Below are positions 1 to 64,000 of a stretch of 64,000 nucleotides of DNA, piece after piece. A model generated the notes under the pieces. That model did not search any database and was not told the DNA's origin. It saw only the letters and a program-made list of their open reading frames with translations. Position 1 is the first letter of the stretch; each line of letters opens with the position of its first letter. A program made the position numbers and the translations under genes. Origin of the DNA: Dokdonia sinensis (lineage in GTDB: Bacteria > Bacteroidota > Bacteroidia > Flavobacteriales > Flavobacteriaceae); NCBI RefSeq assembly GCF_003688895.1, contig NZ_REFV01000009.1, positions 1 through 64,000 on the forward strand, given 5' to 3'.

Positions 1-2975
1 AGACACAGACCTTCACATTCTCACCTACTGTTGATACGAAAGTAGAGGCAGACGAGGATGTTGCAATCTCAATGAACAACCTTGCAGCTACGACGCTAAT
101 GGTAGACATTACGGATACTGCAACGGCAGGTATTACGAATGATGATATGGCAACGGTTACGATCGAGGATGTATCTGGTAACGAGGACGACGGTGATCTT
201 ACCTTTACTGCTACGCTCGACAATGCTGTTGACGGCGGGTTCACGGTAGATGTGAATACAGCCGATGGTACTGCGACAACTGCAGATATGGACTACACGG
301 CGATTGTATCTGAAACACTTACGTTTGCGGGTACAGCTGGTGAGACACAGACCTTCACATTCTCACCTACTGTTGATACGAAAGTAGAGGCAGACGAGGA
401 TGTTGCAATCTCAATGAACAACCTTGCAGCTACGACGCTAATGGTAGACATTACGGATACTGCAACGGCAGGTATTACGAATGACGATATGGCGACCGTT
501 ACGGTTGCTGCTGATATGGATCAAAACGAATCTGTTGAAGATAGAATCTTTACTGTCCAGATGGATGCTGTCGCAGACGTTGACGTAGTTGTAAGTTACA
601 CACTAACAGGTACAGCGACAAATACGATTGATTATACTGATGATACGATGGTAGCAGGTCAAGTTACTATAGACGCTGGAAATACAACGGCTACGATCGA
701 TATTGCAGTTATAGACGATATGATTGTTGAGGAAGATGAAACGATTATCGCAACACTAACAGCGATGACAGATAATGTCAATGTAACAGGAGACACAACA
801 CCTGCAACGATGACTATCCTTGACACTGATACGTCAGTAATACTATTTGCAAACGAAACAGATAGTGCAGAGCCAGCAACAAACGGAACAGCAATAATTA
901 CCTTGACGAACCCATCATCTACAGATACAGAGGTAGATATATTTGTGGGTGGAGGTACTGCTACGCAAAACGTTGATTATACAATTCCTTTGACTGTAAC
1001 TGTCTTAGCGGGGCAAACAACAGCTACGCTAGATATTATGGTGCTAGATGATATGATTGTAGAAGGGGACGAGACTATTTTAATGATTGCTACGGGATCT
1101 GATAATCCAGATATTGTAACTTTTGGTGACTTAGTTACTCATACCATTGTAGATGAAGACGTAGCCGAGGTTACTATCGTTGCCGATGCAGATCAAGATG
1201 AGGCAGTTGCAGCCAGAACATTTACGGTAACAATGAGTGCAGAAGCAAGTGCTAACGTAGTCATAGACTACACGCTTACGGGAGATGCCATAGATCCAGA
1301 TGATTACTCTGATGTTGGAATGGGACAAGTGACCATCACAGCTGGAAATACGACAGCTACAATTGATATAACGGTCGAAGATGATATACTTGTAGAAGGA
1401 GATGAAACGGTAATAGCGACACTGGATATGACGGACAATGCAGACGTAACAGTAGGAACACCTGCTAATGCTACAATGACTATCGTAAATAACGATCTTG
1501 CTACGGCAGAGATTGCGGCAACAGTTGCAACTGCCACTGAAGATGGAACTGACGGACAGTTTACAGTAACACTATCTGCTCCGGTAGGAAGTGATACGGT
1601 TGTAAACTTTGACGTTATGGGAACTGCTACAGAGGGAACAGATTATGACCCTATCGGGACATCGGTAACCGTTATGGCTGGTAACACTACAGCAACTATC
1701 GACATCACAGTAATCGATGACCTGATTATCGATGAAGATGAGACGATAGAGCTTACCCTTACAGGAACAGACAACTTGAATGTTTCTCTGGGAGCTATGA
1801 CTACAGACACGGTTACAATTACTGATGATGACGACGATGATGGAGACGGTGTGCCAGATGTGGATGACGTAGATCCTAATGATCCTTTTAGTGATTCTGA
1901 TGGAGATGGATATCCAGATATTTATGAGACAGAATGTGGTAGTGATCCTTTAGATGATATGTCTACACCAGTAGATGTGGATATGGATGGACTTGCAGAC
2001 TGTGTAGATCCAGATCCTAACAATCCAGATACAGACATGGATGGAATTCCTGACGGAGCAGATGTTGACCCAGCTGGAGACGGATCAGTACCTAACGGAG
2101 ATGATGTCGATATGGATGGTATCAACGATCAGGCAGATGCAGATGACGATCCAAGTGACGGTGTTACAGATGCAGGAAAAGAAGATTGTGATCAGGATGG
2201 TATTATAGACCAGTTTGACTTTGAGGATAACTTCTCAGTAACTGGACCTGTAGATATCTTTACGGGTACTGGATCTCAAGATGAAAATTGTGAGACCATT
2301 GTTTCCTATGGAGAGATAGTGCCTGTAAACGATTGTGATGCTGGAGATACCTTTACAGTAACACAGACTGCTGGTCTTGCTAGCGGATCTGCATTCCCTG
2401 TGGGAGTTACGACAAACACTTTTGAAGTTGAAAACGCAGCTGGAACTATTGTTACATACAGTTTCAATGTAACGATTACAGACACGACCCTACCTACTAT
2501 AGATTGTCCTGCAGACTTTGCAGTATCACCAGAAGAGGATGGAACGTATGTAATAGAAGACTACTCAGGCTTGTTTGCAGACAATTGTGATACAGACCTT
2601 GAGATTACTCAAGAGCCAGCGGCTGGAACAGTAATAAACGATGGAGATGTACAGACAGTGACACTTACTGCGACAGACGATGCTGGAAACACAACTACTT
2701 GTGAGTTTGTGATCACGGTAGATGAGACGCTTAGTGTTGCAGATGTTGCAAACATTGCATTCACAATGTACCCTAACCCTGCAAACGGAGAGGTTACAAT
2801 TTCTGGAACAGGATTAGAAGGAGCTACAGTAGCTGTTTTCAATATGCTAGGACAGAAGGTAATGGAGGTTCAGAGCACGACTCTTGATGTATCAAGAATG
2901 AGTGTAGGAACGTACATTGTACAAATTCAGACGGAGAACGCAAGCGCTACAAAACGCTTGATCGTTAAGAGATAG
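1..2975 (+). CDS. Calx-beta / thrombospondin type 3 repeat surface protein with T9SS sorting tail (5' partial)
   Basis: The reading frame is open from base 3, so the gene begins before the window; the first in-window ATG (72) is internal. Counting from that ATG, about five Calx-beta-like repeats fill residues 1-585, each with a signature such as DDMIVEEDETI or DDLIIDEDETI. An Asp-rich thrombospondin type 3 stretch (about 586-716, DxDGD-type calcium sites) follows. Next comes an HYR-like domain (about 805-887, paired Cys) and a Por-secretion C-terminal domain from FTMYPNP (about 897) to the end, finishing in LIVKR. Such proteins cross the outer membrane by type IX secretion and are usually adhesins or matrix proteins; adhesion is inference. 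Bases 1-142 and 343-484 are identical, a 342 bp (114 codon) repeat unit. A strong terminator follows. Confidence 0.9.
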   Translation, partial: TQTFTFSPTVDTKVEADEDVAISMNNLAATTLMVDITDTATAGITNDDMATVTIEDVSGNEDDGDLTFTATLDNAVDGGFTVDVNTADGTATTADMDYTAIVSETLTFAGTAGETQTFTFSPTVDTKVEADEDVAISMNNLAATTLMVDITDTATAGITNDDMATVTVAADMDQNESVEDRIFTVQMDAVADVDVVVSYTLTGTATNTIDYTDDTMVAGQVTIDAGNTTATIDIAVIDDMIVEEDETIIATLTAMTDNVNVTGDTTPATMTILDTDTSVILFANETDSAEPATNGTAIITLTNPSSTDTEVDIFVGGGTATQNVDYTIPLTVTVLAGQTTATLDIMVLDDMIVEGDETILMIATGSDNPDIVTFGDLVTHTIVDEDVAEVTIVADADQDEAVAARTFTVTMSAEASANVVIDYTLTGDAIDPDDYSDVGMGQVTITAGNTTATIDITVEDDILVEGDETVIATLDMTDNADVTVGTPANATMTIVNNDLATAEIAATVATATEDGTDGQFTVTLSAPVGSDTVVNFDVMGTATEGTDYDPIGTSVTVMAGNTTATIDITVIDDLIIDEDETIELTLTGTDNLNVSLGAMTTDTVTITDDDDDDGDGVPDVDDVDPNDPFSDSDGDGYPDIYETECGSDPLDDMSTPVDVDMDGLADCVDPDPNNPDTDMDGIPDGADVDPAGDGSVPNGDDVDMDGINDQADADDDPSDGVTDAGKEDCDQDGIIDQFDFEDNFSVTGPVDIFTGTGSQDENCETIVSYGEIVPVNDCDAGDTFTVTQTAGLASGSAFPVGVTTNTFEVENAAGTIVTYSFNVTITDTTLPTIDCPADFAVSPEEDGTYVIEDYSGLFADNCDTDLEITQEPAAGTVINDGDVQTVTLTATDDAGNTTTCEFVITVDETLSVADVANIAFTMYPNPANGEVTISGTGLEGATVAVFNMLGQKVMEVQSTTLDVSRMSVGTYIVQIQTENASATKRLIVKR

Positions 2976-2998
2976 GGAACATATTCCCCCTTACCTGT

Positions 2999-3037
2999 GA
3001 AGCGCTTCCCATTCATTTGGGAGGCGCTTCTTTTTTT
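2999..3037 (+). terminator. Rho-independent terminator after the surface protein
   Basis: A 12 bp stem (GAAGCGCTTCCC pairing with GGGAGGCGCTTC, one G-T wobble) closes an 8 nt loop and is followed by seven T. It lies 24 bp after the stop codon. Confidence 0.9.
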
Positions 3038-3130
3038 ACCATAATTTTCGGCTATAATCAATATTAACATCGATTGCTTGCAAGTAGGCAGGTTAAATAC
3101 GATTTTTACGAACTAGCCGTTTGAAAAAGT

Positions 3131-4723
3131 ATGCAATTACGTTATTTACTTAGTCTCATTTTTATTTTTGGAGGTTACGCTTTCGCGAAAGCGCAAGACA
3201 CCCTTTCCTACGAAACCTACAAGGAAACAAACCCTGTAGAGAAACAGCTCACAAGAGACACCATTACTGTTATAGATTCCATAACCACAACAACATTTTC
3301 TAACGAGTTACCCAAAACATTATTAGAGACCTCAGTTAAGGACTCTATCTTGTTTAAGCTGGATGATGAACCCGTGGCGCAACGCATAGATTCTATATGG
3401 CGCCGGGAGCTCGCCAGGTATGATTTATTTGACTCTATAAACAACATGGTGCATAACCTGAACTATGTAGAGGAAGTGATAGTAGATCTGCCCACAGACA
3501 CGCTTAAAATGCGTTTAGAGCGACTGAATGCTCGTACGCCGTTTAATGTAGCATACAATCCTTCTTTAGAAAGTGTGATTCGGCTATATTTAAAACGCCA
3601 TAAACCCACGATGGAACGTCTTATGGCAGTAAGTGAGTTTTACTTCCCGATGTTTGAGGCAACGCTGGATAAATACGATATTCCTCTAGAGATGAAATAT
3701 CTTGCTATTGTAGAGTCTGCTTTACGGCCTAAGGCTAAGTCTAGAGTAGGAGCAACAGGACTATGGCAATTTATGTTTGCAACTGGAAAAATGTACGATC
3801 TCGACGTAAATAGCTATGTGGACGAGCGTATGGATCCCATAAAATCTACAGAAGCCGCGTGTCAGTATCTTGCTAGGCTCTATAAAATGTTTGGCGATTG
3901 GGATCTTGCATTGGCATCTTACAATTCGGGCCCAGGGAACGTGTCTAAGGCCATAAGAAGATCTGGCGGATATCAAAACTACTGGAATATACGGTCTAAC
4001 CTTCCGCGGGAGACTGCTGGTTATGTACCTGCATTTCTTGCCACGATGTACCTTTTTGAATATGCAGACGAGCACGGCTACCGCCCCGAGAAGCCGCCAG
4101 TAAATTACTTTGCAACAGACACTATTCAGATAAAGCAAATGATCACGCTGGATCAAGTCTCAGAGGTAACGGGAGTGCCTATGGAGGAAGTTCAGTTCCT
4201 TAACCCGTCATACAAACTTGATATTATTCCTGTCATAAAAAACAAGGAATATTACCTGCGGCTGCCTACGGAGGTTAGCGGGAAGTTTGTAAATAATGAG
4301 GAGGCTATTTACGCCTTTGCAAAAGCGGAATTAGACAAAAGAGAAAAACCATTGCCTCAACTTTTTGACGCTAAAAGTCAAATAAGATACCGAGTGCGCA
4401 GCGGAGATTTTCTAGGCAAAATTGCTAATAAGTATGGCGTGCGGGTAAGCCAAATTAAAAAATGGAATGGCCTACGATCTAATAATCTAAAGATAGGACA
4501 GCGACTTACCATTTATCCCAGAAAGCCTGTAACAACAGCAAGTGCTAAGCCTAAGACTAAAGTCAATACGGCAGGAAAGAAAACATACATTGTGCAGCAA
4601 GGAGATTCCTTGTGGAAAATAGCCAATAAATTTCCTGGCGTTTCAGTTGACAATATTAAAGTTTGGAACGATATTAGTAGCACCAAACTTAAGCCGGGAA
4701 TGACCCTGGTGGTATCAAAATAA
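3131..4723 (+). CDS. mltD: MltD-like membrane-bound lytic murein transglycosylase with two LysM domains
   Basis: Cleaves peptidoglycan glycan strands in the periplasm. A signal peptide covers residues 1-21 and ends in AFAKA, which also supplies an A-x-A signal peptidase site. The SLT domain covers about residues 165-290. The probable catalytic Glu is E195 in IVESALRP, followed by the family motifs GATGLWQF and ASYNSGPGNV. Two LysM domains (about 418-463 and 484-530) should bind peptidoglycan. Length (530 aa) fits MltD of Bacteroidetes. Bases 3178-3193 are a perfect copy of the dispersed palindrome, and residues from AFAKAE near base 4314 look like a synonymously decayed copy. The DUF4837 lipoprotein gene follows after 5 bp, probably in the same operon. 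Confidence 0.9.
   Translation: MQLRYLLSLIFIFGGYAFAKAQDTLSYETYKETNPVEKQLTRDTITVIDSITTTTFSNELPKTLLETSVKDSILFKLDDEPVAQRIDSIWRRELARYDLFDSINNMVHNLNYVEEVIVDLPTDTLKMRLERLNARTPFNVAYNPSLESVIRLYLKRHKPTMERLMAVSEFYFPMFEATLDKYDIPLEMKYLAIVESALRPKAKSRVGATGLWQFMFATGKMYDLDVNSYVDERMDPIKSTEAACQYLARLYKMFGDWDLALASYNSGPGNVSKAIRRSGGYQNYWNIRSNLPRETAGYVPAFLATMYLFEYADEHGYRPEKPPVNYFATDTIQIKQMITLDQVSEVTGVPMEEVQFLNPSYKLDIIPVIKNKEYYLRLPTEVSGKFVNNEEAIYAFAKAELDKREKPLPQLFDAKSQIRYRVRSGDFLGKIANKYGVRVSQIKKWNGLRSNNLKIGQRLTIYPRKPVTTASAKPKTKVNTAGKKTYIVQQGDSLWKIANKFPGVSVDNIKVWNDISSTKLKPGMTLVVSK
3178..3193. repeat. Dispersed palindrome CGCTTTCGCGAAAGCG, copy in mltD-like gene
   Basis: Perfect 16 bp copy encoding AFAKA at residues 17-21, at the end of the signal peptide. 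Confidence 0.95.
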
Positions 4724-4728
4724 CCATT

Positions 4729-5718
4729 ATGATCTATCATCCTTTTTTTAAGCAATTAAGCGTTGCTTTTATATTAGTATTCTTAATAACAGCCTGCAGC
4801 GAGGGCGAGAAGAAGAGAACTACTGCGAGAAAGCTTTCAAGCGGTAGGATGAACACTATAAATGTTGTGGTTGAGAATGATGCTTGGAAAGGTGCCGTAG
4901 GCGATAGTATCAGGACCGTACTAGCTCAACCCACGCTAGGACTTCCGGTAGACGAGCCTATTTTTACACTAAAACAACTCAACCACGAATCATTTAAAGG
5001 ATTCCCTAGAGAGAATAGACTTATTTTGTACATACAGCAAGGCGACTCTACGGGAGTTGTGTTTAAAAATGATTTTTATGCAACGCCACAAACTATTGCT
5101 GTAGTAACTGGAAAGGACGATGCAGAAGTGGCATCCCTAATAAGCGAGAACGGCTCTAAGATTATAAACGAGCTTAAAGCTCGCGAGATTAGTCATAGAC
5201 GCAACCAAATTTCAAAATCTCTTAAAGCAACAGATTCATTAAACTCCGTTTTTGGGCTGTCACTTAAATTCCCAACAGCGTATCGCTATGCGGCAAAGGA
5301 GGATAATTTTTTCTGGATGCGCAAAGACTTGAAAAATGGTGACATGAACATCCTTGTGTATGAAGTTCCGTTAAAAACTATAGATCAGGACACAAATACT
5401 ATTGCTCGTATCATTAGGATGAGGGACTCTGTTGCGGGACGCAAGATCCCGGTAGATGATGGAAGATTTATAACTCAAAGAGACTTTGCACCCTATCTTA
5501 ATAAAACAGAAATCGATGGCAAGCCTGCTTGGGAAACACGAGGTCTTTGGGAGGTAGACACCGACTTTCTGGCTGGACCGTTTATAAACTATGCGATAAG
5601 AGATGAGGAAAACAATCGTTATGTAATTATAGAAGGATTTATCTTTTCTCCGTCTATAGATAAGCGTGATAATATGACAGAACTTGAAGCAATACTGCTC
5701 ACGGCAAACTTGGAATAA
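4729..5718 (+). CDS. DUF4837 family lipoprotein
   Basis: A 329 aa protein with a lipoprotein signal peptide (hydrophobic segment then LITAC, lipobox Cys at about residue 23), so it is probably anchored in the outer or inner membrane. The body matches what I recall of the Bacteroidetes DUF4837 family: an NTINVVVENDAWKG start of the mature domain, then SLNSVFGLSLKFP and a central FFWMRKDLKNGDMNILVYE stretch. No function is known. It starts 5 bp after the transglycosylase, suggesting an envelope role, and is followed by a bidirectional terminator shared with the convergent tatA. Confidence 0.75.
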   Translation: MIYHPFFKQLSVAFILVFLITACSEGEKKRTTARKLSSGRMNTINVVVENDAWKGAVGDSIRTVLAQPTLGLPVDEPIFTLKQLNHESFKGFPRENRLILYIQQGDSTGVVFKNDFYATPQTIAVVTGKDDAEVASLISENGSKIINELKAREISHRRNQISKSLKATDSLNSVFGLSLKFPTAYRYAAKEDNFFWMRKDLKNGDMNILVYEVPLKTIDQDTNTIARIIRMRDSVAGRKIPVDDGRFITQRDFAPYLNKTEIDGKPAWETRGLWEVDTDFLAGPFINYAIRDEENNRYVIIEGFIFSPSIDKRDNMTELEAILLTANLE

Positions 5719-5740
5719 CGTGTAAAATAATATCTATAAA

Positions 5741-5776
5741 TTAAAGGCCCCGACACAACTGTGTCGGGGCCTTTAA
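5741..5776. terminator. Bidirectional terminator between DUF4837 gene and tatA
   Basis: Perfect 16 bp stem (arms TTAAAGGCCCCGACAC and its complement) around loop AACT, with A/T-rich ends on both sides. It sits between convergent genes and can serve both. Confidence 0.9.
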
Positions 5777-5797
5777 TTTATACCAACCGATTATAAA

Positions 5798-5992
5798 TTA
5801 ATCAGTAACCTTCTTTTTGTCTTTATCGTCGTCATCGTCTTGCGAAGCTTTTTTAAACTCCTTGATACCACCGCCTAAACCGCGCATCATCTCTGGGATT
5901 TTCTTACCTCCAAAAAGTAAAAGAATTACAACTACAATAAGCCCTATTTGCCAGGGACCTACCATTCCTAAAAATATTCCTAAAAAAGCCAT
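5798..5992 (-). CDS. tatA: Sec-independent protein translocase TatA/TatE family
   Basis: A 64 aa protein with the TatA plan: a short periplasmic start, one membrane helix (IGLIVVVILLLFGG, about residues 16-29), a hinge FGGKKIPEMM, an amphipathic helix, and a very acidic/basic tail (QDDDDDKDKKK). It forms the pore of the twin-arginine pathway that exports folded proteins. tatC is not in the window. A -7 type element lies about 20 bp upstream. It runs convergent with the DUF4837 gene. Confidence 0.92.
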   Translation of the reverse strand: MAFLGIFLGMVGPWQIGLIVVVILLLFGGKKIPEMMRGLGGGIKEFKKASQDDDDDKDKKKVTD

Positions 5993-6011
5993 CTGTTTTA
6001 ATTTAGTGATA

Positions 6012-6019
6012 CAAAGATA
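6012..6019 (-). promoter_or_regulatory. TAnnTTTG -7 element for tatA
   Basis: Minus-strand TATCTTTG about 20 nt before the tatA ATG. I see no good -33 element at the expected spacing, so this rests on the -7 match and position only. Confidence 0.45.
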
Positions 6020-6072
6020 ATAAGAAATGAACGCAACGGGCGTTAATGAATCAATTTTAGCATTATACCCAC

Positions 6073-6080
6073 TATATTTG
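6073..6080 (+). promoter_or_regulatory. TAnnTTTG -7 element before the M23 peptidase gene
   Basis: TATATTTG ends 7 nt before the ATG at 6088, which would give an almost leaderless mRNA. No clear -33 element. Confidence 0.45.
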
Positions 6081-6087
6081 TACCTCT

Positions 6088-6957
6088 ATGACGGCAAGAA
6101 AGGAAAAGAAAAAGGCCATAGCAAAGAAGCTACTACACAAGTACAGGCTAGTAATTCTTAATGAAGATACCTTTGAGGAGCGCATCTCTTTTAAACTAAC
6201 ACGTCTTAATGTTTTTATTTTAGTTGGAATATCGGCAATAGTGCTAATTACTTTGACAACGTTGCTTATTGCCTTGACACCTCTAAGGGAATACATACCA
6301 GGATATTCTAGCGCTACGCTTAAGAAAAATGCTCGTGAATTGCTTGTAAAGACAGACTCTCTAGAAAACGCACTTCGAGTGAGGAATCAATATTATTCAA
6401 ATATTCAGCGAGTGCTTTCGGGCACCATAACGGCTGAAGATTTTTTACAGGATTCTATACAAGATGATAGTATTATCAACCCTTCACAATTAGACTTAAC
6501 AGCATCAAAAGAAGATTCCCTTTTACGTGTAATGGTAGAAAAAGAAGATAAATACAACCTTTTTAAGACTGCAACTGCCGAAGCTGATTTTGCCCTCTTT
6601 CCTCCAGTAAAAGGAACGATATCTTCTGGTTATAATAGCGAGATAAGACATTATGCCATTGATATCGTTGCCGAGAAAGATACTCCGGTAAAGGCAGCTG
6701 GCGATGGCACTGTAATTTTTGCCGAATGGACTGCAGCGACAGGACACGTGATCATCATAGAGCACGCGAATAATATGTTAACCGTATACAAACACAACGC
6801 TAGCCTTAATAAAGACCAGGGAGAACTAGTACAAGCAGGTGAAGTTATTGCCACCGTGGGAAATACTGGGGAACTTACAACGGGACCACACCTGCATTTT
6901 GAACTGTGGAGTAATGGCTACCCCATTAATCCAGCAAACTTTATAGATTTTAACTGA
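6088..6957 (+). CDS. M23 (LytM) family metallopeptidase, membrane anchored
   Basis: A 289 aa protein. The basic N terminus (MTARKEKKKAIAKK) is cytoplasmic. One membrane helix lies at about residues 41-63, then a helical linker, then an M23 peptidase domain from about 170 to the end. Zinc ligands are visible as H188 and D192 (HYAID) and the HLH motif H268/H270 (GPHLHFELW), so it looks catalytically intact. It probably cuts peptidoglycan cross-links or activates an amidase. The ATG follows a -7 element closely. The stop overlaps the next gene's ATG by one base (TGATG), so the two are probably translationally coupled. Confidence 0.9.
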   Translation: MTARKEKKKAIAKKLLHKYRLVILNEDTFEERISFKLTRLNVFILVGISAIVLITLTTLLIALTPLREYIPGYSSATLKKNARELLVKTDSLENALRVRNQYYSNIQRVLSGTITAEDFLQDSIQDDSIINPSQLDLTASKEDSLLRVMVEKEDKYNLFKTATAEADFALFPPVKGTISSGYNSEIRHYAIDIVAEKDTPVKAAGDGTVIFAEWTAATGHVIIIEHANNMLTVYKHNASLNKDQGELVQAGEVIATVGNTGELTTGPHLHFELWSNGYPINPANFIDFN

Positions 6958-8444
6958 TGTCACTCAAATCCTTTGCTGCCAAAATTTTTGCCAAATCCAT
7001 CAGGAAGAAAATCGATCTATGGGCTGCAAACCCTATTGATACTCAAGAAAAGGTGTTTCAAGAGCTCATTGCGACGGCTCAGGATACGGCTTTTGGTGAA
7101 GACCACGCCTTTGACGATATTGCCTGTCACGATGATTTTGTAAAGTATGTTCCTATACGCGATTATGAGGCGATAAGACCCTACGTAGACCGTGTGGTCG
7201 AAGGAGAAGAAAACGTATTGTGGCCAGGAAAACCACTTTATTTTGCTAAAACCTCTGGAACAACATCTGGTTCAAAATACATCCCGCTTACAAAGGAAAG
7301 TATGCCCACGCACACCACGGCCGCTCGCAATGCAATGCTCTGTTATATTGCCGAAACGGGAAAAGCAGACTTCGTAAATGGAAAGATGATATTTCTTCAA
7401 GGAAGCCCAGAAATGACCGAACAAAACGGAATTAAACTGGGACGTCTTTCTGGAATTGTGGCACATTATGTCCCTAACTACCTCCAGAAAAACAGAATGC
7501 CTAGCTGGGAAACAAACTGCATAGAGGATTGGGAAACAAAGGTAGACGCAATTATAGCCGAGACCATAGATAAAGATATGCGTCTCATTTCTGGTATTCC
7601 TCCGTGGGTGCAAATGTATTTTGAACGCTTGAAGGCAAAAAGTGGAAAACCCGTGGGCGAACTCTTTAAAAACTTTAATCTCTTTATTTATGGAGGAGTA
7701 AACTATGAGCCGTACCGTGCCAAGTTTGAAGATCTTATAGGTCGTCGGGTGGATAGTATTGAGCTTTTTCCTGCGAGCGAGGGCTTCTTTGCTTTTCAGG
7801 ATACGCAGACGGAGGAAGGAATGTTGCTGCTGCTGGACAACGGCATTTTTTATGAATTTATAAAGGCCGATGAGTTTTTTGACGAAAAACCGAAGCGCCT
7901 GACCATAGGTCTAGTAGAGAAGGGCGTAAATTATGTGATGATTATCTCTACAAACGCAGGACTCTGGGGCTACAATGTGGGCGACACCGTAATGTTTACG
8001 AGCACATCGCCATATCGAGTTGTAGTTTCTGGTAGGATTAAGCACTTTATTTCGGCGTTTGGAGAACATGTGATTGGCAAGGAAGTGGAGCAGGCAATGC
8101 TCGAAGCTTCAGCGGGAACGGACATTAGAATACACGAGTTTACCGTTGCCCCCCAAATCACCCCAAGCGATGGACTGCCTTACCACGAGTGGTTTATTGA
8201 GTTTGAAGTAGCAGGTGGAGATTTGACCGCTTTCGCGAAAGCGTTAGACGCCTCATTACAAGCTCAGAACTCTTACTACAAAGATTTAATCACAGGGAAA
8301 GTCTTGCAGCCATTGCGCATTTCTAAAGTTGCCAAAGGAGGTTTTAACGACTACATGAAGTCCCAAGGAAAGCTGGGCGGGCAAAACAAAATCCCAAGAC
8401 TGGCAAACGACCGAAAGCTAGCCGACCAATTACCATTAATTTAA
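6957..8444 (+). CDS. GH3 auxin-responsive promoter family acyl-adenylating enzyme
   Basis: A 495 aa member of the bacterial branch of the GH3 family, which belongs to the ANL (adenylate-forming) superfamily and joins a carboxylic acid to an amine through an acyl-AMP. The ATP-binding P-loop-like motif is FAKTSGTTSGSKYIPLT (about residues 100-116). Further family motifs are YGGVNYEPYR, ELFPASEGFFAFQ and GYNVGDTVMF. The bacterial substrate is unknown; no auxin role should be read into the name. Start overlaps the stop of the M23 gene. A palindrome copy encodes AFAKA at residues 425-429, in a probable surface linker. Confidence 0.85.
   Translation: MSLKSFAAKIFAKSIRKKIDLWAANPIDTQEKVFQELIATAQDTAFGEDHAFDDIACHDDFVKYVPIRDYEAIRPYVDRVVEGEENVLWPGKPLYFAKTSGTTSGSKYIPLTKESMPTHTTAARNAMLCYIAETGKADFVNGKMIFLQGSPEMTEQNGIKLGRLSGIVAHYVPNYLQKNRMPSWETNCIEDWETKVDAIIAETIDKDMRLISGIPPWVQMYFERLKAKSGKPVGELFKNFNLFIYGGVNYEPYRAKFEDLIGRRVDSIELFPASEGFFAFQDTQTEEGMLLLLDNGIFYEFIKADEFFDEKPKRLTIGLVEKGVNYVMIISTNAGLWGYNVGDTVMFTSTSPYRVVVSGRIKHFISAFGEHVIGKEVEQAMLEASAGTDIRIHEFTVAPQITPSDGLPYHEWFIEFEVAGGDLTAFAKALDASLQAQNSYYKDLITGKVLQPLRISKVAKGGFNDYMKSQGKLGGQNKIPRLANDRKLADQLPLI
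8228..8243. repeat. Dispersed palindrome, copy in GH3-family gene
   Basis: Perfect 16 bp copy, read as AFAKA (codons 425-429). Confidence 0.95.
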
Positions 8445-8445
8445 G

Positions 8446-8453
8446 TACCTTTG
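8446..8453 (+). promoter_or_regulatory. TAnnTTTG -7 element before the conserved unknown gene
   Basis: TACCTTTG lies 9 nt before the ATG at 8463 and overlaps an alternative TTG start (8451). Transcription would begin at about the ATG, which argues for the ATG as the true start. Confidence 0.5.
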
Positions 8454-8462
8454 CCCTTTAAT

Positions 8463-10151
8463 ATGGGTATATTAAAAACACAAGGGCGCACACGTGCACA
8501 AGAGAGCAGCAGCGCAATCGAGCGTATGTATATTACGATGCGCCACCTCTTTAACAGGGGATTCTATAAGCCTATGGGTGTTTCTGGAGAAACACTGCGC
8601 GAGGCACTCTTCATTCTCAGACCAGAAATTTATGGCTCTATAGCCGAAGAAAAAGTCGAACTCAACGGACTTCTTTATGTAATAGATAGACTTCCGCTGG
8701 GCATAGAGGAATGTCGCTACATTAACCTTACGAGTGATGAGGGCTATAAAGACAGCCATTTTGAACCTATTATCCCGCCAAAGCGTCGTCGCAACTGTTA
8801 TCGTATAGATAACGAGCAAATGAATATTGAAATCACACGCGGACGCTCAGAAATATATGATATCCTGACGCACCTTACCTTCCTTTTTGTGGAGTCACAC
8901 AAAATTATGAAACGTGTGGTCATAAATGAAGAAGGACACACCGTAAGAGACTGGCAAAAGCTGGAGCGTGCGGTTTTAAGTGACGAAGATCTCGACCCAA
9001 AAGAACGGGAAATAGCCATAACACATACAGCAAATATTTTGGGACGCACCTTTGCCGAGGTGAACAAAATCGCTCCACTCTTTAACGTACCAGGAAACAA
9101 TAAGCGATTTCTGCAGCTTATATATTGGTTAGGAAAGCTTGCTATTGCAGAAGATGTTTTAGATGAAAAGCGTGTTGTGACTTTTACTCCCGTTTTAAGA
9201 GAACGCTTAGGCCACCACATACACGGGGAAGTATGGGCATATGATATTAAAACAGCGCTTAAGGAAAATAACTTACTTCACCGTCCTATTCATATCATAA
9301 GTGCAAATATGCATAGCGTGATGAACACGCTGTATGCCCCTAAAGCACTCAAAACGGAACTCAAGAATAAGTCAAAACTTGAGATTTATGAGGCGCTCAG
9401 TAATAGTGCAAATGGAAAATTGAGAACTAAAGTTGAGAAAGTTGCCCTACAAAATGGGATGACTTATCTAGCAGATAGAAGTGGGACAAATATTAATGTA
9501 CAAATATTTGACATGTGTAAGCTCGCTGTTGCTGAGAATGATTTTTGTCACGATAGCACGCAACCCGGAAGCACTCCTGTCATCTTAGTTATGGACTACG
9601 CCTTTGGCGAGCAGGCCTATGAAACTATGGAAGAGTTGCTTAAACCCTTTGTTGAGGGAGACGAGACAACATATCTAGATGTAGATTCTGTTTCCATAAT
9701 GGGAAAAGCAGGGATTCTGGAAGGAGGGAAAGGCGATATTATGATACCTTCTGCCCATTTATTTGAAGGAACAGCAGATAATTACCCGTTTGATAATGAG
9801 CTTAAGAAAGAAGACTTGGAAGGTCACGGCCTTAAAGTATTTGAAGGCGCAATGGTTTCTGTTTTAGGAACTTCATTGCAAAATCGGGATATTCTCAAGT
9901 TCTTTTATGATAGTACGTGGAACGTCATAGGACTGGAAATGGAAGGTGCGCACTATCAAAAAGCGATACAGGCAGCCGCAAAGTTAAGAGGGAGTATACA
10001 AGATGATGTAAAAGTACGTTATGCATATTATGCAAGCGATAACCCTTTGGAGACAGGAAGCACACTAGCTTCTGGAGGACTAGGAACCACTGGCGTAAAG
10101 CCTACATATCTCATTACAGAAAAGATACTAGAACAAATATTTAAATCATAA
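8463..10151 (+). CDS. Conserved Bacteroidetes protein (DUF6909-like), function unknown
   Basis: A 562 aa soluble protein with no signal peptide or membrane segment. I recall this as a conserved family (DUF6909) without assigned function. The C-terminal part carries IGLEMEGAHYQKA followed by NPLETGSTLASGG. The EMEGA motif resembles the ribose-binding EMEA motif of purine/uridine nucleoside phosphorylases, and an ILVMDYAFGEQAYE stretch precedes it. A nucleotide-related role is therefore possible, but this is inference from short motifs. The start at 8463 is preferred over an in-frame TTG at 8451, because a -7 promoter element overlaps that TTG. It stands between the GH3-family gene and the polysaccharide locus. 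Confidence 0.7.
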   Translation: MGILKTQGRTRAQESSSAIERMYITMRHLFNRGFYKPMGVSGETLREALFILRPEIYGSIAEEKVELNGLLYVIDRLPLGIEECRYINLTSDEGYKDSHFEPIIPPKRRRNCYRIDNEQMNIEITRGRSEIYDILTHLTFLFVESHKIMKRVVINEEGHTVRDWQKLERAVLSDEDLDPKEREIAITHTANILGRTFAEVNKIAPLFNVPGNNKRFLQLIYWLGKLAIAEDVLDEKRVVTFTPVLRERLGHHIHGEVWAYDIKTALKENNLLHRPIHIISANMHSVMNTLYAPKALKTELKNKSKLEIYEALSNSANGKLRTKVEKVALQNGMTYLADRSGTNINVQIFDMCKLAVAENDFCHDSTQPGSTPVILVMDYAFGEQAYETMEELLKPFVEGDETTYLDVDSVSIMGKAGILEGGKGDIMIPSAHLFEGTADNYPFDNELKKEDLEGHGLKVFEGAMVSVLGTSLQNRDILKFFYDSTWNVIGLEMEGAHYQKAIQAAAKLRGSIQDDVKVRYAYYASDNPLETGSTLASGGLGTTGVKPTYLITEKILEQIFKS

Positions 10152-10169
10152 ACTAATAACCATCCCAAT

Positions 10170-11171
10170 ATGAGTACACAGCAATCGTCGCAGGCAGATG
10201 AAATGGACCTGACAGACATCTTCACGCTGATAAAAAGAGCATTTTACAACGTACTAGCGCTATGTTTTAGAGCGGTGGATTTCCTTTTGAAGTTTTGGTG
10301 GATTATTTTGCTTTTAATCGTAGGCGGAGCGGCTCTAGGATACTTTTTAAAAGGAGAGCCTAAGTATAACTCGACATTGATTATACAAACAAATTTCAAT
10401 ACTCAGCCATATGTTTATAATGCGGTAAAGCAATTTAATCTTAATCTAAAAGAGGACGACGTTGAGTTTATGAATAAAGTAGGACTCGATCCTGAGTATC
10501 CCGGTATTAAAAAAGTTCAGATTGCTCCAGTTATAGATGTCGTAACGCTTATGGAAGAGATGAGAGTTTCTGAACGTACTCTTGGAACGATAATCAAAGA
10601 ACTATCTGTAGAGGAAGAGACAGAATTGTTTGCATCAGAACGATTTTATTCTAACTACAAGTATCACAAATTAACAATCCGTCTTAAAGGGGAAGAGGAT
10701 AAGGATAAGATCAACAACTTAATGCGCTACATTAATGAACAGCCATTAATGCAGTCTCTCAAAAATGAGATTACTAAAAATATGCAAGACCTTGTCCGCA
10801 TAAATGAATCTACAATAAAGCAGATAGATGAGATTGCTGCAAACTATGCTGTCGAAGCAAAAATCACTAGAGATGATGTGAGTAAATTGTCCTATTTCAA
10901 TAATCAGAACAATATAAACATCAACGGTATTTTTGATCTGAAAAAACAAATTGCGATTGAAAACGAAGAGATTAAAAACGAGCTCATTATGCTCACGGAC
11001 GCTGCCGTAGTTGTAAGTGACATCCAGACAGCGGCAGAAGAATCCCTGAGTGACCGTAAAGAAATTATTTATCCTATAATTCTCGTGTTCCTCTTCTTGT
11101 TGTTTGCAGGAATACGATACACGTACGTTACACTTCGTAAAGAAGTAGAGAAACAAAATTTATTAGACTAA
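10170..11171 (+). CDS. Wzz-like polysaccharide chain-length determinant (co-polymerase)
   Basis: A 333 aa inner-membrane protein with the co-polymerase layout: a cytoplasmic N terminus, a first membrane helix at about residues 45-63 (FWWIILLLIVGGAALGYFL), a large coiled-coil periplasmic domain, and a second helix at about 295-315 ahead of a short basic tail. No tyrosine kinase domain is fused. It starts the co-directional polysaccharide locus, where it would set polymer length with the Wzy-like protein at 16315. The gmd gene follows after 31 bp. Confidence 0.8.
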   Translation: MSTQQSSQADEMDLTDIFTLIKRAFYNVLALCFRAVDFLLKFWWIILLLIVGGAALGYFLKGEPKYNSTLIIQTNFNTQPYVYNAVKQFNLNLKEDDVEFMNKVGLDPEYPGIKKVQIAPVIDVVTLMEEMRVSERTLGTIIKELSVEEETELFASERFYSNYKYHKLTIRLKGEEDKDKINNLMRYINEQPLMQSLKNEITKNMQDLVRINESTIKQIDEIAANYAVEAKITRDDVSKLSYFNNQNNININGIFDLKKQIAIENEEIKNELIMLTDAAVVVSDIQTAAEESLSDRKEIIYPIILVFLFLLFAGIRYTYVTLRKEVEKQNLLD

Positions 11172-11202
11172 GAATTGCATCCTGCTGCAATAAGCAAATG
11201 AT

Positions 11203-12321
11203 ATGGGAAAGAAAGTAGCACTTATAACAGGAGTAACAGGGCAAGATGGCGCTTATCTAAGCGAATTCTTGCTCAAGAAAGGGTACGAAGTTCACGGTAT
11301 TAAACGTAGATCATCCCTTTTTAATACAGATCGTATCGATCACTTATATCAAGATCCTCACGTAGATAATCAAGCATTTTTCCTTCATTATGGAGATTTG
11401 TCAGACAGTACAAATCTTCTTAGGATCATTCAGGAGGTGCAACCCGATGAAATATATAATCTTGGAGCGATGAGCCACGTTCAGGTTTCTTTTGAGATGC
11501 CAGAGTATGTGGCAAATGTAGATGGAATAGGTGCGCTACGACTGCTAGAAGCCGTGAGAGCGTTGGGTCTTGAAAAGAAAACAAGAATCTATCAAGCCTC
11601 TACCTCAGAGTTATATGGAAAAGTACAAGAGGTACCACAAACTGAGAAAACTCCATTTTACCCTCGCAGTCCTTATGCGGTAGCAAAAATGTATGCATAC
11701 TGGGCAACGGTAAATTACAGAGAGGCCTACGATATGTTTGCTTGTAATGGGATTCTATTCAATCACGAGTCTCCTATACGTGGGGAAACGTTTGTAACCC
11801 GGAAAATCACCAGAGCAACAGCCCGCATAGGACTTGGCCTTCAGGATAAAATATACTTGGGGAACCTAGATGCAAAACGCGATTGGGGTCACGCAAAGGA
11901 CTACGTAAAAATGATGTGGATGATTCTTCAGGCAGATGAGGCTGAGGATTGGGTAATTGCCACAGGAAAAACAACTCCAGTAAGGGAATTTGTACAAATG
12001 GCTTTTGCACACATCGGTGTTACTTTGGAATTTAAGGGAATAGGAGTAGATGAGGTGGGAATTGTAACAGCATCTTCAAATGAAAAGTTTCCTGTGAGCA
12101 TAGGACAAGAAGTCGTTGCGGTAGATAAAAAATATTTTAGACCTACAGAAGTAGATTTACTTATAGGTGACGCTACAAAAGCGTATACTAAACTAGGTTG
12201 GAAACCAGAATATAGCCTTGAAGCTCTTGTAAACGATATGATGCAAAGCGACATTAAACTTATGCAAAAGGATACTTACTTGCGTGAGGGGGGATATACT
12301 ACACTAAATTACTTCGAGTAA
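11203..12321 (+). CDS. gmd: GDP-mannose 4,6-dehydratase
   Basis: Converts GDP-D-mannose to GDP-4-keto-6-deoxymannose, the first step to GDP-L-fucose. A 372 aa short-chain dehydrogenase family protein with the N-terminal NADP-binding motif [10 protein letters not shown]. The catalytic YxxxK is in [12 protein letters not shown], and [15 protein letters not shown] is typical of GMD. Length is as expected. The GDP-fucose synthase gene follows 2 bp later, so the pathway pair is adjacent and co-transcribed. Confidence 0.96.
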
Positions 12322-12323
12322 TA

Positions 12324-13367
12324 ATGGAAAAAACTTCCAAAATTTATATCGCAGGCCACCGTGGCCTTGTAGGAAGTGCCATTGTGGAAACACTCAAGGC
12401 AAAAGGGTACGACAACCTTGTTTTTAGAACACATAAGGAGCTCGATCTAAAAGATACAGAGGCTGTTGCTACATTTTTTACTAAAGAAAAGCCAGAATAT
12501 GTCTTTCTCGCTGCTGCAAAAGTGGGGGGAATTGTGGCAAACAACACCTATCGAGCAGATTTTATATACGAGAATCTTATGATCCAGAACAACGTGATAC
12601 ATCAGAGTTATGTACACGGCGTGAAGAAATTAATGTTCTTGGGGAGCACCTGCATCTACCCAAAACTGGCGCCACAGCCTATGCCAGAAAATAGCTTACT
12701 CACAGACACGCTAGAATATACCAATGAGCCATATGCCATTGCAAAGATTGCAGGTATCAAGATGTGTGAGAGTTATAACATTCAGTACGGGACAAACTTC
12801 CTTTCGGTGATGCCTACAAATCTTTATGGGTATAATGATAATTTTGATCTGGAAAAATCGCACGTATTGCCTGCACTTATACGCAAGATGCACCTTGCAA
12901 AGCTTTATGCTGCGGGAGATACTGATGCGGTTATGGAGGATCTTGGGGTTACCGCTTTCGCGAAAGCGGAAAAAATATTACATCAATACGGCATCACAAA
13001 ATCTTCTGTAGAAATATGGGGGAGTGGCGCTCCCAAAAGAGAATTTTTATGGAGCCGTGATATGGCCGAAGCCTGTGTTTTCCTATTGGAAAATAGAAAC
13101 TTTAAAGACGTAGCCGAAGGATTGTCTGAAATACGAAACACGCACATTAATATAGGAACGGGTGAAGATACCTCTATAAAATCGCTCGCATTGCTTATAA
13201 AAAATACCGTGGGATATACAGGAGAATTAACATTCAACACTTCAAAACCCGACGGAACGATGCGCAAGCTCACAGACGTATCAAAATTGCATAGTTTAGG
13301 CTGGAAGCACAAAGTTTCACTAGAGGAAGGGGTTGATAAATTGTACACTTGGTACTTAGCACAATAG
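12324..13367 (+). CDS. fcl: GDP-L-fucose synthase
   Basis: Epimerises and reduces the Gmd product to GDP-L-fucose. The 347 aa protein has [12 protein letters not shown] (NADP-binding), STCIYPK and the catalytic [11 protein letters not shown] (YxxxK). It is somewhat longer than the usual ~310-320 aa. Part of the excess lies around residues 200-222, where the dispersed palindrome encodes AFAKA (211-215) followed by a short helix, in a region without catalytic residues. Together with gmd it predicts L-fucose (or a derivative) in the polysaccharide made by this locus. Confidence 0.95.
12953..12968. repeat. Dispersed palindrome, copy in fcl
   Basis: Perfect 16 bp copy, AFAKA at residues 211-215, within a stretch that seems extra relative to other GDP-fucose synthases. 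Confidence 0.95.
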
Positions 13368-13368
13368 T

Positions 13369-13986
13369 ATGAATCCAAAAATCTGGACACCACGATATAT
13401 CGTAAATAGAATGCGCAATTTCTTTTTTGAAAAACGACATAAGGACCTCCCTTGGATTACTCCTGAGGCCATTGCTATTCTCGATGAGATGCTCACAAAA
13501 GAAGACGTGGGAGTTGAGTTTGGTTCTGGAAAGAGCACAGCCTGGTATGCTAAAAGAATGAAACACCTTACAAGTGTAGAAGACCACGAAGGATGGTACA
13601 ACGCGGTAAAAAAGCAATTTGAAACACTAGGCTTGAACAATGTCGATTATCTTTTTAAATCTGCACAAGGCCAGCCAGAGCAATCTGATTATTGTAAGGT
13701 AATGAATGATTTTGAGAAGAACTCTCTAGACTTCATTGTTGTTGATGGAAAACATCGCGATATTCTCGCTTTAGAGGCTATAGATAAATTAAAAGTGGGA
13801 GGAGTGTTACTCTTAGATGATTCTCAAAGATATCTCGCTCACACCACCGTCGCACCATATGCTGTCGGAGATACCGCCTCTAATATGACAGATAATTGGA
13901 AAAATTTTCAAAACCGAATTAAAGCCTGGCGTATGATATGGACTTCTAACGGTGTTTCGGACACGGCAATTTTTATAAAAAAGTAA
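13369..13986 (+). CDS. Class I SAM-dependent methyltransferase-like protein
   Basis: A 205 aa protein with motif I-like VGVEFGSGKSTAWYA (about residues 44-58). An acidic end of the second strand follows in LTSVEDHEGWY, then DFIVVDGKHRD and GGVLLLDDSQRY. This is the layout of class I methyltransferases acting on small molecules or sugars. The substrate is unknown. Its place between fcl and the flippase suggests it methylates a sugar in the polymer or a precursor. It starts 1 bp after fcl ends and ends 6 bp before the flippase. Confidence 0.75.
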   Translation: MNPKIWTPRYIVNRMRNFFFEKRHKDLPWITPEAIAILDEMLTKEDVGVEFGSGKSTAWYAKRMKHLTSVEDHEGWYNAVKKQFETLGLNNVDYLFKSAQGQPEQSDYCKVMNDFEKNSLDFIVVDGKHRDILALEAIDKLKVGGVLLLDDSQRYLAHTTVAPYAVGDTASNMTDNWKNFQNRIKAWRMIWTSNGVSDTAIFIKK

Positions 13987-13992
13987 TTTAGA

Positions 13993-15252
13993 ATGCTCAA
14001 ATCCCTTTTAGACAGCAAGAACGGTCGCATTGTTGCGGGGAATTATACGGCATTGCTTTTTATACAAGGGGCTAATGTGATATTACCATTAATAGCGTTG
14101 CCGTATCTGGTTAGAACGCTCGAGGCGGAGCGTTTTGGACTCGTGATGATCGCGCAAACGATGGGCGTGTTTCTAACTATTCTAGTAGATTTTGGTTTTA
14201 ATATAAGCGCTACTCGTGAGGTTTCTCTGTTGCGTAGCGATCGAGATAAATTATCGCAACTATACTGGAATGTTTTTTTTGTCAAGTTTTGTCTTGTGGT
14301 AGTCTCTTTTCTTATTGTACTTATATTGATCACTTTTGTAGAGCGCTTTAGAGTAGAACCACTTGTTTATGTCCTCAGTTTTGGGATGGTTTTGGGACAT
14401 GCCATCTTTCCTACTTGGTTTTTTCAAGGGATAGAGCGTATGAGGGTGATTACATTTGTAAACGTACTGGCTAAGGTGCTATTTACTGTAGCTATATTCT
14501 TTTTTGTTCTTTCTCCTGAGGATTATGAATGGGTGCCACTTTTGAACGGAGGGGGCTTTATTCTTGCTGGTATCATAGGCCTAGCAATAAGCTTTAAATA
14601 CGTACACTTTAAAAGTCCAGATTTTAGTCAAGTTAAAATTCTTGTGAGTGAAACAGCAAGTTTGTTTGTTTCAAATTTTGCAACGAGTCTTTATACTTCG
14701 GGCAATACATTTATTTTGGGTATGATAGCGGGCGATGCTCTTGCTGGTGTATATTCCAGTATGGAAAAGCTTGTTCTGGCTATAAAGAATATTTATGTGC
14801 CATTATATCAAGCAATATTCCCGTGGTTAGCTACAAAGGAGGAAACGAAAATCACGATGTTTGTAAAAAAAATGATGTTGCCTGTAGGAATTTCTGGCGG
14901 TTTAATTAGTGGTATTCTTATTCTTATTGCAAAGCCCTTACTACACTTTATATATAATGACGCACAAATAGACAGTTATACCTTAGTTTTTCAGATTTTG
15001 GCTGGGATTGCCTTTTTCTCTGCGCTTAACATGCTGCTCGTGTCCTTGTTTTTTCCGGCAATTAAACATTATAAAAAGCGTATGTATGCCTTAGTAATAG
15101 GAGGCTTATTTAATCTTCTTGTTGCCATTGTCGGAGCTCGATATTTTAGTATTTATGGTGTTGCAGTCTCTGCAATCGTTACTGAATTTTTTATCCTTTG
15201 TATAGCAGGATACTTTTTTAGTAAACCTAAAATCGAGATAGCAGGAACGTGA
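13993..15252 (+). CDS. Wzx-like polysaccharide flippase
   Basis: A 419 aa polytopic membrane protein (about 10-12 helices) of the MOP/PST flippase family. It opens with a conserved NYTALLFIQGANVILPLIAL-type first helix. LPYLVRTLEAERFGLV is the PYLxRxLGxxxFGxx signature of O-antigen flippases. It would move the lipid-linked repeat unit to the periplasmic face. The stop overlaps the following glycosyltransferase start by 4 bases. Confidence 0.88.
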   Translation: MLKSLLDSKNGRIVAGNYTALLFIQGANVILPLIALPYLVRTLEAERFGLVMIAQTMGVFLTILVDFGFNISATREVSLLRSDRDKLSQLYWNVFFVKFCLVVVSFLIVLILITFVERFRVEPLVYVLSFGMVLGHAIFPTWFFQGIERMRVITFVNVLAKVLFTVAIFFFVLSPEDYEWVPLLNGGGFILAGIIGLAISFKYVHFKSPDFSQVKILVSETASLFVSNFATSLYTSGNTFILGMIAGDALAGVYSSMEKLVLAIKNIYVPLYQAIFPWLATKEETKITMFVKKMMLPVGISGGLISGILILIAKPLLHFIYNDAQIDSYTLVFQILAGIAFFSALNMLLVSLFFPAIKHYKKRMYALVIGGLFNLLVAIVGARYFSIYGVAVSAIVTEFFILCIAGYFFSKPKIEIAGT

Positions 15253-16325
15253 AAAAACTGGTAATCATACAGACGGCAACACCTGATTATCGCGCAGGTT
15301 TTTTCAACGCACTAAGAACAGCGATGGGCAACAATTTCCAGCTGTACCGAGGGTCGAGATATTTTGAAACTTCTGTCAAGTCAGATACAACTATTTCTGC
15401 TGTTGATATAGGAAATCACTATCTATTAGGACGACGTGCTTTGTTTCAAACAGGTATTTGGCACCTAGTTTTTAAGAATGTTGTGCTCGTGCTAGAAATG
15501 AACCCTAGAATTATATCTAACTGGATTTTTCTTTTGTTGCGAATGATCGTGGGAAAAAAAACGATACTTTGGGGACACGCCTGGCCACGCGGGGGCAGAG
15601 ATAGTAAAAGCGATGATTTACGCAATATCATGCGTAATCTCGCCCCAGCCATTGTTGTGTACACAGAAAAGCAGGCAGCAGAGTTGTTGCTCAGAATGCC
15701 CTGTAAGGATATTCAGGCAGCTCCTAATGCCTTGTTAAGTGCTGACCAAATGGAATTGGTCACACCGGAGAAGACGCCACTGAACTTAATTTACGTAGGC
15801 AGGCTTACGAAAGCAAAAAAGCCGTTGTTTTTAGCAAAGTCATTTTTCCAAAGTATGGACGTAATTCCTAAGGAAGCAAAATTAATCTTCGTAGGAAGTG
15901 GTGACCAAATAGAACTTATTGAGAAATTCATTATTGATAATGGACTTCAGGATCGAATTCTATTAATGGGACACATAGGAGATTATACAAAACTTCGTAA
16001 TTTGTACTCGAGCAGTATCTTTAGCGTTTCTCCAGGATATGTAGGACTATCACTCACCCAGAGTTTAGGCTTTGGTGTTCCTATGTTAATCTCTAGGGAC
16101 GAACCCCATTCACCAGAAATTGAAGCGGCAACCGAAAATGAAAATACATTATTTTATAAAAGTGATGATGCGATAAGCTTTCGCGAAAGCGTAAAAAGTA
16201 TATACAAATCTAGAGAACTTTGGATCTCCAAAAGACCCGATATTGCGATGCATTGTAAGAAGAAATATAGTGTGGAGGCCATGGCAAACGTATTTATTAA
16301 TCTAACTAATAAATATGGCGCTTAA
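15249..16325 (+). CDS. Glycosyltransferase family 4-like
   Basis: A 358 aa glycosyltransferase of GT-B type. The donor-binding half contains LIYVGRLTKAKKPLF (about residues 179-193), VGSGDQIELIEKF, and a late acidic patch DEPHSPEIEAA in place of the usual EPFGxxxxE. This makes the exact family less certain. It would add one sugar to the repeat unit. The palindrome copy at 16177 is read here as SFRES (residues 310-314), the only coding copy in the window not in the AFAKA frame. The downstream Wzy-like gene overlaps by 11 bp. Confidence 0.8.
   Translation: MKKLVIIQTATPDYRAGFFNALRTAMGNNFQLYRGSRYFETSVKSDTTISAVDIGNHYLLGRRALFQTGIWHLVFKNVVLVLEMNPRIISNWIFLLLRMIVGKKTILWGHAWPRGGRDSKSDDLRNIMRNLAPAIVVYTEKQAAELLLRMPCKDIQAAPNALLSADQMELVTPEKTPLNLIYVGRLTKAKKPLFLAKSFFQSMDVIPKEAKLIFVGSGDQIELIEKFIIDNGLQDRILLMGHIGDYTKLRNLYSSSIFSVSPGYVGLSLTQSLGFGVPMLISRDEPHSPEIEAATENENTLFYKSDDAISFRESVKSIYKSRELWISKRPDIAMHCKKKYSVEAMANVFINLTNKYGA
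16177..16190. repeat. Dispersed palindrome, copy in glycosyltransferase gene (FRES frame)
   Basis: Perfect 14 bp copy GCTTTCGCGAAAGC; exceptional because it is read in another frame (S-F-R-E-S). Confidence 0.95.
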
Positions 16326-17754
16326 GACACTTTTACTCTTTATTTACGTACTGATTACAGTTGTTCTATTTGCGACTTTCGACGCGACTGTTGAGGTTTG
16401 GCTATCCTTTTTTGCTAGTGCCGCTATACTTGCAATTATAACACTCTATCATTTGTTTGTAGAGCGAGATTATTCTCCTTTTATTTCCTGTTTTATAGTC
16501 TTTACCTATTTATTTTTTCTAGTTGCCCCAATTGTCCAAATCAACTCTTTTGAAGGAGTGAATCCCAAGTTTATGACGCTATTGCCTTACGACGAAAGTG
16601 TAGCAATAAAAGCAAACATTTTTATATGTGCTTTTAACCTGTTGTTTTTTTTGAGCTATGTGACGATGAAAAGACTGCGACCTTTGCGTGGCATACCTAC
16701 TCAAACAGACCGATACAAAAGAGTATTGCCGGCTATCATCATCGGCTTGGGGTTTCTTTCAGTCCTTGTATTTATTGCAAGTTATGGTTTTGTACAAGAT
16801 GAGTTGAGACGCCCAAGCTGGAAGCCCTCAATTTTTGGAACTAGCATATTGCTTATATGGAAAAAAGTATTCTTCCTTGTTCCATTCGGAGGGATATTAT
16901 TATGTGTAGAGTACTTGAGGAGGCCTAAAAAAAGAACACTCAATTATATCACTATAGCTGTGATGCTAGGATTTTTTATTCTTCTTTTATTTTGGTTTAA
17001 GAATCCGCTTGTCGAAAAGAGAAATGCCCTAGGACCCATTTATATTTGCCTATTATTTCTTGGTTTACCAAGACTTTTGAATAGTAATGCAAAGACACTA
17101 TTCTTTATGTTTTTTTCAATGATCATTTTGTTCCCACTCACCGCTATATTCACGCATAGTGATGCGAGTTTAAGAGAAATTCTTAATAAGCCGTCGATAC
17201 TTTTAGAAGAAATGAAAGGAGGGGGAATTGCAAGCGCCTTTAACACGCTTAATTATGATGCTTTTGCAAATATTATGGCAACTATGGACTATGTGGGCTA
17301 TCACGGCTATTCCATGGGGTATCAGTTGTTAAGTGCTTTTTTGTTTTTTGTTCCCCGTAGTATATGGGAAGCAAAACCTATATCTACCGGGCAACTAGTA
17401 GGAGAACACCTTATTGAGGTGCACGACTTTAGATACAGCAATTTGTCAAATCCTCTTGTGAGCGAGGGATATATTAACTTTGGGTTCTTCGGAGTTCTCC
17501 TAGCCGCATTTATGCTTGCTTTTGTATGCGTCAGGCTTTTGTACTGGCTTAAAAGTGAGGACTATCTAAAGAAAATAATGGCGCTGTACTTTGCTATACA
17601 TCTTGTTTTTCTTCTTAGGGGAGATTTTACAAATGGATTTTCCTACTACATTGGAACGCTAGTAGGGGTCATCGTTATACCTAAAATGGTAAGTTATTTT
17701 ATAAATCAATTAATGATAAATCAACAAAGGTGGAAACAATCAAAAACAGCATAG
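16315..17754 (+). CDS. Wzy-like oligosaccharide repeat-unit polymerase
   Basis: A 479 aa protein with about 12 membrane helices and a long periplasmic loop between helices in the C-terminal half (about residues 285-365, containing SIWEAKPISTGQLVGEHL). This is the layout of O-antigen/capsule polymerases. Such proteins have few conserved residues, so the call rests on topology, size and position inside the locus. It overlaps the upstream glycosyltransferase and the downstream ligase-like gene (25 bp), which suggests tight coupling. Confidence 0.75.
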   Translation: MALKTLLLFIYVLITVVLFATFDATVEVWLSFFASAAILAIITLYHLFVERDYSPFISCFIVFTYLFFLVAPIVQINSFEGVNPKFMTLLPYDESVAIKANIFICAFNLLFFLSYVTMKRLRPLRGIPTQTDRYKRVLPAIIIGLGFLSVLVFIASYGFVQDELRRPSWKPSIFGTSILLIWKKVFFLVPFGGILLCVEYLRRPKKRTLNYITIAVMLGFFILLLFWFKNPLVEKRNALGPIYICLLFLGLPRLLNSNAKTLFFMFFSMIILFPLTAIFTHSDASLREILNKPSILLEEMKGGGIASAFNTLNYDAFANIMATMDYVGYHGYSMGYQLLSAFLFFVPRSIWEAKPISTGQLVGEHLIEVHDFRYSNLSNPLVSEGYINFGFFGVLLAAFMLAFVCVRLLYWLKSEDYLKKIMALYFAIHLVFLLRGDFTNGFSYYIGTLVGVIVIPKMVSYFINQLMINQQRWKQSKTA

Positions 17755-18968
17755 GACTTAAACTTACTGTGCTATGGATAGGCATATTGTTTGCTATGGT
17801 AATATTACCTACTCCTTTTAAATCTATAGCGATAGGGATATTTGCTATCCTAACTATCGTGCTTGCAATACAACGCAAGGCGTATTTTAATTTGCCTTTT
17901 TTCCTTTGGAATGCAGCCTTGTTCTGCCTACTTGTATTTACCTTTTTATATACTGAAAATACAGAGTACGGTATTAGAAAACTCTCCACAATGGCCTCAT
18001 TAATAGTATTCCCAGCGCTCTTTTCCTTTATAAGAAAAGAAGATGACCACGGTATTTTTAAATATCACAATCAGTATCTCTGGGTGTATGTTGTAAGTGT
18101 TTTTGCTTTTAATGTAGTGGCCTTTTTGTGGTTTTACATAACAAACTACTCGTTTGCAGGAATGATAGAACACTTTGCAACCGTGGTACGTGTAGATATG
18201 GGAAAATGGAGAATACATCCTATATACCTTTCTATGCATTGTGCTGTAGCCCTATTGTTTTCTATGTACCTTTTAAAAGCAACTAGATCTAAAAGACTTA
18301 TAATGCTACTACTGAGTATAGATATGGTGTTAATATTATTCCTGTTACTCTATGCTAAAAAAGGTCCTCTTCTTGCTCTTCTGGTTGTCTTTACCTTATT
18401 TGTTGCTTTCCAGCGTAAACAAGGGTTAGTAAAGCCTTACTTAGTGGCTATGGTCGTTGTCGTCGGGCTTACAGTTGCTATTCCTAAAACCCGAAACAAA
18501 TTTGTCGAGCTTCTTAAGATAGAAAACTTAGATAAAGGAAGTTTGACCTCTACAAATATTAGATATACTATTTACGCTTGCGCAAAAGAACTGATAGCAG
18601 ACGCCGCTTTTTTGGGCTACGGGATAGGAGATTACAATGATGTTCTACAAAAATCCTACAAAGAAAAAGACAAACCAATTTTAGTTGCTGGGGAGTATAA
18701 TGCGCACAACCAGTTTTTTAGTTTAATGCTCATGGGCGGTGTACTCGCTGTTGTCTTTTTTGGGTTGATGCTGGCGGTAAACTTTGTTTTCGCCATCAGG
18801 TACGACAATCAGTTACTTATACTATTACTTATTTTTTATAGCCTCGTAATGCTTACCGAAAATATTCTAGAAAGAGAACAAGGAGTCATTTATTTTAGTC
18901 TTTTCTTGAGCTATTTTGGATTACGCAATAGATATTTAGAAGCACATGCGGATAGCACAAATTCATAA
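17730..18968 (+). CDS. O-antigen ligase (WaaL/RfaL-like) family protein
   Basis: A 412 aa polytopic membrane protein starting at a GTG inside the preceding gene. The large periplasmic loop before the last helices contains GEYNAHNQFFSLMLMGG (about residues 322-338), the His-Asn signature of the Wzy_C ligase/polymerase superfamily. It could join the finished polymer to lipid A-core or another acceptor, or be a second polymerase. The presence of both this and the Wzy-like protein favours a ligase role. The next glycosyltransferase start overlaps its end by 23 bp. Confidence 0.78.
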   Translation: METIKNSIGLKLTVLWIGILFAMVILPTPFKSIAIGIFAILTIVLAIQRKAYFNLPFFLWNAALFCLLVFTFLYTENTEYGIRKLSTMASLIVFPALFSFIRKEDDHGIFKYHNQYLWVYVVSVFAFNVVAFLWFYITNYSFAGMIEHFATVVRVDMGKWRIHPIYLSMHCAVALLFSMYLLKATRSKRLIMLLLSIDMVLILFLLLYAKKGPLLALLVVFTLFVAFQRKQGLVKPYLVAMVVVVGLTVAIPKTRNKFVELLKIENLDKGSLTSTNIRYTIYACAKELIADAAFLGYGIGDYNDVLQKSYKEKDKPILVAGEYNAHNQFFSLMLMGGVLAVVFFGLMLAVNFVFAIRYDNQLLILLLIFYSLVMLTENILEREQGVIYFSLFLSYFGLRNRYLEAHADSTNS

Positions 18969-20124
18969 TAAATACAAGGACGTAGGCGGCGAGGATATTG
19001 TTGTTAAGCGTGAGAAACAACTACTCGAAGATGCTGGTCACGAGGTCGTACAGTTCTTTGCTTTTAATGAGCAAATTAAGAATACCGCAGACAAGCTAAA
19101 AACAGCACTTGGAATTCCGTTTAATTTTTCATTTAAAAAAAAAGTACAAGAGTTTTTAGAAAGAGAAAAGCCAGATGTAGTTCACATTCATAATTTTCTT
19201 CCAGTACTTTCTCCATCTGTGTTTTTTGCTTGCAAGGCGCTTAACTTTCCTGTAATAGTAACACTACATAATTTTAGATTACTCTGTGTAAATGGATTGC
19301 TCTACAGGGATAAACAAGTGTGTGAAGATTGTGTGTCTAAAAAGATGGCATACCCAGGAATAAAACACGGCTGCTATCAAGAATCCTCGCTGGCATCAGT
19401 ATTTCCAGCGGTAAGTAATAGGCTGCATACCTCCTTAGGTACTTGGTATGATAAAATCGACAAAGTCATTTTTCTTTCGGAATTTTCAAAAAATGTTTTT
19501 GATCGCTCCCATTTAAATTTCGCAAAGCAGCAGGTTGTTATTAAGCCTAACTTTATTGCAGATAATGGTTTTTCTTATATAAAAGAAGATTATTATCTTT
19601 TTGTAGGACGTCTTTCTGAAGAAAAAGGAATTAGGACGATATTAAAGGCTTTTGAAAACAGTAGGAAGGAACTTGTTGTTGTAGGAGATGGACCGTTGCG
19701 GCGTGAGGTAGATGCCGCCAGCTTGCGCTCTCCCAATATAAGATGTGTAGGTTTTCAAAATAGTGAGCAACTCAAGGTGCGATATCTTAGCGCAAAAGCC
19801 ACAATTTTTGCTTCAAAGATGTATGAAGGACAACCTCTGGTTATCTTAGAATCCTTATCGTACGGGACGCCAGTAATCTGTCCTAATTTTGGAAACGCAG
19901 GATTACTTATTGAGTCTAACGTTAATGGGATGAAGTATGACTTAGGAGATGCTACTTCCCTTGAAACGACCATAAGAGATTTCGAAAACAGCTCAGATGT
20001 AGAAATCCTGAATAAAGGAGCGCGTAACTCATTTGAACAACAATTTACCGCTCATAAAAACTTGGAGCTATTAGAAGAGATATATAAGCAAGCTATCGAA
20101 AACTCAAACAGCAAAGAAAACTAG
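18946..20124 (+). CDS. Glycosyltransferase family 4
   Basis: A 392 aa GT-B enzyme. The N-terminal acceptor half starts MRIAQIHNKYKDVGGED, a form common in GT4 enzymes. The donor half has YYLFVGRLSEEKGIRTILKAF and the retaining-GT signature MYEGQPLVILESLSYGTPVI, whose Glu residues bind the nucleotide-sugar. A CxxC-like pair (VCEDCVSK) near residue 126 may bind metal. Start ATG lies inside the upstream gene, a spacing typical for this locus. Confidence 0.88.
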   Translation: MRIAQIHNKYKDVGGEDIVVKREKQLLEDAGHEVVQFFAFNEQIKNTADKLKTALGIPFNFSFKKKVQEFLEREKPDVVHIHNFLPVLSPSVFFACKALNFPVIVTLHNFRLLCVNGLLYRDKQVCEDCVSKKMAYPGIKHGCYQESSLASVFPAVSNRLHTSLGTWYDKIDKVIFLSEFSKNVFDRSHLNFAKQQVVIKPNFIADNGFSYIKEDYYLFVGRLSEEKGIRTILKAFENSRKELVVVGDGPLRREVDAASLRSPNIRCVGFQNSEQLKVRYLSAKATIFASKMYEGQPLVILESLSYGTPVICPNFGNAGLLIESNVNGMKYDLGDATSLETTIRDFENSSDVEILNKGARNSFEQQFTAHKNLELLEEIYKQAIENSNSKEN

Positions 20125-20130
20125 CAACTT

Positions 20131-21351
20131 TTGGATAAAACTCACATCACACTTATTGGCCTAAATTTCTTTCCTGAGAGCACAGCGATAGGATTATATT
20201 CTACCCAAATGGCACAATATCTGGAAAACGAAGGTATGCATATAGATGTGATAACCGCGTTTCCGTACTATCCAGAATGGAAAATTGCAGAGGCTTATAA
20301 AGACAAGAAACGTTACTTACAAGAAGACTTAGGAAGTATAAAGCTTTATCGGTATAAACAATACGTTCCGGCTCACCCCACTTTTTTTAAACGCGTAATA
20401 CATATTTTAAGTTTTACTTGGGGCTCGTTTTGGAACCTCTGGAAAATCAAAAAGTGTGACATAGTGATCTCTGTAGTGCCCTTTACCAGTAGTACGTTTT
20501 TGGGATACATTCAGAAAAAACGATTTAATGCTAGGTCCTGGATTCATATTCAGGATTTCGAATTTGATGCGGCATTCCAGAGCGGCTTAACAAATCAAGG
20601 TGAGCAAGAAGGAGGACTTGTTTATAGATTGCTTATGCACATCGAGAAAAAACTTTTTTCGAAGGCTGACATTGTGAGTACCATAAGCCAGACAATGCTT
20701 AAAAAGTTAGAAAAGAAAACAAAAAGCCGCACTTACTTTCTTCCAAATTGGATAGATGGAAAAGGGGTGAATCCCGCTTTCGCGAAAGCGCACCCACACC
20801 TAAACTCCTCAAAATTTAAAATCCTATATTCTGGAAACATAGGTGACAAACAAGACTGGGCATTTTTTAAGCTATTTGCCGAAAGATTGGACTGCAAAAA
20901 ATACGAAGTTATTATTGTAGGGGCAGGTTCCATGCTTCACGAAGTTTCTCGGGACATTAGGGATTTACAGGGAGTAACATTATTTCCGCCAGTACCGTAT
21001 GAAGAGCTTAATGATCTGCTTTGTAGCGCAAATGTGCACATCCTTTTTCAAAAAGCAGAAGTGCTCGATACTGTAATGCCCTCAAAAATTCTAGGGATGA
21101 TGGCTAGCGCAACCCCCTCCATAATTACGGGTCATCCAGACTCAGAAGTTGCGACAACTATGGAAATCTCTGGAGGAGGTTTTTATAGTTCAGATACTGG
21201 AGTAGGGACAGTACTTAAACAGCTTGAGATATTACGTAGAGACTCGGAAAAGTCTAAAACAATGGGTATTAAGGCACGTGAGTTTGTCTTGAAAAACTTC
21301 TCAAAAGACGAAATACTCTCACAGTTCGTTACTGCCTTAAAACAATTATAG
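20131..21351 (+). CDS. WcaI/WbuB-like glycosyltransferase
   Basis: A 406 aa GT4-type enzyme beginning at a TTG codon 6 bp after the previous stop; no ATG or GTG is available before the conserved core. LIGLNFFPESTAIGLYS and ITAFPYYPEW are the N-terminal signatures of the colanic-acid WcaI type. WIHIQDFEFDAA and the C-terminal EVLDTVMPSKILGMMASATP complete the match. WcaI enzymes add L-fucose, which would agree with the gmd-fcl pair upstream; that link is inference. A palindrome copy encodes AFAKA at 216-220 in the linker between the two domains. Confidence 0.85.
   Translation: MDKTHITLIGLNFFPESTAIGLYSTQMAQYLENEGMHIDVITAFPYYPEWKIAEAYKDKKRYLQEDLGSIKLYRYKQYVPAHPTFFKRVIHILSFTWGSFWNLWKIKKCDIVISVVPFTSSTFLGYIQKKRFNARSWIHIQDFEFDAAFQSGLTNQGEQEGGLVYRLLMHIEKKLFSKADIVSTISQTMLKKLEKKTKSRTYFLPNWIDGKGVNPAFAKAHPHLNSSKFKILYSGNIGDKQDWAFFKLFAERLDCKKYEVIIVGAGSMLHEVSRDIRDLQGVTLFPPVPYEELNDLLCSANVHILFQKAEVLDTVMPSKILGMMASATPSIITGHPDSEVATTMEISGGGFYSSDTGVGTVLKQLEILRRDSEKSKTMGIKAREFVLKNFSKDEILSQFVTALKQL
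20775..20790. repeat. Dispersed palindrome, copy in WcaI-like gene
   Basis: Perfect 16 bp copy, AFAKA at residues 216-220, in the interdomain linker. Confidence 0.95.
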
Positions 21352-21384
21352 CAAGGAGCATCCTAAAAGCTGTAAAAACATCGT

Positions 21385-21392
21385 TATTTTTG
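21385..21392 (+). promoter_or_regulatory. TAnnTTTG -7 element before ugd
   Basis: TATTTTTG, 19 nt before the ugd ATG, in the only gap (60 bp) of this locus. It suggests an internal promoter for the sugar-nucleotide genes. No clear -33 element. Confidence 0.5.
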
Positions 21393-21411
21393 TCACAAAC
21401 ACTCTTTAGAT

Positions 21412-22719
21412 ATGAAGATTACTGTCGTAGGAACAGGATATGTAGGTCTCGTAACAGGAACGTGCCTCGCCGAAACAGGAAATGAAGTAGTTTGTGTAGA
21501 TATAGACGCTGCAAAAGTTGCACGCATGCAGGCTGGTGAAGTGCCTATTTATGAGCCACATCTTGATGTTATTTTCGAGCGTAATATAAGCGCAGGTAGA
21601 TTAACATTTACAACATCACTACAGGATGGGTTAGATCACGGAGAGATTATTTTTCTAGCGCTCCCCACTCCAGAAGATGAAGATGGTTCTGCAGACTTGT
21701 CTTACGTTCTCGGCGTTGCACAAGAGATTGGAAAATACATCACCAGTTATAAAGTTATTGTAGATAAAAGCACGGTACCCGTAGGTACAGCAGAGAAAGT
21801 CCGTGAGACCATAGCGCAGCATACAAGTCAAGCTTTTGACGTAGTATCAAATCCAGAATTCTTGAGAGAGGGTTTTGCTGTAGACGATTTTTTAAAACCA
21901 GAACGCATTGTCGTAGGTTCATCATCTGAGCGCGCAACGGCATTAATGGAAAAATTGTATAAACCATTTGTACGCTCTGGCAATCCTATCATAATAATGG
22001 ATGAAAAAAGTGCAGAACTCACAAAGTATGCTTCAAACTCATTCCTAGCTGCAAAAATCACTTTTATGAATGAGGTTGCAAATTATTGCGAGCTTGTAGG
22101 TGCAGATGTAGACATGGTACGTCGCGGAATGGGAACAGATTCTCGTATAGGGAAACGATTCCTTTTTCCAGGGATAGGATATGGAGGATCTTGCTTTCCT
22201 AAGGATGTAAAGGCCCTTCAAAAATCTGGTCGCGATTCAGGATATGACTTTAAAATGCTGGATGCGGTAATTGACATTAACAATGATCAGAAAGTAAAAC
22301 TCATTCCTAAAATTGAAAAATATTTTAACGGAGACCTAAGTGGAAAAACCATTGCATTGTGGGGCTTGGCATTTAAGCCAGAAACCGACGATATACGGGA
22401 GGCTCCATCTTTATATATGATAGAGGCTTTGTTAAAAAAAGGAGCAAAAATTGTAGCTTTTGATCCAGAAGCAATGGATAATGTAAAAGCAAAGTACCAA
22501 GATAAAATATCCTTTGCCTCAGATATGTACGGTGCTACAGATGGAGCAGATGCTTTGGTCATTAGTACAGAATGGAGTATTTTTAGAACACCTAACTTTA
22601 AGAAGCTTAGCGATAATCTTAAGAATAAAATCATCTTTGACGGACGTAATCTGTATGATGTTAATGATATGGTAAATGAAGGATTTCGTTATATTTCTAT
22701 AGGTAGGAGAGAGGCATAA
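21412..22719 (+). CDS. ugd: UDP-glucose 6-dehydrogenase
   Basis: Oxidises UDP-glucose to UDP-glucuronate with two NAD+. The 435 aa protein has the Rossmann start [18 protein letters not shown], the catalytic cysteine in [14 protein letters not shown] (about residue 260) and [17 protein letters not shown] in the C-terminal UDP-binding domain. Start ATG follows a probable promoter. The next gene uses its product: the UDP-glucuronate decarboxylase starts 1 bp after the stop. Confidence 0.96.
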
Positions 22720-22720
22720 T

Positions 22721-23710
22721 ATGAGCAAACGTGTACTTATTACTGGAGCTGCTGGATTCTTAGGATCTCACTTATGCGATAGATTTATTAAAGAAGGTTT
22801 TGACGTCGTAGGGATAGATAATCTCATTACAGGTGACCTCGCAAATATTGAGCACCTGTTTAAGTTAGAGCAATTTGACTTTTACAATCACGATGTTACT
22901 AAGTTTGTACACGTCCCGGGAAAACTTGATTACATACTTCACTTTGCCTCTCCCGCAAGTCCAATCGATTATTTAAAAATTCCGATCCAAACACTTAAGG
23001 TCGGTTCATTAGGAACGCATAATTTACTTGGTCTAGCTAAAGAAAAGAATGCCAGAATCCTCATTGCTTCTACATCAGAGGTATACGGCGATCCGCTTGT
23101 ACATCCCCAAACAGAAGATTATTATGGGAATGTAAATACTATCGGACCGCGTGGAGTTTATGACGAGGCAAAGCGTTTTCAGGAATCCATAACAATGGCG
23201 TATCATCGTTTTCATGGTCTTCAGACACGGATAGTACGTATTTTTAATACTTATGGGCCAAGAATGCGACTTAATGACGGTCGTGTGATTCCAGCATTTA
23301 TCGGGCAGGCGCTACGCGGAGAAGATTTAACGGTTTTTGGAGACGGAAGTCAGACACGCTCTTTTTGCTATGTAGATGACCAAGTAGAAGGCATATACAG
23401 ACTCTTAATGAGTGATTACGCACTCCCCGTAAACATAGGAAACCCAGATGAGATAACAATAGGGGACTTTGCAGAAGAGATCATAAAACTCACCGGTACA
23501 AATCAAAAAGTAGTCTATAAAGATTTACCTGTAGATGATCCTATGCAGCGCAAACCTGATATTTCAAAAGCAAAGGAAATTCTAAACTGGGAAGCTACAA
23601 CTTCTCGTCAGGAGGGAATGAAAAAAACCTACGATTACTTTAAAGGTCTCTCACAGGAGCAGCTTTACAAAAGTGAGCACAAGGATTTTTCAAAACACAT
23701 TGTGAAATAG
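22721..23710 (+). CDS. UDP-glucuronate decarboxylase (UDP-xylose synthase)
   Basis: A 329 aa extended short-chain dehydrogenase. [16 protein letters not shown] binds NAD; catalytic residues are in STSEVYGDP and [11 protein letters not shown] (YxxxK). [17 protein letters not shown] is characteristic of the UXS branch, as opposed to 4-epimerases. It converts UDP-glucuronate to UDP-xylose, predicting xylose (or a C4-keto pentose derivative) in the polymer alongside fucose. It directly follows ugd. Confidence 0.92.
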
Positions 23711-23713
23711 CAC

Positions 23714-25066
23714 ATGGCGTACAAAAGAGGTAGATATTCTGGGTACATACGCCCAGCATTTTATGTGGTAGACCTTGCTATAATTCTGGCAATGGCGCAG
23801 CTTTTTTTACCCCTTAATGGACATTTTTTAGCATTTGCCATACTCATACCCGCCACTTGGATCGTTTCTACCATTAAAACAAAATTTTACGAAGTATATC
23901 GTTACACGCAACTCACGCGTATCTTCTCCCTCATATTTATCCAGTTAGTGCTCTTTGTACTCACAGTATTTGCGTTTTTCGGGTATTACGCTTTCGCGAA
24001 AGCGAACCCTCAAACGATATTTGCATACATAGGTTACGTATTTCTATGCATTACGATAGTAAAACTGGCGGTATATTTCCTTCTAAAAAAATACAGAACT
24101 GTCTTGGGTGGAAATTACCGTCGTGTTGTAATTTTTGGTGATAACCCTAAGACGAGACAGTTAGAAGCATTTTTCCTTAAGAATAAGGATTATGGATACA
24201 AGCTCGCTCAGATTTTTGACACGACACATCCAGATGTTTCTATAGAATCTGCGTTTGCATACATCGTAAACGAAAATATAGACGAAATATACTGTTCCAT
24301 CGCAGAGTTTGATAATGATGAGTTGCGAGAGATAACAGATTTTGCAGACAACAATTTGAAAATCCTCAAGTTCATTCCGGACAATAAGGAGATTTTCTCA
24401 AAGAAACTCAACTATAATTATTTAGGGATAACCCCAATACTCTCATTAAGAGAAATTCCTATAGACACTCCTTTAAATCAGTTTATAAAGCGCAGTTTTG
24501 ACATTATAATGTCTATCCTTATTTTGGTTGGTCTGCTATCTTGGTTAACACCACTACTAGCCCTATTAATAAGTATCGAATCTAAGGGACCAGTATTTTT
24601 TAAGCAAAAACGCAACGGGCTGGATTACAAAGAATTTTACTGCTATAAATTCAGGTCTATGCGTCCCAATCCCACGGCAGACATACATCAGGTACGCCGG
24701 GGAGACTCCCGTATAACCAGGGTAGGAAAATTTATAAGAAAGACAAGCATAGACGAGCTTCCACAATTTATTAATGTGCTCAAAGGTGAGATGTCTGTTG
24801 TGGGGCCAAGACCGCATATGGTAAGCCACACACACATGTATGCAGAGCGTATAGATAAATTTATGGTGCGTCACTTTATCAAACCGGGAATCACGGGGCT
24901 TGCTCAGACGAGTGGTTATCGTGGGCAGGTAGAGAGCGATCACGACATCATAAATCGTGTAAAATTTGATATCTTTTATGTAGAAAACTGGTCTTTGCTA
25001 CTGGATATAAAGATTGTCATTCAAACTGTTGTAAAAGCACTCTCAGGCGATGAAAAAGCCTATTGA
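23714..25066 (+). CDS. Undecaprenyl-phosphate sugar phosphotransferase (WcaJ-like)
   Basis: Initiates repeat-unit assembly by moving a sugar-1-phosphate to undecaprenyl phosphate. The 450 aa protein has four N-terminal membrane helices (about residues 15-135) and a Rossmann-like CoA-binding-type domain around 140-245. The bacterial sugar transferase domain carries the re-entrant helix KRSFDIIMSILILVG and the motifs FKQKRNGLDYKEFYCYKFRS, RKTSIDELPQFINVLKGEMS and VGPRPH. A palindrome copy encodes AFAKA at 93-97 in the loop between membrane helices 3 and 4. The following glycosyltransferase gene overlaps by 17 bp. Confidence 0.93.
   Translation: MAYKRGRYSGYIRPAFYVVDLAIILAMAQLFLPLNGHFLAFAILIPATWIVSTIKTKFYEVYRYTQLTRIFSLIFIQLVLFVLTVFAFFGYYAFAKANPQTIFAYIGYVFLCITIVKLAVYFLLKKYRTVLGGNYRRVVIFGDNPKTRQLEAFFLKNKDYGYKLAQIFDTTHPDVSIESAFAYIVNENIDEIYCSIAEFDNDELREITDFADNNLKILKFIPDNKEIFSKKLNYNYLGITPILSLREIPIDTPLNQFIKRSFDIIMSILILVGLLSWLTPLLALLISIESKGPVFFKQKRNGLDYKEFYCYKFRSMRPNPTADIHQVRRGDSRITRVGKFIRKTSIDELPQFINVLKGEMSVVGPRPHMVSHTHMYAERIDKFMVRHFIKPGITGLAQTSGYRGQVESDHDIINRVKFDIFYVENWSLLLDIKIVIQTVVKALSGDEKAY
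23989..24004. repeat. Dispersed palindrome, copy in WcaJ-like gene
   Basis: Perfect 16 bp copy, AFAKA at residues 93-97, in a short loop between predicted membrane helices. Confidence 0.95.
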
Positions 25067-25835
25067 TTCCTCATTGGTATCTATCATCACCCCATTGTAT
25101 AATGGAGCACAGTTTATTGCTCAAACCGTAGCGAGTATTCAAGCCCAAACGTATCAAAACTGGGAACAGCTCATTGTAGATGATTTCTCGACAGATGATT
25201 CTTTAGCCATTGTAAAAAACCTCGCTCAGAGTGATAAACGTATAAAGGTAATTTCGCTTTCGCAAAACAAGGGCGCAGCTCACGCAAGAAATGAAGCAAC
25301 CGCTGTCGCTCAAGGCAAATACGTCGCCTTTCTAGATGCAGACGACCTTTGGCATCCAGAAAAATTAGAGCGACAGATTGCCTTTATGCAACAGCACGAT
25401 TGTGCAGTATCCTACACCAACTACCTTCACATAGACGAAGATGGCTCAATGCTTAACAAACGCATCAAGGCAATGCCTAGACTTTCTTATAAAAAGCAAC
25501 ACGCAAACAATTACATAGGCAATCTCACCGGAATATATGATGTAGAAAAAGTGGGGAAAATCGATGCACCAAACATTAGAAAACGTCAAGACTGGGCGGT
25601 ATGGCTGGAAGCGATTAAGAAAGCAGGAAAACCAGCGTTAGGATTGCAAGAAGACCTTGCCTGCTATAGAATAAGAGAAGGCTCTATGAGTGCTAATAAG
25701 ATGAATTTAGTTAAGTATAACCATCAGTTTTATCGCGAGTACTTAGGATACTCGGCAGTGAAATCTTCCTTTTTTTTGCTGCTGTTTTTTTGGGAGTATT
25801 TTGTGGTTAGGCCTAAATGGATAGAGAAATTTTAG
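25050..25835 (+). CDS. Glycosyltransferase family 2
   Basis: A 261 aa GT-A enzyme. VSIITPLYNGAQFIAQTVAS is the nucleotide-binding start and VAFLDADDLWHPEKLERQ carries the DxD metal site (about residues 91-95). RQDWAVWLEAIKKAG is near the acceptor site. It likely adds one sugar to the lipid-linked unit on the cytoplasmic face. It is the last gene of the locus; the next gene is on the other strand. Confidence 0.9.
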   Translation: MKKPIDSSLVSIITPLYNGAQFIAQTVASIQAQTYQNWEQLIVDDFSTDDSLAIVKNLAQSDKRIKVISLSQNKGAAHARNEATAVAQGKYVAFLDADDLWHPEKLERQIAFMQQHDCAVSYTNYLHIDEDGSMLNKRIKAMPRLSYKKQHANNYIGNLTGIYDVEKVGKIDAPNIRKRQDWAVWLEAIKKAGKPALGLQEDLACYRIREGSMSANKMNLVKYNHQFYREYLGYSAVKSSFFLLLFFWEYFVVRPKWIEKF

Positions 25836-25860
25836 AATTTTAAAATCAGAAGGCATTGCT

Positions 25861-26532
25861 CTAATTTTCAAGCCTACTATCAATATAGGGGATTACTCTT
25901 TTAACAGATTCATTAAAATTCTTTAGAGAGGCAGTGTGTAAATTTATGGTGAGCTGGCGGTGCATTATCACTCTATTTTTAAAGTCTCTAGAAAGAAAAT
26001 ATTCAAAATCCTCGTCTTTTCTTGTTTTTAGAAAACGCTCGATGGAATAGTTTTCAAAGGTCTTTAAATGCGCTGTGTTTGTGGCTACATCTTCTCTTAG
26101 CTTCAAATCAATATCCTCAAAATTTGTATCATACCTATCGTAAAAATTTAAGAGCATCTGTACTACTGTATCTGTGGCTATCTTAATGTCAGAACGCTCC
26201 GCACGTAATAAATCTATAGAAGTACTGGTTATTTTAAACGGAGCATTAGAAAAAGGTATAGAAGAAATGCCCTTATTTTCCTTAAGAACATCAAGATTAA
26301 AGCTATCACTTACAAGAATATTCGTGAGGCTATCCTGTTTTTCATAATAGTTAATTATATGATGTGAAACTATGGTGTCCTGAATAAAGTCAGTTTTTAC
26401 AAGCTCTAGAATCGTTTTGTAACGATTTTCTGTTTTTCTATTTTCATTCCAGTTATTAAGACTTACCGCAATCAAAATTCCAACAACGACAAGCAGGATT
26501 TCTCCAACAGCATATTTCAACATTTTTTTCAT
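25861..26532 (-). CDS. DUF6090-like membrane-anchored protein
   Basis: A 223 aa protein whose N terminus KYAVGEILLVVVGILIAVSL NNWNE is the hallmark of a large flavobacterial family I recall as DUF6090: one membrane helix with a GE motif, then a helical periplasmic domain. No function is known. It lies just 6 bp downstream of the PaaK-like gene on the same strand, so the two probably form an operon. Confidence 0.7.
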   Translation of the reverse strand: MKKMLKYAVGEILLVVVGILIAVSLNNWNENRKTENRYKTILELVKTDFIQDTIVSHHIINYYEKQDSLTNILVSDSFNLDVLKENKGISSIPFSNAPFKITSTSIDLLRAERSDIKIATDTVVQMLLNFYDRYDTNFEDIDLKLREDVATNTAHLKTFENYSIERFLKTRKDEDFEYFLSRDFKNRVIMHRQLTINLHTASLKNFNESVKRVIPYIDSRLEN

Positions 26533-26538
26533 TCTTTG

Positions 26539-27846
26539 TTATATTTTACTCACAAACTGCTTCAACTTCCCGCGATTGCTTCGATCCATCAGATCTACTT
26601 TCTCAAAAATTATGTTGAGGTCATCTTCAAGATAGGTATACGTGGCTTTTATGATAGCATTTTCTTCGGCAGCATTAAGCTTTCTTTTGGCTTTATAAAT
26701 GATTTTAAAGGTGTCCATCGCGGTTTGTTCGATGACAAATTCGCTTACGTTTCCATCTTCTTCGATGACGCTTTTGGTGACATAATAAAAGGTAAGTCCT
26801 GGGACTACTTTGCCACTAGGTAATCGGGCGATATCGTTGGTACGGCCTATGAGTTTTTCGAGTACGGGATATTTGAGGTTTTCTTTTTGCGACAGCGTAC
26901 CTATATCCCCAATGGCGTAGCGTATAAACGGGTGCGCTTTATTATATAAACTGGTAACCACAATATTTCCAGCTGTCCCGTCTGGAACCGGTTGATTATT
27001 ATCGTCTAGAATTTCTACAAATAGTAATTCACTATCCACTTGAAAGTGACCTTCTCGGTTCTGAAATGCAATAAGTCCAAGCTCTGAGGCGCCATACTCA
27101 TTGATAATAGGAATACCGAACTGCGCTTCCATCAACTGTTTATCACTATCAAAAAGCATCTCGCTCGTCACAATGCAGGCTTTGAGTGAAGGACAAACTT
27201 CTTTTAGAATGTTGTTTTTTTGTTTTAAAAATTTTGCAAAAAGCACAATACTACTCGTATACCCGTTGAGGTAATCAAAGGGGGTTGTTTCAAATTTTTT
27301 AAGAACGCCCGCGAGTTTTTCATCACTCAAATCAAATACGGGAAAGCGATACCGTTTGCCTATCCAATCCTTTAATCGTTCCTTGCGATACCCCACAAAA
27401 TCCAGCGGAATACCATAAAACCGAGCTTGTCTCGAGCGGTTCACATCTAAATCATACCAGTCATATCGATCCATAAAACTCGCCCAAGAAAGCGCGTGAG
27501 AGAACTTGTCTTTTGCAAACACAAACGGATGCCCAGAAGATCCAGAAGTCTTATTTACATATACGTTTTTAGGAGTAAACCCTTTAGAAAGTCGCTGTGT
27601 GAGCGGTTGTTGTAAATCTGATTTGGTGAGTACAGGAAGGTCGTTCCAGTCGAGATCTGAGAGGTGCGCGGCGCGTTTTTTGTAAAAAGGATTGTGCTTT
27701 TTATGATAGGCTACAATTTCGGCTTTTTTCTTTGCGATATAGTCGGGATACTCAGACGCTGGGATGGACTGGATGCGGGATAACTCCGCTTTCGCGAAAG
27801 CAATATCATACCCCTTCAATTGTAATGTCCAGTTAAACAGTCCCAA
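26539..27846 (-). CDS. PaaK/CapK-like adenylate-forming enzyme
   Basis: A 435 aa ANL-superfamily protein of the phenylacetate-CoA ligase/CapK type. VNKTSGSSGHPFVFAKD is the ATP phosphate-binding loop, NEYGASELGLIAFQ the adenine-binding motif, and IRYAIGDIGTLS the conserved Asp region. CapK-like members sit in capsule loci and may activate an acyl or amino group for polymer decoration. Its place next to the polysaccharide locus fits that, though on the opposite strand. No other phenylacetate genes are present. A palindrome copy encodes AFAKA at residues 16-20. Confidence 0.8.
   Translation of the reverse strand: MGLFNWTLQLKGYDIAFAKAELSRIQSIPASEYPDYIAKKKAEIVAYHKKHNPFYKKRAAHLSDLDWNDLPVLTKSDLQQPLTQRLSKGFTPKNVYVNKTSGSSGHPFVFAKDKFSHALSWASFMDRYDWYDLDVNRSRQARFYGIPLDFVGYRKERLKDWIGKRYRFPVFDLSDEKLAGVLKKFETTPFDYLNGYTSSIVLFAKFLKQKNNILKEVCPSLKACIVTSEMLFDSDKQLMEAQFGIPIINEYGASELGLIAFQNREGHFQVDSELLFVEILDDNNQPVPDGTAGNIVVTSLYNKAHPFIRYAIGDIGTLSQKENLKYPVLEKLIGRTNDIARLPSGKVVPGLTFYYVTKSVIEEDGNVSEFVIEQTAMDTFKIIYKAKRKLNAAEENAIIKATYTYLEDDLNIIFEKVDLMDRSNRGKLKQFVSKI
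27788..27801. repeat. Dispersed palindrome, copy in PaaK-like gene
   Basis: Perfect 14 bp copy read on the minus strand as AFAKA (residues 16-20). Confidence 0.95.
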
Positions 27847-27984
27847 CCCTTTTTTCTTTTGCCGAAAAATAGTGAAAGCAAATAAGAGTGACGAGCGACT
27901 GTGGATGATTTTTTTAAATTAGAATAAAGGCGGAATGCGTGCTTCCAATTAATGGAACTATTTAAAAAGAACAAATATTATTCC

Positions 27985-28005
27985 TACCTTTGACGTTAGT
28001 AACGT
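27985..28005 (+). promoter_or_regulatory. higBA promoter with palindromic operator
   Basis: A -7 element TACCTTTG (27985-27992) is followed at once by the palindrome ACGTTA-G-TAACGT (27993-28005), which covers the expected transcription start. This is the layout expected for HigA autorepression. The toxin ATG is 11 nt downstream. Confidence 0.65.
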
Positions 28006-28016
28006 AAAGCAAAACT

Positions 28017-28298
28017 ATGATTATTTCTTTTGGCTCGAAACAGACCGAACAAATTTGGAATGGTATTCGGGTTAAAAAAATGCCGATTGAAATACAGAAC
28101 GTTGGACGTCGAAAATTAAGGATGTTGAATAATTCGCAAGATATTGCTGATTTAAGAATACCACCTTCAAATCGACTGGAAAAACTAACTGGAAATTTAA
28201 GTGGATTTTATAGCATCCGCATAAATAGACAATGGCGAATAATATTTCAATGGGACAACGGGAATGCGAGCGAAGTTGAAATTATTGATTATCACTAA
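28017..28298 (+). CDS. higB: HigB-type toxin (RelE/ParE superfamily mRNA interferase)
   Basis: A 93 aa protein of the HigB (PHP-like 'killer') branch. LRIPPSNRLEKLTGNLSGFY is the conserved core, and SIRINRQWRIIFQWDNG carries the basic catalytic strand. Such toxins cut ribosome-bound mRNA. It precedes its antitoxin, the usual order for HigBA, with 11 bp between them. The area from 27850 to 29530 is more A/T-rich than the flanks and lies between unrelated housekeeping genes, which suggests acquisition by transfer. Confidence 0.93.
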   Translation: MIISFGSKQTEQIWNGIRVKKMPIEIQNVGRRKLRMLNNSQDIADLRIPPSNRLEKLTGNLSGFYSIRINRQWRIIFQWDNGNASEVEIIDYH

Positions 28299-28309
28299 AG
28301 AAAAATAAA

Positions 28310-28612
28310 ATGGAAAAGTTAGCAAATGTTCACCCTGGCGAAATCTTACGTTGTGAATTTCTTGAGCCTTTAGGTATTACGGCTTACCGACTTTCAAAAG
28401 ACTTGAAAATACCACAAACGAGAATTTCAGAAATTGTAAAAGGCAACCGTCGCATAACGGCAGATACTGCTTTACGCTTGAGTAAATATTTTGGAAACTC
28501 TGCTAAATTCTGGCTTGGAATTCAAGACGATTTTGACATCGAAGAAGAAAAAGTAAACAAGGCGGAAGAGTTGAACGAGATAGAACAGTATGAAAATAAG
28601 AACGTTGCTTAA
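28310..28612 (+). CDS. higA: HigA-type antitoxin
   Basis: A 100 aa Xre/HTH protein. VHPGEILRCEFLEPLGITAY is the HigA signature, followed by the DNA-binding helix IPQTRISEIVKGNRRITADT and FGNSAKFWLGIQDDFD. It neutralises HigB and should bind the palindrome in front of higB. It ends in an acidic tail. Confidence 0.95.
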   Translation: MEKLANVHPGEILRCEFLEPLGITAYRLSKDLKIPQTRISEIVKGNRRITADTALRLSKYFGNSAKFWLGIQDDFDIEEEKVNKAEELNEIEQYENKNVA

Positions 28613-28730
28613 ATGGGATTGGTTTATCTTTATGGTATGATGATAACAAAGAGTAGCTTATAACCTAAGTATGTTCCGATATATGTATGATATAAGTTGT
28701 TGTGGAGCATTAAAAAAACATTCGTCATCA

Positions 28731-29528
28731 ATGAAAACACATCTGATTTTAATTTTTAATTTAATTTTTGCTCTAACTTTCGGACAGCAAGAAAACTTAA
28801 TCAAATTTCAAGACGACAGTAGATTGAATGGATATAAAAATGCGGAAGGAGAAATAATTGTAAAACCAATGTACAAACACGCCTCTGTTTTTAATCAAGG
28901 ATTGGCATTAGTTTCAACTGATGCAGGCTGGACAATCATTAATAGTAAAGGAAATGAACTTGTCGAATACGGAGAATTTCCAGGCACAGTATATTCAAAT
29001 CTGGAGTATAAATATATTCGCCATAAGAAAAATGACAAATGGGGCTTTATTGACCGTAAAGGAAATCTAATTATTGATTATCAATATGATGAAACGAAAG
29101 ATTTCAATGAAGAAATGGCATCTGTTCAAATAGATGGTAAATGGGGTTTTATAAATATTGAAAACGAACTGATTATTAAACCTATATTTGAAAATACTCA
29201 AGTATTTTCTGATAATTTCGCTGCAATACAATTAAACGAAAAATGGGGATTTATCGACAAAGAAGGGAATCAAGTCATTGAACCAAAATACAAAAGTGTT
29301 TACAATTTTTCTGAAGGTCTTTGTGCAGTAAACTCTCAACCCTTTGATATGGCTAATGGTGGTTGGGCCAATGAAATAATTGATAAAAGTGGTAAAATAG
29401 TATTTACTGGAGAGTTTTATTTTTTTAACGGATATTCAAACGGAATAGCAGATTATTGGGAAGGATACCATTTTAGTGGAAAACATATATTTATTGACCG
29501 AAAAGGAAATGTAATTAGGGCGGAATAA
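28731..29528 (+). CDS. WG-repeat protein, exported
   Basis: The ATG at 28731 gives a clear signal peptide (MKTHLILIFNLIFALTFG, cleavage before QQ); an in-frame ATG 60 bp upstream would add an unlikely N-terminal extension. The mature 265 aa protein consists of about five WG repeats. Each has a KWGFI(D/N)xxGN core, then I(I/V)xPxY and an FxEGLAxV-type strand (for example KWGFIDRKGNLIIDY). WG proteins are probably beta-propeller-like or extended binding modules with no set function. It follows HigBA. Confidence 0.8.
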   Translation: MKTHLILIFNLIFALTFGQQENLIKFQDDSRLNGYKNAEGEIIVKPMYKHASVFNQGLALVSTDAGWTIINSKGNELVEYGEFPGTVYSNLEYKYIRHKKNDKWGFIDRKGNLIIDYQYDETKDFNEEMASVQIDGKWGFINIENELIIKPIFENTQVFSDNFAAIQLNEKWGFIDKEGNQVIEPKYKSVYNFSEGLCAVNSQPFDMANGGWANEIIDKSGKIVFTGEFYFFNGYSNGIADYWEGYHFSGKHIFIDRKGNVIRAE

Positions 29529-29697
29529 GCGCATCACAACACCAGTATAAAAGACACCACTCCCGCCTGAACCCTACCCCAAAATCTTTTCCATTTTATT
29601 AAGATTAATCTGACGAGGCAATAGAAAGGCAAAATAGCCCCAAAACCCCAAATTCCCTTTTTCCACGCTCAAATTTCTTTTTACCTACCGTAACGCC

Positions 29698-29705
29698 TAT
29701 TTTTG
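29698..29705 (+). promoter_or_regulatory. TAnnTTTG -7 element before purD
   Basis: TATTTTTG, 25 nt before the purD ATG. No convincing -33 element. Confidence 0.5.
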
Positions 29706-29730
29706 CGCAAGACACATAACACCACTACTG

Positions 29731-30999
29731 ATGAACATCTTAATCCTAGGCTCCGGCGGGAGAGAACACACCTTTACATATACAATCAAGCAAAGCCCTC
29801 TGGCAGGCAATGTCTTTGTTGCTCCTGGAAATGCTGGGACAGCACAAATCGCCACCAATGTCGCCATAAGCGTGACGGACTTTCCTGCGATTAAGGAATT
29901 TGTAATTAGGGAAAATATCGAGATGGTTGTTGTGGGGCCGGAAGATCCCTTGGTTCAAGGAGTGTATGACTTTTTTAGGGATGACGAGCAGCTTAAAAAC
30001 GTTGCTGTTATCGGACCTTCTAAAGAAGGAGCAACCCTGGAGGGAAGCAAGGAGCGTGCAAAGGAGTTTATGATGGCGCACAACATTCCTACGGCAGCCT
30101 ACGAAGCATTTACACCAGAAACGTTGGAAGCTGGGCAAAAATTTCTAGAAACACTAAATCCACCATATGTTCTAAAAGCCGACGGGCTTGCCGCGGGTAA
30201 GGGCGTGCTTATTATTCAAGACTTAGAAGAGGCCAAAAAAGAGCTTGCAGCGATGCTGGGAGGGAAATTTGGCGAAGCCAGTAACACCGTAGTCATCGAG
30301 GAGTTTCTTGATGGTATTGAACTAAGCGTCTTCGTTCTTACGGATGGAAAAAGCTATAAAGTCCTTCCTACAGCTAAGGATTATAAACGCATAGGAGAAG
30401 GCGATAAAGGTTTAAATACGGGAGGAATGGGAGCTATAAGTCCAGTACCCTTTGCAGATGACGCTTTTATGAAAAAAATAGAAGACCGCATCGTAAAACC
30501 TACGGTAGACGGGCTTGCTAAAGAAAATATAGAGTACAAAGGCTTCATCTTCATTGGCTTGATTAAAGTAGGCGATGACCCAAAAGTAATCGAATACAAC
30601 GTCCGTATGGGCGATCCAGAAACGGAGGTCGTATTACCACGTATTAAGAGCGATTTAGTCGAGCTTTTTCAAGCAGTTTCAAAAGAAGAACTACATACCC
30701 AAACCTTTGAACTGGACGAGCGCAGTGCAACAACGGTAATGATAGTCTCAGGAGGCTATCCAGAAGCCTACGAAAAAGGAAAGGAAATAAGCGGTCTGGA
30801 AACTATCGAAGACTCCTTAGTTTTTCACGCAGGAACAACAGAGAAGGATGGAAAAGTGGTTACAAATGGAGGAAGAGTGATAGCTGTGACTTCTTTTGAC
30901 AAAGATTTTAGAGAAGCTTTAAAAACGTCTTATAAGAATGTAAAGAAACTTTCTTTCGATAAAATGAATTACAGAACAGATATAGGCTTTGATTTGTAG
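29731..30999 (+). CDS. purD: Phosphoribosylamine-glycine ligase (GAR synthetase)
   Basis: Second step of purine synthesis: ATP-dependent joining of glycine to phosphoribosylamine. The 422 aa protein has the N-terminal [14 protein letters not shown]-grasp motifs [13 protein letters not shown] and [17 protein letters not shown], the PurD signature [10 protein letters not shown], and [11 protein letters not shown] with metal-binding residues. Length is as expected. The gene stands alone, with its own promoter and terminator. Confidence 0.97.
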
Positions 31000-31005
31000 G
31001 GAACA

Positions 31006-31017
31006 CTTTCGCGAAAG
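31006..31017. repeat. Dispersed palindrome core, intergenic copy after purD
   Basis: CTTTCGCGAAAG just 6 bp after the purD stop, with the left G of the 14-mer changed to A. One of the few copies outside genes. Confidence 0.9.
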
Positions 31018-31038
31018 CGTTATACATAAGAAGACAAC

Positions 31039-31072
31039 AAAAAAATGGCCTCACATTGTGAAGCCATTTTTT
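31039..31072. terminator. Bidirectional terminator between purD and the convergent DUF6341-like gene
   Basis: AAAAAATGGC/GCCATTTTTT stem with a second TCACA/TGTGA pairing above one mismatch. T-runs occur on both strands. Confidence 0.88.
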
Positions 31073-31091
31073 GTTTTAAGTAAAGCCTATA

Positions 31092-31355
31092 TTAATGCTT
31101 AGACTCTAAGTCGCTATCATTTCCTAAGAAACCGTGGGCTTTTGCCTCGCGATCTTCATCATTGAGTTCATTGTATTTTTTTATTTCCAACATCCAGTAG
31201 GTTAGCGCTACGATGAGAATGAGAAGAAATACCCAATTTACAAGGTTTGCACCCCACCAGTTTTCTAGCTCAAAAGCACGTATTTTATCAAACGGGTCGA
31301 TAAGTAATGCCTCCCCGATGTCTTGAATCCCGTAAAAAAAATCTCTCCAGCTCAT
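31092..31355 (-). CDS. Small membrane protein, DUF6341-like
   Basis: An 87 aa protein with an aromatic, charged N terminus (MSWRDFFYGIQDIGEAL), one membrane helix at about residues 40-60 (WVFLLILIVALTYWML) and a charged tail. I recall this as a flavobacterial family (DUF6341) that often neighbours purD and the DUF6427 gene, as here. Function unknown. It is divergent from the DUF6427-like gene. Confidence 0.65.
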   Translation of the reverse strand: MSWRDFFYGIQDIGEALLIDPFDKIRAFELENWWGANLVNWVFLLILIVALTYWMLEIKKYNELNDEDREAKAHGFLGNDSDLESKH

Positions 31356-31440
31356 AATTATATGTGTTTACGATAAAAGTATCTTAGCTTTGTTTCAGAA
31401 ACAATCGTTTCTAGAACTGCAAAAATAGATAAATCCCACT

Positions 31441-32367
31441 ATGCTCACAAGCTTTTTTGGCAGCACAAAACCTGCAACGCTCATTATTGTTATTTGCTAT
31501 ATGACCGTGACCTATTTTCTGGCAAATCTTGGAGCATTTACCTTAGATGTAAACGCTTCAGAAATTACCAGAGTTTCGGGATTTTGGTTGCTTTATATTT
31601 TTACAATGTTTGTTCTTAATTTTGTTGCTCAAAAGAATGATCTAACTAAGCGTAATGCTTTTAAAATCATTTTGTTTGCTGCATTTACTGCTGCAATTCC
31701 AACAGCCTTGGTAAATACTCAAGTGCTTGTTGCTGGGATGTGTGTACTCCTCGCAATAAGGCGTATCATCTCATTGCGTTCAGGACTAGCGGTAGAGCGT
31801 AAAATATTTGATGCAGCTTTCTGGATCGGGATTGCCTCACTTTTTTATTTTTGGAGCATCTTATTTTACGGAGTGCTATATTTCGGGATTCTTATTTTTG
31901 TGGCATATAACTTTAGATATTGGTTTATACCCATTATTGGAGCCGGCTGCGTAGCCATTTTTAAAACCTGCTACGTGCTCTATATGAACGACAACACATC
32001 ATTTATATGGCAGTTTTATGACCCAATTTCATTTGAATTTTCTGGGTATAATGAAGGAGCCATTCTCATAGCAATTTCCTTTTTTATTGGAATTTTTGCC
32101 TGGACAATTTTTAATTACATCAGAGGGTACCAAGCGGCAGCAATGAAGCAAGCACCTGTTTACATTCTCATTATTGTAATCGCAGGCGTAGGGTTAACGT
32201 TGACCATACTTGCCCCTTCTAAAAATGGAGATGAGTGGTATTTCTTCATCCCAGCACTATGCATTATTACAGCAAATTATCTGGAAAAAGCAAAAGGGAA
32301 AATTTTTAAAGATCTCTTTCTTGGAGTTATCATATTATTACCATTTTTGATCTTGTATTTGAGTTAA
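31441..32367 (+). CDS. DUF6427-like polytopic membrane protein
   Basis: A 308 aa protein with about eight membrane helices and hardly any soluble part. The start MLTSFFGSTKPATLIIVICY and the conserved gene order (purD, DUF6341-like, then this) match a flavobacterial family I recall as DUF6427. Function unknown. Its stop codon overlaps the next ATG by one base (TTAATG), so the following restriction-enzyme-like gene is coupled to it. Confidence 0.65.
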   Translation: MLTSFFGSTKPATLIIVICYMTVTYFLANLGAFTLDVNASEITRVSGFWLLYIFTMFVLNFVAQKNDLTKRNAFKIILFAAFTAAIPTALVNTQVLVAGMCVLLAIRRIISLRSGLAVERKIFDAAFWIGIASLFYFWSILFYGVLYFGILIFVAYNFRYWFIPIIGAGCVAIFKTCYVLYMNDNTSFIWQFYDPISFEFSGYNEGAILIAISFFIGIFAWTIFNYIRGYQAAAMKQAPVYILIIVIAGVGLTLTILAPSKNGDEWYFFIPALCIITANYLEKAKGKIFKDLFLGVIILLPFLILYLS

Positions 32368-33020
32368 TGCAGTATAATCTATCACATATAGAGCGCGAAC
32401 TCAAAAAAAGATTGCCGTACGAGAACAAGTGGTTTCAGAAACAGAATAACCACTGGGATAATGCTACAAAATTTATCTATAAAATAGACGCCTGGAATGA
32501 CTTGCTGACCGAAATTAAAAGCGCTCGACTTCAGAATAATTTTGACGAAGAACCTTTCTTTTATTACGCCGTAAATCGCTGGTACAATTTCTGGAGCGCC
32601 ATGGCTACAGAACAAATTTTTACAAGTATGCCTGGTTTTGCACCTAACCCTAAACCGCTGGAGGATCACTATGATTTCCGCTGGCTGGGAGAGCGGTTTG
32701 ACTTAAAGACAAGTGTTTTTCCTAAGCGCTATTTAGAAGGTAGTGAGGATAGGTACGCTTTCGCGAAAGCAAACAAAAGACACCTCATAAGCTGGTTTTA
32801 CCAGCACCAAAGCGCGGGACAGCGCCACCATCTCAATAACCGCATCTTCCTAGTGTGTCACGCCAAAGACGGGTCACATTACAAACTAAAAGCCGAAATA
32901 GAAAAAATACGTCCCATCATACAAAACTATTGTACGACCAAAACTCCAGCAAATACCATAAAATTCGAACTTGAAGCTGGTAAGGAAACGCTGGCAGACA
33001 TCATTTGGATAGAAGGATGA
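32367..33020 (+). CDS. Candidate type II restriction endonuclease (PD-(D/E)XK-like)
   Basis: A 217 aa protein I do not recognise by sequence. It contains a possible PD-(D/E)XK nuclease core: D103 in EDHYDFRW, then ERFDLKTS with D112-x-K114. A basic stretch and a hydrophobic strand (NRIFLVCHAKDG) follow. It overlaps the next gene, a DNA adenine methyltransferase, in an ATGA junction. This pairing and size fit a type II restriction enzyme. A different methylase-associated role remains possible. The palindrome encodes AFAKA at 131-135, so the gene has lived in this genome long enough to gain one. Confidence 0.5.
   Translation: MQYNLSHIERELKKRLPYENKWFQKQNNHWDNATKFIYKIDAWNDLLTEIKSARLQNNFDEEPFFYYAVNRWYNFWSAMATEQIFTSMPGFAPNPKPLEDHYDFRWLGERFDLKTSVFPKRYLEGSEDRYAFAKANKRHLISWFYQHQSAGQRHHLNNRIFLVCHAKDGSHYKLKAEIEKIRPIIQNYCTTKTPANTIKFELEAGKETLADIIWIEG
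32757..32770. repeat. Dispersed palindrome, copy in the restriction-enzyme-like gene
   Basis: Perfect 14 bp copy, AFAKA at residues 131-135. Confidence 0.95.
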
Positions 33021-34030
33021 ATTATATAGGTTCTAAACATACGCTCGCTCCTTTTATAACTCAGACGGTACACAACGTTTGTGGCGATGATTTGACTGAG
33101 AAAACCTTCTGCGATTTATTTGCCGGGACGGGAAGTGTTGGCCGAAATTTTAAGGATAAAGTAGCTAAAGTCATTGCAAACGATCTGGAATATTACAGCT
33201 ATATTCTCAATAGCACATTTCTGAATAACGACACTTCTATTTATCATAGAGAATTATTGTCTGAGCTCAATAACTTAAAAGGAATTTCAGGTTTTATTGC
33301 GTCTGAATATGGAGCATATGGCGAGGCAGGACGTAATTATTTCTCTCAAGAAAATGCCCAAAAAATAGATGCTGTCCGGCTAAAAATAGAAAAGTGGAAA
33401 ACTGACGGAGCTATTGATAAGGGAACATTCTATTGGTTGCTCACAGTTTTACTAGAGGCGGCAGATAAGGTAGCAAACACGGCATCTGTGTATGGTGCTT
33501 ATCTCAAAGGCTTAAAGAAAACAGCACAGAAGCCCTTGGTACTTCATTGGCAAGAACAGGATCTATTTGAAATATTAAGTAACACTAATCAAAGTAATGA
33601 GGTGTATAATGAAGATGCAAACACGCTTATAAAAAAGATAAACGGTGACATCCTTTACCTGGATCCGCCATACAATGCGCGACAGTACGGTGCAAACTAC
33701 CATCTGCTCAATACTATTGCAAAATATGATACCTTTGCACCCGTAGGTAAAACGGGATTGCCCGCCTACAATAAAAGCGCGTATTGTAGCAAGGTAAAGG
33801 TCGAAGAAGCCTTTGAGTCCTTAATAAAAAACGCACAATTCAAGTATATTTTCTTGAGTTATAACAATGAGGGTCTAATGTCCTCAGAAGTAATACGAAG
33901 TACACTTGAAAAGTATGGCAGGTATGATTTGGCAACCACCACATATCAACGGTTCAAAGCAGATAAGACAGAAAGCCGAAACCATAAAGCAAGCAGTACC
34001 ATAGAATATTTACACATTTTAGAGAAGTAA
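33017..34030 (+). CDS. D12-class DNA N6-adenine methyltransferase
   Basis: A 337 aa Dam-related enzyme. MNYIGSKHTLAPFI is the typical start, FCDLFAGTGSVGRNF the AdoMet-binding motif, and LDPPYNARQYGANYH (D216-P-P-Y219) the catalytic motif for adenine methylation. The ATG at 33017 overlaps the upstream stop (ATGA) and is preferred over an in-frame TTG 12 bp earlier. The target sequence cannot be read from the protein. Together with the upstream gene it forms a likely restriction-modification pair placed between DUF6427-like and DUF4254 genes. Confidence 0.9.
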   Translation: MNYIGSKHTLAPFITQTVHNVCGDDLTEKTFCDLFAGTGSVGRNFKDKVAKVIANDLEYYSYILNSTFLNNDTSIYHRELLSELNNLKGISGFIASEYGAYGEAGRNYFSQENAQKIDAVRLKIEKWKTDGAIDKGTFYWLLTVLLEAADKVANTASVYGAYLKGLKKTAQKPLVLHWQEQDLFEILSNTNQSNEVYNEDANTLIKKINGDILYLDPPYNARQYGANYHLLNTIAKYDTFAPVGKTGLPAYNKSAYCSKVKVEEAFESLIKNAQFKYIFLSYNNEGLMSSEVIRSTLEKYGRYDLATTTYQRFKADKTESRNHKASSTIEYLHILEK

Positions 34031-34032
34031 TT

Positions 34033-34644
34033 ATGTTTTCAGAAAAAGCAAACGCCATTTTTAAAGAAGCCATCGACACCTACCACGTAGTAAATACTGT
34101 CGACCAACCTTTTAAAAATAAATATGATAAGAACGACGACCTCCTAGCCCATCTTTTATATAGAAAATGCTGGATAGACACCGTACAATGGCATTATGAG
34201 GATATCATACGTGACCCTCAGATAGATCCTGTTGCAGCACTCACACTTAAGCGTAAAATAGACGCGTCTAATCAGGATCGTACAGATATGGTGGAGTATA
34301 TAGACAGCTATTTTTTAGAAAAATATAAAGATGTCACTGTAAAAGATGGAGCAACCATCAACACAGAAAGTCCGGCTTGGGGTATAGATCGCCTCTCGAT
34401 TTTAGCCTTGAAGGTATATCATATGCAAGAGGAAGCTACTCGCGAGAATGCCACAGATGCACACCGCGAGGCCTGCCAGAAAAAACTGTACATTCTTCTT
34501 GAACAACGCGTAGACCTTTCCACCGCTATCGACACCTTATTAAATGATATTGCTCACGGAGACAAGTATATGAAAGTATACAAGCAAATGAAGATGTACA
34601 ATGATGACGAACTCAACCCTGTGTTGAGAAACGTAAAGAAATAG
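34033..34644 (+). CDS. DUF4254 family protein
   Basis: A 203 aa helical protein. LLAHLLYRKCWIDTVQWHYE and ESPAWGIDRLSILALKVYHM match what I recall of the Bacteroidetes DUF4254 family, which is usually found just before a GT9 glycosyltransferase, as here. This suggests a role in lipid A/core or glycan assembly, but nothing is proven. It starts 2 bp after the methylase. Confidence 0.8.
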   Translation: MFSEKANAIFKEAIDTYHVVNTVDQPFKNKYDKNDDLLAHLLYRKCWIDTVQWHYEDIIRDPQIDPVAALTLKRKIDASNQDRTDMVEYIDSYFLEKYKDVTVKDGATINTESPAWGIDRLSILALKVYHMQEEATRENATDAHREACQKKLYILLEQRVDLSTAIDTLLNDIAHGDKYMKVYKQMKMYNDDELNPVLRNVKK

Positions 34645-34652
34645 TCTTAACC

Positions 34653-34692
34653 TCATTTGAGATAATATACGCATTGACCTTTTCTCAAATGA
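34653..34692 (+). other. Inverted repeat after the DUF4254 gene
   Basis: Perfect 10 bp arms TCATTTGAGA (34653-34662) and TCTCAAATGA (34683-34692) around 20 nt. There is no T-run after it, so a classical terminator is doubtful. Confidence 0.55.
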
Positions 34693-34703
34693 TTAACTAT
34701 ATT

Positions 34704-34749
34704 GAGCCAATTTTCTCCCTTTAGGGTCGGGGGAAAAAATTGGCGGCTC
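34704..34749 (+). promoter_or_regulatory. Leader hairpin in front of the GT9 gene
   Basis: GCCAATTTT pairs with AAAATTGGC, with C-rich and G-rich inner segments and a small CCCTTTAGGG palindrome in the loop. The structure ends 3 nt before the ATG at 34753, so it could control translation. Confidence 0.5.
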
Positions 34750-34752
34750 GAT

Positions 34753-35766
34753 ATGGCAACTCAACCACACATCCTCATCATCCGCCTCTCTGCAATGGGA
34801 GATGTAGCGATGTGCGCGCCTGTAGTTTACGCTTTCGCGAAAGCGTACCCAGAAGTAAAAATTTCTTTCCTGTCCAAACCTTTTTTTAAACCCTTAGTAG
34901 AAGCAATCCCAGGCGCCACCTTCATTCCCGCCGAGGTAGAAGAACAACACAAGGGAATCCCTGGAATATTAAGACTCTCGAGCCAACTCAAACAGCAAAA
35001 TCTAACTGCTGTGGTGGATTTACATAACGTATTGCGCTCTAAGATGCTCAGGAAATTCCTAAGAGTTCCTGGAACGAGAATCACAAAAGGACGTACAGCA
35101 AAAAAAGCACTCACTAGAGCACATAACAAGGTTTTTGAACAGCTGGAGACCACTATTGAGCGTTATGTGGAGGCATTTAAAAAGCAAGGTTACCTAGATG
35201 TTGTTCCTAGGGCACTGCCTAAACCTCAAATGTTACCAGTTGTAAAAGCATTTACAGAGCCATATAAAGGAAAATGGATGGGTATTGCACCATTTGCAGC
35301 GCACGAAGGCAAACAATATCCACTTGAGTTAATTCAGGAAGTTATTGAGGATTTAGACTCGTCGGGTGATGTGAGCATTTTTCTCTTTGGCTCACCTAAG
35401 GAGTCGAGTACACTAGATGGACTTTCAGAGAGTTGTACCAGTGTGACGGTTCTAGGAGGGTTATTATCCTTTGAAGAAGAGCTGAATCTTATTGCACATC
35501 TCGATGTAATGCTCAGTATGGATAGTGGTAACGGGCATCTTGCGGCAATGTACGGCGTGCCTACAGTTACGCTTTGGGGAGTAACTCACCCGTATGCTGG
35601 TTTTGCACCATTTGGCCAAGAGGAGCATTGTTTAGTCTCAGACCGTGAGCAATATCCGCTTATTCCGACATCTGTGTTTGGTAATAAAGTTCCAGATGGA
35701 TATGAAGACGTGATGCGTACGATTGTTCCAGAAACTGTTGTCAAAAAAGTCACATCATTGCTCTAA
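34753..35766 (+). CDS. Glycosyltransferase family 9 (heptosyltransferase-like)
   Basis: A 337 aa GT-B enzyme of the ADP-heptose:LPS heptosyltransferase family. ILIIRLSAMGDVAMCAPVVY is the family start, and MDSGNGHLAAMYGVPTVTLWG the donor-binding region. The ATG at 34753 is preferred over a TTG 51 bp upstream, which would translate through a hairpin. It probably adds a core sugar to lipopolysaccharide or another glycan on the cytoplasmic face. DUF4254 is its usual partner. The palindrome encodes AFAKA at residues 27-31, inside the first helix region. Confidence 0.88.
   Translation: MATQPHILIIRLSAMGDVAMCAPVVYAFAKAYPEVKISFLSKPFFKPLVEAIPGATFIPAEVEEQHKGIPGILRLSSQLKQQNLTAVVDLHNVLRSKMLRKFLRVPGTRITKGRTAKKALTRAHNKVFEQLETTIERYVEAFKKQGYLDVVPRALPKPQMLPVVKAFTEPYKGKWMGIAPFAAHEGKQYPLELIQEVIEDLDSSGDVSIFLFGSPKESSTLDGLSESCTSVTVLGGLLSFEEELNLIAHLDVMLSMDSGNGHLAAMYGVPTVTLWGVTHPYAGFAPFGQEEHCLVSDREQYPLIPTSVFGNKVPDGYEDVMRTIVPETVVKKVTSLL
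34830..34845. repeat. Dispersed palindrome, copy in GT9 gene
   Basis: Perfect 16 bp copy, AFAKA at residues 27-31. Unusually it lies in the conserved N-terminal domain and replaces a natural helix segment. Confidence 0.95.
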
Positions 35767-35797
35767 TTTTGTTATGCACGCATAATACATTTATCAC

Positions 35798-35805
35798 TAT
35801 CTTTG
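35798..35805 (+). promoter_or_regulatory. TAnnTTTG -7 element before the nitronate monooxygenase-like gene
   Basis: TATCTTTG, 20 nt before the ATG. A TTTG at 35768-35771 is 26 nt upstream, slightly too far for a good -33 element. Confidence 0.5.
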
Positions 35806-35825
35806 GGTACCTAAAATCATAGATA

Positions 35826-36779
35826 ATGGCTAGCAAGAAAACATCACTTCAAGAAATGCTCGGTATAAAGCATCCTATCATTATGGCACCTATGTTTCTG
35901 GTGTCTAATGTTGCAATGCTCAAGGCGGGAATGGAACAAGGCATCGCCGCCTGTGTCCCTGCGCTTAATTATCGTACGATTCCTGAGCTGGAAGCTGCCA
36001 TTAAAGAATTGAAGGCCGCCAAAGTCCCTGGAGGTTCCTTCGGAATTAACTTGATAGTCAATAAATCAAACACAAAATATCCAGATCAGCTCGCAACGGC
36101 TTGTGAACTGGGCGTAGATTTTATTATTACTTCGTTAGGTTCGCCACGCAAGGTGATAGAAATGGCAAAACCCAAAGGAATTAAGGTTTTATGTGATGTT
36201 ACTGACCTTGCTTATTCAAAAAAAGTTGAGGAAATGGGTTGTGACGCGCTCGTTGCGGTAAATAATCAAGCAGGTGGGCATCGTGGAAACATAAGCCCTG
36301 AGGCGCTCATACGCGAACTAGACGAAAACTGCGCTATTCCAGTAATTTCTGCAGGAGGAGTGAGTAACAAGGAAGATCTTGAGAGAATGATGTCCTACGG
36401 GGCGATAGGAGCGAGCATAGGAAGTCCATTTATTGCCTCAGAAGAAGCTCCTGTTTCTCAGGAGTATAAACAGGCTTGCGTAGATTATGGCGCAGAAGAT
36501 ATTGTAATGACCCAAAAGATTTCTGGAACTCCGTGTACTGTCATCAACACGCCTTATGTCCAGAAAATAGGTACAAAACAAACGTGGATTGAGAAAATCC
36601 TAAACAAGAACAAAAAGCTCAAGAAGTGGGTAAAGATGATACGTTTTGCTAAGGGTATGAATGACACCCGCAAGGCAGCGCAGGGAGCCACGTATAAAAC
36701 TGTTTGGGTGGCAGGACCTACCATTGAGGAGACCAAGGCGATTGAGCCGGTGGCTACAATAATTAAAAGGTTTATCTAG
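35826..36779 (+). CDS. Nitronate monooxygenase / NAD(P)H-dependent flavin oxidoreductase
   Basis: A 317 aa FMN-dependent TIM-barrel enzyme. IKHPIIMAPMFLVSN is the FMN-binding start, NNQAGGHRG contains the catalytic His region of the family, and ISAGGVSNKEDLERMMSYGA binds the FMN phosphate. The family includes nitronate monooxygenases and enoyl-ACP reductase FabK-like proteins. The exact substrate cannot be told. It has its own promoter and is followed by a repeat-rich gap. Confidence 0.85.
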   Translation: MASKKTSLQEMLGIKHPIIMAPMFLVSNVAMLKAGMEQGIAACVPALNYRTIPELEAAIKELKAAKVPGGSFGINLIVNKSNTKYPDQLATACELGVDFIITSLGSPRKVIEMAKPKGIKVLCDVTDLAYSKKVEEMGCDALVAVNNQAGGHRGNISPEALIRELDENCAIPVISAGGVSNKEDLERMMSYGAIGASIGSPFIASEEAPVSQEYKQACVDYGAEDIVMTQKISGTPCTVINTPYVQKIGTKQTWIEKILNKNKKLKKWVKMIRFAKGMNDTRKAAQGATYKTVWVAGPTIEETKAIEPVATIIKRFI

Positions 36780-36980
36780 GTTTTTACGCTTTCGCGAAAC
36801 CTGTGCTTAGCGCAGTCGAAGGAGCGGAAATCTACTTTTCCTTCATTTCGACTCCCGAGACTTCGGGAGGAGAAATCACATCATAAGCTCCAGGAAAAAA
36901 ACTAAGGAAACGCGCTTACTAATACCTGCTCATTGTAATGAGATTTCTCGTCGTTCCTCCATCGAAAGGACGAGCTTATA
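36780..36980. repeat. Repeat-filled intergenic region
   Basis: The gap holds a hybrid element at 36788-36828, which is a dispersed palindrome split by a 24 bp insert. A small hairpin CTCCCGAGACTTCGGGAG follows near 36854. The last part contains GAGATTTCTCGTCGTTCCTC, a sequence type I recall as common between flavobacterial genes. No gene is seen. Confidence 0.7.
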
Positions 36981-37643
36981 TCATCTCAAATACCCCAACT
37001 CCATTAGCGCTTTCTCACCCGCAGCAGGAGTGCTCTCCCCATTGACAAGCACGATATTCCTGTCTGATACTTCTAGAACATCTGGGTAATAGTGATCTGT
37101 AAGAACGATGCCTTTTTTTGCCTTAAGCGAAATCAAAAACTTCTTGATTTCTTCTTTGTATAAGGGTTCTATCATAGAGAACGGTTCATCCAAAAGTAAA
37201 AAGGGATGCGGTAAATGTGCCACAAGCAGTAACTCAAGGTAACGTCGCTCTCCCATAGACAGGAGACCAATTTTAGTTTTGGCGATGCGCTCAATAAAGG
37301 GTGCTCTAAAAATCAAATCTTGTTCTTCCCCAGCTGAAAAAAACAGCGGAATCACATCACGAACCTTTAAATGCTTGGGCAAGAAATTGTCTTGTGGTAA
37401 GTACCCGATGTGCTGTTCGGTAATGATTTGTGATTGTTTGACTGGCAGATTGTTAATGCGCACGTCCAGCGCATCTGCTTTTAAAGTTCCGAAGAGCATT
37501 TTTAGCAAGGTAGACTTCCCGCTCCCGTTGCGCCCGAAGATGCCTATAATTTCGCCTTGAGCGAGCTCAAAAGAAACATTGGTCAATACCTTTTTTGAAC
37601 CAAAAGATTTACGGGCATAATATAATTTAAGGACGCTATTCAT
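36981..37643 (-). CDS. ABC transporter ATP-binding protein
   Basis: A 220 aa ATPase: Walker A GRNGSGKSTLLK, Q-loop near IGYLPQDNFLP, signature region LLSMGERRYLELLLV (a diverged LSxGE), Walker B PFLLLDEPFS and the switch His in VLTDHYY. The start at 37643 overlaps the upstream membrane gene stop in an ATGA junction and is preferred over an ATG 6 bp earlier. Its small partner (97 aa, about three helices) is too short for a standard permease, so substrate and direction are unknown. Confidence 0.85.
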   Translation of the reverse strand: MNSVLKLYYARKSFGSKKVLTNVSFELAQGEIIGIFGRNGSGKSTLLKMLFGTLKADALDVRINNLPVKQSQIITEQHIGYLPQDNFLPKHLKVRDVIPLFFSAGEEQDLIFRAPFIERIAKTKIGLLSMGERRYLELLLVAHLPHPFLLLDEPFSMIEPLYKEEIKKFLISLKAKKGIVLTDHYYPDVLEVSDRNIVLVNGESTPAAGEKALMELGYLR

Positions 37644-37933
37644 ATCCACATAGCTATTAAAAGTGCGATTAGGATACCGATGCCTAAATTAATTCCCCAC
37701 GTTCTTAGGATGAGGTCCTTCTTCGTAAAACCTAGATTATGGTACATATAATACTGTTGTTTTTGGAAATAAGAAAAGGCTAAAACACCTAAACCTGTCC
37801 CGAAAACGCCAAAAATGACGCACATATTGAGCAATCCGCCAGCAAAACTGTCAAAAGCGCCGGAACTTGCAATTCCCAAAAAGAAACAGATGGCAAGGGT
37901 GTATAAGGTTACATCGCGATAGTATGTCCACAT
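37640..37933 (-). CDS. Small membrane protein paired with the ABC ATPase
   Basis: A 97 aa protein with about three membrane helices, starting MWTYYRDVTLYTLAICFFLG; an in-frame ATG 39 bp upstream would add an unlikely N-terminal extension. It ends in an ATGA overlap with the ATPase, so the two are translationally coupled. No family recognised. It may be the membrane anchor of a small ABC system. Confidence 0.7.
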   Translation of the reverse strand: MWTYYRDVTLYTLAICFFLGIASSGAFDSFAGGLLNMCVIFGVFGTGLGVLAFSYFQKQQYYMYHNLGFTKKDLILRTWGINLGIGILIALLIAMWI

Positions 37934-38120
37934 TGTATAAAAATAGAGAAAGCGCAATGAAATCGAACTCAAAATTGAATTCGAAAACTGAAATCACTTA
38001 TCTAGTGCGTAATTTTAGCGCATTTTAAATGCGCACAAAAAAAGCACGCCTTACAAAGGCGCGCTAGAGGTCGTACGTCATATATCAGATAGCGCCAGCC
38101 ATCAAGTCCTACGTCGTTTT

Positions 38121-38162
38121 TTCGACTTCGACTTCGATTTCAGGTTCGATTTCGATTTCGAG
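38121..38162. repeat. TTCGAY hexamer tandem repeat
   Basis: Seven hexamers in register (TTCGAC, TTCGAC, TTCGAT, TTCAGG, TTCGAT, TTCGAT, TTCGAG) lie just downstream of the reductase gene. The rest of the 37934-38175 gap shows further TTCGA-like pieces near 37960 and no gene. Confidence 0.85.
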
Positions 38163-38175
38163 CGTAGCGACTCGC

Positions 38176-39237
38176 CTACACTTCATCATAATTTACTACC
38201 ACTTTTGCACTCGTAGGATGCGCTTGACAAGTGAGAATCAAACCTTCGGCGACTTCACTATCTGTTAGGATTTGATTTTTTGCCATTTCGGCGGTGCCTT
38301 CGGTGATTCTTGCGATACAGCTACTGCATATTCCGCCCTGACAGGAGTGTGGGGCATCTATGTCTTGGTCGAGCGCGGCGTCCAAAATAAGGTCTTCTTG
38401 CTTCATTGTAAACTCAAATTCTTCATCATCCACAATCACTTTTATGGCTGTCTGACCGTCCAGAACAGCTTCTACACTTCCCGCATCTTCGGAAGGAGTA
38501 AAAAGTTCGAAATGGATTTTATCGTCAGAAGCTCCGTTTTCCTTGAGCACTTTACTCACTTCCTTTATCATAGGTTCTGGCCCACAGAGGTAGTAAGCGC
38601 CAAAGTTATGCTCGGCATATTTATTCTTAACCACAAAATTTACGGTAGACTTCATGATACGTCCAAAGTGCGCTCCATCCTCACGCGACTGGCTGTATAT
38701 AAATTCTATGGAAAATCGACCCTTATACTGCTCTTTTAATGCAAGCAGTTCATCTCTAAAGATGGTGTCGTCTGGTGTTTTGTTCCCATAAACGAGAACG
38801 AACTTACTGTTTGGCAACTGAGCAAGGGCTGTTTTTATAATCGATAACACGGGCGTAATCCCTGAACCTGCGGCAAAGGCGGCGAAGGTTGTGGTGTCCG
38901 CTTTCGCGAAAGCGGCATCATCAAAGATAAATTTACCCTCTGGAGGGTGAACTTCCATCGTGTCGCCTTCTTTTAAATCGCGGTTTGCATACTTAGAAAA
39001 AGTGCCATCTTCAACTTCTTTTACCGAAACTTTGAGCAAGCCACTTTGCGGGGTACTGCACAGGGAGTAGGCCCGGCGTATTTCTTCTCCGTTGATTCTT
39101 GTTTTAAGGGTGATATACTGACCTGCTTTAAAAGCGAAGGTGTCTTTTAAATTATCTGGAATACCAAAAGCGATGGAAACGGCTTTATCTGTTTCTCGGG
39201 TAATGGTTTGTATTTTTAGCGAATGGAATTGTGCCAT
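38176..39237 (-). CDS. PaaE-like ferredoxin reductase (FAD/NAD plus 2Fe-2S)
   Basis: A 353 aa three-domain reductase. The FAD-binding barrel contains RRAYSLCS, the NAD domain starts at AAGSGITPVLSIIKTAL, and the C-terminal plant-type ferredoxin domain has cysteines in DAPHSCQGGICSSC and a last one in LTCQAHP. It passes electrons from NAD(P)H to an oxygenase or desaturase. PaaE of phenylacetate epoxidase is the nearest type, but no paaABC genes are here, so the partner is open. The start at 39237 is preferred because a promoter lies between it and an earlier in-frame ATG (39270). AFAKA lies at residues 109-113. Confidence 0.88.
   Translation of the reverse strand: MAQFHSLKIQTITRETDKAVSIAFGIPDNLKDTFAFKAGQYITLKTRINGEEIRRAYSLCSTPQSGLLKVSVKEVEDGTFSKYANRDLKEGDTMEVHPPEGKFIFDDAAFAKADTTTFAAFAAGSGITPVLSIIKTALAQLPNSKFVLVYGNKTPDDTIFRDELLALKEQYKGRFSIEFIYSQSREDGAHFGRIMKSTVNFVVKNKYAEHNFGAYYLCGPEPMIKEVSKVLKENGASDDKIHFELFTPSEDAGSVEAVLDGQTAIKVIVDDEEFEFTMKQEDLILDAALDQDIDAPHSCQGGICSSCIARITEGTAEMAKNQILTDSEVAEGLILTCQAHPTSAKVVVNYDEV
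38899..38914. repeat. Dispersed palindrome, copy in the PaaE-like gene
   Basis: Perfect copy extending to 18 bp (38898-38915), minus-strand AFAKA at residues 109-113, at the border of the FAD and NAD domains. Confidence 0.95.
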
Positions 39238-39250
39238 ATTATTTTTTTTG

Positions 39251-39283
39251 CAAAAATACGAATGCCACATCTTTTTGTAACAA
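39251..39283 (-). promoter_or_regulatory. Promoter of the PaaE-like reductase gene
   Basis: Minus-strand TTG (39283-39281), 22 nt, then TATTTTTG (39258-39251), 13 nt before the ATG at 39237. It has both parts of the Bacteroidetes -33/-7 type and decides the start codon. Confidence 0.65.
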
Positions 39284-39328
39284 TATGAATAGATGAAACA
39301 CTAATGACTCGAAATAACCACAAGAGCA

Positions 39329-40798
39329 ATGATTAAAAAATTTATAAGTCTGGAATGGAAATCCTTTATAAGGAGTGCTTCCTTTAAGACGAATCTCGCG
39401 CTTAAAATCCTGATGGGACTGGGAGCGTTATACTTCATATTCGTCTTTGCAGGGATGGGAATTGGCTTATTCTTTGGATTAGAAAAGGCTGGATTTGAGC
39501 CCTTATCTAAAATCAATCAGTTTTTGATTTACTTTTTTGTAGGCGATTTAGTGATTAGGTATTTTTTCCAAAAAATGCCTATTGTAAATATCAAGCCGCT
39601 GCTCTTGATGCCGTTTAAGAAAAGTAAGATTGTAAACTATGCACTTGGGAAAACGGCAGTATCCTTCTTTAACTGGATGTATGCATTTTTCTTTATTCCG
39701 TTTAGTATCATCTTGCTTGTACAAGGGTATAATCCATTAGGCGTTATCACTTGGCACCTTGGGATGCTGGCAATGATTTATATTAATAACTTTATTAATG
39801 TATTCTTGAATGATAAGACGGTATTTGTAGTGTTGCTGGGGCTAGTGTTTGCTGTTTTTGGAGGGTTACAATATTACGGTTATTTTGACCTGACCACCTT
39901 TACACAACCTTATTTTCAAGGACTCTATGAGAAACCGTGGATGCTTATTTTCCCGCTTATCGTACTGTTTGGGATCATAAAATATGCTTTTAGCTATTTC
40001 AACAGCAGGATGTATCTGGACGCAGGACTGGCAAAAAAAGAGAATATTGCGACGAATGAGAATCTGGACTGGTTGAACCGTTTTGGTAAGATTTCGGTGT
40101 TTTTAAAGAATGATATCAAACTTATTAAAAGAAACAAACGCTCTAAAACGACCGTTTTTATGAGTGTGCTGTTCTTGTTTTATGGACTATTGTTTTTTGG
40201 CAATGCTATCGAGGTTTACGACGGGCCTTTCTGGAGGATGTTTGCAGCGGTTTTTGTGACGGGAGGATTTTTGTTCAGCTTCGGGCAGTTTGTTCCTAGT
40301 TGGGATAGTGCCTACTATCCGCTTATGATGACACAGAATATTAAATACAAAGAATACTTGCAGTCTAAGTGGTGGCTTGTTGTTATCGCAACGGGAATTT
40401 CGACTGTAATTTGTTTGCCTTACTTGTATTTTGGATGGGAAACCTATCTAGCAATACTCGTGGGAGCTGTTTTTAATATGGGTGTGAATGCACACCTCGT
40501 ATTACTAGGAGGAGCTTTTATAAAGACACCTATAGATTTAACGAGTGGCAAGAAAGCTTTTGGCGACAAGAGTTCGTTCAACATCAAGACGCTCCTTATT
40601 AGTCTACCTAAAATGCTAGGGCCTATGGCGCTGTATGCAATCGGGCATTTTACACTGGGACCTGTTTTTGGGTACGCACTCGTTGCAATTGCTGGATTGA
40701 TAGGCTTTGCCTTTAGAGACAAGGTTTTTAATCAGATTATAAAAATTTATAAAAGCGAGAAGTACAAAACCATCGCTGCTTACAAACAAAACAACTAG
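39329..40798 (+). CDS. DUF5687-like ABC transporter membrane protein
   Basis: A 489 aa protein with about 12 membrane helices. It starts MIKKFISLEWKSFIRSASF, a form I associate with the Bacteroidetes DUF5687 family, and is followed 3 bp later by an ABC ATPase. It should be the permease half of an ABC exporter, perhaps related to ABC-2 permeases. Substrate unknown. Confidence 0.78.
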   Translation: MIKKFISLEWKSFIRSASFKTNLALKILMGLGALYFIFVFAGMGIGLFFGLEKAGFEPLSKINQFLIYFFVGDLVIRYFFQKMPIVNIKPLLLMPFKKSKIVNYALGKTAVSFFNWMYAFFFIPFSIILLVQGYNPLGVITWHLGMLAMIYINNFINVFLNDKTVFVVLLGLVFAVFGGLQYYGYFDLTTFTQPYFQGLYEKPWMLIFPLIVLFGIIKYAFSYFNSRMYLDAGLAKKENIATNENLDWLNRFGKISVFLKNDIKLIKRNKRSKTTVFMSVLFLFYGLLFFGNAIEVYDGPFWRMFAAVFVTGGFLFSFGQFVPSWDSAYYPLMMTQNIKYKEYLQSKWWLVVIATGISTVICLPYLYFGWETYLAILVGAVFNMGVNAHLVLLGGAFIKTPIDLTSGKKAFGDKSSFNIKTLLISLPKMLGPMALYAIGHFTLGPVFGYALVAIAGLIGFAFRDKVFNQIIKIYKSEKYKTIAAYKQNN

Positions 40799-40801
40799 AT
40801 T

Positions 40802-41530
40802 ATGATTACTATAGATAATTTATCAAAGACCTATAACGGAGTTACTGTTTTAAACTTGGAACATATTGAAATTCCTAAAGGGCAATCATTTGGTCTTGTG
40901 GGAAACAATGGTGCTGGTAAAACGACATTATTTAGTTGCTTGCTCGACTTGATACAACCTACCACCGGATTTATTCAAAATGGTGAGTATAAAGTACACG
41001 AGAACGAATCGTGGAAATCACATACAGCATCTTTTATAGATGAGTCTTTCCTCATAGGATATCTTACGCCAGAAGAATATTTCTATTTCATAGGGGATTT
41101 AAGAGGTCAAAATAAAGCAGACGTTGATGCATTGCTAGCGAGTTTTGAGGACTTCTTTAACGATGAGATTATTGGGAAAAGAAAATACTTGAGAGATTTA
41201 TCGAAAGGAAATCAAAAGAAGGTAGGAATTGTGGCAACCTTGATTGGTAATCCAGAGGTTATCATTTTAGACGAGCCATTTGCAAACCTTGATCCGACAA
41301 CACAAATTCGTTTAAAGGGAATTATAAAGAAAATGGCAACAGATCGTGACGTGACCGTTTTGGTGTCCAGTCACGACTTGCAACACGTAACAGAGGTTTG
41401 CGAGCGCATCGTAGTACTAGAAAAAGGAAATCAAATTAAAGATATTATGACTTCTCCTGAAACGCTTAAAGACTTAGAGCGCTACTTCTCTGGAGCAGAA
41501 GCGCAGGCAGCGCTGGAGGTAGAAGAATAA
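40802..41530 (+). CDS. ABC transporter ATP-binding protein
   Basis: A 242 aa ATPase with Walker A GNNGAGKTTLFS, signature LRDLSKGNQKKVGIVATL, Walker B VIILDEPFANLDP and switch His in VLVSSHDLQHV. It pairs with the DUF5687-like permease in a two-gene operon. The intact GxGxGKT and LDEP motifs point to an active exporter-type ATPase. Confidence 0.93.
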   Translation: MITIDNLSKTYNGVTVLNLEHIEIPKGQSFGLVGNNGAGKTTLFSCLLDLIQPTTGFIQNGEYKVHENESWKSHTASFIDESFLIGYLTPEEYFYFIGDLRGQNKADVDALLASFEDFFNDEIIGKRKYLRDLSKGNQKKVGIVATLIGNPEVIILDEPFANLDPTTQIRLKGIIKKMATDRDVTVLVSSHDLQHVTEVCERIVVLEKGNQIKDIMTSPETLKDLERYFSGAEAQAALEVEE

Positions 41531-41542
41531 CACGTGTAGACA

Positions 41543-41618
41543 TAAAAAACGGCTATCTGTTAAGATAGCCGTAATATAAGTCCCCCAACTTATAGCGCAA
41601 AAGGATAACCCTTCTTTG
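41543..41618 (-). ncRNA. Candidate small RNA (~76 nt) with own promoter and terminator
   Basis: The minus strand of the 41531-41857 gap holds a full transcription unit without a protein gene. A promoter is at 41653-41625. From about 41618 the RNA can fold into AAGG-GUUAU-CCUU and then a 7 bp stem UAUAAGU/ACUUAUA with the G-rich loop UGGGGG. A 10 bp terminator stem (ACGGCUAUCU/AGAUAGCCGU, loop UAAC) follows, ending in a U-run. No leftward gene exists that would need this terminator. The promoter has both -33 and -7 parts. I cannot name a family. The rest of the gap (41654-41857) shows no gene. Confidence 0.6.
41544..41572 (-). terminator. Leftward terminator of the candidate small RNA
   Basis: Perfect 10 bp stem with a 4 nt loop. 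The T-run is on the minus strand only, so it ends a leftward transcript rather than the rightward ABC gene. Confidence 0.8.
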
Positions 41619-41624
41619 CTTGCA

Positions 41625-41653
41625 CAAATATAAGATGGGGTATATTATTGCAA
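41625..41653 (-). promoter_or_regulatory. Promoter of the candidate small RNA
   Basis: Minus-strand TTG (41653-41651), 18 nt, TATATTTG (41632-41625). Confidence 0.6.
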
Positions 41654-41857
41654 TAGGGGTAAATGCCCCCTTTTTTAAAATGTAGTACAAATCAATTTCT
41701 AGAAAAAGTATAGAAATATTATTAAAGTCTTTGTACACAGCCTTCCTGAAGCAATTCTAACACTCAAAACCACATTTTTTCAAAAAGAAACGTATTTTTA
41801 CCAACTGCGATACTAAAAGCAGTATTTTACTGTTTTTATCCTAAATAGCAATCTGGT

Positions 41858-44428
41858 TTGAAACAATACGTACTTTATACCTTCATCGCCCTAGTCATCG
41901 GAGCATCTATAGCTGGGTGTTCTCGTAAAAAGGATACTTTTTTAAGTCGAAACTTTCACGCGGTAACCGCAGAGTACAATACGTTGTACAATGGTGATGT
42001 AGCGCTAGAAAAAGGTCTCGATGGGCTTGCCAACTCCTATCAGGATGATTATTGGGACGTGCTACCCGTGGAGCGTCTTGAGATTTTTGAAGATATTACA
42101 AAACCCGGAGAGAGCAAGAGCCCAGACTTTGACCGCGCAGAGGAAAAAGCAATTAAGGCGATACAACGCCACTCAATGAAAATAGATGGGGAAGAGAACA
42201 ATCCTCAAATGGATGAAGCCTTCATTCTTTTAGGAAAATCCAGATATTACTCGCAGAGATTTATCCCAGCATTAGAGTCATTTAACTATATACTACAATT
42301 TTATCCTGCGAGCAATAATATTGCTCAAGCAAAAATCTGGAAGGAAAAAACAAATATTAGACTTAATAACAATGAGCTAGCTATAGATAACCTACGCAAA
42401 CTTTTTAAGGTCGAAAAGAAACTATCAGACCAAGACCAAGCAGATGCTTATGCTATGCTAAGTCAAGCATTTTTAAATTTAGGACATAGCGACACAGCTT
42501 TAGCATACATCAAGGATGCCGCAAGACTCACTCGTAAAGTAGAGGAAGAAGGGAGATACAACTATATCAAAGGGCAACTTTATAACAAATTAGAATTTAA
42601 GGACAGTGCAAACCTCGCCTTTGATGAAGTTATTGACTTAAATCGTCGTATCCCGAGAAAGTACTGGATAAATGCCCAGATAGAAAAAATCAAGAACTTC
42701 GATTATGAGAATGGTGATGAACTTGCCCTCTTGGAGTGGATTGAAGAACTAGAACAAAATCGTGAGAACAGACCTTATTTAGATAAGCTTTACTACACCA
42801 AAGCAGAGTACTATATGAATGTAGGCCTGGAGGATAGTGCCATAGCGCTATACAACCGCTCACTACGTGCAAACGGGCAGGATGGTTACCTTATTTCTAG
42901 AGACTACCTTTCACTTGCAGAGTACAATTTTAATAATGCTGAGTATCAACTTGCAGGAGCATACTACGACAGCACATTATCTAGGCTCAAAAGTCGAACT
43001 CGTGAGTACAGAGGTATACGTAAGAAACGTGAGAACCTCACAGACGTTATCACTTATGAAACGCTTGCACAACGCAATGATAGTATTATGCGTATAGCCT
43101 CGATGACAGAAGATGAGCAGCGTGCTTTCTTTGAAAACTATATCAAGGAGCTGAAAGAACGTAGAAAGCAAGATTCTATACGCAAGTCCGAAATTATACG
43201 TAATAATGAGTTCTTTACTAAGGATAATGCAACGGCTGGAGCAAAAGGAACTAAGGGAGCAAAGGGGCGCACAAAAGGGACAGCTGGGACCAGCCAGATA
43301 GGAGAGTTCTTCTTTTATAACCCTACGGCCGTAGCATATGGAAAGCAAGACTTTCTAAGACGATGGGGTAAACGTGTAAATGAGGACAATTGGAGGCTCT
43401 CATCCAAACAACGTACAAAACTTGACGGAAGTGGCACCCCTGTAGACCTCGTAGCTCAGGCTGATTTTGAAAAAGACTTGAATGTAGACACATTTCTAGC
43501 AACCATTCCCACAGGAGAAAAATCTTTAGATAGTCTTAAGAGAGAACGCGATAATGCCTACTATCAATTAGGGATCATTTACAAAGAAAAATTTAAGGAG
43601 TATCCACGTTCGGCAGATAAGCTAGAGACTTTGTTAACCTTCGGTCCAGAAGAACGCTTGATATTACCTACGAAGTACAATCTGTATCAAGTGTATAAGG
43701 AGATGGACGCTTTCGCGAAAGCGGAATCCACAAAATCCGACATTACATCAAACTATGGAGATTCCCGATATGCAGCAATCCTGAACAATCCAGATGTAGC
43801 TCTAGAACAAGATGCCGAAAGTGCTGAAGCTATTTATAATAATCTCTATCGTGATTTTCAATCACAAAATTACGGTCCATTAATCTCAAAGCTAGATGAC
43901 AACATCAATCGGTTTTACGGTGATCCATTTGTGCCAAAGTTTGAACTACTCAAAGCCACAGCCCTAGGAAGATATAAAGGATACGATGCTTACAAAGCCG
44001 CGCTTGAGTTTGTATACTTAACGTACCCACGTTCTGAAGAAGGAAAGAAGGCTCAATCCTTATTACAAACATCCATCCCTGCACTCGCTTCTAAAGATTT
44101 TGTGCCCGCTGCAGATTCTGTTAACTGGAAAGTAATTTATCCTTTTGATGCATCAAATAAGGAAGAAGCGCTTGCTGTACAAAAACGCATTAACGAAGCC
44201 ATTGAAGAACTAGGGTTGACGAATTATGAAACGACTCTAGACAACTATAGCGAGGCACAAACATTTGTAGTAATACACTACTTAGAGTCACAATCTAAGG
44301 GAGGCGGTCTTGCAGAGTTACTGGCAACCAATAAAGATTATCGCATTACTAATCCGAGCCAAGTAATTTCTTCAGATAATTATAAAATCATACAGCTACA
44401 TAAGAATCTAGACGAGTATACCGAGTAA
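41858..44428 (+). CDS. porW: PorW/SprE-type TPR lipoprotein of type IX secretion
   Basis: An 856 aa lipoprotein starting at a TTG; the lipobox is SIAGC with Cys at about residue 21. The protein is almost wholly helical, with TPR-like repeats, for example DEAFILLGKSRYYSQRFIPA and the DSAIALYNRSL region. A low-complexity K/G/T stretch (AGAKGTKGAKGRTKGTAGT) near residue 465 splits the protein. Size, position and the motif NFHAVTAEYNTLYNG match PorW/SprE, which links the PorKN ring to the PorLM motor and is needed for T9SS and gliding. It would serve proteins such as the one at 1-2975. AFAKA lies at 618-622. Bactofilin and atp genes follow. Confidence 0.82.
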   Translation: MKQYVLYTFIALVIGASIAGCSRKKDTFLSRNFHAVTAEYNTLYNGDVALEKGLDGLANSYQDDYWDVLPVERLEIFEDITKPGESKSPDFDRAEEKAIKAIQRHSMKIDGEENNPQMDEAFILLGKSRYYSQRFIPALESFNYILQFYPASNNIAQAKIWKEKTNIRLNNNELAIDNLRKLFKVEKKLSDQDQADAYAMLSQAFLNLGHSDTALAYIKDAARLTRKVEEEGRYNYIKGQLYNKLEFKDSANLAFDEVIDLNRRIPRKYWINAQIEKIKNFDYENGDELALLEWIEELEQNRENRPYLDKLYYTKAEYYMNVGLEDSAIALYNRSLRANGQDGYLISRDYLSLAEYNFNNAEYQLAGAYYDSTLSRLKSRTREYRGIRKKRENLTDVITYETLAQRNDSIMRIASMTEDEQRAFFENYIKELKERRKQDSIRKSEIIRNNEFFTKDNATAGAKGTKGAKGRTKGTAGTSQIGEFFFYNPTAVAYGKQDFLRRWGKRVNEDNWRLSSKQRTKLDGSGTPVDLVAQADFEKDLNVDTFLATIPTGEKSLDSLKRERDNAYYQLGIIYKEKFKEYPRSADKLETLLTFGPEERLILPTKYNLYQVYKEMDAFAKAESTKSDITSNYGDSRYAAILNNPDVALEQDAESAEAIYNNLYRDFQSQNYGPLISKLDDNINRFYGDPFVPKFELLKATALGRYKGYDAYKAALEFVYLTYPRSEEGKKAQSLLQTSIPALASKDFVPAADSVNWKVIYPFDASNKEEALAVQKRINEAIEELGLTNYETTLDNYSEAQTFVVIHYLESQSKGGGLAELLATNKDYRITNPSQVISSDNYKIIQLHKNLDEYTE
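43708..43723. repeat. Dispersed palindrome, copy in porW/sprE
   Basis: Perfect 16 bp copy, AFAKA at residues 618-622, in a helix of a TPR repeat. Confidence 0.95.
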
Positions 44429-44452
44429 ACCATTTTTTTAAACCCCTAAACT

Positions 44453-44860
44453 ATGTTTTCAGACAATAAAAAAGACAAAAGTCCCAACCTCACAAATAAT
44501 CAGAACCGAATAAGCGAAGGTTCAAAAATTACGGGAGATATTGTTTCAGAAGGTGGTTTTCGCATAGACGGAGAGATTGTGGGAAATGTAAATACTCCCA
44601 ACAAGGTTGTTATCGGTAGGTCCGGGTATGTTAAAGGCTCACTCGTGTGTAACGACGCAGATATCGAGGGTAAAGTAGAGGGAACTTTAACCGTAAGCAA
44701 CCTGCTGTCGCTTAAAGCCGCCGCGCATATAGAAGGTGAAGTCACTGTAGGGAAACTGTCTGTTGAGCCAGGAGCTACATTTAATGCTTCTTGTGTGATG
44801 AAAGGAAGCGTAAAATCTTTAGAAAAAGATGCCACAAAACAAGGAGAACGCTCCGCTTAA
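44453..44860 (+). CDS. Bactofilin (polymer-forming cytoskeletal protein)
   Basis: A 135 aa protein with a bactofilin core (about residues 20-120) of short beta-helix rungs rich in G, V and I, for example GGFRIDGEIVGNVNTPNKVV and GKVEGTLTVSNLLSLKA. Ends are disordered and charged. Bactofilins form filaments at the membrane. Its 3' end overlaps the next small gene by 32 bp in another frame. Confidence 0.92.
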   Translation: MFSDNKKDKSPNLTNNQNRISEGSKITGDIVSEGGFRIDGEIVGNVNTPNKVVIGRSGYVKGSLVCNDADIEGKVEGTLTVSNLLSLKAAAHIEGEVTVGKLSVEPGATFNASCVMKGSVKSLEKDATKQGERSA

Positions 44861-45044
44861 AAACTGGGCAAAATTTTCTACCATTGCCATCCAGATGGGA
44901 GGCACTATATTTCTAGGAAATCTTCTTGGTTCTTGGCTAGATTCAAAATTTGAAAAAACGTATCTCGAGGGCGTTTGTACAATGCTCGCAGTTTTCCTTG
45001 CGATGTATATAGTCATTAAAGCGGTAATGCAACTTAATAAATAA
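44829..45044 (+). CDS. atpZ: AtpZ/AtpI family protein
   Basis: A 71 aa protein with two membrane helices: GGTIFLGNLLGSWLDSKF carries the family G-x-LG-x-x-LD motif, then TMLAVFLAMYIVIKAVMQL. Such proteins assist c-ring assembly of ATP synthase and may carry Mg2+ or Ca2+. It starts inside the bactofilin gene. Confidence 0.85.
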   Translation: MPQNKENAPLKNWAKFSTIAIQMGGTIFLGNLLGSWLDSKFEKTYLEGVCTMLAVFLAMYIVIKAVMQLNK

Positions 45045-45047
45045 GCA

Positions 45048-45446
45048 TTGGTTAAAAAACTACTCTTATATATAGGTATAGCAATTGCATTGTTTCTGGC
45101 TACTTATAATCTTCATAAGTTTACCATAAACGCTCTCCACATAGTACATCCATTTAATCTGTATAATGTCTATGCATTTCAGGCAATAGCATCTTTAATT
45201 CTTGTTGTTTCCGTCGAATTACTCGCTTCACTTACAAATCAATATAAAGACCAACTTGGGTTTTTATATCTAGGTTCGATGGCAGTAAAGATTATGATGT
45301 TTTGTGTAATTTTTAGGGGTATACTGTTTTCAAGCGTTGTTTTGAGTAAGGCAGACAGTCTTTCATTGCTTATTCCCATCTTCATTTTTATCTTTTTTGA
45401 GGTCTTAGTAATTGTTAAAATACTGAACAGAAGCACAGATAATTGA
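45048..45446 (+). CDS. AtpI-position membrane protein (DUF6168-like)
   Basis: A 132 aa protein with four membrane helices that starts at a TTG 3 bp after atpZ. It takes the place of AtpI between atpZ and atpB. Sequence is not diagnostic; I recall a flavobacterial family (DUF6168) with this size and location. A role in ATP synthase assembly is inferred from position only. Confidence 0.6.
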   Translation: MVKKLLLYIGIAIALFLATYNLHKFTINALHIVHPFNLYNVYAFQAIASLILVVSVELLASLTNQYKDQLGFLYLGSMAVKIMMFCVIFRGILFSSVVLSKADSLSLLIPIFIFIFFEVLVIVKILNRSTDN

Positions 45447-45457
45447 AATAATTAAGT

Positions 45458-45492
45458 TTTGTATTTTATTTTCAAGAAAATGAGTACTTTTG
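45458..45492 (+). promoter_or_regulatory. Promoter of atpB and following atp genes
   Basis: TTTG (45458-45461), 23 nt, TACTTTTG (45485-45492), about 40 nt before the atpB ATG. It has both -33 and -7 parts of the Bacteroidetes type. Confidence 0.65.
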
Positions 45493-45532
45493 CACAGAAT
45501 TTTAGGCCACGTTATTTATTGAAAATATAGGA

Positions 45533-46747
45533 ATGAAGGTAGCATCAAAATCAATTACGCTTTTTACTTTATTACTCGTTCTTTGCGTTCCTTTTTACGC
45601 TTTCGCGAAACCTGTGCTGAGCGCAGTTGAAGTAGCGGACTCTGGAAAAGATGGGCAAAAAGGTGACCCAGTAAATACTAAGGAAGAGATTGAAGAGTAT
45701 ATTCAGCATCACCTTAAGGATTCTCACGACTTTCATTTGTTTTCATATTTTTCAGACAATGGCGAGGAGCACCACGTAGGTTTTCCGCTTCCAGTAATGT
45801 TATGGGGAGAAAACGGATTTACCGCGTTTATGTCTTCTGCTTTTCATCACGATGATGAAGGAAAAGTAATTGTGGATAAGAACGGAAGTAAATTTGTGAG
45901 AAATCACGGTAAAATTTATGAGCTTGAGGCTGGAGCGACAGAAGTAAAGTTTGATGAACAGCACCACGCTACAAACGCTTCAACTCCTTTTGATTTGTCA
46001 ATTACTAAAAGTGTTCTCGGTATTCTTATCGTAGGACTTTTAATGCTATGGTGGTTCTCAGGACTTGCCAGACAGTATAAAAAGAAACAAATCCCTACAG
46101 GTTTTGCTCGTGTACTTGAGCCACTCGTGGTGTATGTGCGTGACGAGATTGCAAAGCCTAACATTGGGGATCAGTACAGAAGATTTACAGGATATTTACT
46201 TACAGTATTCTTCTTTATCTGGATCTTGAACTTAATGGGGCTTATGCCATTTGGGTTTAATGTTACAGGACAGCTTGCAGTTACCGCGGCTTTAGCGATC
46301 ATAACTCTAGTAGTTTATATATTTAGCGGGAACAAGCATTTCTGGGGTCACATCTTATGGATGCCCGGAGTACCTGTTTTAATAAGACCAGTTCTTGCGA
46401 TTATAGAATTAGCAGGAACATTAGTAATTAAGCCATTCTCACTACTTGTGCGTCTCTTTGCAAATATATCCGCAGGTCACATCGTAGTAATGAGTTTGAT
46501 CGCTATCGGGATTAGCTTCCAAGAGTCTATGAGTATTGTGGGATCTACCACTTTATCTATTGTATTATCATTTTTTATCACGCTTATCGAGGTGCTTGTA
46601 GCATTTCTTCAAGCCTATATTTTTACAATGCTCTCAGCATTATTTATCGGGATGGCGGTTGCAGATGATCACCACGATGAGGTATTGCACGATGAGCACG
46701 GTAACGTAATCGAAGACACCGAGGCGGTGCGCAGAGATTTCACCTAG
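45533..46747 (+). CDS. atpB: F0F1 ATP synthase subunit A
   Basis: The proton-channel subunit of the F0 motor. At 404 aa it is longer than the usual ~250-380. It has a signal peptide (FTLLLVLCVPFYAFA), a His/Asp-rich periplasmic N-terminal domain (about 30-150) typical of Bacteroidetes, then five or six membrane helices. The essential Arg is in SLLVRLFANISAGH. A C-terminal His/Asp/Glu tail follows. Residues 23-36 (AFAKPVLSAVEVAD) are encoded by a hybrid repeat: the AFAKA palindrome split by a 24 bp insert. The atpE gene follows after 42 bp. Confidence 0.95.
   Translation: MKVASKSITLFTLLLVLCVPFYAFAKPVLSAVEVADSGKDGQKGDPVNTKEEIEEYIQHHLKDSHDFHLFSYFSDNGEEHHVGFPLPVMLWGENGFTAFMSSAFHHDDEGKVIVDKNGSKFVRNHGKIYELEAGATEVKFDEQHHATNASTPFDLSITKSVLGILIVGLLMLWWFSGLARQYKKKQIPTGFARVLEPLVVYVRDEIAKPNIGDQYRRFTGYLLTVFFFIWILNLMGLMPFGFNVTGQLAVTAALAIITLVVYIFSGNKHFWGHILWMPGVPVLIRPVLAIIELAGTLVIKPFSLLVRLFANISAGHIVVMSLIAIGISFQESMSIVGSTTLSIVLSFFITLIEVLVAFLQAYIFTMLSALFIGMAVADDHHDEVLHDEHGNVIEDTEAVRRDFT
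45599..45639 (+). repeat. Hybrid repeat: AFAKA palindrome split by a 24 bp insert, in atpB
   Basis: GCTTTCGCGAAA (45599-45610), a 24 bp insert (45611-45634, core GTGCTGAGCGCAGTTGAAG), then GCGGA. The insert is in frame and adds PVLSAVEV to the signal-peptide end. The same hybrid, with the insert at the same base, lies at 36788-36828. Confidence 0.9.
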
Positions 46748-46768
46748 AAGAGAATTTTATTTGTTTAA

Positions 46769-47014
<246 letters not shown>

Positions 47015-47030
47015 TCCATTTCAAAACTAA

Positions 47031-47073
47031 AAACGCAACCTCCTGTAACGGTTGGTTACAGGAGCTGCGTTTT
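47031..47073 (+). terminator. Attenuator-like hairpin between atpE and atpF
   Basis: A long stem (arms AAACGCAACCTCCTGTAAC and its near complement, one or two mismatches, loop of about 5 nt) ends in TTTT, 16 bp after the atpE stop and 39 bp before atpF. Partial termination here, or protection of the atpE mRNA 3' end, would give the excess of subunit C over other subunits. Confidence 0.75.
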
Positions 47074-47112
47074 ATCAATTAGACAAATTACAATTTACAG
47101 AACCACTTTAAG

Positions 47113-47613
47113 ATGGACCAGTTATTAAATAATTTTTCGCTTGACTTGTTTGTAAAACAGACAATTCTTTTCCTACTGCTTATTTTTCTCATGGTAAAAT
47201 TTGCTTGGAAACCTATTATGAATGCTCTTAATGAGCGTGAAGAAGGAATTCAAGGGGCTTTAGATGCTGCAGAGAATGCTAAAAAAGAAATGGCAAATCT
47301 TCAGGCAGATAACCAGAAGCTTCTTACAGAAGCACGTGCAGAGCGTGAGGCAATGCTTAAAGATGCTCGTGATATCAAAAATAAGATGATCGAAGATGCT
47401 AAGGGAGAAGCTCAAGCAGAAGCAGATAAAATGGTTGCACAAGCACAAGCAGCGATTGAGGCAGAGCGCAAGAGCGCCATTGCAGATCTTAAGAGTCAAG
47501 TAGCTTCACTATCTGTAGAGATTGCAGAGAAGGTGGTTAAAAGCGAACTTTCAGACAAGCAAAAGCAATTGAGCCTAGTAGAAGATATGCTAGGGAAAGC
47601 GACTTTAAATTAA
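47113..47613 (+). CDS. atpF: F0F1 ATP synthase subunit B
   Basis: A 166 aa stator protein: one membrane helix at about residues 13-30 (FVKQTILFLLLIFLMVKFAW) and a long charged coiled coil rich in Ala/Glu/Lys. It holds F1 still against rotation. Length and position between atpE and atpH are as usual. Confidence 0.95.
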   Translation: MDQLLNNFSLDLFVKQTILFLLLIFLMVKFAWKPIMNALNEREEGIQGALDAAENAKKEMANLQADNQKLLTEARAEREAMLKDARDIKNKMIEDAKGEAQAEADKMVAQAQAAIEAERKSAIADLKSQVASLSVEIAEKVVKSELSDKQKQLSLVEDMLGKATLN

Positions 47614-47686
47614 GAATTTAAGTTGATTAATGAGATATCTGCTTTTGCAGATATGACAAAATCACTCGCTCGCGCGGGCAATTAAT

Positions 47687-48223
47687 ATGAGTAGAGCAGC
47701 AATACGATACGCAAAAGCAATTCTGGATCTTGCAAAAGATAAAGGAAGTGTGGATGCTGTTTTAAGTGATATGAACTCTGTTACAGCTACACTAGAAGGA
47801 AGTAAAGAACTTCGTGATGCGCTTAACAGTCCTATCATTAAAGCAACTGATAAAAAAGCAATTCTTAGACAGGTTTTTGGACAGAGTACTCCAGAGACTT
47901 TAGGTCTTGTAGACGTTCTTGTAGACAATAGTAGAGCAGATCTTTTAGGAGGTGTAGCAGCTAGTTTTATTACAGAGTATAATAAAGCAAATAACATCAA
48001 GGCTGCCACGGTTACCACCGCAGTTCCGCTCACAGCAGAGTTGGAAGCAAAAGTACTTGCAAAAGTGACTGAACTCACGGGAAGCACAAAAGTGACGCTT
48101 ACAAATGAGGTAGATGAGACCATCATTGGTGGGTTCATCCTCCGTGTGGGAGATACGCAGTACAATGCAAGTATCGCTAGCCAGTTAGGCAAATTAAAAA
48201 GAGAATTTTCAAATAGTTTATAA
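47687..48223 (+). CDS. atpH: F0F1 ATP synthase subunit delta
   Basis: A 178 aa protein starting MSRAAIRYAKAILDLA, the OSCP/delta signature, and ending in ETIIGGFILRVGDTQYNASI near the C terminus. It links stalk b to the top of F1. Confidence 0.95.
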   Translation: MSRAAIRYAKAILDLAKDKGSVDAVLSDMNSVTATLEGSKELRDALNSPIIKATDKKAILRQVFGQSTPETLGLVDVLVDNSRADLLGGVAASFITEYNKANNIKAATVTTAVPLTAELEAKVLAKVTELTGSTKVTLTNEVDETIIGGFILRVGDTQYNASIASQLGKLKREFSNSL

Positions 48224-48244
48224 TAGTCCTGGAGACTAAATCGC

Positions 48245-48266
48245 ACCCTGAGCGAAGTCGAAGGGT
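48245..48266. repeat. CCCTGAGCGAAGTCGAAGGG repeat between atpH and atpA
   Basis: Imperfect palindrome with ACCCT/AGGGT ends. The same family (CTGAGCG-AGTCGAAG) forms the 24 bp insert in the hybrid repeats, and a variant lies near 53142. It sits in the mRNA leader of atpA. Confidence 0.85.
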
Positions 48267-48287
48267 AAATTATTAAATCAGAATAAA

Positions 48288-49865
48288 ATGGCAGAAGTTA
48301 AACCAGCAGAAGTTTCAGCAATTTTAAAGAAACAACTTTCAGGTTTTGAAGCAACAGCTTCACTTGACGAAGTAGGAACAGTACTTACCGTAGGTGACGG
48401 TATTGCACGTGTTTACGGACTTGCAAATGCACAGTACGGAGAGCTTGTAGAGTTCGAAAGTGGTCTTGAAGCTATCGTTTTGAACCTAGAGGAGGACAAT
48501 GTAGGTGTCGTACTTTTAGGAGCGTCAAAGGATATTAAAGAAGGTGACACCGTAAAACGTACACAGCGTATTGCTTCTATTAAGGTAGGAGAAGGTATCG
48601 TAGGTCGTGTGGTAAACACCCTAGGTTTTCCTATAGACGGGAAAGGTCCTATCACTGGTGAAACTTATGATATGCCACTAGAGCGTAAAGCACCAGGTGT
48701 TGTTTTCCGTGAGCCGGTAACGGAGCCGTTACAAACGGGAATCAAATCTATCGATGCGATGATCCCAGTAGGTAGAGGACAGCGTGAGCTTGTAATCGGT
48801 GACCGTCAGACTGGAAAGTCTACCGTGTGTATCGATACCATTCTTAACCAAAAAGAATTTTACGATGCTGGTGAGCCAGTATATTGTATATACGTCGCTA
48901 TAGGTCAAAAAGCATCTACGGTTGCACTTATTGCAAACGTACTTGAGGAGGCTGGAGCACTTGCTTACACAACTATTGTAGCAGCAAACGCATCTGACCC
49001 TGCAGCGATGCAGGTATATGCACCATTTGCTGGAGCAGCAATCGGAGAGTTTTTCCGTGATACAGGTCGTCCTGCATTAATTGTATATGATGATCTTTCT
49101 AAGCAAGCAGTTGCTTACCGTGAGATATCGCTTCTACTTCGTCGTCCACCGGGACGTGAGGCATATCCTGGAGATGTATTCTTCTTACACTCAAGACTAC
49201 TTGAGCGTGCTGCAAAGGTGATTAATGATGATACCATTGCTGCAAATATGAATGATCTTCCAGATAGCCTTAAACCGCTAGTAAAAGGTGGAGGATCACT
49301 TACAGCACTTCCTATCATTGAGACACAAGCTGGAGACGTATCTGCTTATATTCCTACAAACGTAATTTCGATTACAGATGGACAGATTTTCCTAGATGGA
49401 GATTTATTTAACTCTGGGGTTCGTCCTGCGATTAACGTAGGTATCTCGGTATCTCGTGTAGGAGGTAACGCTCAGATTAAGTCTATGAAGAAGGTATCAG
49501 GTACTTTAAAACTGGATCAAGCAGCTTTCCGTGAACTGGAGGCTTTTGCAAAGTTTGGGTCCGACCTCGATGCAGCGACATTAAACGTGATTGAAAAAGG
49601 AAAACGTAACGTAGAAATACTAAAGCAAGCAGAGAACACACCATTTACGGTAGAGGACCAGATTGCCATTATCTATGCAGGTTCTAAGAACTTACTACGT
49701 AATGTACCTATAGATAAGATCAAGGAGTTTGAGACAGAATACCTTGAGTTCTTAAATGCAAAGCATAGGGATGTTCTTGACACGTTAAAAGCTGGAAAGC
49801 TTACGGATGAAGTAACAGACACACTTGCAGCGGTCGTAAAAGATCTTTCTGCAAAGTATAACTAG
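48288..49865 (+). CDS. atpA: F0F1 ATP synthase subunit alpha
   Basis: A 525 aa regulatory nucleotide-binding subunit. P-loop [30 protein letters not shown] and [20 protein letters not shown] (residues flanking the catalytic interface) are intact. The catalytic beta subunit gene is not in this operon, as in other Bacteroidetes. The natural [10 protein letters not shown] is a conserved alpha-subunit motif, not a palindrome copy. Confidence 0.97.
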
Positions 49866-49895
49866 TGGTATTTCGCTTTCGCGAAATAAGTTATG

Positions 49896-50329
49896 AGTTC
49901 AGAGTTATGAGTGCGGAGTTAGTTAGAGAGCACTTCTGTTTTGAGACTAATAAATAAAGTAAAATGGCATTTGGCGAAAGTCCTATTCGAATAAAGAGTT
50001 TCGCTTTTGCCTGTGAGATTGTTCATTATTGTGATACGTTAAAAAATAATCGCGATTATGAATTAGCCTCCCAATTATTAAGAAGCGGAACGAGTATTGG
50101 AGCCAATACTAGAGAAGCACAAAGAGGAGTCAGTAAAAAAGACTTCAAAAATAAATTTGGAATTGCTCTAAAAGAAGCAGACGAAACAAAGTATTGGTTA
50201 GAAATACTTCAAGCGACTGGAAGAGACGTGCCGGATGGAATGATGCATAAGTGTGAAGAGTTAATACGAATTTTAGTATCAATCACTAAAAACTCTTAAC
50301 TCCGCACTCCGCACTCTTAACTCCGCACT
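49896..50329 (+). mobile_element. Intervening-sequence-like element between atpA and atpG
   Basis: The outer arms 49896-49919 and 50306-50329 are 24 nt inverted repeats (21 of 24 match). Each is made of two tandem GTGCGGAGTTA-like pieces, and an extra copy TTAACTCCGCACT lies at 50297-50308. They enclose one four-helix-bundle gene whose stop codon (50297-50299) falls inside the repeat. The layout is the same as in the element at 63554-63972, though the arm sequence differs. It resembles 23S rRNA intervening sequences, where complementary ends pair and are cut by RNase III. Confidence 0.7.
49964..50299 (+). CDS. Four-helix-bundle protein, 23S rRNA intervening-sequence protein family
   Basis: A 111 aa helical protein. 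LASQLLRSGTSIGANTREA and KKDFKNKFGIALKEADETKY (split here by one residue from YWLEIL) are the family hallmarks. Members are encoded in 23S rRNA intervening sequences and also include the Avd proteins of diversity-generating retroelements. It may bind RNA or DNA; no activity is established. It interrupts the atp operon, in the same direction, within an inverted-arm element. It belongs to a different branch from the copy at 63567. Confidence 0.88.
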   Translation: MAFGESPIRIKSFAFACEIVHYCDTLKNNRDYELASQLLRSGTSIGANTREAQRGVSKKDFKNKFGIALKEADETKYWLEILQATGRDVPDGMMHKCEELIRILVSITKNS

Positions 50330-50350
50330 TAATATTCAACATTATTAAGA

Positions 50351-51214
50351 ATGGCCAATTTAAAGGAAATTAGAAACAGAATCACCTCCGTATCTTCTAC
50401 GATGCAGATTACAAGTGCCATGAAAATGGTATCTGCTGCAAAGTTGAAGAAAGCGCAGGATGCCATTACGGCAATGCGACCATATTCTGATAAGCTTACC
50501 GAGCTTTTACAGAACTTGAGCGCAACCATTGATTCTGATGGAGGAAGTAAACTTGCAGAGGATCGTGAAGTGAAGAAAGTACTCATTGTAGCTATTTCTT
50601 CTAACAGAGGTCTTGCTGGAGCATTTAACTCAAACATCGTAAAAGCTGCAAAGCATTTAACTGAAAATAAATATGCGGGTAAAGACGTAAGTTTTCTTAC
50701 GTTAGGTAAGAAGGCAAATGATATCTTAAGAAAGACGCATACGGTGTTGGCAAATAATAATGAGATTTTTGATGAATTAACATTTGAAAATGTCTCTACT
50801 ATCGCCGAAGATTTAATGCATCGTTTCGAAGAAGGTCAGTACGACCGTATCGATATTATGTATAATAAGTTTAAAAATGCTGCCACTCAAATTGTAACTA
50901 CAGAGCAGTATTTACCTATTGTTGCTACTGCACAAGAAGAAAATGTGAGTACGGTAGATTATGTTTTCGAACCCTCTAAGGAAGATATTGTAGAGGGATT
51001 AATTCCTAAAGCATTAAAGACACAACTTTTTAAAGGCATAAGAGACTCTGTAGCCTCAGAACACGGAGCTCGTATGACCGCAATGCACAAAGCAACAGAT
51101 AACGCTACAGAGCTTAGAGATGCGCTTAAGTTGCAATACAACAAAGCACGTCAAGCCGCAATTACAAACGAAATCCTAGAGATCGTAGGTGGGGCAGAGG
51201 CGCTAAATAACTAA
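50351..51214 (+). CDS. atpG: F0F1 ATP synthase subunit gamma
   Basis: The central rotor shaft, 287 aa. The coiled-coil ends are MANLKEIRNRITSVSSTMQI-like at the start and YNKARQAAITNEILEIVGGA at the end, with the family motif SSNRGLAGAFN in between. It is the last atp gene; a terminator lies about 50 bp on. atpD and atpC are elsewhere. Confidence 0.96.
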   Translation: MANLKEIRNRITSVSSTMQITSAMKMVSAAKLKKAQDAITAMRPYSDKLTELLQNLSATIDSDGGSKLAEDREVKKVLIVAISSNRGLAGAFNSNIVKAAKHLTENKYAGKDVSFLTLGKKANDILRKTHTVLANNNEIFDELTFENVSTIAEDLMHRFEEGQYDRIDIMYNKFKNAATQIVTTEQYLPIVATAQEENVSTVDYVFEPSKEDIVEGLIPKALKTQLFKGIRDSVASEHGARMTAMHKATDNATELRDALKLQYNKARQAAITNEILEIVGGAEALNN

Positions 51215-51261
51215 ACAGACGCCGCCTTTCAGCTACGCTCAGGGCTCGCTCAATATCAAAT

Positions 51262-51296
51262 AAAAAATCCCTTCCTTATTAGGTTGGGATTTTTTA
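51262..51296 (+). terminator. Terminator of the atp operon
   Basis: AAAAAATCCC/GGGATTTTTT stem with a CC/GG pair above a TT/TT internal loop, followed by TTTTT-rich sequence. It can act on both strands. A short CTACGCTCAGGG repeat remnant precedes it. Confidence 0.85.
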
Positions 51297-51366
51297 TTTT
51301 CAATCAAGGCTTGAATTGAGGCTTTAATATTTTGGTCGGGCTTTTCAAAGAAGCACCGATCAATCA

Positions 51367-51465
51367 TCATAATACCGTATTAAGAACTCCGAACAAAAGG
51401 CTAAAGCCTGAGGCGATCTTACCAAACTTAATCAAAGGCTTTTCATTCTTCGCTCTAAACCTCAT
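51367..51465 (-). CDS. Possible 32 aa small protein overlapping the preceding fragment
   Basis: An ATG (51465) overlaps the TGA of the upstream start-less frame as ATGA. It encodes 32 residues with a basic start (MRFRAKNEKPLIKFGK) and a hydrophobic end (SGFSLLFGVLNTVL), a plausible membrane peptide. No family recognised. It may be real only if the upstream frame is translated. Confidence 0.35.
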   Translation of the reverse strand: MRFRAKNEKPLIKFGKIASGFSLLFGVLNTVL

Positions 51466-51776
51466 GCCAGAAACTTTGCATTTTTAGATTTAGTAATATC
51501 GGGGCAAACTCTAATTATGCTATCATTGAGTCTAAACTCAAAAGCGACCTTGTTCTTGTAAGCACCCGCTTGACCAGCGTTTGTAAAAAAATCAAAAATT
51601 ACAAATAATGCGCTTGTAAGTCCATCTGTTTTTTCCTCTTGAAAATGTACTTCCTTAATATTCTCGTAAGAGTATTTCTGAAGTTTTTCTTTTGAACGTG
51701 CATCAGAAACTACAAATGTCTCCTCCTTAAGTTCAATGGAAAACAGCAGTTTTTCTCTGAGTATGTATTTCTTTAA
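51462..51776 (-). pseudogene. Coding-like frame without a start codon, just after hemB
   Basis: A 104-codon frame, bounded by TAG (51779-51777) and TGA (51464-51462), has no ATG, GTG or TTG near its beginning. Its product looks protein-like, with alternating strands (LLFSIELKEETFVVSD, KYSYENIKEVHFQEEK) and a hydrophobic turn SALFVIFDFF, somewhat like a PH-type fold. It overlaps the hemB stop by 4 bases. It is probably a 5'-truncated gene, or one using a rare start such as ATA or CTG. Confidence 0.45.
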
Positions 51777-52756
51777 CTAATAAACTTCACCACATCCTTA
51801 GCAAAATAACTAGCAATCACCTGCGCACCGGCGCGCTTGATTGCGGTGACTTGTTCCATCATTACCGCATCGTGATCTAGCCATCCTTTCTCAGCTGCAG
51901 CTTTGAGCATTGCGTATTCGCCGCTTACTTGATAGACGGCGATAGGGACATTTACAGTCTCTCGTAAATCTCGTACGATATCTAAGTAACACAGGCCTGG
52001 TTTTACCATCACAATATCTGCGCCTTCTTCGATGTCCATAAGAGTTTCTTTAATGGCTTCGTCACGGTTTGCAAAGTCCATCTGGTATGTTTTTTTGTCT
52101 TTTGGGATATCTTTTAAGTCAACAGGCGCGCTATCCAACGCATCACGGAAAGGGCCGTAAAACGAACTCGCATACTTTGCACTGTAACTCATAATACCAG
52201 TATTATAAAAACCTTCATCTTCTAGTAGCGTACGCATCTCAAAAATACGTCCGTCCATCATATCACTAGGGGCGAGAAAATCGGCGCCGGCGCGGGCGTG
52301 GCTAAGACCCATCTCTGCTAGTACCGCGGTGGTGTCATCGTTTACAATCTCGCCGTTGCCTACAATGCCGTCGTGACCAAAGGACGAATAAGGATCTAGC
52401 GCCACATCTGTCATCACCAACATTTCTGGGCAGGCATCTTTTACCGTTTTGATGGCGCGTTGCATTAAGCCATCTGCGTTTAAAGCCTCGGTGCCCGAGT
52501 TGTCTTTCAGGTTATCGGGAACTTTTACAAACAGCAATACCGCTTTTAATCCCATCGCCCAGAGTTCTTTCACTTCTTTGGCAAGCAGGTCCAGACTAAA
52601 ACGATAATAGTCAGGCATTGAGTCTATTTCTTCTTTTATGCCCTTTCCTTCCACCACAAAAAGTGGGACGAGAAAATCATTCGGCGTGATGTAGGTTTCC
52701 CGTACGAGTGAGCGTATGGCTTCTGAGGAGCGGAGTCTGCGGTTTCTTATGAGCAT
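51773..52756 (-). CDS. hemB: Delta-aminolevulinic acid dehydratase (porphobilinogen synthase)
   Basis: Condenses two aminolevulinates to porphobilinogen. The 327 aa protein from the ATG at 52756 has the two active-site Lys regions, SYSAKYASSFYGPF and MVKPGLCYLDI, and the metal-site area TDVALDPYSSFGHDG. The position of the three Cys of zinc enzymes is not kept, which suggests a Mg-type enzyme. An upstream ATG (52849) would add 31 residues encoded by repeat-like sequence and is rejected. It runs leftward with hemF and hemE, about 6.5 kb away. Confidence 0.95.
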   Translation of the reverse strand: MLIRNRRLRSSEAIRSLVRETYITPNDFLVPLFVVEGKGIKEEIDSMPDYYRFSLDLLAKEVKELWAMGLKAVLLFVKVPDNLKDNSGTEALNADGLMQRAIKTVKDACPEMLVMTDVALDPYSSFGHDGIVGNGEIVNDDTTAVLAEMGLSHARAGADFLAPSDMMDGRIFEMRTLLEDEGFYNTGIMSYSAKYASSFYGPFRDALDSAPVDLKDIPKDKKTYQMDFANRDEAIKETLMDIEEGADIVMVKPGLCYLDIVRDLRETVNVPIAVYQVSGEYAMLKAAAEKGWLDHDAVMMEQVTAIKRAGAQVIASYFAKDVVKFIS

Positions 52757-52846
52757 TTTTATTAGTTTAGGTGTGTATGAGTTTAGGTGTTTAAGAGGTT
52801 TTTTATTGTTCCGGAGGTTTCGATACATCCCGACCTGTAGTCGGGA

Positions 52847-53197
52847 CACTCAACCACCTTTGATAGTCCTGTTGTTTTTACTGTACAAAGGTGGTTGAGT
52901 GATTTATGTTGAAGCGACAGCGCAAACATAAATTGTATCGAAACTACCGATTCTAGATAAAAACACTCAACCACCTTAGATAGTTCTGTTATTTTTACTG
53001 TACAAAGGTGGTTGAGTGATTTATGTTGAAGCGATAGCGCAAACATAAATCGTATCGAAACTACCGACTCTAAATGAAATCATTCAATCACCTTAAATTG
53101 TTATATAAATTAACTCACAATGGTGGTTCAGTGATTCACGCACCCTGAGCGAGCCGAAGTATACGTGACTTGTATCGAAACCTCCAGAATGAAATTA
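52847..53197. repeat. Three-unit 117 bp tandem repeat with internal palindromes
   Basis: Units start at 52847, 52964 and 53081 (period exactly 117). The first two are about 93% alike and the third is decayed. Each unit has a 16 bp stem, CACTCAACCACCTTTG pairing with CAAAGGTGGTTGAGTG, then a second TTTATGTT...AACATAAA hairpin and TGTATCGAAAC. A hairpin CCCGACCTGTAGTCGGG precedes the first unit. The last unit ends in a CCCTGAGCGAG-type repeat. This fills the gap between hemB and the helicase. Confidence 0.92.
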
Positions 53198-53223
53198 ATC
53201 AAATACCTTGTATCTCGTACTTC

Positions 53224-53231
53224 TAACTTTG
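53224..53231 (+). promoter_or_regulatory. TAnnTTTG -7 element inside the 5' end of the helicase frame
   Basis: TAACTTTG, followed closely by TACCTTTC. A TTG at 53208-53210 lies 22 nt before the latter, giving a -33/-7 pair. It implies that translation starts further on, at 53274. Confidence 0.45.
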
Positions 53232-53273
53232 TACCTTTCTGCGCAAATTTACCAATTTAAACACCGTCTCCCA

Positions 53274-55931
53274 TTGCTCAAAGAAGCCTTTCACTTTATC
53301 TATCCGTGGCGTACATATCAAGAGCGGTTTCTTAAAGATTTTGGTGATCACGTAGCAGACGACCATTTGCACGTGGTGGCACCTCCAGGATCTGGTAAAA
53401 CGGTGCTCGGGCTGGAGATGATGCGCCGTGTAGACACCAAAACACTTGTACTCGCACCCACGCTTACCATACAGAATCAATGGGAAGAGCGTATGTTTGA
53501 GTGTTTTGTTTCGGAAGAGGGATGTACAGTTCCGCTTTCGCGTAATATCAAAAAGCCTGCACACATTACCTTTGCGACGTATCAGTCTTTACACGCTTTC
53601 GCGAAAAATGAAATGCAAGGCGATATGGGGCTTCTTTTGGACTTTTTCGCGAAAGCGGATATCAAACACATCATCCTAGACGAAGCGCACCACCTGAAAA
53701 ACGAATGGTGGAAACCGCTTTTTGCCCTCAAAAAATTGGAGGATTGTACGCTCACCGCCCTCACGGCCACGCCACCCTACGACAGCGAGCAAAGCGAAAT
53801 CGCAAAATACTTCCAACTCTGCGGGCCCATAGACATCGAGATAAGCGTGCCGGAGTTGATCAAGGAAGGCAATCTGTGCGCGCATCAAGACTACATCTAT
53901 TTTTCTGAGCCAGACGAGGCGCAAGTGCAGTATATCCTAGAATACCGGATGAAGGTGATGGGATTTTTAAATGATTTGGTGGCAAATGAGGCTTTTGGCG
54001 ATTTTGTGTTCAATCACAATCTGTATGCGCTGGCCGATGGAAAATTGGACTCCATTTATGAAAATCCAGATTTATATATCGCGATCCTGGTGTATCTAAA
54101 CGCCCGCGGTCACGCTATTCCAGAAAGTAGGTACGAATTATTGGGCGCCGATCCAAAAACGATAAAACTACCCACATTCACCCAAGAATGGGCCAAAAAA
54201 TTACTCCAACCACTTCTCGTAAACGACCGAGAGGAATATTTGGAAAACGAAGCGTTGTTGCTGGATATAGATAAGCAACTACGCCGTGTGGGTGCTTTTG
54301 ATAAAAAGCGCGTGGATTTTAAAGGACAAAAGGAGTTGTATCGTTCCCTCGCCCAAAGCCCGAATAAACTCAAAAGCATTCAGGAAATCATCAATTTTGA
54401 ATCGGCTCAAATGGGCGCGGGCTTGCGAGCGGTGGTGCTTACGGATTACATACGAAAGGAGTTTTTGGAAAGTGGGAATGACGACCTCTCAACTATAAAT
54501 AAGCTGGGCGTGGTGCCTATTTTCCATCACTTACGGCAGTCGCTAGAGCAACATCCCGAGCGCTGGCAGGGGAAGAACAAGTTGGAGAAGTTGGCAGTAC
54601 TTTCTGGTTCGCTAGTGATTATCCACCAAACGCTGGAAGCTAAAATTACCCAAGCCCTCGCCTCAGAAGATTATACGCTGGCGCCTTTGGCGGGTACCCA
54701 ATTTACCATCATTAAACCCAGAGAAAGTGCCAAAAATCAAATCGTAAGCGTGATGACTGCCATGTTTACAGCGGGTCATATCGAAGTGCTGGTAGGCACG
54801 GCATCGCTTCTGGGCGAGGGTTGGGATGCGCCCGCCATAAATACGCTGGTGCTTGCCTCGTATGTGAGTTCTTTTGTGATGTCTAACCAGATGCGCGGGC
54901 GGGCGATACGCATACAGCCGGGCAATGCAGAGAAGGTGGCAAACGTCTGGCATCTCACCTGTATCGACCCGACCGTGGACGGTGGTGGGGAAGATATAGA
55001 AAAACTGAAGCGCAGGTTTGATGCCTTTTGCGGGGTTTCGCTCGAGAGCGAACCGTTTATAGAGAATGGAGCCACTCGTTTTGGCTTGCCCACGGGGAAA
55101 TACCACAAAGAAACGCTCAACAAAAAGATGCTCACGCAAGCCTCACAGCGAGAAACCATAAAATCTCGCTGGGAAACGGCCATCACAACTGGGAAACTCC
55201 TCGTGCGCGAGGTAAAACTCGACTTGCACCCCAAAGACCGAAAATCCCACACTAAAAAAGTGTACCACACAGATGCGGTAAAAAGCACCTTACTCCAAAT
55301 AGGTGCGTTTATTACGATTACGGTTCCTGAGATTTTGGTGAACAATGCGGGCGTGTATTTCTCGCGCGGGATGCAATACTTTCTGTATGCCATTACCTCC
55401 AGTATTGCCCTCTTGCTCCTTCCCAAAACTTACAAGGCCTTCGTGCGCTACCTCAAGTACGGTCGTGTGGATAAGCAGGTGGATCGTATGGCGCAGGCCG
55501 TGCTCAAGACCCTGCGGGAGCGACTCCTCATCACTACCCAAGTACAGTATCTCAAGCTGGGCGTGGAATACCTACCCGATGGTGAGGTCGCTTGCTTCCT
55601 CACGGGAGCCACCGCCAAAGAAGAAATTCTTTTTACCACCTGCCTGCAGGAAGTACTGGCACCTATAGACAACCCCCGCTATATCATCGAGCAGTCCGGC
55701 TGGTTCCAGCGGAAATTTGGTTTTGCTAACTATTATGCGGTGCCTTCCCTATTTACCGGAAATAAAAAGGATGCGACGCTATTTTATAAGTACTGGCACA
55801 TCTACGTGGGCAAGAGCACCCTCACGTTTACCCGCTCCCGCGACGGCCGTAAGGAATTGCTCAAGGCGCGTTTTCATTATTTGAATATGGAAGGTGGATT
55901 GAAGGTGGAGGGGAGTGCTATATGGAGGTAG
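53274..55931 (+). CDS. Superfamily 2 DEAD/DEAH helicase with C-terminal membrane segments
   Basis: About 885 aa from a TTG at 53274; the frame also allows a TTG at 53208, but a promoter-like element lies between them. Helicase motifs: Walker A APPGSGKTVLGLEM, DEAH in IILDEAHHLKNEWW, LTALTATPPY (motif III), GTASLLGEGWDAPAINT (motif V region) and NQMRGRAIRIQPG (motif VI). After the helicase core two hydrophobic segments (about residues 674-688 and 700-718) are followed by a 150 aa C-terminal domain of unknown type. A membrane-attached SF2 helicase is unusual. With the adjacent Shedu gene it looks like a defence gene (inference). Two palindrome copies (cores 53597, 53645) encode AFAK and FFAKA. 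Confidence 0.82.
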   Translation: MLKEAFHFIYPWRTYQERFLKDFGDHVADDHLHVVAPPGSGKTVLGLEMMRRVDTKTLVLAPTLTIQNQWEERMFECFVSEEGCTVPLSRNIKKPAHITFATYQSLHAFAKNEMQGDMGLLLDFFAKADIKHIILDEAHHLKNEWWKPLFALKKLEDCTLTALTATPPYDSEQSEIAKYFQLCGPIDIEISVPELIKEGNLCAHQDYIYFSEPDEAQVQYILEYRMKVMGFLNDLVANEAFGDFVFNHNLYALADGKLDSIYENPDLYIAILVYLNARGHAIPESRYELLGADPKTIKLPTFTQEWAKKLLQPLLVNDREEYLENEALLLDIDKQLRRVGAFDKKRVDFKGQKELYRSLAQSPNKLKSIQEIINFESAQMGAGLRAVVLTDYIRKEFLESGNDDLSTINKLGVVPIFHHLRQSLEQHPERWQGKNKLEKLAVLSGSLVIIHQTLEAKITQALASEDYTLAPLAGTQFTIIKPRESAKNQIVSVMTAMFTAGHIEVLVGTASLLGEGWDAPAINTLVLASYVSSFVMSNQMRGRAIRIQPGNAEKVANVWHLTCIDPTVDGGGEDIEKLKRRFDAFCGVSLESEPFIENGATRFGLPTGKYHKETLNKKMLTQASQRETIKSRWETAITTGKLLVREVKLDLHPKDRKSHTKKVYHTDAVKSTLLQIGAFITITVPEILVNNAGVYFSRGMQYFLYAITSSIALLLLPKTYKAFVRYLKYGRVDKQVDRMAQAVLKTLRERLLITTQVQYLKLGVEYLPDGEVACFLTGATAKEEILFTTCLQEVLAPIDNPRYIIEQSGWFQRKFGFANYYAVPSLFTGNKKDATLFYKYWHIYVGKSTLTFTRSRDGRKELLKARFHYLNMEGGLKVEGSAIWR

Positions 55932-56050
55932 GTTATTAGATTTCTTTACGCTTTCGCGAAAATTCTAGGTGGGTTTTTGAATGGGATCAGGGAAAGTAAT
56001 CAGGTTAAACTGGGGTTATTCCGTTGTTATATTTCTTGTTAGGGGCAAGC

Positions 56051-57025
56051 TTACCGCAACATTCTTTCGGCACGAGCTAAAATATGGTCAAAAGTCATTA
56101 TTGTCAAGTTATGATAATTTGAATTAAGTATTCTAAAACTTTTTTTCTTTTCAGTATTCCAATCATCAGAACGTCCAAAAATTAGCACACATCGAGGTTT
56201 TATCGTTCTAACGCCATCAACTTTTTCTAAAAATTTTACGCTATCAGACTCACGTTCAACTTCATATATATATTTTGACGCTTGTGTAATTGCTTTTACT
56301 AAATCTTGATGTGGGACATAATTTTCGTGGTCTTTGCTTTTAGACCAAAACCTCAAAGCGCCATCAGGTCTTTTGATTTCTACAATATCCAAAAAGCCGT
56401 CATAAGCCTCCATAAGAAAGTCCGAAATATTTTCTGTATCTATGGTACGTTCATCAAGCATTCTAACATAATCGGTGCCTAAAACCCAATCATTTTCTTC
56501 AAACCATTTTTGCCAATCGTGTTCGGTCAAATCATTCCTTAACATTTCTTCAAACTTCTCAACAGCGCGGATTTTAGTCAATTGATTGAAAGCGACAAAT
56601 AACTCATCGGGAATAATATCGTGCCCAAGGACGAAATCAATTAATTTTTGCTTTTCTGGATTGCCAAAGAATGCTTGTAAATGTTCAATATTTCCAGCTT
56701 CAAATTGTTCATCAAGAGGTATGAATTTTTGAACTCCTTGTTGAAATGGTTCGTATTTATTTTCTATAAACTCTACTAATGCTTCAAATTCTGCGCCCTT
56801 GAGGGTTAATTCACTTTTAGGTTTAGGATTTTCAAGTGTCTCACGAGTAAAGTTGAAAGGACCTTTTTTCTTTTTATAACGACCTATCTTTACTGCAACT
56901 TCATCATTTTCAGCGTGACGATGCTTTATCATCCAGAGTATCGCACGTGTTACTGTTAATGGTGTTTCGTGTAAAACTGCATTTAAATAATCAATTCCAC
57001 CTTTGCTGGTTTTAACTTCTTTCAA
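56051..57025 (-). CDS. Shedu-type anti-phage nuclease (DUF4263)
   Basis: A 324 aa protein. The C-terminal half (about residues 155-320) carries the DUF4263 signature: EHDWQKWFEENDWVLG, then FLDIVEIKRPDG with D213, E216 and K218 of a PD-(D/E)XK active site, then QASKYIYEVERE and PRCVLIFGRSDDW. The N-terminal half is an unassigned regulatory domain. SduA-type proteins are single-gene anti-phage systems that cut DNA. It is convergent with the helicase and sits in the accessory block. Confidence 0.88.
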   Translation of the reverse strand: MKEVKTSKGGIDYLNAVLHETPLTVTRAILWMIKHRHAENDEVAVKIGRYKKKKGPFNFTRETLENPKPKSELTLKGAEFEALVEFIENKYEPFQQGVQKFIPLDEQFEAGNIEHLQAFFGNPEKQKLIDFVLGHDIIPDELFVAFNQLTKIRAVEKFEEMLRNDLTEHDWQKWFEENDWVLGTDYVRMLDERTIDTENISDFLMEAYDGFLDIVEIKRPDGALRFWSKSKDHENYVPHQDLVKAITQASKYIYEVERESDSVKFLEKVDGVRTIKPRCVLIFGRSDDWNTEKKKSFRILNSNYHNLTIMTFDHILARAERMLR

Positions 57026-57247
57026 AATTATTTTTTTTTAGCTTATCCTTCACGGTTCTCTTTATAAAACGGAGCCTGTAAAAAGACTCTAATTTTTCAG
57101 ATTAACACAAGACTAGACTTCTATATTTTGTTTCTAGCTTATCATTCTTGATAACGCAATTAAAAATTTAGTGCGCTCAATAGATGAGCAAAAACTCTTG
57201 GAAAGCTATTAATATTCAAACTTTATACAAGTTGTTAGCCACCGTAT

Positions 57248-57997
57248 TTATTTCGATTGTGTTGCTTTATATCCTACACTTGTTAATTCTCCTTCTTTAT
57301 CGAATAGTTCCATATTCAGGTTTTTATCAATTCGATAAAATTCTCCGTCTTTACTTCCTTTGACGTAATAATCGGAACCTTTCTTAATAAGATTTTCGGT
57401 TTTTTTATCAAGGTTATTTTTAATTATAACTCCAATATATTCATTTCCTTTTTTATATATCTCGTAAGGATAACTTTCGTTGACAATAGAATTTGAGATT
57501 GTCCATTTTCCAAACAATTCATAATCCGTTTTCAGTTTGCTGTAACTTGAAATCTCTGAAGAAGTTGGCTTTTCGTCCACAATTGGTTTGTCCGAAATTG
57601 CATCGCTAAAAATTTTGTTGAAAGTTTTGGTAACTTCTGTTTCTTTTCCTTTCGAGCTAACATAAGCCATTCCCAATTGTTCTAATTCTCCAATTAAAAC
57701 ACCTTTCTTTAGTAATAGTTTTGATTCGGGATTTTGCTTAATCTCTCTAACTTTCTCAAGCCATTCGCTATATTTTCCGCCTTTCCCAAATCCGATTTTT
57801 TTAAAGTCCGCATCGTTTTTAAATTCGCTTAATTCTCCGTACAAACTTTTAAATTCGGCAAATGCTTTTTCGATTTTTTCGGTTTCGTTAATCTTTGCGA
57901 CTTTCTCGATTTTAATTGGTTCTTCTTTTTCTGTTTCCGTTTTACACGCAGTTAGTGAGAAGATAATAATGACTATAAATAATAATGTTCTGTTCAT
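57248..57997 (-). CDS. Hypothetical lipoprotein
   Basis: A 249 aa protein with a lipobox signal (IIIFSLTAC, Cys at about residue 18), a Lys/Glu-rich helical middle, and a C-terminal part of short strands with KGSDYYVKGSKDGEFYRID. No known family recognised. The A/T-rich, Lys-heavy composition is unlike its neighbours and suggests transfer. It is not clearly tied to the Shedu gene, with 222 bp between them. Confidence 0.7.
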   Translation of the reverse strand: MNRTLLFIVIIIFSLTACKTETEKEEPIKIEKVAKINETEKIEKAFAEFKSLYGELSEFKNDADFKKIGFGKGGKYSEWLEKVREIKQNPESKLLLKKGVLIGELEQLGMAYVSSKGKETEVTKTFNKIFSDAISDKPIVDEKPTSSEISSYSKLKTDYELFGKWTISNSIVNESYPYEIYKKGNEYIGVIIKNNLDKKTENLIKKGSDYYVKGSKDGEFYRIDKNLNMELFDKEGELTSVGYKATQSK

Positions 57998-58058
57998 AGA
58001 TGATGGTCGTTTCGTAATTGTGGGTAACCTATTATATAATAACTTTTATCGTCGATAC

Positions 58059-58099
58059 CCCGTAAAGATAACCAACCCACCCCCCCAAAACTTTACGGG
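58059..58099. other. Inverted repeat between two lipoprotein genes
   Basis: Arms CCCGTAAAG (58059-58067) and CTTTACGGG (58091-58099) lie around a 23 nt C-rich loop. They are divergently flanked, so this may be an operator or an inefficient hairpin. Nothing else is seen in 57998-58179. Confidence 0.4.
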
Positions 58100-58179
58100 A
58101 ATCCTCATTTAGAGTAAATTAAACTCTGCTCAACCCATTTTTCCCTAAATTACTACACCAAAAAACTGTAATTATAAAA

Positions 58180-58752
58180 ATGAAACCCCTGAAACCCATC
58201 ATCCTACTAATAACCCTACTAGCCGTCTCAGCCTGCCAATGGACCTTTAACCCCAACGGCCCACCACCCAAAAACTATCCTTTTTATATCACCACAGAAC
58301 CCATCACGGTAAAAAATATAACCGTTCCCGTGGGCACAAGACTAGAGTATAAAGAGCACTTTTTTAGAGAAGGAAGGCAGGATAAAATAATGTCAGCAAG
58401 TAAGCTCACCACTCTGGAATTTCCCGAGGAACCAGCGTTTTATTGGGGAGGTGTGCCTGTGGCTTCTATTTATGAATTCTATAATACAGAAATGAGCGGG
58501 TTTACGGTGGTGGCTAACTTTGAGAATTTTGATGCTATCGATAAAACGAGGTTTTCTCAGCTCTGGGAAAGCTGTGACACAGATCTGGGTATTACAGTAA
58601 GAGATAGGGATGATTGGTCATTCAACACTACAAACATTCTGGACGTGGAGAGTTGTAGCGTGCTATATCAACGCTATTTTAAAGAAGATGTTGAACAGCA
58701 ACGGTTTTTGGATAGCCTTTATACGGAGCTTTTGAAAGTTGGCGGGAAGTAA
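58180..58752 (+). CDS. Hypothetical lipoprotein
   Basis: A 190 aa protein with a lipoprotein signal (LITLLAVSAC, Cys at about 19) and an all-beta-looking body with many Thr and aromatic residues (FYITTEPITVKNITVPVGT, PVASIYEFYNTEMSGF). No family recognised. It is convergent with the YoeB gene. Confidence 0.7.
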   Translation: MKPLKPIILLITLLAVSACQWTFNPNGPPPKNYPFYITTEPITVKNITVPVGTRLEYKEHFFREGRQDKIMSASKLTTLEFPEEPAFYWGGVPVASIYEFYNTEMSGFTVVANFENFDAIDKTRFSQLWESCDTDLGITVRDRDDWSFNTTNILDVESCSVLYQRYFKEDVEQQRFLDSLYTELLKVGGK

Positions 58753-58761
58753 ATAGATATT

Positions 58762-59019
58762 TTAAGCGTAATGAAATCTACACTTTGCAATTAGAATCTC
58801 TCCCTCGCGATATTTATAAATTAGACGGTGCTCGCTATCGATGCGCCTAGACCAAAATCCAGCATATTTGTGCTTTAGAGGTTCGGGTTTTCCGAGTCCG
58901 TCAAAGGGATTTCTAGCAATATCTTTAAGGAGTTCGTTTATCTTTTTCAGCTTCTTTTTGTCTGTTTTTTGCCAGTACAAGTAGTCTTCCCAAGATTCAT
59001 CTACAAATGTGTATTTCAT
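58762..59019 (-). CDS. yoeB: YoeB toxin (Txe/YoeB family mRNA interferase)
   Basis: An 85 aa RelE-fold toxin. DYLYWQKTDKKKLKKINEL, GLGKPEPLKHKYAGFWSRRI and HRLIYKYREGEILIAKCRFH match YoeB throughout, and the C-terminal His-Tyr used in catalysis is present (RFHYA). It cuts mRNA in the ribosome. Its ATG is 1 bp after the antitoxin stop. Confidence 0.96.
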   Translation of the reverse strand: MKYTFVDESWEDYLYWQKTDKKKLKKINELLKDIARNPFDGLGKPEPLKHKYAGFWSRRIDSEHRLIYKYREGEILIAKCRFHYA

Positions 59020-59020
59020 A

Positions 59021-59275
59021 CTAGCTCTCTAACAACTCTTTGCTAAAGGACTTTCCGTTATTCAGTTTTTCTATCGCCGAGTCTAGTCGCAATTCGTTTT
59101 TTCGAGAGGACAACTCGTGATTGGTCGCCATCAGGGAGTTGTATTCTTCCAGCGACATCACAACAATCCCCGAGTCCTTCCCACGATTGATGATAAGCGT
59201 CTCTACGTTTTGAACAACCTTGTCTAAATAGGATTTTATATCCTTCCTAAAATCTGAAACGGTGGCAATAAGCAT
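59021..59275 (-). CDS. yefM: YefM antitoxin (Phd/YefM family)
   Basis: An 84 aa antitoxin from the ATG at 59275, as in the family. SDFRKDIKSYLDKVVQNVE is the DNA-binding N terminus and VVMSLEEYNSLMATNHEL the YefM core; the C-terminal tail is the toxin-binding part. An in-frame upstream ATG (59326) would run through the operator and is rejected. Confidence 0.95.
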   Translation of the reverse strand: MLIATVSDFRKDIKSYLDKVVQNVETLIINRGKDSGIVVMSLEEYNSLMATNHELSSRKNELRLDSAIEKLNNGKSFSKELLES

Positions 59276-59291
59276 AATGATGTATTTTTTA

Positions 59292-59311
59292 TTGTACAAA
59301 TATATGTACAA
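59292..59311 (-). promoter_or_regulatory. yefM-yoeB promoter/operator with TGTACA repeats
   Basis: Inverted repeat TTGTACA-N6-TGTACAA. It overlaps a minus-strand -7 element TATATTTG (59304-59297), with the ATG 16 nt beyond the repeat. TGTACA is the known core bound by YefM-YoeB in E. coli. Thus autorepression is expected. Confidence 0.75.
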
Positions 59312-59332
59312 AAAATGAAATAACACTCTTGT

Positions 59333-60244
59333 TTAAGAAACCCACTCCTTCGGCTCTTTCAGCACTTCGATGAGTCGTTCTTCTTCACTACCCGCGACCG
59401 GATGATGGTCATATTTCCATTGCACCACAGGTGGTAAACTCATCAAGATACTTTCAATACGGCCGTTGGTTTTAAGACCAAAAAGCGTTCCCTTGTCGTG
59501 CACGAGGTTAAACTCAACGTACCTACCGCGACGGACTTCTTGCCAGTCTTTTTCTGTTTTCGCGAAAGCGGTATCCTTCCTACGCTCTACAATAGGCACG
59601 TACGCATTGAGGAAGCTGTCGCCCACCTCAGTCACAAAATTGTACCAATCTTGCATAGACATTTCATCTGTAGCTTTACAGTAGTCAAAAAAGAGTCCAC
59701 CCACACCACGTCCTTCCCCACGGTGCGGGTTGTAAAAATACTCGTCACATCGTGCCTTGTATTTAGGGTAAAACTCGGGATTATGTGCATCGCAAGCCGT
59801 CTTGCAAACCGTATGAAAATGAGTCGCATCTTCATCATACAAATAATAAGGCGTCAAATCCTGCCCACCGCCAAACCATTGATCCACAATCTTCCCGTCC
59901 TTGTCGTACATCTCAAAATAACGCCAGTTTGCGTGTACCGTAGGCACCATCGGGCTTTTGGGGTGTAAGACCAGCGACAATCCGCAGGCAAAGAAATTGG
60001 AATCCTTCACTCCAAAATATTTCTGCATCGCTTCTGGGAGTTCGCCGTGTACTTGGGAGGTATTTACACCTCCTTTTTCAAAAATGTTACCATTTTCAAT
60101 CACCCGTGTACGACCACCACCGCCTTCGGGACGTTTCCAATTGTCTTCTTGGAATTTGGCCTTACCGTCTATTGCTTCGAGTTTTGAAGTGATGGTGTCT
60201 TGTAAGTTCAATATGTATGTAACGAATTGTTCTTTCATTTTCAT
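59333..60244 (-). CDS. hemF: Oxygen-dependent coproporphyrinogen III oxidase
   Basis: Converts coproporphyrinogen III to protoporphyrinogen IX with O2. The 303 aa protein (from ATG 60244) contains PMVPTVHANWRYFEM, DQWFGGGQDLTPYYLYDED, GEGRGVGGLFFDYC and GRYVEFNLVHDKGTLFGL, all HemF signatures. A longer N terminus of 52 residues seen in the frame is encoded by the palindromic repeat element at 60257 and is rejected. The TTTCGCGAAAGCG copy at 59558 encodes AFAK. It lies downstream of the RAYT gene and its repeat. Confidence 0.95.
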   Translation of the reverse strand: MKMKEQFVTYILNLQDTITSKLEAIDGKAKFQEDNWKRPEGGGGRTRVIENGNIFEKGGVNTSQVHGELPEAMQKYFGVKDSNFFACGLSLVLHPKSPMVPTVHANWRYFEMYDKDGKIVDQWFGGGQDLTPYYLYDEDATHFHTVCKTACDAHNPEFYPKYKARCDEYFYNPHRGEGRGVGGLFFDYCKATDEMSMQDWYNFVTEVGDSFLNAYVPIVERRKDTAFAKTEKDWQEVRRGRYVEFNLVHDKGTLFGLKTNGRIESILMSLPPVVQWKYDHHPVAGSEEERLIEVLKEPKEWVS

Positions 60245-60256
60245 TTTGTTAGTTTC

Positions 60257-60384
60257 ATTCAGACCTACAAGGAGCCCGCCGTTGGCGGGGACACCTCGCA
60301 GGTCGGGGCCTGTGCTATCTTGGACCTGCGAGGTTTTGCCGGAGTAGCGCGTAGCGATACGAAGGTAACCTTGTAGGTCTGAAT
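60257..60384. repeat. RAYT-associated palindromic repeat, copy A
   Basis: 128 bp with outer arms ATTCAGACCTACAAGG/CCTTGTAGGTCTGAAT (16 bp, perfect) and inner arms ACCTCGCAGGTC/GACCTGCGAGGT (12 bp, perfect), plus a small CCCGCC-GTT-GGCGGG hairpin. It ends 9 bp before the RAYT stop, and the same orientation occurs in copy B. Confidence 0.93.
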
Positions 60385-60393
60385 CAACCGCAA

Positions 60394-60957
60394 CTACCAA
60401 TCCACCCCTTCTTCATCTCTAAAATTAGCCTGCCGTAAATGCACAAATTTAAAGTTTTCTAAATCATCAAAATAGCTGATGGTTTCTTCTTTGTCCAAAG
60501 CAATTGGCGAACTCAGCAACGGTTCAATACAAAAGCGATATGAGGAAAATTTGAAATTTGCAAAGTCAGGAGTTACTCCGTGGTTCAATGGATTACGGTG
60601 AATGTAAATAATCAGATTTCGTAGATACGCTTCGCTCGTAATCTTCTTACGACGGAAGTGCTTTTCGAATAAACTTCCTGTTCGGTTGAAACGTTTGTTA
60701 TATGCTTTCGCGTAAGCATTAAAAAGATTTGAGAATTTTTGAGTGGCGGTATGCTCTTCCGTATCGATTTTAAGTAGAAAATGATAGTGGTTATCGATCA
60801 GGCAGTAAGCGAGAATGGAAACGGCTTGGTCTAAATGTTTTGCTGCCAGCGAGAGGAAATATCTTTTGTTTTCATCGTTTCTAAAGATAACTTCGCTATC
60901 ATTACCCCGATTGTATATGTGGTAGTAGAGGTCTTTTTCGAGCATTTCTAGCTTCAT
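60394..60957 (-). CDS. REP-associated tyrosine transposase (RAYT, Y1/HUH family)
   Basis: A 187 aa single-strand transposase. LYYHIYNRGN is the typical start, ILAYCLIDNHYHFLLKID contains the HUH metal motif (H-Y-H) and YIHRNPLNHG the C-terminal hallmark; the catalytic Tyr is probably Y137-Y138 region preceding IHRNP. It moves or maintains palindromic REP elements. It lies exactly between two direct copies of such an element (9-15 bp on each side), a self-contained RAYT-REP unit inserted near hemF. Confidence 0.9.
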   Translation of the reverse strand: MKLEMLEKDLYYHIYNRGNDSEVIFRNDENKRYFLSLAAKHLDQAVSILAYCLIDNHYHFLLKIDTEEHTATQKFSNLFNAYAKAYNKRFNRTGSLFEKHFRRKKITSEAYLRNLIIYIHRNPLNHGVTPDFANFKFSSYRFCIEPLLSSPIALDKEETISYFDDLENFKFVHLRQANFRDEEGVDW

Positions 60958-60971
60958 ATGTTTTAAATTTC

Positions 60972-61098
60972 ATTCAGACCTACAAGGAGATTTTTGTCCC
61001 AAAAATAACACCTCGCAGGTCAAGGCTTGGGCTATCTTGGACCTGCGAGGTTTCGCCGGAGTAGCGCAGAGCGATACGAAGGTAACTTTGTAGGTCTG
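60972..61098. repeat. RAYT-associated palindromic repeat, copy B
   Basis: 127 bp, same orientation as copy A. Outer arm ATTCAGACCTACAAGG and right arm with one change (CTTTGTAGGTCTG); inner arms identical to copy A. The right half GCCGGAGTAGCGC...GCGATACGAAGGTAAC is nearly identical; the left variable part differs (AAAAATAACA instead of the G+C hairpin). Confidence 0.93.
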
Positions 61099-61149
61099 GT
61101 TGAGACTAGCTATTTTTCAATGGTGTCAAAATTATTAATCAGTCTTTTT

Positions 61150-61200
61150 CATACAGACTTACAAGGAGGTTCTCGTACCTCGAATAACAACTCGCAGATC
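61150..61200. repeat. RAYT-associated repeat, degraded half copy C
   Basis: Left half only: ATACAGACTTACAAGGAGG, then AATAACAACTCGCAGATC, matching the first half of copy B with several changes. The right half is absent; the EI24-domain gene ends 24 bp on. Confidence 0.75.
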
Positions 61201-61223
61201 GCGCTTTCAAATGGCTTCTTACG

Positions 61224-62003
61224 TCAGACAGCACCTTTCAGGTCGCGCTTCCCTTCCCGTAACATTTTCTCCTCATCCAGCAACCTTACCGTTTGCACCG
61301 TTGCTGCCGTTACCGAAACTGGTAACACAAGAATAATCCCAACTATAGGAATGAGCAAAAACAGCATAAACACCATCCCATTCCCTATCGCCTGTCCTTT
61401 ATTTTTCTTTACAAAATCAACGCTCTGCCTGTACTTATAATGGCGCTCCAGCGTGTAATCCATATTACCAAAACCAGCATAATAAGCCTGGGTTAAAAAC
61501 AGTAGAACCGTTGCCACAATACTTCCTAAAAAGGGAATCAAATTGAGTAAAAGTATGGGTAGTGTAAGTAAAAGCTCAAAGGCAAGATTGCGCACGTTTA
61601 TGCGAATACCGCGAACCAACTGCTCGGTATTGCTCGTTTCTCTGTGGGTGTGATTTTCACCTTTGAGGTATTTTTCTATTTTTTCAGAAACGGGGCTCAT
61701 AAACGGAGCACTAAACGCCATAATAATGTGTTTGTAAAGTATAAGACCTACAGCAATAATAAGTAACGCACTAAATATTTGAGCAATCGTATCAAAGGTC
61801 TGCGCACCCCATTCCCAAGGCCAGATACGCGCAATCCAATGCCCTAGATTATCTGAAAATCCCCAAGCAGAAAGACCAATGGTTACCGCAGTTACAAAAC
61901 TAATCACCATCGGGATGGCAAAGTATTTCCACAAGCCAAGCTTTGAAATCAAGCCAAATGACTGACCGTAAGTTTTAAGTCCGTTTAGAATACCTTTTAT
62001 CAT
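61224..62003 (-). CDS. EI24/CysZ-like membrane protein
   Basis: A 259 aa protein with about four to six membrane helices. The start GILNGLKTYGQSFGLISKLG and the YYAGFGNMDYTLERHYKYR and VDFVKKNKGQAIGNGMVFM segments are typical of the EI24 domain family, which includes the sulfate transporter CysZ. Substrate unknown. It is coupled to the DUF6973-like gene (1 bp gap) in the hemE operon. Confidence 0.8.
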   Translation of the reverse strand: MIKGILNGLKTYGQSFGLISKLGLWKYFAIPMVISFVTAVTIGLSAWGFSDNLGHWIARIWPWEWGAQTFDTIAQIFSALLIIAVGLILYKHIIMAFSAPFMSPVSEKIEKYLKGENHTHRETSNTEQLVRGIRINVRNLAFELLLTLPILLLNLIPFLGSIVATVLLFLTQAYYAGFGNMDYTLERHYKYRQSVDFVKKNKGQAIGNGMVFMLFLLIPIVGIILVLPVSVTAATVQTVRLLDEEKMLREGKRDLKGAV

Positions 62004-62004
62004 A

Positions 62005-62517
62005 TTAATCTTCTATATGAACGAGAACACCATTGTCCTCTTTTAATTGTTCTTTTTGAGTACGCTTTACTTCGGCCACGCTCAGCACGTGTCGCGAAAG
62101 CGGAACCATCTTAAGCAATTGACCCACCAGAAAGTCCTCGCTTTCCTTGGGAAACTCCGCAATTAAATCCCTACCTACGCGATTGTTGTGCAAATCCATC
62201 GCCCGTGCCAAATCTGAATTAGGCGAGAAATCCTCGTGCCAATCCGTAATCGTTTTTGCCCAAGCCAGCGACTTATCCAGCGGAAGATTTTTATCGAGAC
62301 TACGCCTAACAATCAAAACATTCCAAAGCGCGTGTCGAAAGGCATTTTCAGGCCCATTTTTGTGATGTTTCTTGCCATACAATTCATCACAAGTCGCAAC
62401 CGTTTTACGCGTGCCCCTAATTGTAGGCATCACAAACCGAAGGTGCCGAATACACAGCCAAAACAAGCTCCACAGCTGTCTAAAATCCATAGACCTGAGG
62501 ACAGCGCGTATTTTCAT
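62005..62517 (-). CDS. Conserved protein, DUF6973-like
   Basis: A 170 aa protein with conserved NAFRHALWNVLI and ITDWHEDFS segments, where His, Asp and Glu could bind metal. I recall a family (DUF6973) with these motifs; function unknown. Starts at the hemE stop (1 bp overlap) and is followed by the EI24 gene, so the three form one operon. Confidence 0.65.
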   Translation of the reverse strand: MKIRAVLRSMDFRQLWSLFWLCIRHLRFVMPTIRGTRKTVATCDELYGKKHHKNGPENAFRHALWNVLIVRRSLDKNLPLDKSLAWAKTITDWHEDFSPNSDLARAMDLHNNRVGRDLIAEFPKESEDFLVGQLLKMVPLSRHVLSVAEVKRTQKEQLKEDNGVLVHIED

Positions 62518-63542
62518 TAGGCCTTATATTCCTTAACCGCCTCTATAAACGCTCCTGCATTTTCTATCGGGATATTGGGCAGGATACCGTGACCTAGATT
62601 CACGATATATTTATCTTTCCCAAAAGCATTAATCATCTCGTGCACCATTCTTTTGATTTCGCTCGGGGGCGAAAACAATCGAGTCGGGTCAAAATTACCC
62701 TGCAACGTGATTCTACTTCCAGTAAGCGCACGTGCAGTTTCTGGCGAGCACGTCCAGTCCACCCCAAGCGCAGAAGCTCCAGACTTAGACATTTCGTCCA
62801 GCGCAAACCAGCACCCTTTGCCAAAAGCAATCACAGGACTCTCATCCTTGAGCGCATCAATAATCTGCTGGATGTATTGCCACGAAAACTCTTGATAATC
62901 TACAGGCGATAACATCCCACCCCAGCTGTCAAAAACTTGCACCGCATTTACACCAGCAGCTACTTTCTTTTTGAGGTAGGCAATGGTCGTATCCGTAATT
63001 TTTTGAAGTAAAGCGTGCGCCGCGAGGGGTTGCGTGAAGCAAAACTCTTTAGCCTTATCAAAGTTTTTAGAACCCTGCCCTTGCACACAATAGCAAAGTA
63101 TGGTCCAAGGTGAACCCGCAAACCCAATCAACGGAATCTCATCATTGAGTTTTTCCTTCGTCATCTTGATAGCGTCCATTACATAACCTAAGGTCTCATC
63201 GATGTCCGGAACAATCACCTGCTCTACATCCTTTGCCGACCGAATAGGATTAGGCAACCAAGGTCCAAGCCCTGGTTTCATCTCCACCTCAATATTCATC
63301 GCCTGCGGAATCACCAAAATATCCGAAAATAAGATGGCCGCATCCATCCCATATCTTCTTATGGGTTGTACGGTGATTTCACTCGCAAGTTCTGGAGTTT
63401 GACAACGAGTAAAGAAATCATATTTGGCTTTGATCTCCATAAATTCAGGAAGATATCTCCCCGCCTGTCGCATCATCCATACGGGTGGACGGTCTACATT
63501 TTCTCCTTTGAGTGCTCTTAAGAATAGGTCGTTTTTTATCAT
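62517..63542 (-). CDS. hemE: Uroporphyrinogen decarboxylase
   Basis: Removes four carboxyl groups from uroporphyrinogen III. The 341 aa protein has the N-terminal signature [16 protein letters not shown] (substrate-binding Arg), [13 protein letters not shown] with the key Asp, [12 protein letters not shown] and [10 protein letters not shown], and ends with [18 protein letters not shown]. Full length. A four-helix-bundle element lies directly upstream in the same direction. Confidence 0.97.
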
Positions 63543-63553
63543 AACTTGGCTGT

Positions 63554-63972
63554 TGGGTATTAGCTTCTAGCTATTAGCTTTTTTGATTTTAGTAATAAGG
63601 CTATTGATCATTTTGGCTTCTTGTATAAGAAGTATTTTGATCTCCTTTGTCTCTTCCTGTGAAAGATATTTTAATTCTTCACAAATTGTTACTTGGGTCT
63701 CAACTTCAAATAATGAACCCATTGCGATTTCTAAAAATCGTTTAAATTCTACGTCACTATTTCGGCTGCAACCTTCAGCGATATTACTAGGGATGGAAAC
63801 AACAGCGCGAGTTATTTGACTTTTAAGACCAAATTTTTCAGTTGTAGGAAGCTTTTGAGCAAGAGCGTAAGTATGCTTTACGATTTGAATTCCATTTTTC
63901 CAGATCTCTAAATTCCTGTAATTTCTCATTACTTAACTTATTTTCTCGCTAATAGCTAACTGCTAATAGCCA
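63554..63972 (-). mobile_element. Intervening-sequence-like element upstream of hemE
   Basis: Inverted arms 63554-63578 and 63948-63972 (25 nt, 21 match), each made of two tandem GCTAATAGC-type pieces, around one four-helix-bundle gene. The stop codon (63569-63567) lies inside the downstream arm, as in the element at 49896-50329, but the arm sequence is different. It is 11 bp from the hemE start. Confidence 0.7.
63567..63929 (-). CDS. Four-helix-bundle protein (23S rRNA intervening-sequence protein family)
   Basis: A 120 aa helical protein. MRNYRNLEIWKNGIQIVKHT is the classic S23 start; KFGLKSQITRAVVSIPSNIA and EFKRFLEIAMGSLFEVETQ complete the family match. It lies on the same strand as hemE and may share its transcript. 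It belongs to a different branch of the family from the copy at 49964, so the two elements are not recent duplicates of each other. Confidence 0.92.
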   Translation of the reverse strand: MRNYRNLEIWKNGIQIVKHTYALAQKLPTTEKFGLKSQITRAVVSIPSNIAEGCSRNSDVEFKRFLEIAMGSLFEVETQVTICEELKYLSQEETKEIKILLIQEAKMINSLITKIKKANS

Positions 63973-64000
63973 GTAGCTAAATATTTGACTGCTCTTGCAA

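Follow-up and report, generated by a model that had tools for sequence, protein, structure and literature searches.

In the genome of Dokdonia sinensis (GCF_003688895.1), the IVP (four-helix-bundle) genes are framed by inverted arms that are built from short tandem units, and the same is true of most IVP genes that we tested elsewhere. Genes for 'four helix bundle protein' are frequent and, to our knowledge, have no explanation. We focused on one that lies between atpA and atpG in a stretch of 64,000 nt (the window: NZ_REFV01000009.1, positions 1-64,000, forward strand), and we conclude that the atp block is probably an inserted element of the same kind as intervening sequences (IVSs), from a branch that dwells in operons and phages and whose arms would be recognised by the IVP protein. 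Three results stand out most among what is new: unit-built arms go with IVP genes, unit length clusters on the IVP protein tree, and the elements in cells are oriented opposite to those in phage-type contigs. With arms and unit length tied to a protein lineage, a vague selfish-RNA idea becomes a testable protein-repeat system.

The original prediction had placed an IVP gene between atpA and atpG, and both the open reading frames, all on the forward strand, and the profile matches agree with it (Table 1). The product scores above the curated cut-offs of both profiles (PF05635, 74.3 bits against 33.8; TIGR02436, 95.9 against 24). The imperfect 24-nt inverted arms that had been described (49896-49919 and 50306-50329, 88% complementary) were found again and can be extended to 35 nt at 80% complementarity, giving a whole element of 445 bp (49887-50331). 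The stop codon of the ORF does lie inside the downstream repeat, where it forms the first three nucleotides of the right arm (50297-50299). The tandem unit had been misread: it is not the 11-nt GTGCGGAGTTA, which is a mixture, but a heptad, GAGTNNN (GAGTTAT, GAGTTCA, GAGTGCG). The left arm reads GAGTTCA GAGTTAT GAGTGCG GAGTTA, and the right arm, in reverse complement, GAGTTAA GAGTGCG GAGTGCG GAGTTA. IVP is the sole gene in the element, in which we saw no transposase, recombinase or target-site duplication; at the atp boundary no duplication was visible by eye, among spacers that are too variable to exclude one. No Rfam family reached its gathering score within 48000-52000.

Table 1. Parts of the two IVP elements in the window and the host genes of the atp element.
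Feature	Coordinates	Strand	Basis or remark
atpA, upstream host gene	48288..49865	+	ORF; TIGR00962, E 3.5e-229
Palindromic spacer piece ATTTCGCTTTCGCGAAAT	49870..49887	.	similar pieces in most element-free spacers
Left arm, heptad units GAGTNNN	49887..49921	+	left edge visible against element-free spacers such as that of G014
IVP / four-helix-bundle gene, 111 aa	49964..50299	+	PF05635, E 1.1e-20; TIGR02436, E 1.6e-27
Right arm, inverted heptad units, holds IVP stop codon	50297..50331	+	repeat comparison
atpG, downstream host gene	50351..51214	+	ORF; TIGR01146, E 6.5e-93
Arm of second element	63546..63578	-	overlaps stop end of its IVP gene
IVP gene of second element	63567..63929	-	PF05635, 124 bits
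Other arm of second element	63948..63972	-	arm-pair scan

Three of the checks proposed along with the prediction were the atpA-atpG spacing in relatives, the search for other IVP genes with such arms, and the folding of the arms. For the first, we compared the atp spacer in 16 genomes of the genus (our own included; 18 were searched). In 13 of them the spacer is short and without the element, and an element with GAGTTAT-type arms is present in the other three (G000, G009 and G010). Among these three carrier species dN/dS was 0.05-0.12 for IVP and 0.05-0.09 for atpG, with dS near or above 1, and we conclude that purifying selection acts on the IVP gene at atp. A single recent insertion common to the three congeners was rejected, because the atpG tree sets G010 apart from G000 and G009. 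That tree, together with the same type of IVP at this site in other genera, argues that the atp element is an old resident that has often been lost or replaced. The 14 best hits to the atp IVP in the family (window included), each from another genus, all lie between atpA and atpG, and therefore the atp-type IVP has not moved recently; stops occur inside IVP in four of these 14. The other 16 family loci that we fetched are located away from atpA-atpG. The IVP tree groups G190, G048 and G163 (97/94), whereas a tree of AtpA and AtpG splits them (93/94, 99/96), and this conflict suggests transfer or replacement at the atp site, besides loss.

The groES-groEL spacer holds a second such history. Parsing covered 14 of 16 spacers (G000, G013 and G012, a partial match, were left out, and G008 gave no hit). 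Two carry an element (G001 and G016), four close relatives (G003, G004, G006 and G011) have only a heptad array, beside groEL, and eight have neither element nor array, with two heptad-like units after the groES stop in G014. GroEL of G001 and G016 is 100% identical to that of G004 over 474 aa, and the right arm of G001 and G016 closely resembles the solo array of G003. This is most simply read as IVP and the left arm having been gained recently where an array was already resident. At both atp and groES-groEL, the element is thus present in some genomes and absent from others at a site with defined ends, as for an insertion element. It is possible, if somewhat doubtful as a general account, that an IVP gene enters beside a solo heptad array and that the second arm arises as an inverted copy of this array; each locus would then have its own motif because the second arm was copied from what was resident there. 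The solo and both-armed groES-groEL spacers and the likeness of the G001/G016 right arm to the G003 array are what this account would leave behind, and solo arrays with arm-like motifs do exist elsewhere in the D. sinensis genome. However, the case comes from one site, the solo array might be what is left of an earlier element, and G001 and G016 are without a spacer piece kept by their relatives, which implies more than simple insertion. For the insertion-type element that we favour, a heptad array that already stands at a site could be taken into use when the element is gained, as may have happened at groES-groEL.

A profile search returned 13 matches to PF05635 in the D. sinensis genome, 12 of them above the cut-off. 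In oriented flanks, short-period inverted arms could be seen by eye at all 13 loci, weakly at L002. By arm score, 12 of the 13 lay above the 95th percentile of mispaired loci; L005, where one unit is repeated ten times and a variant of it four times, fell just under it. A repeat search found a flanking inverted pair of at least 18 nt at 11 of the 13. The second check therefore came out as proposed. Units differ by locus (GATTTGA, AGTGTCT, GGATGCT, ATTAGGT, GTGAGCC, AATTAGC, AAAGTAG, AAATCAC and others), and periods of 7 and 8 both occur in this one genome, with L003 called as 8-nt; L013 was called as 6-nt. One of these loci is the second element in the window (Table 1); the next gene after its IVP on the minus strand is presumably hemE.

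The purifying selection on IVP, and its shared site in 14 genomes of the family, each of another genus, would also be found if it were an ordinary operon gene that serves the host and is inherited vertically, flanked by general intergenic simple repeats that had grown by slippage. As a control, we searched for short-period inverted pairs 100-1100 nt apart in the window and in a further 400 kb of the genome that contain no IVP genes. The scan recovered both IVP loci of the window (atp and 63546-63972) and one hexamer pair (37953-38161), and it found no arm pair in this distance range in the 400 kb or in one shuffle of those 400 kb. Lag-7 runs numbered nine in 3.7 kb of IVP flanks, against nine in 400 kb elsewhere in the genome. 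Heptad runs do therefore occur away from IVP genes, and two of these nine solo runs have an inverted partner less than 100 nt away, outside the range of the scan; in addition, one survey describes repeats of 7 nt as more frequent than those of any other length from 5 to 11 nt in most of its genomes (PMC4679880). General simple-repeat noise is nonetheless disfavoured by the 400-kb control and the shuffles. With the lag-7 enrichment and the confinement of arm pairs in this range to IVP genes weighed against it, we consider an ordinary host gene amid slippage repeats very unlikely. The hexamer pair itself consists of a TTCGAC/TTCGAT repeat and, about 135 nt off, a weak inverted partner, with no IVP gene between.

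Arms of this kind are found across bacteria. Among Bacteroidota, 62 of 89 loci, our own 13 included, had arms above the 95th percentile of mispaired arms, as did 63 of 77 loci from many phyla (among the matches listed) and 25 of the 29 loci used out of 32 from IMG/VR; 27 of the 89 and, among the matches listed, 14 of the 77 had no significant arms. The Bacteroidota set was 98 loci before we left out three without a profile hit, two without ATG and four of odd length, and the many-phyla set was the best 80 of a longer list, from which three loci with short flanks were left out. Since loci were mostly best matches per genome or the best 80 of a longer list, orthologues are over-represented. Lag-7 runs were present in 47 of 178 Bacteroidota flanks and in 51 of 154 many-phyla flanks (among the matches listed), and in none of the shuffled flanks of either set or of 178 control segments. 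Lag 8 was noisier, with 14 real against 4 shuffled flanks in the many-phyla set (among the matches listed). Eight 23S rRNA probe strings, searched against the best 80 many-phyla loci, gave one match, at L181, about 1.9 kb from IVP. The original prediction had suggested a class of intervening-sequence-like elements in operons; this class exists and is far wider than proposed, extending to many phyla and to phage contigs. Separately, L122 contains at 19821-19921 a GAGTTAT-type heptad hairpin without an IVP gene, with arms about 10 nt apart and the motif of the atp arms. It is possibly an empty or derived element.

The length of the unit follows the protein. Among the 164 of 173 loci used, a period could be called in 101, as 7 in 74, 8 in 21, 9 in three, 6 in two and 11 in one, with no call in the other 63; shuffled flanks gave 2 calls in 164. 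On a 100-row IVP protein tree, the 7/8 label required six changes, compared with 19.3 in shuffles, and none of 500 shuffles was as low. We conclude that unit length (7 or 8) clusters on this tree, which was built from few columns and has 51 of 97 inner branches open. Twelve rows, all of period 8, form a clade (SH-aLRT 98) that joins Bacteroidota with contigs labelled KSB1, Nitrospirae, Desulfobacteraceae and Lambdaproteobacteria (L145-L148), whose hosts may be misassigned because the contigs come from binned metagenomes. The remaining 9 of the 21 period-8 rows fall outside this clade, and L003, L029 and L032 among them form a starred clade. Within the clade of 12, six share one host site, before a gene beginning MINLF, and five others have five different downstream genes. 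Related elements at the MINLF site carry different 8-nt units, in both arms (CTGAGTAG, AGGTTCAA and AATCTAAG), so that the sequence of the unit turns over at one site while its length and the matching of the arms stay. The clustering on the protein tree, the two periods in one genome and the presence in phage-type contigs also speak against slippage repeats around an ordinary host gene. As for residues that might set unit length, no mark of the 8-nt clade was common to the second 8-nt clade, and this candidate was rejected.

The unit-core analysis took in 69 of the 74 period-7 and 18 of the 21 period-8 loci. On the sense strand of the 5' arm it yielded a degenerate core, AGTNRHN (2.85 bits against a null of 2.37, sd 0.09, from 20 permutations), and units were richer in G than in C at 59 of the 69 period-7 and 17 of the 18 period-8 loci. 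Median arm length was 35 nt at period 7 (43 loci) and 40 nt at period 8 (15 loci), which is five units in each case, and these medians rest on a score cut (36 or more) that itself shapes arm lengths. The solved IVP relatives 2gsc and 2rld have five chains each, and a Xanthomonas relative is described as a homopentamer (PMC4990558). The match between five units per arm and five protein chains is suggestive only. From the correlation between protein lineage and unit length, we infer that the IVP protein recognises the arms; it would bind the arm units, perhaps with one protomer per unit, and would thereby fix the unit length. As a counterpoint, the arms and the IVP gene could simply be inherited together.

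Both neighbouring genes run in the sense of IVP at 82 of 93 cellular loci, compared with an expected fraction of 0.31 from the directions of neighbouring genes in this genome. A second gene caller gave 79 of 89 and 54 of 75 loci with IVP in sense to both neighbours. Besides atpA-atpG, the host spacers include what we take from protein starts to be fadB-thiolase, groES-groEL, nuoC-nuoD, suf, nqr and hisH-hisA. At L147, IVP stands just before a gene that we assume from its start to be cas2-like, and this fits residence in many kinds of operon. Sense orientation would let the host operon express the IVP gene. As a side observation, two IVP genes of D. sinensis (L001 and L002) lie on both sides of a thiolase gene, and pairs of IVP genes about 1.6 kb apart occur in other genomes, which hints at a hot spot in the fad operon.

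In IMG/VR contigs (L262-L293), heptad-armed IVP elements adjoin phage structural genes, mostly antisense, so that the cellular bias is reversed. With the caller used for cells, the neighbours of the 32 loci, near-duplicate contigs among them, were (-,-) at 20, (+,-) at 5, (-,+) at 2 and (+,+) at 1; a cruder stop-to-stop caller gave 11, 8, 5 and 3, respectively, of 29 loci. When 10 neighbour proteins chosen from 18 loci were compared with PHROGs, eight matched, to major head, head decoration, virion structural, terminase, tail sheath and minor tail proteins. In 18 of 22 IMG/VR calls, the G-rich arm was the one on the 5' side of the IVP gene itself, which indicates that arm polarity belongs to the element and not to the host transcript. 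We conclude that cellular elements lie in sense in operons and that the IMG/VR copies are mostly antisense between phage-type genes.

Sense orientation in cells is also what would be expected if the element acted in RNA, with arms that pair in the operon mRNA and RNase III cutting the stem and removing the IVP piece, thereby parting the atpA message from that of atpG and setting the ratio of the two. The Coxiella burnetii 23S IVS, which has the same plan, is described as excised by RNase III (PMC4990558), and the third check, on folding, agreed with arm pairing. The predicted RNA fold of 49867-50350 had z = -4.87, with none of 100 shuffles as good and the atp arms paired. Across 84 elements with strong arms, at least half of the left arm was cross-paired in 69 and none of it in 5; the arms of L001 were unpaired. 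Selection on RNA pairing should favour G-U among the mismatches. From 160 of 164 loci used, mismatches were counted in the 84 with a score of 36 or more, and we found G-U 128 times and A-C 139 times (401 and 452 in mispaired controls). The mismatch spectrum thus gave no support to conservation of the stem at the RNA level, although arm copying could mask a wobble excess. Because there is no G-U excess, it is more likely at the DNA level that the arms are kept matched, through copying or recognition. Removal at the RNA level also gives no reason for unit length to cluster on the protein tree, the IMG/VR copies have kept their arms although most of them lie antisense to flanking genes, and 5 of the 84 elements have no cross-arm pair. 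Taken together, we regard this RNA-level explanation as unlikely. For the insertion-type element, the two arms may instead be kept matched by arm-to-arm copying in DNA. The atp arms possibly fold in mRNA all the same, and by analogy with 23S IVSs RNase III cutting could be a consequence.

Among known systems, 23S rRNA IVSs share the plan of the atp element, as the original prediction had proposed. That of C. burnetii is described as 428 nt long, with a 28-bp stem cleaved by RNase III, an S23p ORF in sense and, before this ORF, two to three tandem heptamers GACAGAT that vary among strains (PMC4990558). The two thus share a sense IVP/S23p ORF, a length of about 430-445 nt, complementary ends of about 28-35 nt and tandem heptameric repeats in the 5' part (GAGTNNN at atp). 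They differ in host site, which is helix 9, 25 or 45 of 23S rRNA in one case and atpA-atpG in the other, and the elements described here lie between protein genes of operons or between phage-type genes. In the elements described here, 7- and 8-nt units fall into clusters on the protein tree, and the atp IVP is under purifying selection, whereas the C. burnetii ORF was judged expendable by its authors (PMC4990558). With the same plan at another location, we file the atp element as an operon- and phage-dwelling variant of the IVS kind. The function and origin of 23S rRNA IVSs have been described as unclear (PMC4990558).

A relation to Avd, the accessory protein of diversity-generating retroelements, is seen at the level of profiles only: L001 (E 3e-7) and two IVPs from IMG/VR contigs (6e-4 and 5e-6) match PHROG 3206 ('Avd protein of DGR'), and the IVP of the window does not. 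REP/RAYT and MITE-type elements are small genes or elements with inverted repeats dispersed between genes; here, in contrast, IVP is the sole gene, there is no Y1 transposase, and the arms are made of tandem units that differ by locus. TAACTGA heptamers in Beggiatoaceae, Cyanobacteria and Bacteroidetes are described as intergenic tandem direct repeats, mostly upstream of start codons (PMC4679880), and the reverse complement of TAACTGA rotates to AGTTATC, which fits the AGTNRHN core. The available portions of that paper contain no link of heptamers to IVP genes, with no hits for 'intervening', 'four helix' or 'S23', and in the open-licence PMC literature we found no description of an armed IVP class or of a unit-length rule. 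Armed IVP elements could be where some of the unexplained heptanucleotide repeats in bacterial genomes come from.

A broader proposal, which we put forward tentatively, is that IVP could act as both ruler and maintenance factor for a transposase-less, pan-bacterial kind of insertion element. The IVP clade would set the unit (7, 8, perhaps 9 nt), and new insertions would take over a resident heptad array for one arm and form the second as its inverted copy. Such elements would lie in sense in host operons and antisense in phage late operons, and 23S rRNA IVSs would be a special case that was first noticed because it fragments rRNA.

Two other repeats were observed in the window. The palindrome CGCTTTCGCGAAAGCG, or variants of it, stands directly 3' of stop codons in the operon spacers that we compared in the genus, including 49870-49887. 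At 52783-53046 there are two near-identical copies of about 100 nt with inverted ends (ACTCAACCACCTT ... AAGGTGGTTGAGT), and these copies open a repetitive ORF that is probably spurious.
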